Origin: an uncultured Eubacteriales bacterium | Lineage (GTDB): Bacteria > Bacillota > Clostridia > Oscillospirales > CAG-272 | Assembly: GCA_949451655.1 (NCBI GenBank) | Contig: CASTST010000008.1 | Location: forward strand, 1-35,968 | Direction: 5' to 3' | DNA length: 35,968 nucleotides | Part shown: positions 1 through 35,968 of the stretch, one piece after another | Layout of the letters: each line of letters begins with the position of its first letter | How positions within the stretch are numbered: position 1 is the first letter of the stretch | Notes under the pieces: model-generated | The model's database searches: none | Seen by the model: the letters and a program-made list of their open reading frames with translations, nothing else | What the model was told of the DNA's origin: nothing | Made by a program: the position numbers and the translations under genes

Positions 1-120
1 AAAGGCTCCCATGTGAGGATCCACTGCGTGGCTCCATAGGGAGCTCCCGCGTAGCGGGTGAGGGATTGTCTCACTATCATTAAGCAGAATTTAAAATCGG
101 CAGTATACATAGACAATCTC
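1..120 (+). repeat. Dispersed repeat copy A (truncated, left arm and core)
   Basis: This is the left arm of the repeat family found throughout the window. It shows the outer hairpin around ggctccc...gggagc, here enlarged by the insert aggatccactgcgtggctcc, then the small hairpin cccgcgtagcggg, then gagggattgt. The core (actatcatt...aatcggcagtat) follows. The right arm is missing after agacaatctc. The element may extend left of the window. No gene is seen in it. Confidence 0.85.
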
Positions 121-248
121 AAATTAAAATTGCTTCCACTTTGTGACCTTACTTTTTCCCAAAAATGAACATTCTGAAAAAGAATCGTAAAAAAATAAAT
201 TTCACACGCATTTTCACACATCTATCCCCAATATGTTGATTTTGCAGC

Positions 249-280
249 ACAAGTGCCCCCAATAAGTAGGGGGTGTTTGT
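249..280. other. 12-bp hairpin upstream of the dockerin gene promoter
   Basis: acaagtgccccc and gggggtgtttgt can form a 12-bp stem, with a few G-U pairs, around an 8-nt loop. It has no T-run on either side, so it does not look like an intrinsic terminator. It lies between repeat copy A and the promoter at 355. The rest of 121-354 is AT-rich and holds nothing else I recognise. A protein-binding or RNA role is possible but unsupported. Confidence 0.4.
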
Positions 281-354
281 AAAAATCTTATGTTTTCTAC
301 CCTGATATTTTGCCTGGGACACTGTAAAATGCACAAAAAAGTAATGAAAAAGTA

Positions 355-383
355 TTGACAATTTGTTATAAGAATGCTACAAT
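355..383 (+). promoter_or_regulatory. Sigma-A promoter for the dockerin/LamG gene
   Basis: Perfect -35 TTGACA (355-360), 17-bp spacer and -10 TACAAT (378-383). The start codon at 419 is preceded by GGAGG at 404-408. The strength of the match suggests high constitutive expression. Confidence 0.85.
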
Positions 384-418
384 GATTTTACCAAAAATTA
401 TATGGAGGTTATTACCTT

Positions 419-3190
419 ATGAAAAAAGTTTTAGCACTTGTGCTTACTTTGGCAATGCTCGTAGGTAGCTTGGCTGTTGGTCTGTCCGCTGCTTTCGAGT
501 TCACTGCTACAGAAAATGGGGATAAGTTTGAAAACGTATATTCCATTCCCCTCGGAAGCGGCAATGCTGCAAAAGTTACATATTTGCAGATTGATAACTG
601 TTCCGGCATAGCTCGTAACTTCTGGCTGGATTTGTGGTTTGAAAATGAAGATGGTTTTATCGGTACAAGCGATAAAAACGCAAGCTATGGTTCTGATATC
701 AGACCTGTAATCACAATTTCCGAAATCGGTCTTCTTGTAAACGGTGAGAAGCATACTCTGCCCTACAACTTCGAAGTTGGTCAGAAGTATGAAATTGTTA
801 TCAGAACCGGCGGCGCAGAGGCTGGTAAGACAAACATTATTGTTAATGGTACAACAATTGGTGCTGTAGACGGTCAGATGAAGGACGGTTTGATGTACAC
901 CGGCGCGCTGGGTGTGATCATGGATAACGTTAGAATGACTGACGGCGAAGGCACACAGTTTGAACGTGACTTTGACGGTACAGAGCAGGGCGGCGGATCT
1001 GCTTCCGGCGATACCGTAACTGCTTTCGAGTACAGACATGACCTTGGCAAATATTATGCCAATATCAATGGTATTACATGCAAAGCGCAGGACAACTGGA
1101 AAGAATCTGCTGATAAATATAGTATAGAATTTGATTTCCGTCTGCCGAATACCGCTGCTGAACTGAGCGCTGGTAACGGAACGAATAAGGGACCGTATAT
1201 CGCTGATGGCAAAATTGGTGTCGGTCAGAACAATGCGGTTGATTATTCTTTCGAAATTGATGAATGGTATCACGCGCTGTTTTCCGTAGAAGGAGACAAG
1301 ACACTCATTTATGTGAACGGCGTGAAGGTAGAGGGCAACTTCCCTGCAATGGGCGATGCAATAACAGATGCTTATGCTCAGTGGTGGCCGACCGGAATTT
1401 CTTTGGATAATGTTCGATTTGGCAATATGCCTGTTATGGACTTTGAGACTGACAAAGATTATTTTGATTATGTAAATGATAATGTTTCTCGTGCAGAACA
1501 TGTAGGTGAAAAAGTCAACATTTTCGACAAGATCTCTACATATCCTGTAGAAGGCGAAGCTACTTTGATCGAAGCTGTTCGCAACGATGCAAAAGATCCT
1601 TCCAAAGATAACAACGCACTTTATACGACAACTTCCCATACAGATGGCGCTGTTCCGAAGGATTATATCATCAACTTTGATCTGGCACTCTATCCGGACA
1701 AAGAAGGAACAATTTCTTCCGATAAAGTCCAAGATGGTGCATGGATTGAATTTATTTGCAATAAGTTTGGCAGCGGCGATGATTCCCGTATCAAAGTCGG
1801 TAACAAATTTGTTGGTAAGAACAAAGACCTGGTTTACTACGGCGAAGGCAATGACCTGCAGCCTTGGGCAGCAGGTGAGTTCCACAATGTAACAATCCAG
1901 ATTGCAAATGGTGCTGCTACTGTATATATTGATAAGGCTGAAGTTTATACTTCTCCTGTAGGTATGGACAACTGGGGTGACCTGTGCATTTACTACTTTG
2001 ATAACTGTAATGCAATTATCGACAACTATCGCATTTATGATGCAAAAACCTTTGAAGCAAAAGTTGATACCCTTAAGTTTGGTACCGGCGATGAATATGT
2101 AAAGACCCTGTCCGATGTAAAGGCAGAAAACTTCTGTGAAACAAACGGTCATATCCTTTCTTGGGCAAGAACAACGGATCCTAAGTGCTATGAAAAAGGC
2201 GTGAATACCTACACATGCTACAACTGTGACTTTACAGAAGCAAAAACGGAAGTTGCAACACTGGAGCACAAATTCCAGCACTATGATATCACTCGTGTAG
2301 ATAAAGAAACTGGCTTGGTATATACACAATGTACAACCAGCGAAGGCTGCCCGGAAAGAAAGTTCATTGAGCTTCCCGACGCTGCTGATTATACCGGAAA
2401 TATTAAGCTGTTCCATGACTTCCAGGATGAATTTGTTAGAGTAACCTCTGACAGTATCGGATTCGAAAAGATTGAAGACGGTGTTGCAAAATATATTGAA
2501 AGCGATCTAAACTACAACCAGATCGGTTTCGGCCGCGAGTACTCTTCTTCTGAATTGAATGCAGGTACCAAGGTTGGATTTGACTTCAGCGTAGACGGAA
2601 CTTTCGATACAGATGCTTCCATGGGTCAGTATGGTCACAGCTTTGACTTCTACTTCGGTAAGAGCACAATTGGTGCTGCTACTATTAAGTACAACATGGA
2701 TACCCAGAGATTCTATATCAATTCTACAAACAAGAACTTCGGAGAAAAAGAAACAGAAAAAACATATCCGCTGGTTCCTGGTGAAGTATACAACCTTGAA
2801 GTCGCTTTCAAAGTAGATGAGGAAGCTATGACTGCTGAATTGGCTGTATATTTGAATGGCGAAGAAATTCTTCGCATGGATGAGTTTGACGCATATGACT
2901 ACATTACTTATGATAGTGCAATCAATTGCATCCTGCTGCATGTATACGGCGTGAAGATCAACATTGACAACTTTGTAATCGGCGATTATGACTTTGGTTG
3001 GAACAGAGCTTATGCAGGCGACGTGGATGGTGACTATGCAATCACTATGAACGATGCACTCCTCATGAGAAAGTATCTGGCAAAAATTATTGATATGGAT
3101 GCTCTGTATGCTTCCAGAGCTGATGTAAACGGCGACGGTTATGTTGACGCAATTGACCAGCTCCGCATCAGAAAGGCACTTGCTGACTAA
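419..3190 (+). CDS. Secreted LamG-like protein with C-terminal type I dockerin
   Basis: 923 aa. The start is set by GGAGG ten bases upstream. Residues 1 to about 25 are a Sec signal peptide. Three beta-rich LamG/concanavalin-like segments follow (roughly 25-185, 200-345, 360-555), each with patterns such as EIVIRTGG or NVTIQIANG and ending in DN-x-R. A Cys-rich stretch at about 575-660 has CYNC and other cysteines of the kind seen in repeated modules of gut clostridial surface proteins. A fourth LamG-like segment (about 680-855) is followed by a dockerin (about 867-923) with calcium loops DVDGDYAITMND and DVNGDGYVDAID. I see no catalytic domain, so a carbohydrate-binding or structural subunit is most likely (inference). 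The gene is monocistronic, with its own promoter and terminator. Its neighbour encodes a cohesin protein, a plausible docking partner. Confidence 0.85.
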   Translation: MKKVLALVLTLAMLVGSLAVGLSAAFEFTATENGDKFENVYSIPLGSGNAAKVTYLQIDNCSGIARNFWLDLWFENEDGFIGTSDKNASYGSDIRPVITISEIGLLVNGEKHTLPYNFEVGQKYEIVIRTGGAEAGKTNIIVNGTTIGAVDGQMKDGLMYTGALGVIMDNVRMTDGEGTQFERDFDGTEQGGGSASGDTVTAFEYRHDLGKYYANINGITCKAQDNWKESADKYSIEFDFRLPNTAAELSAGNGTNKGPYIADGKIGVGQNNAVDYSFEIDEWYHALFSVEGDKTLIYVNGVKVEGNFPAMGDAITDAYAQWWPTGISLDNVRFGNMPVMDFETDKDYFDYVNDNVSRAEHVGEKVNIFDKISTYPVEGEATLIEAVRNDAKDPSKDNNALYTTTSHTDGAVPKDYIINFDLALYPDKEGTISSDKVQDGAWIEFICNKFGSGDDSRIKVGNKFVGKNKDLVYYGEGNDLQPWAAGEFHNVTIQIANGAATVYIDKAEVYTSPVGMDNWGDLCIYYFDNCNAIIDNYRIYDAKTFEAKVDTLKFGTGDEYVKTLSDVKAENFCETNGHILSWARTTDPKCYEKGVNTYTCYNCDFTEAKTEVATLEHKFQHYDITRVDKETGLVYTQCTTSEGCPERKFIELPDAADYTGNIKLFHDFQDEFVRVTSDSIGFEKIEDGVAKYIESDLNYNQIGFGREYSSSELNAGTKVGFDFSVDGTFDTDASMGQYGHSFDFYFGKSTIGAATIKYNMDTQRFYINSTNKNFGEKETEKTYPLVPGEVYNLEVAFKVDEEAMTAELAVYLNGEEILRMDEFDAYDYITYDSAINCILLHVYGVKINIDNFVIGDYDFGWNRAYAGDVDGDYAITMNDALLMRKYLAKIIDMDALYASRADVNGDGYVDAIDQLRIRKALAD

Positions 3191-3210
3191 GTTGGCATAT
3201 GAAAGCAATA

Positions 3211-3240
3211 AAAACCTCCGCCATCCGGCGGAGGTTTTTT
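3211..3240 (+). terminator. Intrinsic terminator after the LamG/dockerin gene
   Basis: The stem aacctccgcc/ggcggaggtt with a 4-base loop is followed by TTTTTT, 20 bases after the stop codon. The rest of 3241-3480 is AT-rich and without features I can name. Confidence 0.92.
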
Positions 3241-3480
3241 GCAACAAAACAAATCTTCCTAAGGACTGCCAGAAAAGCGAATTTCTATATGAATTTATAT
3301 GACGATTTTTTGGGACATACTGCAAAGCAACTGAAAAAAATCCTGAAACAATAAAACATTGCAGGTCCAAATAATGTTATTCAATAACAAACTGGCATAA
3401 ATATAACAAAAATGGATTGATTGTATCATAAAAATTATTAAATATGCTTGGTTTTTATGCCTAAATATAAAAGAAATGTC

Positions 3481-3509
3481 TTGACATTAACACGGTGAGA
3501 AGATATAAT
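3481..3509 (+). promoter_or_regulatory. Consensus sigma-A promoter for the cohesin gene
   Basis: TTGACA (3481-3486), 17 bp, TATAAT (3504-3509): a full consensus match. The predicted transcript start near 3516 lies downstream of the ATG at 3514, which rules that codon out and supports the start at 3544. Confidence 0.92.
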
Positions 3510-3543
3510 TAAGATGTATTATAAACTTGGAGGTAAAGTCCAG

Positions 3544-5901
3544 ATGAAAAAGCTTGTATCATTGCTGGTTGTCGCAGCAATGCTTGTGACCGGATTGCTT
3601 GCTGTAATTCCGGGAACTGCAGCTGATCTTCCTGAGTCAGATTTATATACCCATGTAACTGGTGAGATTAGCAGCGACAAAAGTACATTGACTGTAACGA
3701 CCGAAATTGGGAATAACCCTGGTTTGTGGTGCTACAAATCCCGTTTGAGCTACAATGCAAGCGCATTAAAGCTTGTTTCTGTTGCAAACGGAAATGTGTG
3801 GTCAGACAACGAGTATATTCCTGCAAACATCAACAACAACCCTGTTACGTATTATGCACAGTATGCCGCAGCACTCAGCAACAATGCATCTAATGGTGTG
3901 ATTGCTGTGTATACATTTGAAATTCTTGATGCAAATGCAAACTTCAATGTTAACCTTTCCATCAATCCGAGAGAAGTTTTTGGCGTTGATGCAACTGGAA
4001 ACGGTGTATTCCATACTATGCAGATCATCAATGATTGCCCGCAAGAGCTTCCTTTCGATACCACTGCACTTGATGCTCTGGCTACCGACATTATGGAGCT
4101 TCCCGCTTACGATGGAATGAGCGATGAACAGATCGCAAAGATGTTGGCACTGTATAACAGTGTACATGCCCTTACTGGTAAATCAGAAACGTATTTCCAA
4201 AATACATATGCATCTGCTATTACCAAAATTGATGAGCTGTATGCTGCACATCAGTGGGCTGCAGTTGCAGTTGTGCTGGATGCACTGGGTGCAAGAGTAG
4301 AAGCACTGCCTGCATATGCTGAAATGACAGCAGAACAAGTTCAGGAAATGCTTGCTCTCCGTACTGAGATTGCTGCTATAACAGAAGAATCTCATAAAGC
4401 ATATTTGCAGGAAAAATTTGCTGATGCTTTGGCTCGTATGGATGCATCCTATGCAGAATATGTGCGTGTGGAAGGCTTGAATGTAATCGGCGCAAGAATC
4501 AACGCACTGCCTGCATATGCTGAAATGACTGAGGCGCAGGTTCAGGAAATGCTTGCTCTCACAGCAGATCTCGCAAAATTGTCTGCTGATGATCTTAACT
4601 ACATTAAGAATGCTTTTGCTGAAGGCTATGCAAGACTGGAAGCATCCAACGCTGCATATGCACATGCACAGGAGCTGAATGCAATCGGTGCAAGAATCAA
4701 TGCTCTGCCTGCATATGCTGAAATGACAGCAGAACAGATTCAGGAAATGCTTGCTCTCGTAGCAGCTGTTGAGGCTATGTCCGCAGAAGACGTAGCATAC
4801 ATTACTGCAAACTTCAAAGACGGCTACGACAGAATGAGCGCTTCTTACGCAAGATACACCCGCGTTCAAGAGTTGGATGCTATAGCAGCACGCATTACTG
4901 CACTGCCGGATGATTTCTATGCTATGACAGAAGCAAATATTGCTGAAATGCTTGCATTGACTGACATCATTGATGCAATCGAAGCTGAGGAAGATCAGCA
5001 GTACATGATGGACAATCATGAAAACGCTCTCAACAAGCTTGCAACACTTTATGTTACTTATGAAATTGAGCAGAGTGTAAAAGAACTTGCTGCTCGTATT
5101 GAGGCTCTTCCGAATGCCGATGTAATTACAGAAGAGTATCTGGATGAAGTTACCGAACTGAGCGCAATAGTTACCATAGGTGGTTTGGCTGTTCGCTTCC
5201 AGCAGGAAATTCCGCAGGCATATGAAAACCTTGTAAATGCATACTTTAAGCTTGTATATGGCGGCATGGATGCAGTTAATATGGATAAGGTTGCCGCTGT
5301 TGTAGATGCTGTAAACGCGTTGACAGAAGGACAGGATCAGGAAGTTCTTGATCTGCTGTATTCCCTCACTTTGATGGAAGAGGAAGACGCTGCTACTGCT
5401 GATTATATTGCATTGGCTCGTCCGGAAACTTTCGCAACATTGGTTGAAAAATATGTTGACATTCTCAGCAGAGAAGAAGTTGATATAGAAGCACTTGCTG
5501 CTTTGGCAGACAAGATTCTCGAACTTCCTGCATATGAGGATATGACAGCAGAAGATAAAGCAGCATTCGAGGAAATCATCACTGCTGTTGCAGGCATGTC
5601 TCCTGTGGAAATGTTCCAGTTTAAGACACTGCTTGCAGATGCATATGAAGCTTACCTTGCTTTGTATGAAGCATATGAAGCGGATAAGGGCAATGGCGAG
5701 GATAAGCCTCCTGTAACTGAGCCTGATGATACAACCGCAGCACCTGGTGCAGATACAACAACCGTACCTGCTCAGAACGGTGGCGATAAGAAACCCGTTC
5801 AGACTGGCGATAACATGACTTACATTATAATCGCAGCAGCAGTTGCAGCTGTAGCATGCGCAGCAGTTGTAGTTGTTCGCAAGAAGAAAGAGACTGTATA
5901 A
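3544..5901 (+). CDS. Cell-wall-anchored cohesin protein with tandem helical repeats
   Basis: 785 aa from the ATG at 3544, ten bases after GGAGG. The track start at 3514 lies upstream of the predicted transcript start. Order of parts: signal peptide (1 to about 27); a cohesin-like domain (about 34-164) with the hallmark pattern NPGLWCYKSRLSYNASALKL and a later GVIAVYTFEIL strand; about eight alpha-helical repeats of roughly 66 aa (about 177-714), the middle ones nearly identical around ALPAYAEMTAEQ; a Pro/Thr/Asp-rich linker; and a sorting signal PVQTGD (751-756), hydrophobic segment and RKKKETV tail. Sortase substrates have this layout, although the motif is not strict LPXTG. Role inferred: a stalk holding one cohesin at the surface to dock dockerin proteins such as those at 419, 11056 and 19574. 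The cohesin call rests on motif pattern only. It is monocistronic. Confidence 0.8.
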   Translation: MKKLVSLLVVAAMLVTGLLAVIPGTAADLPESDLYTHVTGEISSDKSTLTVTTEIGNNPGLWCYKSRLSYNASALKLVSVANGNVWSDNEYIPANINNNPVTYYAQYAAALSNNASNGVIAVYTFEILDANANFNVNLSINPREVFGVDATGNGVFHTMQIINDCPQELPFDTTALDALATDIMELPAYDGMSDEQIAKMLALYNSVHALTGKSETYFQNTYASAITKIDELYAAHQWAAVAVVLDALGARVEALPAYAEMTAEQVQEMLALRTEIAAITEESHKAYLQEKFADALARMDASYAEYVRVEGLNVIGARINALPAYAEMTEAQVQEMLALTADLAKLSADDLNYIKNAFAEGYARLEASNAAYAHAQELNAIGARINALPAYAEMTAEQIQEMLALVAAVEAMSAEDVAYITANFKDGYDRMSASYARYTRVQELDAIAARITALPDDFYAMTEANIAEMLALTDIIDAIEAEEDQQYMMDNHENALNKLATLYVTYEIEQSVKELAARIEALPNADVITEEYLDEVTELSAIVTIGGLAVRFQQEIPQAYENLVNAYFKLVYGGMDAVNMDKVAAVVDAVNALTEGQDQEVLDLLYSLTLMEEEDAATADYIALARPETFATLVEKYVDILSREEVDIEALAALADKILELPAYEDMTAEDKAAFEEIITAVAGMSPVEMFQFKTLLADAYEAYLALYEAYEADKGNGEDKPPVTEPDDTTAAPGADTTTVPAQNGGDKKPVQTGDNMTYIIIAAAVAAVACAAVVVVRKKKETV
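4288..4770 (+). repeat. Near-identical tandem units inside the cohesin gene
   Basis: Three units begin at 4288, 4489 and 4687 (201 and 198 bp apart) and share long runs such as ctgcctgcatatgctgaaat. They encode the best-conserved copies of the 66-aa helical repeat. The outer copies are diverged at DNA level, so the middle ones look recently duplicated or gene-converted. Confidence 0.85.
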
Positions 5902-5911
5902 GAATAACATT

Positions 5912-5945
5912 GAACCGCAGATTTTAAATCTGCGGTTCTTTTTTT
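5912..5945 (+). terminator. Intrinsic terminator after the cohesin gene
   Basis: gaaccgcagattt pairs fully with aaatctgcggttc and is followed by seven Ts. It starts 10 bases after the stop codon. Confidence 0.93.
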
Positions 5946-5987
5946 ACGTTAAAAGAAAAATTTCCTGCTTCTGTTCATAAATTGCTG

Positions 5988-6016
5988 TTGCAATGCATGG
6001 TTTCATCCTGTATAAT
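5988..6016 (+). promoter_or_regulatory. Promoter for the glyA operon
   Basis: TTGCAA (5988-5993), 17 bp, TATAAT (6011-6016). The -10 is consensus and the -35 is a partial match. The ribosome site aagaaggga lies about ten bases before the ATG at 6060. Confidence 0.7.
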
Positions 6017-6059
6017 AAAAATAATATAGAAGAATACGGAAAAGAAGGGAAAATAAAAA

Positions 6060-7304
6060 ATGGTTCAGTCTGTTATTGAAAAACTTCAAAAGTTGGATCC
6101 CGAAATCGGAAATGCTGTTGCAGCAGAGCTGCAGCGTGAGAAAAGAGGTCTGGAATTGATCGCCAGCGAAAATATGATTTCCGAAGCAGTGATGCTTGCT
6201 ATGGCAACCCCCCCGGCAAATAAATATGCAGAAGGTTATCCCGGTCGCAGATATTACGGTGGATGTGAGTGCGTGGATGTCATTGAAACAATCGCTATCG
6301 AACGCGCGTGCAAATTATTTGGTGCAAAATTTGCCAATGTGCAGCCCCATTCCGGCGCACAGGCAAATACTGCAGTATATTTAGCGCTTCTCTCCCATGG
6401 TGATACGGTAATGGGTATGAATCTTGCACACGGCGGTCATTTGACACATGGAAGCCCGGTAAACTTTTCCGGTCTTAACTATAACTTTGTTCCCTACGGT
6501 GTTGACGAAACCGGATTTATTGACTACGATGTTATGGAGCAGACTGCAAAGGAATGCAATCCTAAGCTGATTATTGCAGGTGCGTCTGCTTATGCAAGAA
6601 CCATTGATTTTGAGCGGATTTCCAAAATTGCTAAAAGCGTCGGCGCTCTCTTTATGGTAGATATGGCGCATATCGCAGGTTTGGTTGCAGCAGGGCTGCA
6701 TCCGTCTCCGATTCCTTATGCAGATGTTGTAACAACCACAACACATAAAACATTGCGCGGTCCCCGCGGCGGTCTGATTCTCTGCAACGATGAGAATATT
6801 GCAAAAGCAATCAATAAGGCAGTGTTCCCAGGAATGCAGGGCGGTCCTCTGGAACATATCATTGCATCAAAAGCTGTTTGTTTTGGCGAAGCGCTGCAGC
6901 CTTCCTTTAAAGAGTATCAGGCAAGAATTGTTGAAAATGCGAAGGCGCTTGCAGAAGGACTTCTTGCAGAAGGCTTTGACTTGGTTTCCGGCGGAACGGA
7001 TAACCATTTGATGCTGGTAGACCTGCGTCCAATGCATATTACCGGTAAGGAAATGGAACAGAGATTGGATCAGGTGTATATCACGGTAAATAAAAACGCA
7101 ATCCCCAATGATCCTGAAAAGCCGTTTGTTACCAGCGGAATCCGTGTGGGAACTCCCGCTGTCACAACCCGTGGTTTGGGTGTCTCAGAAATGAAAACCC
7201 TTGCACATCTCATGGCGTTGGCAGCAACCGATTTCGATGGCAAAGCTGACTACATCCGCGGTGCGGTTACAGAAATTTGCAACCAGTATCCGATTTATGA
7301 ATAA
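6060..7304 (+). CDS. glyA: Serine hydroxymethyltransferase
   Basis: 414 aa, the usual length of bacterial GlyA. This cytosolic PLP enzyme interconverts serine and glycine while moving a one-carbon unit to tetrahydrofolate. Visible signatures: [10 protein letters not shown] near the N-terminus, [13 protein letters not shown], the HGGHLTHG segment, [12 protein letters not shown], and the PLP-lysine motif [14 protein letters not shown] with the lysine at residue 230. Family assignment is secure. It is the first gene of a run with a lipoprotein, a cysteine desulfurase and a methyltransferase (gaps of 51, 12 and 30 bp), which probably share its promoter, since no strong promoter or terminator is seen between them. 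Confidence 0.98.
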
Positions 7305-7355
7305 GGCGACGTATCGCAGATTCATATTTCAAACGAAAGAAGGGCTTGATATACG

Positions 7356-7886
7356 ATGAAAAAAACAGGTATCTTGCTGGTATCTTTGCTGCTGCTCGCC
7401 GGTATGCTGCTTGGCGGATGCGGTAAAAAGCAAAATCCGGATGTTCCGTCGGGAATGCAGCTTGCATCATCTGACGAAGCGGACTATTTGTTTTATGTTC
7501 CCGAGGGATGGCGGGTGGATAAATCCTCTCTCTATACCAGCGCATATTTTTCCTCCGGTGATGCCACCAGCGTATCAGCCACTGCTTTTGGTATGAATCT
7601 GGACGATTCCACTGTATCCGATTGGTGGGAAGGTTATACGGAACAGTTTAAAAGCATCTATGATTCTATGGAGGTTACTGCCAAAGAAGACACAAAGCTT
7701 GGCGGTGCAGATGCTGTCAAGTATACATTCAATGCAGTACTGAATGAGAAGGAATACCAGTATATCATTGTTGCCGCATTGCGGAAAAACTATATATACT
7801 ATGTAACCTATACCTCCACGCCGGATTATTACGAGGAACATTTATCGGATCTGGATCTGGTTCTGGGAAATTTCTCTTTTAAATAA
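7356..7886 (+). CDS. Small lipoprotein, PsbP/DcrB-like fold candidate
   Basis: 176 aa. It has a lipoprotein signal (MKKTGILLVSLLLLAGMLLGGC) with the lipidated cysteine at 22, so it is predicted on the outer face of the membrane. The mature part carries the pattern of small PsbP/DcrB-type lipoproteins: YLFYVPEGWRVD near the start, then tSAYFSSGDATSVSATAF, a central helix-like segment, GGADAVKYTFNA, and a final YYVTYTSTPDYYEEHLSDLDLVLGNF stretch. These proteins have no settled function and none should be assumed. It lies 51 bp after glyA and 12 bp before the cysteine desulfurase. The lipobox is clear, the fold assignment tentative. Confidence 0.75.
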   Translation: MKKTGILLVSLLLLAGMLLGGCGKKQNPDVPSGMQLASSDEADYLFYVPEGWRVDKSSLYTSAYFSSGDATSVSATAFGMNLDDSTVSDWWEGYTEQFKSIYDSMEVTAKEDTKLGGADAVKYTFNAVLNEKEYQYIIVAALRKNYIYYVTYTSTPDYYEEHLSDLDLVLGNFSFK

Positions 7887-7898
7887 GGCATAAAATAC

Positions 7899-9074
7899 AT
7901 GGAAAAAATGATTTATCTGGATAACAGCGCAACAACAAAACCGTCGGAGGCTTCCTTGCAGAAAATGCAGGAAGCCTTGCGTATATGTTATGGAAATCCC
8001 GGTTCAGTCCATCAGGCAGGCATGGACGCACACAAACTGCTGGAGGAAGCACGGCGGCAGATTGCAGTATCCTTGGGACTGCGTCGTGCAGCAGACGGGC
8101 AGATTCTGTTTTGCTCCTGCGGAACAGAAGCAAATAATCAGGCAATCTTTGGAACGGTGTATGCGAAAAACAGACCGGAGAAAAACGGCAGCAGGGGAAA
8201 ATTTTTAATTACAGAAGGGGAACACCCTTCTGTAGAGAACGCTGCGGCAAGGTTGGAAGCAGATGGGTTTACTATTCACCGCATTCCAACCCGGGGCGGT
8301 GCTTTGGATTTGGATGATTTGGAACAGGCGGCGGATGACAGCGTGATCCTTGCCGCTATGATGCTTGTGAATAACGAAACAGGCGCGCTGTATCCGATCC
8401 GTGCAGCGGCGGATATCATCCGCGGGAAAAGTCCCGGTGCGCATATACACTGCGACGCTGTGCAGGGCTATATGCGCGTGCCTTTTACCCCGGCTTTCCT
8501 TGGTGTGGACACTTTGTCTGTCAGCGCGCATAAAATATATGCGCCCAAAGGAGTTGCTGCTTTATACGTTTCTCAGGATACGATCCGCAGAAAACGGATT
8601 ATTCCTTTGCTGTATGGCGGCGGACAGGAGGATGGATTGCGCAGTGGTACAGAAAATGTTCCGGCGATTGCAGCGTTTGGCGCTGCTGCTCAGGAAGGAA
8701 TGCTGGAAGTAGATATACGTGCAAAAAAGGTCAGCAGTCTCCATCAGTTCTTGATTGGAAAACTGTCTGGACTGGTGCAGATCAACATGCCGAAGTGTGG
8801 CGTAGAAGCGATTGTAAACATTACTTTGCCGAATATCAAAAGTGAAGTGATGCTTCGTGCCCTGTCTGCAAAAGGAATTTGTGTCAGCGCAGGAAGCGCT
8901 TGTTCCGCACGGGCAAAAAAGGTCAGTCGTCCTCTCTTGGCATTTGGACTCAGCGAGCGCGAGGCAGATTGCTCTCTGCGTATCAGTTTGTCTTATCAAA
9001 ATACAGAAGAAGAGCTTGCCGTGTTCTGTGATGCTCTGGAGCAGGAGCTGCACCGGCTGGTGCGGATGCGGTAA
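7899..9074 (+). CDS. Cysteine desulfurase (NifS/IscS-type)
   Basis: 391 aa, standard family length. A PLP enzyme that removes sulfur from cysteine as an enzyme-bound persulfide for Fe-S clusters or thio-modified tRNA. Motifs: YLDNSATTKPS at the N-terminus, CSCGTEANNQA, the PLP lysine in SAHKIYAPKG (K212), GGGQEDGLRSGTENVP, and the catalytic cysteine in SAGSACSARAKK (C335). The Cys motif resembles the clostridial group of stand-alone desulfurases. No IscU scaffold, thiI or mnmA lies beside it, so its sulfur acceptor is not shown by context. It starts 12 bp after the lipoprotein gene. Confidence 0.95.
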   Translation: MEKMIYLDNSATTKPSEASLQKMQEALRICYGNPGSVHQAGMDAHKLLEEARRQIAVSLGLRRAADGQILFCSCGTEANNQAIFGTVYAKNRPEKNGSRGKFLITEGEHPSVENAAARLEADGFTIHRIPTRGGALDLDDLEQAADDSVILAAMMLVNNETGALYPIRAAADIIRGKSPGAHIHCDAVQGYMRVPFTPAFLGVDTLSVSAHKIYAPKGVAALYVSQDTIRRKRIIPLLYGGGQEDGLRSGTENVPAIAAFGAAAQEGMLEVDIRAKKVSSLHQFLIGKLSGLVQINMPKCGVEAIVNITLPNIKSEVMLRALSAKGICVSAGSACSARAKKVSRPLLAFGLSEREADCSLRISLSYQNTEEELAVFCDALEQELHRLVRMR

Positions 9075-9104
9075 AGGCAAAATTTCAATTTCAAGGAGAA
9101 GACA

Positions 9105-9722
9105 ATGCGCAACGAAAACGGATTTGATCTATGGGCGCAGGATTATGACAAAAGCGTTGGTTTGTCAGACGATGCGAACAGCTATCCTTTTGCCGGATAT
9201 AAAAAGGTACTGGGTGAGATTTTTAACCGGGTTTTGGATGGCACAGGCAGAAATGTGCTGGATCTTGGATTTGGAACTGGCACATTGACAGCAAAGCTGT
9301 ATGAAAACGGCTGTAAAGTCTGGGGACAGGATTTTTCAAACCGCATGATAGAGATTGCACAGGAAAAAATGCCGGATGCCCGCTTGTATCAAGGCGATTT
9401 CTCAAAGGGACTTGTGGAAGAACTACAGGAACGGGAATATGACTGCATTGTTGCAACTTATACCCTGCACCATTTGATGGATGATGAAAAAGTCGGATTT
9501 CTGAATACGCTTTTGTCCCGGCTTCGCCCCGGCGGCAGAATTTATATTGGTGATGTAGCATTTGAAACGAGAAGTGACCTGGAAGCGTGCAGAGTGAAAA
9601 GCGGGGATACTTGGGACGATAAGGAAGCATATTTTGTTTATGAGGAAATAAAGCGGCATTTTACCAATATTACATTTACCAAGCTTTCCGATTGTGCCGG
9701 CGTTTTTGAACTTTGGGCGTAG
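9105..9722 (+). CDS. Class I SAM-dependent methyltransferase
   Basis: 205 aa. It has a classic Rossmann methyltransferase core: motif I VLDLGFGTGTLTAKL (about 45-60), the acidic motif II end VWGQDFSNRMI, motif III-like LYQGDFSKGL, and motif IV CIVATYTLHHLMDDEK, followed by GGRIYIGDVAF. This matches small-molecule methyltransferases of the Methyltransf_11/25 type. The substrate cannot be told from sequence. It is the last gene of the glyA run, with aaggag seven bases before the ATG. Repeat copy B begins about 30 bp after its stop. Confidence 0.9.
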   Translation: MRNENGFDLWAQDYDKSVGLSDDANSYPFAGYKKVLGEIFNRVLDGTGRNVLDLGFGTGTLTAKLYENGCKVWGQDFSNRMIEIAQEKMPDARLYQGDFSKGLVEELQEREYDCIVATYTLHHLMDDEKVGFLNTLLSRLRPGGRIYIGDVAFETRSDLEACRVKSGDTWDDKEAYFVYEEIKRHFTNITFTKLSDCAGVFELWA

Positions 9723-9751
9723 AATTGGATAAAAAGGCATACAGAAAATTA

Positions 9752-9990
9752 AAAAAGGCTCCCTTGTGTAAAGGGAGCTCCCGCGATAGCGGGTGGGGGA
9801 TTGTCTATACGATCATTTTGCAGATTCAATCAATCGGCAGTATGTGCAGACAATCCCTCCGAGTTTTGCTGCGCAAAACCCACCTCCCTTTACACAAGGG
9901 AGGCTTTACAAGGAGATGAAGTGCAGCGTCACCTCCCTTTGCGGGGGAGGCTTATGAAGTTGAACGAAATTTGCGGCGATTACCTCCTTG
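9752..9990 (+). repeat. Dispersed repeat copy B (complete, with extended right flank)
   Basis: Complete element. The left arm is aaaaaaggctccc...aagggagctcccgcgatagcgggtgggggattgt. The core is gatcattttgcagattcaatcaatcggcagtat. The right arm is acaatccctccgagttttgctgcgcaaaac...ccacctccctttacacaagggaggc. An extra flank (cacctccctttgcgggggaggcttatgaag...) resembles those of copies F-H. Read on the minus strand, the left outer hairpin ends in a T-run. The gap between two convergent genes holds nothing else but the terminator at 10013. Confidence 0.9.
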
Positions 9991-10012
9991 GACGGAGAGA
10001 GGCATAGGAAAC

Positions 10013-10039
10013 AAAAAGGCTCCCTTGGGGAGCCTTTTT
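10013..10039. terminator. Bidirectional intrinsic terminator
   Basis: aaaaaggctccc pairs with gggagccttttt around a 3-base loop, so both strands end in a T-run. It sits between the convergent methyltransferase and histidine phosphatase genes and can serve both. Its stem is the same ggctccc/gggagcc as the repeat's outer hairpin. Confidence 0.9.
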
Positions 10040-10052
10040 ATTTATGCAATTT

Positions 10053-10796
10053 TTAAACAGACATAGGGAAATCAATTTCCTGAACATATTCAGGAAAAAT
10101 ACGATCATTTAAATTAAACGCCAAAGGAATGATATCATATTTTCCAACGGCAACCATAGCTACAGCACAGTTTTGCGTAACATTGGGTCCCAGACCAGCC
10201 CTCCCGCCGGTCAGAGAGGAAAACAACGCATTCATAATCCCACCGTGGGTTACTGCAACAATTACTTTGTCTGCTTTCTCCTGACACATCTGAGAAAGGG
10301 TACGTTTCATCCGCCGCGCTGCGTTTGGAATGCTTTCCACATCCTTGGGATAATCTGCCGGTGTGGGATACAGAGCTTTTTTCTTAGCAGGGGTTAACCC
10401 AGACAGTGAACCGTAATCCCGTTCTATCAGTCCTTTTTCAACAGAAGGTTTTCCAAGACCTAACCCGTCAGCTATGTATGTTGCTGTATCGTATGCCCGC
10501 ATCAGAGGTGAGGCATATACATTTTGCAGGGGTACTTTATTATCAGCCAACGCCTTTCCCAAAAATGCGGCGCAATGCATTGCCTGGCTGCGTCCTTCTT
10601 CATTCAGTGGAATGTTTTCCCGTCCCTGCAGCCGCATTTGCATATTCCAGGCGGTCAGCCCGTGCCGTATTAAAAATACAGGCTTGCGGTCTTCATGCAG
10701 CAATGCAGTGACTTGTGCAGGTGTGCAAAAAAGCAAAGGAGTGCTTGGGGTGGAAGCAAAATTGATATGTGTGCGTTTGCGGTCATTTTTGTCCAT
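10053..10796 (-). CDS. Histidine phosphatase family protein (phosphoglycerate mutase-like)
   Basis: 247 aa from the ATG at 10796, preceded by AAGGAG eight bases upstream. The track's start at 10829 is a TTG lying upstream of that ribosome site. The signature is FLIRHGLTAWN, with the phospho-acceptor histidine at 45, followed by QGRENIPLNEEGRSQA, the acidic LIERDYGSLSG (E125) and the second histidine in VAVTHGGIMNAL (H184). This is the CobC/GpmB-like branch of phosphatases rather than a certain phosphoglycerate mutase. The substrate is unknown. About 38 residues precede the core with no signal peptide. It is monocistronic with a promoter at 10844-10873 on its strand. Confidence 0.9.
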   Translation of the reverse strand: MDKNDRKRTHINFASTPSTPLLFCTPAQVTALLHEDRKPVFLIRHGLTAWNMQMRLQGRENIPLNEEGRSQAMHCAAFLGKALADNKVPLQNVYASPLMRAYDTATYIADGLGLGKPSVEKGLIERDYGSLSGLTPAKKKALYPTPADYPKDVESIPNAARRMKRTLSQMCQEKADKVIVAVTHGGIMNALFSSLTGGRAGLGPNVTQNCAVAMVAVGKYDIIPLAFNLNDRIFPEYVQEIDFPMSV

Positions 10797-10843
10797 GCAG
10801 CTCGCTCCTTCTATATAATATATTGCCAACTAAAGCCAACATT

Positions 10844-10873
10844 ATTATAACAAAAATACCATATACTTGTCAA
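10844..10873 (-). promoter_or_regulatory. Promoter of the histidine phosphatase gene
   Basis: On the minus strand: TTGACA (10873-10868), 18-bp spacer, TATAAT (10849-10844). It diverges from the promoter at 10922. Confidence 0.8.
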
Positions 10874-10921
10874 TACTGGGATGACAAGTCCGATTTTATG
10901 ACGCATATACAGGAAAAACTA

Positions 10922-10950
10922 TTGAAAAAAAACAGTCTGTATATTATAAT
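10922..10950 (+). promoter_or_regulatory. Promoter of the DUF4838/ketose operon
   Basis: TTGAAA (10922-10927), 17 bp, TATAAT (10945-10950). Roughly 100 bases of leader follow before the ATG at 11056. I see no riboswitch or clear operator in that leader. Confidence 0.75.
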
Positions 10951-11055
10951 AAAAGTATAGTTTGTCTTTGTAGTTTGTCCTCCTGAATCTGTTTTAGTGA
11001 ATAGAATTGTGTCCTTTCTGTGGGGCGCATATATAGGAAGGGAATGGAGATTATT

Positions 11056-13092
11056 ATGAAAAAATGGATTTGCGGTATGCTCATTGCATCTATGCTGCTT
11101 TCTGCCTTCATTGTAGCCGTGCCGGTTGGCGCGGCATCCTTTCTGCGTGGGGATGTAAACGGAGACGGAGAAGTGGACGCACTGGATGCATTTGAATTGG
11201 TACGATATATTGCAGATGTCACAGATTGGATCCAGTTTGACTTGGCAGATGTAGACGGAGACGGGGACGTAACTGCCTTTGACAGTTTTGAACTCAGGCG
11301 GCATCTTGCTGATATTATTGATTTATCCCAGACTTATCCGGTTCCTGATACAAATGTTGATCGCATCACCATTGCAGGGAACAATATCGGAATGTATACC
11401 ATTGTGGTGACGGATCCGGAAAATGCAAATGTGAGGTTTGCGGCTTCTGAATTGCAGAAATATGTAAAAGAAGCCTGCGGCAGAACCCTTGTCATTGCAG
11501 AGAGGGATTGCAATGCTCCCTATCAGATCGTATTGTGCGCGGATGACGGGTCCCGCCGTCTTGGCGATGACGGATTTTCTATAGCTGTTTCCGGCGGAAC
11601 GCTCACCATTATAGGCGGCGCTGCCAGAGGCGTTATGTATGGCGTGTATGAACTGCTGGAGGAATATTTCGGCTATCGCTTTTTAGGATATAACGATAAA
11701 GTGCTGTATACTGCCGATACGATAAATCTGCCGAACGGACTGCGGGATGAGCAGGTTCCGACAGTCAGATATCGCTGCGTTACCATTGATTCTTTTGCCA
11801 ACGATTATACATATTCTTCTGCAATCAAACGCAAGCTTAGCGGCTGTTCTGGACAGCCAAGCATGCTGCAGCCTGAATATGGATACGGTATAGAACGGCT
11901 GTTTTTGAATGCCCATTCTATGGATTATTTTGTGCCGGATGCGGCGGTCCCCTGTTTGTCTTTGGAGAGTACTTATGAAACCTGCCTTGCCAATATGAAG
12001 GCGCTTCTGGATCAGCGGATTGCTGCAGGCGGCATTGTTGGCAAAAGTATTACAGAAATATCCTGCTCCTATTCAGCGGAAGGGAAATTCTGTGCGTGCG
12101 CAGAGTGCAGTGCAACCTATCAGGCGGAAGGCAGTCAGGCAGGTGTACTGGTGCCCTTTGTAAATCGGATTGACAAGACGCTGCGTGAGGAATATCCGGG
12201 CATTCGCGTGATTACCAATGCATACGGCGATGTGCGTATTCCGCCTAAAAATGTAGTGCTGAACGATGAGGTGGCACTGCTGTATTGCTGGAATGGCTGT
12301 GCCAATCATCTCATAGGCAGCGGCGAATGTAGGGAAGGCGGCAACAGCCTGGGATACTCCAACACCAAAGAGGAAGCATACTACCTGGGATGGACGGAGC
12401 ATTGCTCTCAGATTTATGTGTGGTATTATCCTACCAACATATACTATCTGCTGTGCCCTCAGCCCAATCTTGTAAATCTGTATAACGATTTTATCTGGTT
12501 CATGGAGCACAAAGCCACAGGCTTTTATGTAGTAGGTACTACCGGAAGCTCATTTGAAGATCTGGATGCGTATCTGATTTCCAGACTGATCTGGGATGCC
12601 GGTATGACGGAAGAAGAATATATCCTTCGGATGGAGGAATATCTGCGGGCATATTACGGACCGGGATGGTCGTATATATATACGTATATACAAATGCTCA
12701 TAGAGGCGGGGGATGAAATGGGCTGCGTGCTCAACGATTTTGAACATCCCTTTGATATTTATTCCAAAGCATATTTTGCCAATCATTTTGATGAAATGCA
12801 GTCTCTGTTTGCACAGGCGTCTGCCGCATGCGAGACGGAGCAGGAGCGGGAAAATATCCGCCGCCTGTCTGTGCATATGCTGTTCCTTGGGTACAGCGCA
12901 ACCTATGAAAGCCGATATGTGCAAGGCACAGATGAACAGCGTGCCGCATATGCCGATGGATATCGGGCGTGGTATGATATGGTGCAGGAAAAGGAAATTC
13001 GAACCACCTATAATACCACAGGCATCGAGAACGCTTTTTCACTTGCTGTCAGTCCTATGCAGCTTGTATATGGGATAGACGGACAACGATAA
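11056..13092 (+). CDS. Secreted dockerin-DUF4838 protein, putative glycosidase
   Basis: 678 aa from the ATG at 11056, which has TGGAGA six bases upstream and opens a proper signal peptide (MKKWICGM...VGAAS). A dockerin directly follows cleavage (about 30-90), with loops DVNGDGEVDALD and DVDGDGDVTAFD. Residues about 95-225 form an alpha/beta module like the N-terminal domain of GH20 and alpha-glucuronidases (IVVTDPENANVRFAASELQKYV, ending YGVYELLEEYFGYRF). A DUF4838 region follows (about 230-500), recognised by CACAECSATYQ, the segment VPFVNRIDKTLREEYP and an AYGDVRIPP-like strand. DUF4838 is counted among TIM-barrel glycosidase relatives, but its substrate is not established. It heads an operon with a sugar epimerase, kinase and aldolase, hinting that it releases or trims a glycan feeding that pathway. 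N-terminal dockerins are less common than C-terminal ones. Confidence 0.85.
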   Translation: MKKWICGMLIASMLLSAFIVAVPVGAASFLRGDVNGDGEVDALDAFELVRYIADVTDWIQFDLADVDGDGDVTAFDSFELRRHLADIIDLSQTYPVPDTNVDRITIAGNNIGMYTIVVTDPENANVRFAASELQKYVKEACGRTLVIAERDCNAPYQIVLCADDGSRRLGDDGFSIAVSGGTLTIIGGAARGVMYGVYELLEEYFGYRFLGYNDKVLYTADTINLPNGLRDEQVPTVRYRCVTIDSFANDYTYSSAIKRKLSGCSGQPSMLQPEYGYGIERLFLNAHSMDYFVPDAAVPCLSLESTYETCLANMKALLDQRIAAGGIVGKSITEISCSYSAEGKFCACAECSATYQAEGSQAGVLVPFVNRIDKTLREEYPGIRVITNAYGDVRIPPKNVVLNDEVALLYCWNGCANHLIGSGECREGGNSLGYSNTKEEAYYLGWTEHCSQIYVWYYPTNIYYLLCPQPNLVNLYNDFIWFMEHKATGFYVVGTTGSSFEDLDAYLISRLIWDAGMTEEEYILRMEEYLRAYYGPGWSYIYTYIQMLIEAGDEMGCVLNDFEHPFDIYSKAYFANHFDEMQSLFAQASAACETEQERENIRRLSVHMLFLGYSATYESRYVQGTDEQRAAYADGYRAWYDMVQEKEIRTTYNTTGIENAFSLAVSPMQLVYGIDGQR

Positions 13093-13125
13093 AGAATACA
13101 ATTATAAAGCAGAAAGGGTTATACA

Positions 13126-13995
13126 ATGAAATTCGGAACACTGTATGCTTACTGGGTAAGCAACTGGGGCGCAGATTACTGCGAAATGGCAAGAAAGGCA
13201 AAGAAAGCCGGCTTTGACGTTATCGAAATCGGCGCCGGAGATTTACTTAAAATGAGCGATGCACAGCTTGCAGAGCTGCGCACTGTTGCAAAGGAGCTGG
13301 GACTGGAGATTTCTGCAAACCTTGGACCTCCTAAAGATAAGGATGTATCTTCCGCAGATCCGGACATCCGCCGTGCGGGTGTTCAGTTCCTCATAGATAT
13401 TATGCATCAGATGGTAAAAATCGACTGCAATACGCTGATCGGCGCGCTGTACAACTGCTGGCCTTATGATTTTAAGGATCTGGACAAGGACGCGCTGTGG
13501 GAACGTGCTGTAAAAGGTATGCAGGAAGTGGGAGACGAGGCGGATCGCCTTGGTATTACCATTTGTCTGGAAATTCTGAACCGGTTTGAAACCATCCTGC
13601 TTACAGACTGTGAAGAGGGCGTTCGTTTCTGTAAGGATGTAAACCGTGATTCTGTAAAACTGCTGCTGGATACCTTCCACATGAATATTGAGGAAGATGA
13701 CCTCCCTGCTGCAATCCGCCGTGCGGGAGATCTGCTTGCCCATGTACATGTAGGCGAAGGCAACCGGAAACTCCCCGGTATGGGACATCTGCCCTGGGCT
13801 GAAATCGGTCAGGCGCTGCGGGATATCGGATACGATGGAATGGTTGTTATGGAGCCGTTCATGAAAGCCGGCGGCACTGTGGGCAGCGACATCAAAGTAT
13901 GGCGTGATTTGTCCGGCGGTGCGGATGAAGCCGGTATGGATAAAATGATTGCAGATTCTCTTGTATTCCTGAAAAAACAGTTTGTCGGCGCATAA
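13126..13995 (+). CDS. Ketose 3-epimerase (D-allulose/D-tagatose 3-epimerase family)
   Basis: 289 aa, close to the usual family length. A metal-dependent TIM-barrel enzyme that epimerises ketoses at C3, for example fructose/allulose or tagatose/sorbose. The sequence tracks the clostridial D-psicose 3-epimerases: GALYNCWPYDF, CLEILNRFE, LLDTFHMNIEEDD, HVHVGEGNRKLPG and GTVGSDIKVWRDL. The metal and catalytic residues are present as E149, D182, H208 and E243. No signal peptide, so cytosolic. It is 33 bp after the DUF4838 gene and 21 bp before the kinase. Which ketose it handles cannot be read from sequence. D-allulose, tagatose and L-sugar relatives are all possible. Confidence 0.92.
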   Translation: MKFGTLYAYWVSNWGADYCEMARKAKKAGFDVIEIGAGDLLKMSDAQLAELRTVAKELGLEISANLGPPKDKDVSSADPDIRRAGVQFLIDIMHQMVKIDCNTLIGALYNCWPYDFKDLDKDALWERAVKGMQEVGDEADRLGITICLEILNRFETILLTDCEEGVRFCKDVNRDSVKLLLDTFHMNIEEDDLPAAIRRAGDLLAHVHVGEGNRKLPGMGHLPWAEIGQALRDIGYDGMVVMEPFMKAGGTVGSDIKVWRDLSGGADEAGMDKMIADSLVFLKKQFVGA

Positions 13996-14016
13996 AGAAG
14001 GAAAGGAAATATACCA

Positions 14017-14964
14017 ATGGCAGAAATTATGACTATGGGGGAAATCATCGTTGAAATCATGCGTGACGGTGTGGATAAACCCCTGGACAAAGCGGATGTG
14101 TTCCGCGGTCCCTATCCTTCCGGCGCTCCGGCAATCTTTATTGATACGGTAGCCCGTTTGGGACATAAAGCAGCAATCGTAGGCGGCGTTGGCGATGACG
14201 ACTTTGGAAAGTGCCTGCTGGATCGGCTGGAGGGAGACGGCGTGGACTGCTCCAGCGTGATCAAAAATGATAGAATTTCCACCGGCTGTGCTTTTGTTAC
14301 ATATTTTTCCGACGGAGAGCGAAAGTTTATTTTCCATATTGGAAACACTCCCGCTGTACTGGCGCCTGCGCCGGATGCAGAGAAGCTGGAAGGATTGAAA
14401 TTCTTCCATATCATGGGCTGCTCCCTCATGGCAGATATGGCTTTTGGTCAGCGGATTGTAGATACGATGCAGGCAGCGGCAAAGGCTGGCGCAAAGGTGT
14501 CTTTTGACCCGAATATCCGTCCGGAGTTGATGAAGGATCCAAAAGCGAAGGATCTCATCACAGCAGTGCTGGAGCAGACCAACGTATTCATGCCCGGCAA
14601 AAGCGAATTGCGCATGCTGTCTGGCTGCGATGATATTGAAGAGGCTGTACAGGCTTTGTTCCGGGACAGACCTGCCCTGGAGATTATCGCACTGAAAAAC
14701 GGTAAAAAGGGCTGTGTCATTTATACGAGAGATACCCGGTTCGCCTTTGGCGTGTATAAGGTTCCCGTATTGGATGCAACGGGTGCAGGCGACAGCTTTG
14801 ACGGCGCGTTCCTGTGCGCTCTTGCAGAAGGAAAATCCATAGAAGATGCAGCGAAAATGGCAACTGCAGCCGCTTCCCTGAATACGGCGGCATTCGGTCC
14901 TATGGAAGGGAAAATTTCCCGGGAAAACGTAGAAAAAATGATTGCGGACAATATTTTGGAATAA
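14017..14964 (+). CDS. PfkB-family carbohydrate kinase
   Basis: 315 aa, typical for ribokinase/PfkB enzymes, which phosphorylate sugars with ATP. The substrate lid region GAPAIFIDTVARLGHKAAIVG is near the start, SFDPNIRPEL lies mid-protein, and the ATP/anion-hole signature DATGAGDSFDGAF carries the catalytic base D259. The SFDPNIRP motif is usual in fructokinase- and 2-keto-3-deoxygluconate kinase-like members. In context it most likely phosphorylates the ketose made by the upstream epimerase (inference). AAGGAAAGGA precedes the ATG. It lies 21 bp after the epimerase and 35 bp before the aldolase. Confidence 0.93.
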   Translation: MAEIMTMGEIIVEIMRDGVDKPLDKADVFRGPYPSGAPAIFIDTVARLGHKAAIVGGVGDDDFGKCLLDRLEGDGVDCSSVIKNDRISTGCAFVTYFSDGERKFIFHIGNTPAVLAPAPDAEKLEGLKFFHIMGCSLMADMAFGQRIVDTMQAAAKAGAKVSFDPNIRPELMKDPKAKDLITAVLEQTNVFMPGKSELRMLSGCDDIEEAVQALFRDRPALEIIALKNGKKGCVIYTRDTRFAFGVYKVPVLDATGAGDSFDGAFLCALAEGKSIEDAAKMATAAASLNTAAFGPMEGKISRENVEKMIADNILE

Positions 14965-14999
14965 GCCCTGCCGCGGGACGAAGAAAGGATACAGACGTA

Positions 15000-15842
15000 A
15001 TGTATACAACAAGTAAAGAGATGATCAAAAAAGCCCGTGCAGGCGGATATGCAGTTCCTGCGTTCAATGCGGAAAATCTGGAAATGGTGCAGGCAATTGT
15101 TGCAGCAGCAAGCGAGCTGCGCTCTCCTGTTATGATTCAGACCACACCGACTACAGTAAAATATCTCACACTGCGTCAGGCAGTGGCGATGGTGCGTGCA
15201 GAGGGCGAAGCAGCAGACGTGCCGGTAGCGCTTCATCTGGATCACTGTGAAAGCTATGACGGTGTGCGCGATGCAGTGCAGGCTGGATATACCTCTGTCA
15301 TGATTGACGGTTCCAAATTGCCGTATGAAGAAAATATCGAAGTGACTCGTAAGGTTGTGGAAATGGCTGCTGCCAGAGGGGTTACTGTTGAGGCAGAACT
15401 TGGCACTGTGGGCGGAAAGGAAGACGGTCACAGCGCACAGATCGCCTATACGGATCCGGAGGAAGCATTGGATTTCTTTACCCGCACCGGCGTGGATATT
15501 TTTGCTGTGGCAATTGGTACAGCTCATGGTTTCTATAAGGGAGAACCGAAGCTGAATTTTGATCTTTTGGCGACACTGCGTGAAAAGATCGACGCACCGC
15601 TGGTGCTTCATGGCGGTTCCGGCATTCCGGATGAGATGATCCGCCGTACCATTGAGCTTGGTATCAACAAAGTAAACTTTGCAACAGAGTTGCGCGCTGC
15701 CGCTACCGCAGCAGTACGCAAGGCGTTGGAAAACGATTCTATAATCGACCCGAAAAAGTTTATGGGTCCGGCGAGAGAAGCAGTTATCGAGCTTTGCCGG
15801 CATAAAATCAAATTGTGCGGTTCTGATGGAAAAGCGGACTGA
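15000..15842 (+). CDS. Class II ketose-bisphosphate aldolase (FbaA/GatY/KbaY-like)
   Basis: 280 aa from the ATG at 15000, ten bases after AAAGGA. The 342-aa track version starts inside the kinase gene and is rejected. A zinc enzyme that splits phosphorylated ketoses into dihydroxyacetone phosphate and an aldehyde. Visible: PAFNAENLEMVQAIV at the start, the catalytic HLDHC (D81, H82), GYTSVMIDGS, the second zinc histidine in GTAHGFYKG (H176) and the third in LVLHGGSGIP (H204). Spacing matches the tagatose-bisphosphate aldolase branch, but fructose-, tagatose- and inositol-pathway (IolJ) enzymes are alike and cannot be separated by eye. Last gene of the operon. The terminator in repeat copy C follows about 330 bp on. 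Confidence 0.94.
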   Translation: MYTTSKEMIKKARAGGYAVPAFNAENLEMVQAIVAAASELRSPVMIQTTPTTVKYLTLRQAVAMVRAEGEAADVPVALHLDHCESYDGVRDAVQAGYTSVMIDGSKLPYEENIEVTRKVVEMAAARGVTVEAELGTVGGKEDGHSAQIAYTDPEEALDFFTRTGVDIFAVAIGTAHGFYKGEPKLNFDLLATLREKIDAPLVLHGGSGIPDEMIRRTIELGINKVNFATELRAAATAAVRKALENDSIIDPKKFMGPAREAVIELCRHKIKLCGSDGKAD

Positions 15843-15935
15843 TAGGGTGTAAAATTCTCCCCAATAAAGTGTAAATTTTAAAGGCTTTCCCCTTCAAAGT
15901 CTCCAGAGTAAATGAATGGGGTGTCATAAAAGGAT

Positions 15936-16196
15936 CCCCTTGTGCCGGAGTTTGTAAAACGAACCCCAGGAGATCCTGCGGCGCAAACAAAAAAGAATCA
16001 AGGCCCCCATGTGAGGATCCACTACGTGGTCCCCATAGGGGGCTGTCAGCCAAGCGCAGCGGCGCTGACTGGGGATTGTTTGTGTTTATTGTCGATTTAA
16101 TATTCCTACAAAATGATAGAATAAATAATCCCTTACCCGCTTCGCGGGGGCTCCCTGGGATCCGCTGCGCGGCTCCAGCACAAGGGAGCCTTTTTG
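15936..16196 (-). repeat. Dispersed repeat copy C, inverted core, with left direct repeat
   Basis: Two parts. First, ccccttgtgccggag... through ggggattgtttgtgttt (15936-16087), about 150 bp that recurs as copy D at 19357-19509. Second, an inverted core (attgtcgatttaatattcctacaaaatgat) and an arm acccgcttcgcgggggctccctgggatcc... ending ggctccagcacaagggagccttttt. Between the aldolase gene and this copy, 15843-15935 holds only AT-rich sequence with no feature I can name. Confidence 0.88.
16171..16195 (+). terminator. Terminator formed by the end of repeat copy C
   Basis: ggctcc pairs with ggagcc around agcacaag and is followed by TTTTT. It is the first clear terminator after the aldolase gene, so the repeat itself seems to end the ketose operon transcript. 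Confidence 0.8.
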
Positions 16197-16225
16197 TTTA
16201 TGTCCCGAAAAATTTTTTTGCCCCC

Positions 16226-16258
16226 TTGTGACAAATTTCCTCCAATTCCTACATATAG
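16226..16258 (+). promoter_or_regulatory. Candidate ECF-type promoter of the sigma/anti-sigma operon
   Basis: ttgtgaca (16226-16233) and ctacatatag (16249-16258), separated by 15 bases, do not fit sigma-A well. They are placed like an autoregulated ECF promoter about 40 bases before the start codon. This is inference from position and sequence style only. Confidence 0.45.
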
Positions 16259-16295
16259 AGTGAAGAGATCAATACTATGAAGAAAGGATAAGACT

Positions 16296-16844
16296 ATGAA
16301 TGACAGTGGCATTAGAGATCTGTTTTGGACGCGCAGCGAACAGGCAATTCCGGCTTTGGCGGCAAAATACGGCAGACTGATTTATCAAATCGCTATGAAT
16401 ATACTGTCTGTCTCTCAGGATGCGGAAGAGTGTGAAAACGATACGTATCTGACTGTGTGGAACACAGTTCCACCTGCAACTCCTGTTTCCATGCAGGCGT
16501 ATTCAGCCAAAATTGTCCGCTATATCGCCTGTGATAAGCTGGATTATAATATGGCAGAAAAGCGCGGCGGCGGAGCAGAGATGTCTATTACGGAACTGGA
16601 AGAATGTATTCCCGCATCGGATGTATCCTTGGATGATACAGAACTATCTGAAGCAATTGATGCATTTCTTGCGGGGCTGGACGCACAAAATAAGGCTTTA
16701 TTTGTAGGAAAGTATTTTATGTCGGCATCGGTGAAGGAATTGGCACATATGTCCGGGCTTACTGTTACGTGTGTAACAACCCGGCTTTCCCGCCTGCGGG
16801 AAAAACTCCGGCAGGTGCTGCATGAAAGGGGGATAAACAAATGA
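16296..16844 (+). CDS. ECF-type RNA polymerase sigma factor
   Basis: 182 aa. Region 2 is visible as AAKYGRLIYQIAMNILSVSQDAEECENDTYLTVWNTVPP, matching the clostridial ECF consensus (DAEEC-x-ND-x-YL-x-VWN). Region 4 is a C-terminal helix-turn-helix, VKELAHMSGLTVTCVTTRLSRLREKLRQVL, which reads the -35 element. The stop overlaps the start of the next gene in ATGA, so the two are translationally coupled, as is usual for sigma/anti-sigma pairs. Ribosome site AAAGGAT, about six bases before the ATG. Its regulon is unknown. The operon is flanked by direct copies of a 150-bp repeat. Confidence 0.93.
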   Translation: MNDSGIRDLFWTRSEQAIPALAAKYGRLIYQIAMNILSVSQDAEECENDTYLTVWNTVPPATPVSMQAYSAKIVRYIACDKLDYNMAEKRGGGAEMSITELEECIPASDVSLDDTELSEAIDAFLAGLDAQNKALFVGKYFMSASVKELAHMSGLTVTCVTTRLSRLREKLRQVLHERGINK

Positions 16845-19330
16845 AGGGAAGGGATTTGTATAAGGCAATCGGATCTGTATCGGAACAGCATGTAGAAGAT
16901 ACGTTCGCGTATTTTCGTACGCGGAAAAAAATGAGATTTATTAAAATCGGTTCGGTTGCTGCTGCGCTTTGCTTTGTGGTTACAGGCACGGTTCTGGTGG
17001 CGCTGCATAAAAACACTGTGTGCATAGAACCGGGGGGGCTGTCTGTATTGGTAGATGAAAATGGATTTTTAATCCGGGACGGAGAACTTTTAAAATACAC
17101 CGGTGCAGAAACGGATGTGGTAATTCCTGAAACAGTAGACACTATTGCAGATAATGCTTTTGCGGATACCAAGGATCTTAGCACCGTTACACTGACTGCC
17201 AATGTAAAGCATGTAGGGTATGATGCGTTTAACGGCGAAAAAGGGTTCCGGCTGCTTTTATCAGCAGACAACCGTTACTTTACCGATACGGGAGACAGCA
17301 TCATTTCCACAGACGGTACCAATTTGCTTCAGTATATTGGCGGTGAGCGGGAAAGCTATATCATTCCGTATGGAGTAAAACAAATCAGCGCATTTGCCTT
17401 TTACGAAGCCAAAATTGATGAAATAACCTTCCCGAGGGGATTGGAGTATATCGGAAAAGGTGCGTTTGCCGGATGCAGTATGCAGGCGATTCATCTGCCG
17501 GATTCTGTGGAATATGTGGGTGTGCAGGCATTTTCCCAGTGTATTTATGCAGTGGATGGGACTGTGCCCCAGACGGCTGAGATCGGTGAGGATGCGTTCT
17601 TCCGTGTGCCGTTTTACACGTCCATGCTTGCAGGGCATCCGTGTCCAGGCGAGGATATTCAGCGGGGTACAATAAAACCCAGTGAAGCCTTTGTAAAAAG
17701 CGCACATTTGCAGGAGATCAACGATGCGGTTCTGGAGTTTATCCAAACTGGATATATGCGCAATTATGATGTGGATCGGTCTGAAGCAGGGATCCGTTTC
17801 CCTGATTTTAAACAAAAGATAGATTTTAAAAGCGCAGCGTTTGTTGACGGAGCATGGGGAGATCTGATCGAATGCAGAGCGAAAATTTATGTAACAGATC
17901 AACAGTATGTGAGCATTGGTTTGGCTTGTGAAAATCCATATGATTGCAGCAGTTGGAGTGATGCAGAATGGAAAATCTGCCGCGCAGAATTTTATCCAGA
18001 CACATATGAGGTTCAAAAAGATGATATAGCGCTTGTATTTTTCCGTGATTCTAAAACTCTCAACTATGTATTGCAGGAAATACGGTATAATGGCAGTAAA
18101 TACAATACAGAGATTGACCGGGCTGCATATTCTCCGGAAATATGCAAACGCGGTCTCCAAAAGGTGACTGACGGGCTATATGTTCTGGCGTGGGATACAT
18201 ATGAAAACACGTTCAATTGGAAACGCAGCTATGAATCAAATTCTCATACACTGACAGTAATAGATTTACGCAGCGGAGAATTGAAGCTTACCCACTATTT
18301 GGATGAGATTGAAGGATATTCGTTCAAAATATTCCCCATGGAAGGAATGCAGGTTGACGGACAGTATAGGCTTATGCTGACAGACTACAATTATTTATTC
18401 ATTGATTGGATAAAATATCTGGCAGGAGAAGGCGGCGTCACATTATATGAGTTTGAGACGATTACAATTGACGATGTTGCGGATATGGGCAAGCTGCAAG
18501 TCAGGGGATCAAGAGAATATATGAGTTATGAGCGCGAAATCAATATGCTGTGCGCTTTTATAACAAAGAATACAACTGCCCTGGAGGAATATTCCGATGT
18601 TCCGGCAGGAACTTATGATTTATACAAAACGCTGGAATTTGGAGAATATACGATCACGCAGATTCTCTCTGGATCGGATTTATATTATCAAGGAAATATC
18701 AATGTATTTCTTGATGTAGAGATAGTGAAAAGCGATATTCCTGAAATCCCTGTAGGGAAACATTGTTTTGTTGTAGGATCCGGACCGGGCGGAGATTATG
18801 TTATGGACAAAGATAGAAATACGCATTTTATTTCTGTACATGCTGATTTAAAGGATTTGTATATATTTGTGTCTTTGCTTGGAAGTAGAATGATTCCCGA
18901 TGTGAACGCATTAACAGAAGAAACGCTGCGTCCTTATAGGGAAGCTGCAATTGTATACATCATTGACCATAAATCAACGGATATGAGTATAAAAATTGAG
19001 GATGTGATCGCCTATGCTAGGGAGTTATTTGACCTAACTGTGACGGAAAAGGATATCAGAAGTATCAATATGTTTTCATATTATATGGAAGGAGATCGCA
19101 TTTACGCGGGCGGACACGGCGGAAATGTAGTCGGAATGGATATTATTGAGCAGATAGAATGGGGTGATACCGTTACTGTCACAGTCCGGTTTTATGCGGA
19201 AGGATCTTATACTATCCCTGCAAAGGATATAAAATATACCCTGACAAGAACGCCGGACGGGTTGGCATTCCTTACTCCGTCTGAAGTGATTCAGGATTAT
19301 GGCAGACCAATTTGGAGCTACGCAGTGTGA
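16841..19330 (+). CDS. Membrane anti-sigma-like protein with BspA-type leucine-rich repeats
   Basis: 829 aa, far longer than ordinary anti-sigma factors. Residues 1-32 are a charged cytosolic segment (LYKAIGSVSEQHVEDTFAYF) of the kind found on clostridial partners of ECF sigma factors. One membrane helix spans about 33-55. The outer part begins with BspA/LRR_5 repeats (about 60-270): VVIPETVDTIADNAFADTKDL, EITFPRGLEYIGKGAFAGC and IHLPDSVEYVGVQAFSQC. A 550-residue C-terminal region follows that I do not recognise, with few cysteines and no obvious enzyme motif. Inferred role: hold the sigma factor at the membrane and release it on an outside signal. The pairing rests on overlap and topology, not on a named anti-sigma domain. 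Base composition after 17,700 is more AT-rich than the first third. Confidence 0.75.
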   Translation: MKGRDLYKAIGSVSEQHVEDTFAYFRTRKKMRFIKIGSVAAALCFVVTGTVLVALHKNTVCIEPGGLSVLVDENGFLIRDGELLKYTGAETDVVIPETVDTIADNAFADTKDLSTVTLTANVKHVGYDAFNGEKGFRLLLSADNRYFTDTGDSIISTDGTNLLQYIGGERESYIIPYGVKQISAFAFYEAKIDEITFPRGLEYIGKGAFAGCSMQAIHLPDSVEYVGVQAFSQCIYAVDGTVPQTAEIGEDAFFRVPFYTSMLAGHPCPGEDIQRGTIKPSEAFVKSAHLQEINDAVLEFIQTGYMRNYDVDRSEAGIRFPDFKQKIDFKSAAFVDGAWGDLIECRAKIYVTDQQYVSIGLACENPYDCSSWSDAEWKICRAEFYPDTYEVQKDDIALVFFRDSKTLNYVLQEIRYNGSKYNTEIDRAAYSPEICKRGLQKVTDGLYVLAWDTYENTFNWKRSYESNSHTLTVIDLRSGELKLTHYLDEIEGYSFKIFPMEGMQVDGQYRLMLTDYNYLFIDWIKYLAGEGGVTLYEFETITIDDVADMGKLQVRGSREYMSYEREINMLCAFITKNTTALEEYSDVPAGTYDLYKTLEFGEYTITQILSGSDLYYQGNINVFLDVEIVKSDIPEIPVGKHCFVVGSGPGGDYVMDKDRNTHFISVHADLKDLYIFVSLLGSRMIPDVNALTEETLRPYREAAIVYIIDHKSTDMSIKIEDVIAYARELFDLTVTEKDIRSINMFSYYMEGDRIYAGGHGGNVVGMDIIEQIEWGDTVTVTVRFYAEGSYTIPAKDIKYTLTRTPDGLAFLTPSEVIQDYGRPIWSYAV

Positions 19331-19356
19331 AGGGATGAAATATAAACTATAAAATT

Positions 19357-19509
19357 CCCCTTGTGCCGGAGCTTGTTAAACGCCCCCACAGGGGATCCTG
19401 TGCCACAAGCAAAAGAGAATCAAGGCCTCCATGTGAGGATCCACTACGTGGCTCCATAGGGGGCTGTCAGCCAAGCGCAGCGGTGCTGACTGGGGGATTG
19501 TTTGTGTTT
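19357..19509 (-). repeat. Dispersed repeat copy D (truncated direct copy of C)
   Basis: This 153-bp segment (ccccttgtgccggagcttg... to gggggattgtttgtgttt) matches 15936-16087 in the same order and direction, by eye well above 80% identical. The core and second arm are missing. It directly follows the anti-sigma gene, so the sigma operon is bracketed by direct repeats. Confidence 0.88.
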
Positions 19510-19540
19510 GGGAATTTTTTTAATGTCATGTACCCAATTA

Positions 19541-19573
19541 AAAACACCGCCCTGTAATAGGGCGGTGTTTTTT
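19541..19573. terminator. Bidirectional intrinsic terminator
   Basis: aaaacaccgccct and agggcggtgtttt pair fully around gtaat, with T-runs on both strands. It lies between the anti-sigma gene and the convergent alkaline phosphatase gene and can end both transcripts. Confidence 0.95.
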
Positions 19574-21193
19574 CTATCCTCCAAAAGAGGATGCGCCGAA
19601 TACGGCTGCAATATATTTTGCAATGTCCGTGTTTTCTACAAGCGTGCTGTGGAATATTTCCGTTCCCCAGCCCATGGCACACACCGGAACAGGTACGCCG
19701 GTATGTTCTCCGTCAGACGTCCATGTGTAACTGCCATCCTCTAAAACAGTCAGCCCTCCGGTTTCATGGTCGGCGGTGACAATTACGGCAACATCAGGAT
19801 GACATGCGGCTGTAAGCGCCGCATAAGCCACGCATTCATTGAGCCGGTACACTGTGCGTACCGTTTCATTGTAGTCCAATCTGGTGGCGTATTTGTCGAT
19901 CATAGCTTCTTCTGCCATCAGGAAAAAACCACTGTTGTTGACGGATGCCGCATGAATCGCTTTTTCAAACTGTTCCGGCAGTGTGTCGTCGTCATAATTA
20001 CACCAGAGAAAATCGCATGCAAGTTCACTTTCTGCCAGCGCTTCCTGCTGCTGCTGAATTACGCTGTAATCGAACCGGTAATTGTGATGTGTTAAAAATC
20101 CGTTGGGCGTAGCTCCGGTAATCCGGTCGGATGAGAGGATTGCGGTGGTTCGCCCGGAAAGAGAGGCAAGCTCACGCACATTTTGAACGGAGCGCAGAGA
20201 ATCGGCGTTACCGCCTAAAAATGTGTCCGGACGCATGCCAAGGACACCGTTGCGGGTTTTCCATCCGGTAGCGAGAGCAGTTGCGGACGCAGCAGAGTCT
20301 GTTACCCCGCCAAGCTGATTTGCTGTAGCGGCAGAACCGATTGCAGGAAACTGCTTCGCCCAGAATGTGTCAATTGTTTCTGCCTGGAGCGGTGTGCTTC
20401 CGGTTTCCGGTTCCTGTACATATGCTTTTGAATCACATGCCATGCGAATGTGGTTTTCCCCCATTCCGTCGCCGATGATCAGAATTACGCTGGAAGCGGG
20501 CTGCGGCTGGTATTCCCGGATGAGCTTGTCTCCGGGGACAGTGATTGCAGCATGAGCGTTCCAGGCGTCACTGCTGCTCAGCAGTGTATGCGTCAGATAC
20601 CCCACGCCGCCGCCTACCATAAAGTCTTTTCCAAGGAGAACAATTTTAGATTTTTCCGTATAAATCATATAGGAAAGGGGATCGAACTGAAGTTCACATG
20701 CACTTTCCTTTCGGTTGGTGTCTCCGATTAGAATTTCAAATTCTGTTTCAGCTTTGTCGTCTGTGACAATGGGAATGTGAGCATCACAGTTCATTTCTAA
20801 AAAGTCTTTTAATTGGCCGGCAGCCCAAAGGGCAAAAGTTTTATCCTCTTTCGGAATCACGATCTGATACTGATCCAATTCGATTCCGTTCAGTGTGACA
20901 GAAGCATATCGGGTGCCGGGCTTGCTGATGCCTGCAAGATATTGAAGCAGGACATCTGCATCGGTTTGAGTGATTGCCCCGTCAAAGCTTACATCCGCAT
21001 TTTCTTTGGAAATGGGGGTGAATCTGCCGGACAAATACCGATGCAGCGTATATGCATCGCAAACGTCCACCACACCGTCTCCATTTACATCGCCAATCAG
21101 ATAATCCGAATGCAGGGCGCATCCTGTCCACAGAAAGAGTATGGAAAATAGAATTGCTGCAAGCAGCAGCGGTATGCGTTTTTTTGTCATCAT
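19574..21193 (-). CDS. Alkaline phosphatase lipoprotein with N-terminal dockerin
   Basis: 539 aa. The lipobox LWTGC places the lipidated cysteine at 25, so the protein is predicted tethered to the membrane. A dockerin starts within ten residues (about 33-90), with loops DVNGDGVVDVCD and the weaker DVSFDGAITQTD. Residues about 95-220 resemble the alpha/beta module of the DUF4838 protein (LNGIELDQYQIVIP, EFEILIGDTNR). The alkaline phosphatase domain (about 233-535) has ILIIGDGMGENHIR, the nucleophile in VTDSAASATALATGWKT (S300), VTADHETGG and a C-terminal EHTGVPVPVCAMG, so the metal ligands look intact. It should free phosphate from esters outside the cell. No good ribosome site is seen before the ATG. 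It lies 21 bp after the carboxypeptidase gene and is probably cotranscribed. Lipid anchor plus dockerin in one protein is odd. Confidence 0.88.
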   Translation of the reverse strand: MMTKKRIPLLLAAILFSILFLWTGCALHSDYLIGDVNGDGVVDVCDAYTLHRYLSGRFTPISKENADVSFDGAITQTDADVLLQYLAGISKPGTRYASVTLNGIELDQYQIVIPKEDKTFALWAAGQLKDFLEMNCDAHIPIVTDDKAETEFEILIGDTNRKESACELQFDPLSYMIYTEKSKIVLLGKDFMVGGGVGYLTHTLLSSSDAWNAHAAITVPGDKLIREYQPQPASSVILIIGDGMGENHIRMACDSKAYVQEPETGSTPLQAETIDTFWAKQFPAIGSAATANQLGGVTDSAASATALATGWKTRNGVLGMRPDTFLGGNADSLRSVQNVRELASLSGRTTAILSSDRITGATPNGFLTHHNYRFDYSVIQQQQEALAESELACDFLWCNYDDDTLPEQFEKAIHAASVNNSGFFLMAEEAMIDKYATRLDYNETVRTVYRLNECVAYAALTAACHPDVAVIVTADHETGGLTVLEDGSYTWTSDGEHTGVPVPVCAMGWGTEIFHSTLVENTDIAKYIAAVFGASSFGG

Positions 21194-21214
21194 GCAATAG
21201 GAATAGGCGGCAAA

Positions 21215-22525
21215 TTAAAACCGCATGCGTTTTTTCCCTTTCTTCTGGCGCAGAATTGCTGTGCCAAAAATATAAATCAGTGTAAAAATGACTGCGGCTA
21301 TCAATGTAATGATGAAAAAGCGGCTTTTGGTAAATTGCTCGATTTTGTACAGCCCGTACAGCAGATCGTTTCTGGTTACATCTGTTGTGGCAACAAGCTG
21401 GGATGTTCCCAGTATATTTCCCTGATAAATTGCAGTGACACTGCCTACAACTTGTCCTTCATGTACCGGCGCCTGCAATTCCTTGCTGTTTGTACTGTAG
21501 CTGATTTCAATTTCTTCTTCCACATTCACATCAGCGGGGAGATATACCCGCAGGGTGTCGGTGGAAACCAGCGTTACATAGTCTACCGCTGTAGATAGTG
21601 TTACGGGAATTTCACAAACGATTTGTTCGGGGGACAGGACCTGTGTATATGTGAAAGAATCAAATGCCCATTTCAGCAGATTGGTTATATTGATGTAAGA
21701 ATAAACCTGTCCGTTTATGGTGTCGGCGCCCATTACCACTGCGATATATGTGAGTTCCCCGTCGGTAGCAGCAGTTACGACGCAGTGTCCGCCTTGGGGG
21801 GTGGAACCTGCGTTCATGCCCCGTGCCTGATCGTTATAGTAATTTTTATCGTAATAAACGGAAAGCAAACAGTTTCGGTTGTGCAGTGTGCGTGCGGCGG
21901 AAGTATTGGTTGCAGGCATGGAATATCGTACAGAGGAGGTGGCTTCCATAAATAAGTCGAGCCCGTAGGCATATTTTGCAATCTGCGCCGTATCCTCGGC
22001 GGTGGTATACATGTTTTCATCGTGCATGCCGGTGGGGTTGGTGTAATGGGTATGATGGGCGCCAAGCTCCTTGGCTTTTGTGTTCATCAGCGTTACAAAT
22101 TCTTCTGTGGATCCGGAAACGGTGTGCGCCAGCACATAAGCAGCATCGTTTGCACCATTGACGAGCAGAGCACGGATCATACTGTCTATTGTAACGATTT
22201 CGCCGGCAGCAAGCCCGATATTGTTGCCGGATACTGCCGACAGCATACTTGACGTTACGGTGATGTTTTCGTCCAAGCGATCAGAAAGATTTTCTATGGC
22301 AAGGATACCCGTCATAATTTTTACGGTAGAGGTTGGATAGACCTGTTCTTCTGCATTTTGGGCGAAAACAGCTTTGTTGTTTTCCAAATTATATAGATAG
22401 ATGCCTTTTGCATTGGAAACAGTGGGATCCTCTAACGCTGCAGAGGGAACGGACAGTCCAATGCTTCCCATCGTTAGCAGAATCACTGAAATAAGGACTA
22501 ATGCAATTTTATTCTTCTTTTTCAC
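21215..22525 (-). CDS. D-alanyl-D-alanine carboxypeptidase (S11 family) with variant third motif
   Basis: 436 aa from a GTG at 22525, ten bases after AAAGGGGAT. A signal peptide or N-anchor leads (KIALVLISVILLTMGSIG). The penicillin-binding fold shows the nucleophile motif STVK in VYPTSTVKIMTG and SGN in LSAVSGNNIGLAAGE. The third motif, normally K-T/S-G, reads NAG in RGMNAGSTPQGG. The C-terminus has a beta domain and a membrane helix (FFIITLIAAVIFTLIYIF) followed by a basic tail. These enzymes trim the last D-Ala from peptidoglycan stems outside the membrane. With the altered motif, activity is less certain than the fold. It lies 42 bp after ribF and before the phosphatase gene, in an apparent operon. 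Confidence 0.9.
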   Translation of the reverse strand: MKKKNKIALVLISVILLTMGSIGLSVPSAALEDPTVSNAKGIYLYNLENNKAVFAQNAEEQVYPTSTVKIMTGILAIENLSDRLDENITVTSSMLSAVSGNNIGLAAGEIVTIDSMIRALLVNGANDAAYVLAHTVSGSTEEFVTLMNTKAKELGAHHTHYTNPTGMHDENMYTTAEDTAQIAKYAYGLDLFMEATSSVRYSMPATNTSAARTLHNRNCLLSVYYDKNYYNDQARGMNAGSTPQGGHCVVTAATDGELTYIAVVMGADTINGQVYSYINITNLLKWAFDSFTYTQVLSPEQIVCEIPVTLSTAVDYVTLVSTDTLRVYLPADVNVEEEIEISYSTNSKELQAPVHEGQVVGSVTAIYQGNILGTSQLVATTDVTRNDLLYGLYKIEQFTKSRFFIITLIAAVIFTLIYIFGTAILRQKKGKKRMRF

Positions 22526-22567
22526 GCGATTCTATCCCCTTTCTTAACATACAAGACAGGTTGGCAG

Positions 22568-23518
22568 TCAACCGCCGTAAGTTGCTTCAAAATAAGCGAT
22601 TGTTTTTTGTATATCCTGCTGCACCTGATTTTTCAGCTGCTGCACATTTTCAAATCGGATTTCATCCCGCAGCCGGTGATAGAATTCCACTTGGATTTCC
22701 TTTCCGTATAAAAGCCCGTTGTAGTCAATAATATGTGTCTCACAGTTTACCGGAACATTTCCGTCTGTGACTGTTGGACGGACACCGATGTTGGCAACGC
22801 CGAGGAAGATATCACCGCCTACGTTGCAGGTGCAGGCATAGATTCCGCCCCGCGGAATGATATGCCCTTTTGGAAAGCTTTGATTGATGGTGGGAATTCC
22901 AATGGTTCTGCCAAACTGCTTACCCCGTACCACGGGGAAGCAGATAGAGAAGGGATGCCCCAGCAGTTCGGAGGCAGATTCCATATTTCCGTCTAATATA
23001 CAGCCGCGGATCGCGCTGGACGAAACGATTCTGTTCTGACACAAAACCGGATTTTCCACAATAACCGGAATATTCACTCCGGCAAGATATTTGCGCAGTG
23101 CGTCTGCGTCCCCTGTGCCGCCTTTGCCAAACCGGAAATTGAACCCGCAGACAACGCTTCCTGCACGGATTTGATCGGGCAGATACTGCATTGCAAATAC
23201 AGCGGGCGTCATAGAGCGAATGGTTTCGAAATCTTCCAGAATGGCGTAATCCAAACCGCAGGCTGCAAACAGCCGCAGCTTGGACTGGATGTCTGTAAGA
23301 GCAGGCGCTGGATTTACCGCTTTTGCCAAGCTGGTAAAGGACCATGCGGCGCTGACCGGGCAGCCTGCCTCTTTGGCGCGGGTAAACAGCCTTTGATGTC
23401 CCCTGTGCACCCCATCAAAATTCCCCAGCGCTACGGCAGCGCCGGGAGGCAGTGTGTCCACCTTTTCATATGCAGGCGCGCCAGTCGCCGGATCCGTTGA
23501 TAGTTTATAAATGATCAC
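22568..23518 (-). CDS. ribF: Bifunctional riboflavin kinase/FAD synthetase
   Basis: 316 aa from a GTG at 23518, which has a perfect AGGAGG eight bases upstream. The ATG at 23542 in the track has no ribosome site. The enzyme makes FMN from riboflavin and then FAD. The N-terminal adenylyltransferase domain has VALGNFDGVHRGHQ, CGFNFRFGKGGTGD and VSSSAIR. The C-terminal kinase domain has GRTIGIPTIN and the NCETHIIDYN segment with its catalytic glutamate. Length and order are standard. It lies 35 bp after ireB, and no FMN riboswitch is present, as expected inside an operon. Confidence 0.96.
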   Translation of the reverse strand: MIIYKLSTDPATGAPAYEKVDTLPPGAAVALGNFDGVHRGHQRLFTRAKEAGCPVSAAWSFTSLAKAVNPAPALTDIQSKLRLFAACGLDYAILEDFETIRSMTPAVFAMQYLPDQIRAGSVVCGFNFRFGKGGTGDADALRKYLAGVNIPVIVENPVLCQNRIVSSSAIRGCILDGNMESASELLGHPFSICFPVVRGKQFGRTIGIPTINQSFPKGHIIPRGGIYACTCNVGGDIFLGVANIGVRPTVTDGNVPVNCETHIIDYNGLLYGKEIQVEFYHRLRDEIRFENVQQLKNQVQQDIQKTIAYFEATYGG

Positions 23519-23553
23519 GGACTGTTCCTCCTGTCGGATCATTTCTCAGGGGA

Positions 23554-23814
23554 TCAGTTCAGCCCCAAATAATATTTTACGAGTGCGCCCATCAATTCAT
23601 CCCGGTCAATCCGGCAGATCAGCGCCCGTGCGTTTTTATGATTGGTGATATAGGTAGGATCTTCCGATAAAATATATCCTACCATTTGGTTTATGGGATC
23701 GTATCCCTTTTCCTGCAGTGCCTGATACACTGCGGTGAGAATATCCCGGATGGTTCTGTCCCGCTCATCATGCAGGGAAAAGGTTTGTGTTTTTGCGTGC
23801 GGTTGGTTTGCCAT
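23554..23814 (-). CDS. ireB: IreB family regulatory phosphoprotein (UPF0297)
   Basis: 86 aa, standard length. The family pattern is clear: [45 protein letters not shown], then [25 protein letters not shown]. In Enterococcus, IreB is phosphorylated by the PASTA kinase IreK on N-terminal threonines and affects cephalosporin resistance. Here T9 and T11 are candidates. Family members usually sit beside ruvX and alaS. Here the gene is between metA and ribF, upstream of a D-Ala-D-Ala carboxypeptidase. It starts 20 bp after the metA stop, with AAAGGAG before the ATG. Confidence 0.95.
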
Positions 23815-23834
23815 TTGCCAGTCTCCTTTTAATA

Positions 23835-24758
23835 TTAGCCGATTTGCTCAATGTCATATGGGGTAGCTTGGTAAACGAAATAGTTCAGCCAGTTTGAATA
23901 AAGTAAGTTTGCATGGCTGCGCCAGGTGACGATGGGTTCTTTTGTATCATCATCGCCGGGAAAGTAGTTTTCCGGCACATGGGGATGCAGTCCTGCGGCT
24001 TTGTCCCGCAGATATTCACCTTTTAAGGTGTTTCCGTCGTATTCAGGGTGCCCCGTTATGAAAATCTGACTGCCGCCCTGATTGGATACTGCAAACACAC
24101 CTACCCGGTCCTCTTCGCCGGATGCGAGAATTTTCAGTTCCGGTACAGCTTCCACATCCTGCCGGTGTATGGCAGTATGGCGGGAATGGGGCGCCATGAA
24201 GCTGTCGTCAAAGCCGCGCAGAAGAATCGAAGTTTTCCGGTCCTTTTTATGGGGGAAGATGCCGGAAAGCTTTTCCGGCAGAAGATGCTTTTGTATGCCG
24301 TAATGGTAGTACAGTCCCGCCTGCGCTCCCCAGCATATATGCAGGGTGCTGGTCACATGAGTTTTCGACCATTCCATGATCCGGCATAGTTCATCCCAAT
24401 AGGCAACGTCTTCAAATTCCATTTTTTCCACGGGCGCGCCTGTAATTATCATGCCGTCGAACTTATAATCCATAACATCTTCATGGGTGCGGTAGAAAGA
24501 CAGCATGTGCTCGGTAGAGGTGTTGCGTGCTTTATGGGTTGCTGTATGGAGCAGAACCACTTCCACTTGCAGGGGCGTATTGCCCAGCAGTCGTGCCAAT
24601 TGGGTTTCTGTGGTGATTTTTGTGGGCATCAGATTTAGGATTGCGATTTTCAGGGGACGGATATCCTGTGTGATAGCACGGGTTTCCGTAATAACAAATA
24701 TATTTTCGCTTTGCAGGGTTTCCGTTGCGGGCAAAGCGTTTGGTATTTTGATTGGCAA
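23835..24758 (-). CDS. metA: Homoserine O-acetyltransferase (MetA family)
   Basis: 307 aa, family length. It activates homoserine in methionine synthesis. The start [18 protein letters not shown] is diagnostic. The nucleophilic cysteine is C142 in [10 protein letters not shown], with H237 and E239 in [10 protein letters not shown]. Residue 111 is glutamate ([10 protein letters not shown]). In MetA enzymes, glutamate at this position is linked to acetyl-CoA use and glycine to succinyl-CoA, so I call an acetyltransferase despite the usual succinyltransferase label. That agrees with the neighbour metY, which uses O-acetylhomoserine. The gap to metY is 23 bp. Confidence 0.96.
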
Positions 24759-24781
24759 CGGTTTGTCCTCCGTTTTCGTTT

Positions 24782-26059
24782 TTATACTGCGGACAGAGCG
24801 TTTTCAATATCGGCAAGAATGTCGTTGATGTTTTCAATGCCTACAGACATGCGGATCAGATCCGCGCCGATGCCGGCGTCCACAAGCTGTTGGTCGGTAA
24901 GCTGTCGGTGCGTGGTGGAAGCGGGATGGAGCACGCTGGTGCGTGCGTCTGCAACATGAACCACAATCTGTGCAAGCTGCAGATGATTCATAAACTGCAT
25001 AGCGGCATCCCGTCCGCCCTTCACGCCGAAGGATACTACGCCGCAGGATTTTCCGCCCAGATATTTCACACATTTTTCATGCTGATCGGAGTCAGACAGC
25101 GCAGGATTTTTTACCCAGGTGATTTTGTCATGACCTGCCAGATATTTTGCCACGGCAAGACCGTTTTCGTAGTGGCGTTCCATACGGAGCGCAAGGGTTT
25201 CCAATCCCAGATTCAGGATATACATGGCAAGAGGCTGGGGACATGTTCCCAGATCCCGCATGAGCTGCACCCGTGCTTTGGTAATATATGCGGCAGCTCC
25301 AAAATCCCGAGTATATACCACGCCGTGGTAGCTTTCATCCGGCGTAGTCAGTTCCGGATATTTTCCGGAGGCTTCCCAGTTAAATTTTCCGCTGTCTACA
25401 ATTACGCCGCCGACAACGGACGCATGTCCGTCCATATATTTTGTGGTAGAATGGATCACAATATCCGCGCCGAAGGTAAAAGGACGGCAAAGAATCGGTG
25501 TTGCAAAGGTATTGTCCACAACGAGAGGGACGCTATGTGCATGGGCGATGCCTGCAAAGCGTTCGATATCCAGCACTTCCAGTGCAGGGTTTGCTATGGT
25601 TTCACCGAATACCAGGCGGGTTTTATCGTCAAACAGGGCGTGAATTTCGGCATCCGTCATATCCGGGGTAGCAAAGCGTACTTCAATGCCCATGCGCTTC
25701 ATGGTTACGGCAAACAGATTTACAGTACCGCCGTAGATTGTGGAGCAGGATATAAAGTTCTCGCCTGCGCTGGCAATATTCAGAATGGCAAGAAGAGACG
25801 CCGCCTGTCCCGATGAGGTACACAGTGCGCCAACGCCGCCTTCCAATGCTGCAATTTTTTCCTCTACACAGGAAACGGTGGGATTGGAAATTCTGGTATA
25901 CATATGTCCGGGCACGCTCAGATCGAACAGCTTTCCCAGATGCTCGCCGCTGTCGTATTTATATGTGGTGCTCTGATAGATCGGGAGCACACGGGCTTCA
26001 CCGTTTTCCGGTTTCCAGCCCTCCTGAATGCATTTTGTTTCTACGTGAAAGTCTTTCAT
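24782..26059 (-). CDS. metY: O-acetylhomoserine sulfhydrylase (aminocarboxypropyltransferase)
   Basis: 425 aa, typical for MetY. It joins O-acetylhomoserine and sulfide to give homocysteine, using PLP. Visible: [31 protein letters not shown] at the start, [34 protein letters not shown], and the PLP lysine in [16 protein letters not shown] (K207). First gene of a run metY-metA-ireB-ribF-carboxypeptidase-phosphatase, with gaps of 20-42 bp. The leader is only about 50 bases, so no S-box riboswitch fits. GGAG lies about eight bases before the ATG. Confidence 0.97.
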
Positions 26060-26116
26060 ATACAGTCTCCAGTCCCGTTTTTTGGATTTATAATTTTATA
26101 GTAAAATACACAATAT

Positions 26117-26145
26117 AGTATATAGTAATTTCCGATTGATTTCAA
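26117..26145 (-). promoter_or_regulatory. Promoter of the metY operon
   Basis: On the minus strand: TTGAAA (26145-26140), 17 bp, TATACT (26122-26117). It is about 60 bases upstream of metY and diverges from the hemW promoter. Confidence 0.75.
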
Positions 26146-26206
26146 TAGAATCCTGCTAAATTCACAGTAAATTCAGACTTTCGGGGGAATTTGAAGGGAA
26201 AACAGC

Positions 26207-26235
26207 TTGCATGCGTTCGGGATTTGTGGTATTAT
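26207..26235 (+). promoter_or_regulatory. Promoter of the hemW-like gene (extended -10)
   Basis: TTGCAT (26207-26212), 17 bp, TATTAT (26230-26235) with TG one base before the -10. The transcript leader is about 45 bases. Confidence 0.55.
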
Positions 26236-26286
26236 ATACTGTATAGGAATTGTTTCATTCAGGTCAGCGGAAAGGAGAAATCGCTT

Positions 26287-27489
26287 ATGCCTATCAGTCA
26301 GAATGTCGGCGGGAAGCTTGGTATTTATGTGCATGTTCCCTTTTGCCGGAGCAAGTGCGCATACTGCGATTTTTATTCCTTTGTTCCGGGGGATGAAACG
26401 GTTTGTGAGCGGTATGTAAACGCGCTTCTTTCTCATATGGAATACTATAAAAGCGCTGTGGCGGAGCGTCTGCCGGACAGTGTGTATATTGGCGGCGGAA
26501 CGCCTACGGCACTTCCCGAGGAGCAGCTCCTGCGGATGATCCGCGGGGTGCGGCGTACTTTTCATCTTGCAAAAAATGCAGAATTTACCGTGGAGGTAAA
26601 TCCTGCCACTGCTTCTTATAAAACCTTTGTTCGCATGCGCAGAGCCGGGGTCAACCGGATCAGTATCGGACTGCAGTCTGCCGATCCAGGAGAATTGAAA
26701 GCGCTTTCCAGAATCCACAGCCGGGCAGACTTTGAGCAATGCTATCGGGACGCACGCCGGGCAAAAATTCAAAATATCAGTGTGGATCTGATGTTTGGCA
26801 TTCCCCGGCAGACGACCGAAAGTTTGCTGCGCTCAGTGGATTACGTTACACGCCTTCGTCCGGAGCATGTATCGCTGTATAATTTAAAAATCGAACCCGG
26901 CACGCCGTTTTATCAGAACAGGCGTCAGTTGGTGCTGCCGGATGAGGATACGGAATTTGAGATGTACGAGGCGGCCTGCGCACTTTTGGAAAGGCGTGGG
27001 TACAAGCAGTATGAAATCAGCAATTTTGCACAGCCTGGGAAAATGTGCAAGCACAATCTGAAATACTGGAACTGCGAGGAATATCTGGGGCTTGGCACCG
27101 GGGCACATTCCTATTTTAACGGGAACCGGTTTTCCTTTGTGCCGAATATTCAAGCATATATCAAGGGAATTGAACATATTGAGAGTGACATCGGCATCAC
27201 TGCGTCGTCGGAAGAAATCAAAGGCAAGGCGCGCATGGGCGAATATATCATGCTGAAGTTCCGGCTTGCGGAAGGGCTTCCCCTTGGAGAATTTCAGCGG
27301 ACGTTCGGCAGTGATTTTCTGGAGTTGTACGGATCCAAGCTTCCCTTTTATTTGAAGAAAGGATATATGGTGCGGCGGGGTGACAATATTGCGCTGACCC
27401 ATGCGGGCATGTTTGTATCCAATTATATTTTGTCGGATATATTGACCTTTGCGGACTTGAATGCAGTGTCGCCAGCGAACCAGTTTTGA
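26287..27489 (+). CDS. hemW: HemW-like radical SAM protein (coproporphyrinogen oxidase-like)
   Basis: 400 aa from the ATG at 26287, nine bases after AAGGAG. The track start at 26191 precedes the promoter. The radical SAM motif is CRSKCAYCDF (C-x3-C-x2-C) after LGIYVHVPF. Further family blocks: DSVYIGGGTPTALPE, VEVNPAT, RISIGLQSADPGELKALSRIHS, SVDLMFGIPRQT, YQNRRQLVLPDEDTEFEMY, YEISNFAQPG and GLGTGAHSYF. The motif C-x3-C-x2-C without the extra cysteine marks HemW, a heme chaperone, rather than true HemN. The family is often mislabelled as HemN. It is monocistronic with a terminator ten bases after the stop. Confidence 0.93.
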   Translation: MPISQNVGGKLGIYVHVPFCRSKCAYCDFYSFVPGDETVCERYVNALLSHMEYYKSAVAERLPDSVYIGGGTPTALPEEQLLRMIRGVRRTFHLAKNAEFTVEVNPATASYKTFVRMRRAGVNRISIGLQSADPGELKALSRIHSRADFEQCYRDARRAKIQNISVDLMFGIPRQTTESLLRSVDYVTRLRPEHVSLYNLKIEPGTPFYQNRRQLVLPDEDTEFEMYEAACALLERRGYKQYEISNFAQPGKMCKHNLKYWNCEEYLGLGTGAHSYFNGNRFSFVPNIQAYIKGIEHIESDIGITASSEEIKGKARMGEYIMLKFRLAEGLPLGEFQRTFGSDFLELYGSKLPFYLKKGYMVRRGDNIALTHAGMFVSNYILSDILTFADLNAVSPANQF

Positions 27490-27498
27490 TAAGAAAGG

Positions 27499-27521
27499 GC
27501 TCCCCAATAGGGGAGCTTTTG
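27499..27521 (+). terminator. Intrinsic terminator after hemW
   Basis: gctcccc pairs with ggggagc around aata, followed by TTTTG. Confidence 0.85.
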
Positions 27522-27535
27522 TTTAGTAAAAATGT

Positions 27536-27758
27536 AAGGGCTCCCTTGTAAGGATCTACTGCGTGGCTCCAATACTAACAGTAAAGCCTCCCTTGTGCAA
27601 AGGGAGGTGGGTTTTGCGTAGCAAAACTCGGAGGGATTGTTTGCGTAAACTTCCGATTTGCAGATTTTCTGAAATGATAGCAGAAACAATCCCTCACCCG
27701 CTGCGCGGGAGCACCCTAGGATCCGCTATGCGGCTCCAGCACAAGGGAGCCTTTTAAT
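27536..27758 (-). repeat. Dispersed repeat copy E (complete, minus orientation)
   Basis: A leading fragment (gggctcccttgtaaggatctactgcgtggctcc) is followed by a complete inverted copy: aagcctcccttgtgcaaagggaggtggg, a hairpin around gttttgcgtagcaaaac, ggagggattgt, an inverted core, acaatccctcacccgctgcgcggg, and the outer hairpin ggctccagcacaagggagccttt. It occupies the space between the convergent hemW and thrS genes. The rest of the gap, 27759-27811, shows nothing further. Confidence 0.9.
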
Positions 27759-27811
27759 GTTGGATGTTGCGTGGAGCCCCTTTTGCAAAGGGATCTTTTT
27801 GTCTGTATAAT

Positions 27812-27840
27812 AAAAATGCTCCCCATCGGGGAGCATTTTT
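27812..27840. terminator. Terminator of thrS (bidirectional)
   Basis: aaaaatgctcccc pairs with ggggagcattttt around a 3-base loop, with T-runs on both strands. It lies one base beyond the thrS stop codon. Confidence 0.93.
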
Positions 27841-27841
27841 A

Positions 27842-29776
27842 TTACTTTCTTTTTTCAGCGATTTCCAGAAGAACCTTTGCCACAAATTCATCTACAGACA
27901 TCAGACCGCCTTCGCCTTCCTTGCGCGCACGCACAGATACTGTTCCGGCTTCCTGCTCGTCAGCACCGACGATTGCCATATAGGGTACCTTGGAAAGCTG
28001 TGCTTCCCGCACACGGTAGCCAATCTTCTCATTGCGGGCATCCATTTCCACGCGGATGCCGGCGGCTTGCAGCTTGTCGCGCACTTGCACGGCATATTCT
28101 TCAAACAGGTTAGACACCGGCAGCACCGTTACCTGCACGGGCGCAATCCACAGGGGCAGCGCGCCGGCATATTTCTCCAGCAGCAGCGCCAGCGTGCGTT
28201 CGTAACAGCCGATACTGGTCCGGTGAATGATATACGGTGTCTTGGGCGTGTTGTCCGAATCGGTATATTCCATGCCAAATTTCTTTGCCAGCAGCATGTC
28301 AATTTGCAATGTGATCAGTGTATCTTCCTTACCGTGCACGTTTTTGATCTGAATGTCCAGCTTGGGACCGTAGAAAGCGGCTTCGTCAATACCGATTTTG
28401 TAATCCAGCCCGATTTCATCCAGCAGATTTTTCATCACAGCCTGGGCTTCTTCCCACTGCTCGGCTGTACCTTCATATTTTTCCGTATTATTGGGATCCC
28501 ACTGGGAGAACCGATAGGTGCAATCCTCTGCCAGTCCCAAGGTTTCCAGCATATATTTTGCAAGCTCCAGACAGCCTTTGAATTCTTGCGCAAGCTGATC
28601 GGGACGCAGTACGATATGCCCCTCAGAAATGGTAAACTGCCGAACCCGGATCAGTCCGTGCATTTCTCCCGAATCCTCTTTCCGGAACAGGGTGGAGGTT
28701 TCTGCAAGCCGCATAGGCAGATCCCGGTAGGAACGTTTTTTGTTCAGATATACCTGATACTGGAAGGGGCATGTCATGGGACGCAGGGCAAGGCATTCCT
28801 TACTTTCGTCATCCGGATCGCCCAGAATAAACATGCCGTCCCGGTAGTGATCCCAGTGACCGGAGATTTTATACAGCTCCCGTTTTGCCATATAAGGCGT
28901 TTTGGTGAGCACGTATCCACGGCGGGCTTCTTCATCCTCTACAAACCGCTGGAGGGTTTGTATTACTTTTGCTCCTTTAGGCATGAGAATCGGCAGTCCC
29001 TGTCCGATTACATCAACTGTGGTGAAATATTCCAGTTCCCGACCAATTTTGTTGTGATCCCGCTTTTTGGCTTCTTCCACCATAGCAAGATATTCGTTTA
29101 ATTGATCTTTTTTCGGGAAAGCGGTACCGTAGATACGCTGGAGCATTTTATTGTCGCTATTGCCTTCCCAGTAAGCGCCTGTGCAGGAGGTGAGCTTGAA
29201 TGCTTTCACCAGTCCTGTAGCAAACAGATGTGCGCCTGCACACAGATCGGTAAAGTCGCCCTGCCGGTAGAAGGAAATTTCTTCTCCTTCCGGTACCCGG
29301 GAGATCAGCTGCACCTTATACGGTTCGTCTGCTTTTTCCATCAGTGCAATGGCTTCCGCGCGGGGGAGAGAAAACCGTTCCATACGAAGGTTTTCCTTCA
29401 CGATTTTTTTCATTTCCCCTTCTAATTTGGTGAGGATTTCAGGCGTGAAGGAGACTTCTGAATCGAAATCGTAGTAGAACCCGTTGTCGATAGCAGGACC
29501 AATTGCTAATTTCGTTTCCGGATACAGGCGTTTGACCGCCTGAGCGAGGATGTGGCTTGCAGTGTGGTTGAATACACGCTGTCCCTCTTCATCGGCAAAG
29601 GTAAGCAGGCGGATTTGTGCATCCTCCGACACTGTTGCGGAAAGATCTGTTACAGCATCGCCGATCTGTGCGGCGATGACATCCCGGGAGATTACGCCGG
29701 CTTGCGCGGCAAGGTCATATACAGACGCTGCCTGCCCGACTTCGATTTCGGGTCCGTTTTGAAATTGAATACGCAT
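27842..29776 (-). CDS. thrS: Threonyl-tRNA synthetase
   Basis: 644 aa from the ATG at 29776; the ATG at 29779 is equally possible. AAAGGA lies six to nine bases upstream. The track's 689-aa version runs into the T-box leader and is wrong. Order of domains: TGS (about 1-60), the editing domain with HTASHILAQAVKRLYP and LCAGAHL, then the class II catalytic core (EYFTTVDVIGQGLPILMPKG, LALRPMTCPFQYQVY, RVRQFTISEGHIVLRP), IGCYERTLALLLEKYAG, and the C-terminal anticodon-binding domain (WIAPVQVTVLPVS). Charges tRNA-Thr. Expression should rise with uncharged tRNA-Thr through the upstream T-box. Confidence 0.98.
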   Translation of the reverse strand: MRIQFQNGPEIEVGQAASVYDLAAQAGVISRDVIAAQIGDAVTDLSATVSEDAQIRLLTFADEEGQRVFNHTASHILAQAVKRLYPETKLAIGPAIDNGFYYDFDSEVSFTPEILTKLEGEMKKIVKENLRMERFSLPRAEAIALMEKADEPYKVQLISRVPEGEEISFYRQGDFTDLCAGAHLFATGLVKAFKLTSCTGAYWEGNSDNKMLQRIYGTAFPKKDQLNEYLAMVEEAKKRDHNKIGRELEYFTTVDVIGQGLPILMPKGAKVIQTLQRFVEDEEARRGYVLTKTPYMAKRELYKISGHWDHYRDGMFILGDPDDESKECLALRPMTCPFQYQVYLNKKRSYRDLPMRLAETSTLFRKEDSGEMHGLIRVRQFTISEGHIVLRPDQLAQEFKGCLELAKYMLETLGLAEDCTYRFSQWDPNNTEKYEGTAEQWEEAQAVMKNLLDEIGLDYKIGIDEAAFYGPKLDIQIKNVHGKEDTLITLQIDMLLAKKFGMEYTDSDNTPKTPYIIHRTSIGCYERTLALLLEKYAGALPLWIAPVQVTVLPVSNLFEEYAVQVRDKLQAAGIRVEMDARNEKIGYRVREAQLSKVPYMAIVGADEQEAGTVSVRARKEGEGGLMSVDEFVAKVLLEIAEKRK

Positions 29777-29834
29777 CATTTCTTTTCCTTTCTTTGGCGT
29801 GCAGCCGTTGAATTTCATGTCGCGGCGGGAAAAG

Positions 29835-30041
29835 AAAAAATCCCCGCACCGACAAAAATGTGTCGGGGTGAGGACATCGTCCGCACGGTTCCACCCGAGC
29901 GTTTCACTCAATTTTATAAAATTTTACACCTGCGGCTGGTACCATCCGGTTGTCGCGTCCGCCATTACACCTTGGAGGCGGCTCTCTTGGCACGACCAAA
30001 CTACCGTTTACCGGACAACATGGTCCGCATGAATATTTGTA
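29835..30041 (-). promoter_or_regulatory. T-box riboswitch of thrS with terminator
   Basis: Read on the minus strand. Stem I has a base TGCGG/CCGCA, the conserved AGAGAG bulge (29987-29982) and distal loop GGTGTAAT, and a likely specifier ACC (29940-29938, a Thr codon) followed by A. The T-box sequence CGGGTGGAACCGTGCG is at 29897-29882. A GC-rich terminator (caccccgaca...tgtcggtgcgggg, then ATTTTTT) ends near 29835. Uncharged tRNA-Thr should stabilise the antiterminator. Confidence 0.93.
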
Positions 30042-30047
30042 AAATTC

Positions 30048-30076
30048 AGTATAGCATGGGTGCATGGGTTTGTCAA
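30048..30076 (-). promoter_or_regulatory. Promoter of the thrS T-box leader
   Basis: On the minus strand: TTGACA (30076-30071), 17 bp, TATACT (30053-30048). Transcription would start near 30041, just before stem I. Confidence 0.9.
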
Positions 30077-30085
30077 GAGGGAAAT

Positions 30086-30114
30086 TTGACAGGTTCGGAT
30101 GTGTGTGGTATATT
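30086..30114 (+). promoter_or_regulatory. Promoter of the TIGR04076 gene
   Basis: TTGACA (30086-30091), 17 bp, TATATT (30109-30114), with an extended TG before the -10. Its -35 is 9 bp from the -35 of the divergent thrS promoter. Confidence 0.88.
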
Positions 30115-30140
30115 AAATGTGAAAAGGAGGGTGTGTATTT

Positions 30141-30488
30141 ATGAAAAAGTGGTATGCAGAGGAATACGAATTTGAAATTGAAGTAACAGGATTTCTGCGC
30201 GGCGATCACACAGAACGATATTGCAGAAACGGTGAAGAAATCGGAGACAAGTATACCTGCACATATGGGTGCCCGGTCAATAAAAATGGGCAGGGAATCT
30301 GCTCCAAGGTAATGATGCTGCTGTTTCCCATTATGGAGGCAGTCAGAAGCGGCGGGGATTTGGAGAACCTTGGCGGTAGCGGAAAATACTGCAAGGACAT
30401 CGTGTGCCCGGACGGCTGTGTTCTGTTTCGGCTGACAGCAAAAAATTTAGGGAATGAAAATTTCCATAAAGGAAAATTTTTTGAATAA
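30141..30488 (+). CDS. TIGR04076 family protein
   Basis: 115 aa. AAGGAGG is ten bases before the ATG. The pattern fits TIGR04076: an N-terminal beta-hairpin (EFEIEVTGFLRGDHTERYC), GDKYTCTYGCPVN, and the central GICSKVMMLLFPIMEAVRSGGDLENLGG, then CPDGCVLFRLTA near the end. Six cysteines (YCR, TCTYGC, ICS, YCKDIVC and CPDGC among them) suggest a metal or redox role, but no function is established for this family. It is monocistronic from a strong promoter, and a repeat copy follows. Cytosolic, as no signal peptide is seen. Confidence 0.82.
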   Translation: MKKWYAEEYEFEIEVTGFLRGDHTERYCRNGEEIGDKYTCTYGCPVNKNGQGICSKVMMLLFPIMEAVRSGGDLENLGGSGKYCKDIVCPDGCVLFRLTAKNLGNENFHKGKFFE

Positions 30489-30599
30489 AAAGGAAGTAAG
30501 GTTTATACAAGCTTTAAAAGTTCATTATATAGGGAATATAAAGAATGAGAAAAAGCTCCCCCAGTAAAGGAAACTGATACAATAAGTTTTCGCCAGATA

Positions 30600-30870
30600 T
30601 CATAAGCCTCCCTTGTGTAAAGGGAGGTGGCACGGCATTTGCCGTGACGGAGGGATTGTATATATTCACTGTCGATTTATTGATTCTACAAAATGATTGT
30701 TTTACAATCCCCCCCGACGGCATCGCTGCGCTTGGCCGTCCCCCCCCTTTGCACAAGGGGGCTTATGAGATTGGAAAGAGCCTTTAGCATGCCATGTCCT
30801 TTTGCAAAGGCTTATGAAGGAAGTAGAAGTTTACGCTGCGCACCTCTTTGCCGGGGGAGGTCGGAAGCTT
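30600..30870 (-). repeat. Dispersed repeat copy F (complete, minus orientation, with flank)
   Basis: aagcctcccttgtgtaaagggaggtgg, a hairpin cacggcatttgccgtg, acggagggattgt, an inverted core (cactgtcgatttattgattctacaaaatgatt), acaatccccccc, a hairpin gacggcatcgctgcgcttggccgtc, and ccccctttgcacaaggggg. A flank with gagattggaaagagcctttagcat... resembles those after copies G and H. It sits between two convergent genes. Positions 30489-30599 show no other feature. Confidence 0.88.
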
Positions 30871-30879
30871 AGACTAACA

Positions 30880-30907
30880 AAACTCCCCCTTACATAAGGG
30901 GGAGTTT
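30880..30907 (-). terminator. Terminator of the Gfo/Idh gene
   Basis: aaactccccctt pairs with aagggggagttt around a 4-base loop. On the minus strand a TTTTGTT tail follows. It lies 6 bases past the Gfo/Idh stop codon. Confidence 0.85.
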
Positions 30908-30912
30908 ATATT

Positions 30913-31989
30913 TTATAATTTTACTACGCTATTTGTTTTTGCAGATTCAAATGCTGCCATAATTACCCGCATTACCATACGCATCTGTTCATGAGTAACA
31001 AGAAGCGGTTCCTTTCCGTCAATAGCGGCACAGAAATTGCGGTAATAATTGTGCACATCTGTTTTGGGCAGTTTTACAGTGAACTGCTCCATAGACCGAT
31101 CTGTCCGCGGTGCCATTGTTTTCGTCAGTCCTGCAGCGGCTTTTACCGGCAGGATGCTGTCATGATCTCCCCAGTCGGTGCAGCGCACCACGCGGATATC
31201 ATCGCCCCATGTGCCAAATAATGCGGTGCCGGTTCTGCCCCGCATATACATCATAGGCAGTGGGATAAAGTTATAGGTGCAAATTTCTGTGTGCAGTACC
31301 TTGCCGCTTTTCAGAAACACATCCACATAGCAACCATCATCCACAGGGATTCCTGTGAGGTAGTCGAAATGCGCATATACCCGGTCTACATCGTATCCCA
31401 GCATCCAAAGCTGCTGATCCAGCATATGCACGCCCCAGTCATAGAGCATGCCGCCGCCCTGTTCTACAGTTTTGCGCCAGTCTCCCGGCACGCCGTGATC
31501 TCCGTGGATTCTGGATTCAATGCTGATGATATCGCCGATAGCGCCATCGTCTGCCAGCTTTTTCATTGCTACATAATAATCGTCAAACCGCCGGTTCTGA
31601 TGTACGGAAAACATTTTGCCGTTTTTCTCTGCCGCTGCGATCATTGCATCCAGTGCCTCGCAGGACATTGTAACCGGCTTTTCTACGATAACATGTTTGC
31701 CTGCTTCCATTGCACGGATTGCGATGGGTTCATGAACGTCGTTAGGGGTGGCAACTACAATAATATCTATCTCCGGTACTGCAAGGAGTGCGTCCAGAGA
31801 GTCATATGCAGTATATCCGTCGTTCTGTGCCTTGCGGCATTTTTCCGGATCAATGTCATACACGCCAACGATTTCAGCGACGTCGCTTTCCTCAAACGGG
31901 ATAGCTTCCAGATATGTGGTGCCGGTGATGCTGCATGCATGCCACTGACCCATGCCGCCGTACCCGACAATTCCGACTTTTTTCTTCAT
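30913..31989 (-). CDS. Gfo/Idh/MocA family oxidoreductase
   Basis: 358 aa. The NAD(P)-binding fingerprint is KVGIVGYGGMGQWHA at the N-terminus, followed by VVVATPNDVHEP and the family's catalytic-lysine motif VIVEKPVTM (K104). The C-terminal beta-sheet domain shows SVHQNRRFDDYYVAMKKL, GGGMLYDWGVHMLDQQLWMLG (with the conserved D and H) and a final helix. These enzymes oxidise sugars, inositol or sugar derivatives; the substrate is not shown. It is alone in its transcript, so the neighbours do not help. The ribosome site is weak (AAAGGT, 11 bases upstream). Confidence 0.93.
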   Translation of the reverse strand: MKKKVGIVGYGGMGQWHACSITGTTYLEAIPFEESDVAEIVGVYDIDPEKCRKAQNDGYTAYDSLDALLAVPEIDIIVVATPNDVHEPIAIRAMEAGKHVIVEKPVTMSCEALDAMIAAAEKNGKMFSVHQNRRFDDYYVAMKKLADDGAIGDIISIESRIHGDHGVPGDWRKTVEQGGGMLYDWGVHMLDQQLWMLGYDVDRVYAHFDYLTGIPVDDGCYVDVFLKSGKVLHTEICTYNFIPLPMMYMRGRTGTALFGTWGDDIRVVRCTDWGDHDSILPVKAAAGLTKTMAPRTDRSMEQFTVKLPKTDVHNYYRNFCAAIDGKEPLLVTHEQMRMVMRVIMAAFESAKTNSVVKL

Positions 31990-32031
31990 TGTTCTAACCT
32001 GACCTTTTGCATTGCAATTTATACTCTAAAC

Positions 32032-32059
32032 ATTATAGCCACTCAAACCGGAATGTCAA
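32032..32059 (-). promoter_or_regulatory. Promoter of the Gfo/Idh gene
   Basis: On the minus strand: TTGACA (32059-32054), 16 bp, TATAAT (32037-32032). Confidence 0.85.
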
Positions 32060-32107
32060 GCAGATAAAAAGAATTTTTATGATTTTTTTATGAAATACAA
32101 ACGCAAA

Positions 32108-32445
32108 GACTCCCATGTGCCGGAGCCGCGCAGCGCAAATAGAAAAAGGCTCCCCCCAGCAAAGGGAACTCCCGTGTAACACCCACATGAAAAGGCCCCC
32201 TTGTGCAAAGGGGGCTGTCGCAAAGCGACTGAGGGATTGTCCTGCTATCATTTTGCAGGATCATCAAATCGGCAGTATGTTTATACAATTCCTCCGACAC
32301 GGCTGCGCCGCGCCACCTCCTTTTGCACAAAGGAGGCTTATGAGGTTGGAGAGAGCCTTTGGCATACCACGTTCCTTTGCACAAGGGGGGCTTATGAAGG
32401 AAATGGAAGCTTGCGGCGTGCCGCCTCCTTTTGCTGAAGGTCGCA
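32108..32445 (+). repeat. Dispersed repeat copy G (complete, with fragments either side)
   Basis: Fragments at 32108-32180 (gactcccatgtgccggagccgcgc, ggctccccccagcaaagggaactccc) precede a complete copy: aaaaggcccccttgtgcaaaggggg, ctgtcgcaaagcgactgagggattgt, core tatcattttgcaggatcatcaaatcggcagtat, acaattcctccgacacggctgcgccgc, ccacctccttttgcacaaaggaggc. A flank of about 110 bp runs to 32440. This flank is nearly identical in copy H. Confidence 0.9.
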
Positions 32446-32485
32446 TGGCGAACTCCTGGAGTATGTCGCAAAGTAAGCACCCACA

Positions 32486-32506
32486 TAAAAAGGCTCCCTA
32501 GGAGCC
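32486..32506 (-). terminator. Repeat-borne terminator downstream of thiT
   Basis: On the minus strand ggctcc-tag-ggagcc is followed by TTTTT. It is the first clear terminator after thiT, about 270 bp past its stop codon, and belongs to the outer hairpin of repeat copy H. Confidence 0.65.
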
Positions 32507-32757
32507 GCATAGCGGATCCTAGGGAGCTCCCGCGAAGCGGGTGAGGGATTGTTATTCTATCATTTTGCAGAATCAATAAATCGGCAGTATATTATACAAT
32601 TCCTCCGACACGGCTGCACCGTGCCACCTCCTTTTGCACAAAGGAGGCTTATGAGGTTGGAGATAGCCTTTGGCATACCACGTTCCTTTGCACAAGGGGG
32701 GCTTATGAAGGAAATGGAAGCTTGCGCCGTGCCGCCTCCCTTTGTCGGAAAAGGCTT
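32486..32757 (+). repeat. Dispersed repeat copy H (complete, tandem to G)
   Basis: aaaaaggctccctaggagccgcatagcggatcctagggagctcccgcgaagcgggtgagggattgt, the core ctatcattttgcagaatcaataaatcggcagtat, and a right arm plus flank that differ from copy G at only a few positions, 312 bp downstream of it. The near-identity points to recent duplication or conversion. Confidence 0.9.
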
Positions 32758-32773
32758 TTATGGTTACATTATT

Positions 32774-33604
32774 TTAATTTTGTACTTTTCGCCCTGCTGT
32801 ACGCTGAATCAGAACGAGCACTATACTGATCAGCACGGCTGCAGCGGACACTGCAATAATGGCAATCCAGTTTGTATTGACAATTCCGGTGATATCGAAT
32901 TCCCCGGTTTCAGCATTCTGCAGTGTTTTAAAAATGGAGACAATATCAAAAATTCCTGCACAGCAAAGTATTGCTCCGCTAATCAGATGAACCACCCTTC
33001 CACGTACAGTAGTATCTTCCTTTTTCAGCGTGGTCAGATGGCTGCCGGAGAAGTTCACGGCGGAACCGATATAATATGCTGCAAGGGCAAGAACCAGTGT
33101 TTCCGGAATCATATATGTTGCATTATATACTAAAGAATAAGCCAGCGCACCGGCGGTTGGAATGGAAAGCCCCACCCATACGGTACATCCGGAAATTACA
33201 TGACAGATATACCGCAGCACTCCTGCAAGTACAGCGCCTGTGCAGAGAGCAAGATTTTGCTGTCTGATACATTTTTTGAAAAGTCCGCCCAGTCCGATGA
33301 CTGCAAAAGCAAGGAAATAATCGAATACAATCACAGCGGCTACAGACATAGCGCCGGTAACATAACTGAGGACACTGGTGCCCAGCACAAACTGTACTAC
33401 ACCGTGTACGAATCCGGTGAGCAATCCCCATGCGGTACCATACCGGTATGCAATCAGCAGGACAGGCAGCATAGATGCAAGCGTGATACTGCCGCCGTAT
33501 GGCAGGTCTACCAATTTGAGCAGGCTGAGGATCGTGGCAAGTGCGATCATGACGGCGCTTTCCGTCAGGCGGACAGAGGGTCCGGGTTTGGTGTTTGATG
33601 ACAT
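32774..33604 (-). CDS. thiT: Thiamine transporter ThiT (ECF S component) with C-terminal extension
   Basis: 276 aa from the ATG at 33604, 12 bases after GAAAGGA; the track's TTG at 33625 overlaps that site. It binds thiamine at the membrane and imports it with the shared ECF energy module, which is not in the window. The S-component pattern is clear: PYGGSITLASMLPVLLIAYRYGTAWGLLTGFVHG, and GVLRYICHVISGCTVW with SLVYNATYMIPE, holding likely thiamine-contacting residues. About six helices end near residue 190. An unusual extension of about 80 residues with two more predicted helices (LISGAILCCAGIFDIV and WIAIIAVSAAAVLISIVLVLI) follows. The TPP riboswitch upstream supports the function. Confidence 0.93.
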   Translation of the reverse strand: MSSNTKPGPSVRLTESAVMIALATILSLLKLVDLPYGGSITLASMLPVLLIAYRYGTAWGLLTGFVHGVVQFVLGTSVLSYVTGAMSVAAVIVFDYFLAFAVIGLGGLFKKCIRQQNLALCTGAVLAGVLRYICHVISGCTVWVGLSIPTAGALAYSLVYNATYMIPETLVLALAAYYIGSAVNFSGSHLTTLKKEDTTVRGRVVHLISGAILCCAGIFDIVSIFKTLQNAETGEFDITGIVNTNWIAIIAVSAAAVLISIVLVLIQRTAGRKVQN

Positions 33605-33640
33605 AAATGGATACAGTCCTTTCAATATATTACATTCAAC

Positions 33641-33672
33641 AAAAAATACCCTGCGGATTTTCCCGCAGGGTA
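33641..33672 (-). terminator. TPP riboswitch expression-platform terminator
   Basis: On the minus strand taccctgcgg pairs with ccgcagggta around a 6-base loop, followed by TTTTTT. It lies between the aptamer and thiT, so it should form when TPP is bound. Confidence 0.92.
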
Positions 33673-33689
33673 AAATTGATTATGCAATG

Positions 33690-33776
33690 TCTCCCTACGC
33701 CGGCATTATCCGTATCAGGTTAAAGGGTTCGGCTACTGCCGTCTCAGCCGCGCCATGTGCGCAGCACCCCTGTATT
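33690..33776 (-). promoter_or_regulatory. TPP (thiamine pyrophosphate) riboswitch aptamer
   Basis: On the minus strand the THI-box landmarks are complete: ACAGGGGTGC, GGCTGAGACGG, CCGAACCCTTTAACCTGATACGGATAATGCCGGCGTAGGGA. This includes the pyrimidine-binding CTGAGA and the CCTGATACGGATAATGCC core. It controls thiT by transcription termination through the hairpin at 33641-33672. Confidence 0.97.
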
Positions 33777-33786
33777 GATTTTGATT

Positions 33787-33816
33787 AGTATAACATGTGC
33801 ATGAATGGACTGTCAA
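33787..33816 (-). promoter_or_regulatory. Promoter of the thiT riboswitch transcript
   Basis: On the minus strand: TTGACA (33816-33811), 18 bp, TATACT (33792-33787), with an extended TG. It begins only 11 bp past the amidase stop codon, and the transcript would start at the edge of the aptamer. Confidence 0.85.
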
Positions 33817-33827
33817 GACGTTTTTCG

Positions 33828-34640
33828 TCATTTTCCGAGAGCAAAGCAGATTTTTTCTGCAAGCAGGTCGGCAAACTGATTCTGCCAGCTTTCGGAACGC
33901 AGATCTGCTGCATCCTTTTCGTTGGTGGAGTAGCCCATTTCGATGAGAACAGAAGGAACCTGCGTGTATTTGGTTACAATAAAGGAATCTTCGTATGTGT
34001 CTTCAAAAATCGTAAATTTGCTGGTAAGCTGCGCATCTAAATATGTTTTTTCCAGAAGCTTAGAAAAGGCGTTTAAAAATTCCTTATTGGGGTTGTCCTC
34101 GCAGTAATCAATCGACATGCCGGAGATGTGATCCGCGTTTTCTATAGAATTCACATGCAGGGAAACGAACAGATCCAGTCCGCCCTTTGTTTCCTTATCC
34201 AGTACATTTTCATAGATCACCCGTTCATAAGCGCTGAAAACGTCGTTGTCCACCATGTTTTCCGGTTTGTATTCCAGATTATATTTGTCCGCTTTTGCGG
34301 CGATGTAGCTTGCCTGGGGAAACTCTTTTCCGTCATGAGTTAGAATTACGGTAACGCCTTTGTCCTCCAGTTTCTTTTGCAGCAGCTTTGCAACGGAGAG
34401 GGTAATTTCATATTCATATGCGTTCAGGAGCGCGGGTCCGCAGCCTACATCGCCGAACCCGTGACCCGGATCAATACACACTGTAATATGGTCTTTGTTT
34501 TGATGGGGAAAATCATCAGAGCCGGATGCATCTGTTTGCGTTGTGTCATCCGGATTTTGTTTTTCTGTACATGAGATGAACAAACTGCCTAAAACGGATA
34601 GGAGCAAAAGCATTGCTACGGCTGTTTTTATGGATTTCAT
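33828..34640 (-). CDS. N-acetylmuramoyl-L-alanine amidase (Amidase_3) lipoprotein
   Basis: 270 aa. The lipobox LFISC gives a lipidated cysteine at 24. An acidic linker leads to the zinc amidase domain (about 50-268): VCIDPGHG with zinc ligand H60, an acidic ligand at E76 or E78, LFVSLHVNS with H162, and the catalytic glutamate E234 in VLIEMGYSTNEKDAADL. These enzymes cut the bond between MurNAc and the stem peptide during cell separation or sporulation. No SPOR or SH3 binding domain is attached. The membrane tether probably replaces it. AAGGAGG is about nine bases before the ATG. It lies 54 bp after the esterase gene and is likely cotranscribed. No terminator is seen before the thiT promoter. 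Confidence 0.95.
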   Translation of the reverse strand: MKSIKTAVAMLLLLSVLGSLFISCTEKQNPDDTTQTDASGSDDFPHQNKDHITVCIDPGHGFGDVGCGPALLNAYEYEITLSVAKLLQKKLEDKGVTVILTHDGKEFPQASYIAAKADKYNLEYKPENMVDNDVFSAYERVIYENVLDKETKGGLDLFVSLHVNSIENADHISGMSIDYCEDNPNKEFLNAFSKLLEKTYLDAQLTSKFTIFEDTYEDSFIVTKYTQVPSVLIEMGYSTNEKDAADLRSESWQNQFADLLAEKICFALGK

Positions 34641-34694
34641 AGGTATCCCCCTCCTTATGGGGAGTAAAATCTATTCAAATCAGATATGTTTCGC

Positions 34695-35405
34695 TTACTT
34701 TTTGACTTCCCGGAACATTGCGCGGATATCTTCATGACTGCCGTAAGCAGCGTCCCAGCTCCAATGATTTACGCCGGGGAATTCTGTATAATGAATTTTT
34801 TTGCCGCCGGCAGCTTCAATGGCTTTTGCCATGTTTCTGGTGCTGTCCGAAGGGACTTCTGCGTCAAGATCGCCGTGATAACACCAGATGGGAATGTCGC
34901 GCAGCAACTGCGCTTTGGAAGGGTCTCCTGCGCCGCAGCAAGCGAAAGCAGCGGCGAAACGCTCGCCGTGGCGGGCAAGGGTATACCATACGGCAAACGC
35001 ACCCATGGAAATGCCCATGGTATAGATTCTGGATTTGTCGCAGCTGTATTTTTTCAGTATGTAGTCCAGCAGCTCCAGCGCTGTCTGCATGTATATGGTT
35101 TCCTCGATACCATCCATGCTGTAATTTCCCAGCCGCCAGTCTGTGTCAACCCATTTTTTGTCCAGCGGGCACTGCGGTGCGATGATGATCGCGTTATACA
35201 GGGGGCTTTCCGGATCCTGCATTGCTACGGGCAGTCCAATGGAAAGCTGCATCATATTGTCGCTTCCGCGCTCCCCTGCGGCATGGTAGAAAAGTACCAC
35301 GGGATATTTTTTTTCGATGCTATAATTTTCAGGCAGACGCAGCCGATACGGCGCCGTCCATTTTGTGCCTTTGAATGTTTCAAATGAAAATGAATCTGCA
35401 AACAT
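34695..35405 (-). CDS. Alpha/beta-hydrolase, carboxylesterase of the PHB-depolymerase/feruloyl-esterase type
   Basis: 236 aa with GGAGG nine bases before the ATG. The fold shows YRLRLPENYSIEKKYPVVLFYHAAGERGSDN (oxyanion loop), IIIAPQCP, the nucleophile elbow GISMGAFA (S133), YHGDLDAEVP (acid, D179 or D181) and GVNHWSWD (H214). This pattern is common in small esterases of gut Firmicutes, often fused to or near polysaccharide enzymes. It has no signal peptide, so it should be cytosolic. The natural substrate is unknown: acetyl or feruloyl esters, or small-molecule esters, are possible. It has a promoter at 35436-35464 and the amidase gene follows. Confidence 0.88.
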   Translation of the reverse strand: MFADSFSFETFKGTKWTAPYRLRLPENYSIEKKYPVVLFYHAAGERGSDNMMQLSIGLPVAMQDPESPLYNAIIIAPQCPLDKKWVDTDWRLGNYSMDGIEETIYMQTALELLDYILKKYSCDKSRIYTMGISMGAFAVWYTLARHGERFAAAFACCGAGDPSKAQLLRDIPIWCYHGDLDAEVPSDSTRNMAKAIEAAGGKKIHYTEFPGVNHWSWDAAYGSHEDIRAMFREVKK

Positions 35406-35435
35406 GTAACTATTCCTCCGATTGATTGTGCATTT

Positions 35436-35464
35436 ATTGTATCATGATTTTTTTACCGTTTCAA
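35436..35464 (-). promoter_or_regulatory. Promoter of the esterase-amidase operon
   Basis: On the minus strand: TTGAAA (35464-35459), 17 bp, TACAAT (35441-35436). Positions 35465-35565 upstream show nothing else. Confidence 0.75.
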
Positions 35465-35565
35465 CCAAAAGAGACAGAAAACAAGAAAATTAACAAGTTG
35501 TGCAGTTTTCAGTAAATGAAAAGATTTTCCTTGGTAAAAGGAGTGCTAATGAATCACAGTCTAAA

Positions 35566-35890
35566 AGGCTCCCGCAGAGCATGAAGTAAAGAAGGTCCCC
35601 TTGTGCGGGGTTCGTGAAACGAACCCCTGGGGCATGGCTCCACGCAGCGGAGACTGGGGGATTGTTATACTATCATTTTGCAGGATCATCAAATCGGCAG
35701 TATGTTTATACAATCCCTCCGACACGGCTGCGCCGTGCCACCTCCCCTTGCACAGGGGAGGCTATGAGGTTAAGTGGGAGCTTTCGCACATTGAAGCTGA
35801 TGTAGAAGGTAGAAACTTGCAGTGTTCCAGCTCCCTTTATACAAGGAAGGTTTAGGTTTAGCGGAAGCCCCCTTATGCAAAGGGGGCTCC
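35566..35890 (+). repeat. Dispersed repeat copy I (complete, with fragments)
   Basis: A fragment aaaaggctcccgcagagc is followed by aaggtccccttgtgcggggttcgtgaaacgaacccctggggc, ggggattgt, the core tatcattttgcaggatcatcaaatcggcagtat (identical to copy G), acaatccctccgacacggctgcgccgtg and ccacctccccttgcacaggggaggc. The flank (gctatgaggttaagtggga...) is diverged from those of G and H. A further hairpin agcccccttatgcaaagggggct lies at 35864-35888. Confidence 0.88.
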
Positions 35891-35908
35891 TGCGAAGCAC
35901 AAACAAAA

Positions 35909-35968
35909 TAAAGAAGGCTCCCTTGTGCAAAGGGAGCTGGCTCCGCATAGCGGAGACTGAGGGATTGT
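35909..35968 (+). repeat. Dispersed repeat copy J (cut by window end)
   Basis: aagaaggctcccttgtgcaaagggagctggctccgcatagcggagactgagggattgt is a clean left arm. The window ends at the point where the core would begin. Confidence 0.85.

Follow-up and report, generated by a model that had tools for sequence, protein, structure and literature searches.

Architecture of the protein

Dockerin enzymes are commonly viewed as being released from the cell and then captured. The question raised by this locus is why a phosphatase of a gut bacterium should carry both a dockerin and the signal for a lipid anchor. The window (the whole stretch of DNA analysed, 35,968 nucleotides) encodes this protein of 539 aa on the minus strand; the plus strand of the same interval contains stops. 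Full-length orthologues were found in seven other species at 72-94% identity and in three more at 43-45%. The protein starts with MMTKKRIPLLLAAILFSILFLWTGC-ALHSDYLI-GDVNGDG, and its modules, in order from the N- to the C-terminus, are listed below the gene.

19574..21193, minus strand: lipoprotein-dockerin-phosphatase gene (open reading frame and translation; full-length orthologues)
21122..21193, minus strand: signal peptide, residues 1-24 (MMTKKRIPLLLAAILFSILFLWTG) (sequence; dN/dS 0.35)
21119..21121, minus strand: lipobox Cys25 (LWTG^C) (invariant in 13/13 clade members)
20936..21094, minus strand: type I dockerin, residues 34-86 (Pfam, 54.8 bits; conserved calcium ligands)
20498..20917, minus strand: accessory alpha/beta domain, residues 93-232, with a GH67/GH115/GH20-type N-terminal fold (AlphaFold2, Foldseek, hhalign)
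19577..20497, minus strand: alkaline phosphatase domain, residues 233-539 (Pfam, PDB phmmer 3a52, Foldseek 2w5v)
20294..20296, minus strand: nucleophile Ser300 (invariant in 87 relatives; aligns with TDSAASATALATG of 3a52)
19883..19885, minus strand: Thr437, where E. coli alkaline phosphatase (EcAP) has the zinc ligand His331 (T, E or S throughout the 13 clade members)

The reading frame and Pfam bore out the anatomy described in the initial annotation, a lipobox Cys25 followed after eight residues by a dockerin and then by a phosphatase, and placed it on the minus strand. Its nucleophile, S300, also stood. The phosphatase does not directly succeed the dockerin, because residues 93-232 form a separate domain. 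Conservation across species excludes that the lipobox-dockerin-phosphatase architecture arose by chance.

Distribution of the two anchors

In 395 genomes surveyed from the family of the source bacterium, 87 relatives of the phosphatase were found. These were classed by their lipobox and dockerin motifs, both with a script and by visual inspection; Pfam confirmed the dockerins of odd cases, and one 5'-cut entry (L188) was re-read as a lipoprotein. A lipobox without a dockerin was present in 58 relatives, both in 11, a dockerin with an ordinary signal peptide in 13, and neither in 2, while 3 were cut by contig ends. The search for other lipoprotein-dockerin-phosphatases proposed in the initial annotation thus found the double architecture in 11 species of one genus, down to 43% identity. 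In the tree, these 11 proteins share a single clade with L030 and L031, two lipoproteins that lack a dockerin. Because L030 and L031 keep the lipid signal all the same, the dockerin is dispensable in some species.

The hydrophobic stretch of the signal peptide (...ILFLWTGC) ends in Cys25 and forms a lipobox. This cysteine is fixed in all 13 clade members while the remaining signal peptide drifts, and no AXA cleavage site was seen by eye downstream of it in these 13 proteins. A lipoprotein signal peptidase (lsp) gene was found in the same genome. Cys25 of the phosphatase is thus predicted to be lipidated. The lipid anchor is ancestral, since a lipobox was present in 58 of the 60 dockerin-less relatives. 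The data indicate that the lipid is the constant anchor of the phosphatase family and the dockerin its optional part. For this reason, we regard the dockerin as an accessory tether and not as the main anchor.

The initial annotation stated that dockerin enzymes are normally released and captured, so that a membrane tether would be redundant unless it linked the membrane to the wall-anchored cohesin. At the level of sequence, its double-anchor reading of the phosphatase stands. Its view that the two anchors do not usually go together agrees with the dockerin phosphatases outside the genus-specific clade, none of which (0/13) keeps a lipobox. The association between dockerin and lipobox loss gave a Fisher p of 3e-7, which is a naive value; a phylogenetically independent pairs test was not significant (p ~0.25, 6 pairs), and the tree requires about six changes of dockerin state across the family. 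The mutual exclusion of lipobox and dockerin therefore appears as a pattern and not as a proven rule. An order-wide sample of 394 genomes added few relatives and no match of the clade type beyond those known.

In the genome itself, a lipobox precedes the dockerin at 1 of 22 dockerin places, which is the phosphatase alone. A convincing lipobox was found in none of 78 further dockerin proteins of three related genomes; for G016, the clade phosphatase was assessed on its own. Among approximately 100 dockerin proteins of the four genomes, the phosphatase is the sole lipoprotein. A few other dockerin proteins seemed at first to have a lipobox, but inspection by eye rejected them: the cysteine lay within the hydrophobic core with an ordinary cleavage site after it, or the protein had no signal peptide. 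An apparent dockerin open frame of 27,536 aa in a relative (G025:C18; L214, L260-L263) was an artefact of masked Ns.

The closest comparisons are found within the family. The secreted paralogue group (G000:C89, L032-L034, L133-L138) shares with the clade a dockerin, accessory domain and phosphatase in the same order, but has an ordinary signal peptide and lacks both the lipobox and the linkage to a carboxypeptidase gene. Its member G000:C89:276-1823 (L001) is the second dockerin-phosphatase of the genome that holds the window; it is approximately 40% identical and has an ordinary signal peptide. The dockerin-less lipoprotein phosphatases (L035, L040, L042-L046 and most of L142-L195) resemble the clade in lipobox and phosphatase domain; unlike the clade, they have no dockerin and most retain the His331 ligand. 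Their accessory domain was seen directly in L035 and is implied elsewhere by matches from about residue 95. Two long proteins, L041 (1100 aa) and L194 (1325 aa), combine the phosphatase with a C-terminal dockerin instead and have no lipobox.

In Ruminococcus flavefaciens FD-1, 19 proteins carry the dockerin directly behind the signal peptide, as the phosphatase does (PMC2930009). Neither phosphatase nor lipid anchoring was found in the text of that paper (PMC2930009). No published description of a lipid-anchored dockerin enzyme was found in the open-access literature. Each part is already known; what appears to be new is the combination of lipobox and dockerin. The claim that a phosphatase lies outside the usual dockerin cargo held against the dockerin list of PMC2930009, but dockerin-phosphatases recur in the order and the secreted C89 protein is encoded in the same genome as the clade phosphatase. 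What stands out is the presence of both anchors in one protein across a genus, compared with a dockerin without lipid in the other dockerin members of the family examined. Lipid only, dockerin only and both occur within one genus and form a natural comparison set, which could be used to test cohesin-dockerin pairing outside cellulosomes.

Integrity of the dockerin

Residues 34-86 matched Dockerin_1 of Pfam at 54.8 bits (cut-off 22.9), and the phosphatase dockerin was the top scorer of the 22 dockerins in the genome (59.3 bits). As in type I dockerins, there are two EF-hand-like repeats with D-x-N/S-x-D-G loops. Every one of the 11 orthologues with a dockerin has Asp at positions 1, 5 and 12 of each loop; in loop 2 (DVSFDGAITQTD), position 3 is S, T or N and position 9 is T or N. 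The initial annotation had called loop 2 weak and had named lost calcium-loop residues as a sign of a non-functional dockerin. Neither concern was upheld, since the ligand positions are conserved and the ligands intact in all 11 species.

Among the eight closest species, the phosphatase had the lowest dN/dS of the main domains (0.050), followed by the dockerin (0.077) and the accessory domain (0.119), and the signal peptide reached 0.35; these values are rough, because dS is high and near saturation. They indicate that the dockerin is constrained nearly as strongly as the catalytic domain. The dockerins of the clade are more alike among themselves than to most other dockerins, so a single homologous insertion in the clade is likely. 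The phosphatase dockerin is predicted to bind a cohesin.

Phosphatase active site

The catalytic domain matched Alk_phosphatase of Pfam at 126 bits. Its closest solved relatives were 3a52 (PDB phmmer) and 2w5v (Foldseek, E 1.6e-17), and S300 falls on the catalytic serine when the protein is aligned to solved alkaline phosphatases. D242, S300, T362, R373, E428, D475 and H476 are invariant in the 87 relatives and supply the nucleophile, the arginine and the Zn2 and Mg ligands. The Zn1 site (Asp327, His331 and His412 in EcAP) is incomplete: D433 and H497 are present, and Thr437 replaces His331, a ligand of zinc 1. This position holds T, E or S in all 13 clade members. Of 64 relatives that belong to neither dockerin clade of the genus, 60 have His here. 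The histidine is mostly lost in the secreted paralogue clade too.

Compared with the PhoA alkaline phosphatases (E. coli AP, TAB5 AP 2w5v, Shewanella AP 3a52), the clade has the same fold and nucleophilic serine and equivalents of Arg166, Asp369/His370, Asp327 and His412. It differs in the change of His331 to Thr, Glu or Ser, in the extra N-terminal modules and in the lipid anchor. Its sequence features indicate that the enzyme is related to the two-zinc PhoA enzymes but is no standard member. The replaced zinc ligand puts phosphatase activity in doubt. The enzyme is nevertheless under strong selection, because no other catalytic residue varies and the dN/dS of its catalytic domain is the lowest of the main domains. 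An engineered H331Q mutant of the E. coli enzyme (PDB 1hjk) is available for comparison with the natural change, and the natural loss in the clade offers a test of the variation tolerated in the first metal site.

Accessory domain

The AlphaFold2 model of residues 93-232 had a pLDDT of 91.9. Foldseek matched it to 1mqp, 4c90 and 8pxt (E < 1e-3). The resemblance is to the alpha/beta domain at the N-terminus of alpha-glucuronidases (GH67, GH115) and of GH20, GH84 and GH138 glycosidases. In hhalign, the stretch matched the DUF4838 N-domain (97.6%, E 3.6e-12); Pfam run on the stretch alone gave no family above threshold. These results identify a separate domain common to DUF4838 proteins and GH67/GH115/GH20/GH84 enzymes. 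One such protein is encoded in the window.

11020..13092, plus strand: DUF4838 protein with a dockerin and an ordinary signal peptide (Pfam, hhalign)

Like the phosphatase, it has an N-terminal dockerin followed by a GH67N/GH20b-like domain, so the dockerin and accessory-domain half is a module set common within the genus. It differs in its glycosidase-like body and has no lipobox. Beside its gene, at 13126-15842, lie genes for a psicose 3-epimerase (above cut-off), a PfkB sugar kinase (closest to tagatose kinase, with a score below cut-off) and a class II aldolase, a possible operon for ketohexose use. These three genes are on the other strand from the phosphatase, and no link to it was found.

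Candidate cohesins and a proposed role of the two anchors

The genome contains six cohesin matches and three sortases. One cohesin protein lies in the window.

3514..5901, plus strand: possible partner, a cohesin protein whose C-terminus is of the sortase type (QTGD + helix + KKK) (Cohesin 23-27 bits, borderline)

Sortase-type ends occur on two cohesin proteins, this one and that of C79. A third protein (G000:C29:5146-6102, L017) has 319 aa, a single cohesin and a C-terminal transmembrane helix, and its type was found in 12 of the 17 genomes of the genus, several or many of which are incomplete. The cohesin proteins of C8 (3514-5901), C79 and C29 each have their own C-terminal anchor. None of the six cohesin matches lies in a many-cohesin protein, and a primary scaffoldin as in a cellulosome was not found; at 88.9% completeness of the genome, it may have been missed. 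Because the dockerin sits eight residues from the membrane, the C29 protein fits better than the wall cohesin at 3514-5901 and is the best candidate partner.

With slightly more confidence than doubt, we believe that the protein is a lipid-anchored ecto-phosphatase on the outer face of the membrane, which has acquired a dockerin at its N-terminus and keeps it by selection as a second, calcium-dependent tether. After processing by Lsp, no more than about eight residues would separate the dockerin from the membrane, and the membrane-proximal transmembrane cohesin (C29, contig 29) would there be sterically best placed to hold the enzyme. Contact with the cohesin could cluster the phosphatase with envelope or glycan-processing partners. 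The phosphatase would then act where membrane and wall meet. Its targets may be phosphorylated glycans of the envelope or of the diet, and the glycosidase-type accessory domain may aid glycan binding. An envelope or phospho-glycan substrate is presumed from these features.

The two anchors could instead act in sequence, a partly shed lipoprotein (after proteolysis near the cysteine or incomplete lipidation) being recaptured by wall-anchored cohesins. We consider this unlikely, even though the genome has wall-type cohesin proteins (3514-5901, C79) with three sortases and the dockerin-only paralogue shows that a secreted form is viable. A dockerin adjoining the cysteine would easily be removed or damaged by shaving, and the spacer of residues 25-33 is fairly conserved (69% identity). 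A membrane socket, in which the lipid-anchored dockerin recruits a cohesin-bearing protein, with the phosphatase in a secondary role or almost inactive, would suit the clade-wide loss of the zinc-ligand histidine and the membrane-proximal dockerin. The invariance of all other catalytic residues, the low catalytic dN/dS and the fact that the C8, C79 and C29 cohesin proteins are already anchored make this quite improbable. It is very improbable that Cys25 is accidental and the protein a plain secreted dockerin enzyme. Trp at -3 is atypical for a lipobox, and every other dockerin protein examined is without a convincing one; against this, the cysteine is fixed despite a fast-evolving signal peptide, and the dockerin-less family is almost wholly lipoprotein. 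Least probable of all is a non-binding dockerin left as a vestige of domain shuffling, which its absence from L030 and L031 inside the clade might suggest and which was rejected on its dN/dS and on calcium loops intact across 11 species.

Gene neighbourhood

The genes upstream and the end of the presumed transcript are as follows.

21215..22525, minus strand: PBP5-type D-Ala-D-Ala carboxypeptidase, immediately upstream (Pfam Peptidase_S11 + PBP5_C)
22568..23542, minus strand: ribF, next gene upstream (Pfam + NCBIfam; conserved in 8 loci)
19541..19571, minus strand: 13-pair hairpin directly past the stop codon (AAAACACCGCCCT-ATTAC-AGGGCGGTGTTTT, read from the sequence)

The gap between the carboxypeptidase and phosphatase genes is 21-36 nt in all 11 dockerin-bearing orthologous loci, and the carboxypeptidase gene is also upstream of the dockerin-less L030. 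The linkage was found at none of the other phosphatase loci (0/76), some of which are short-flanked, so that absence there is weaker evidence. The linkage to this cell-wall carboxypeptidase gene is operon-like. More speculatively, and with low probability, a lipid-anchored dockerin that acts as a membrane-side socket for cohesin proteins, coupled to a phosphatase whose metal site has been rebuilt and to a cell-wall carboxypeptidase gene, could mark a distinct class of envelope enzyme. If this is true, cohesin-dockerin pairing would here organise the cell envelope and not serve to break down plant fibre.

The hairpin is a probable transcript end; it was absent from the pattern-scan listing. Further along, a large LRR_5 protein whose N-terminal stretch resembles a membrane anchor (16841-19330) is encoded directly after an ECF-type sigma factor gene (16296-16844), and the two are possibly a sigma/anti-sigma sensor pair.
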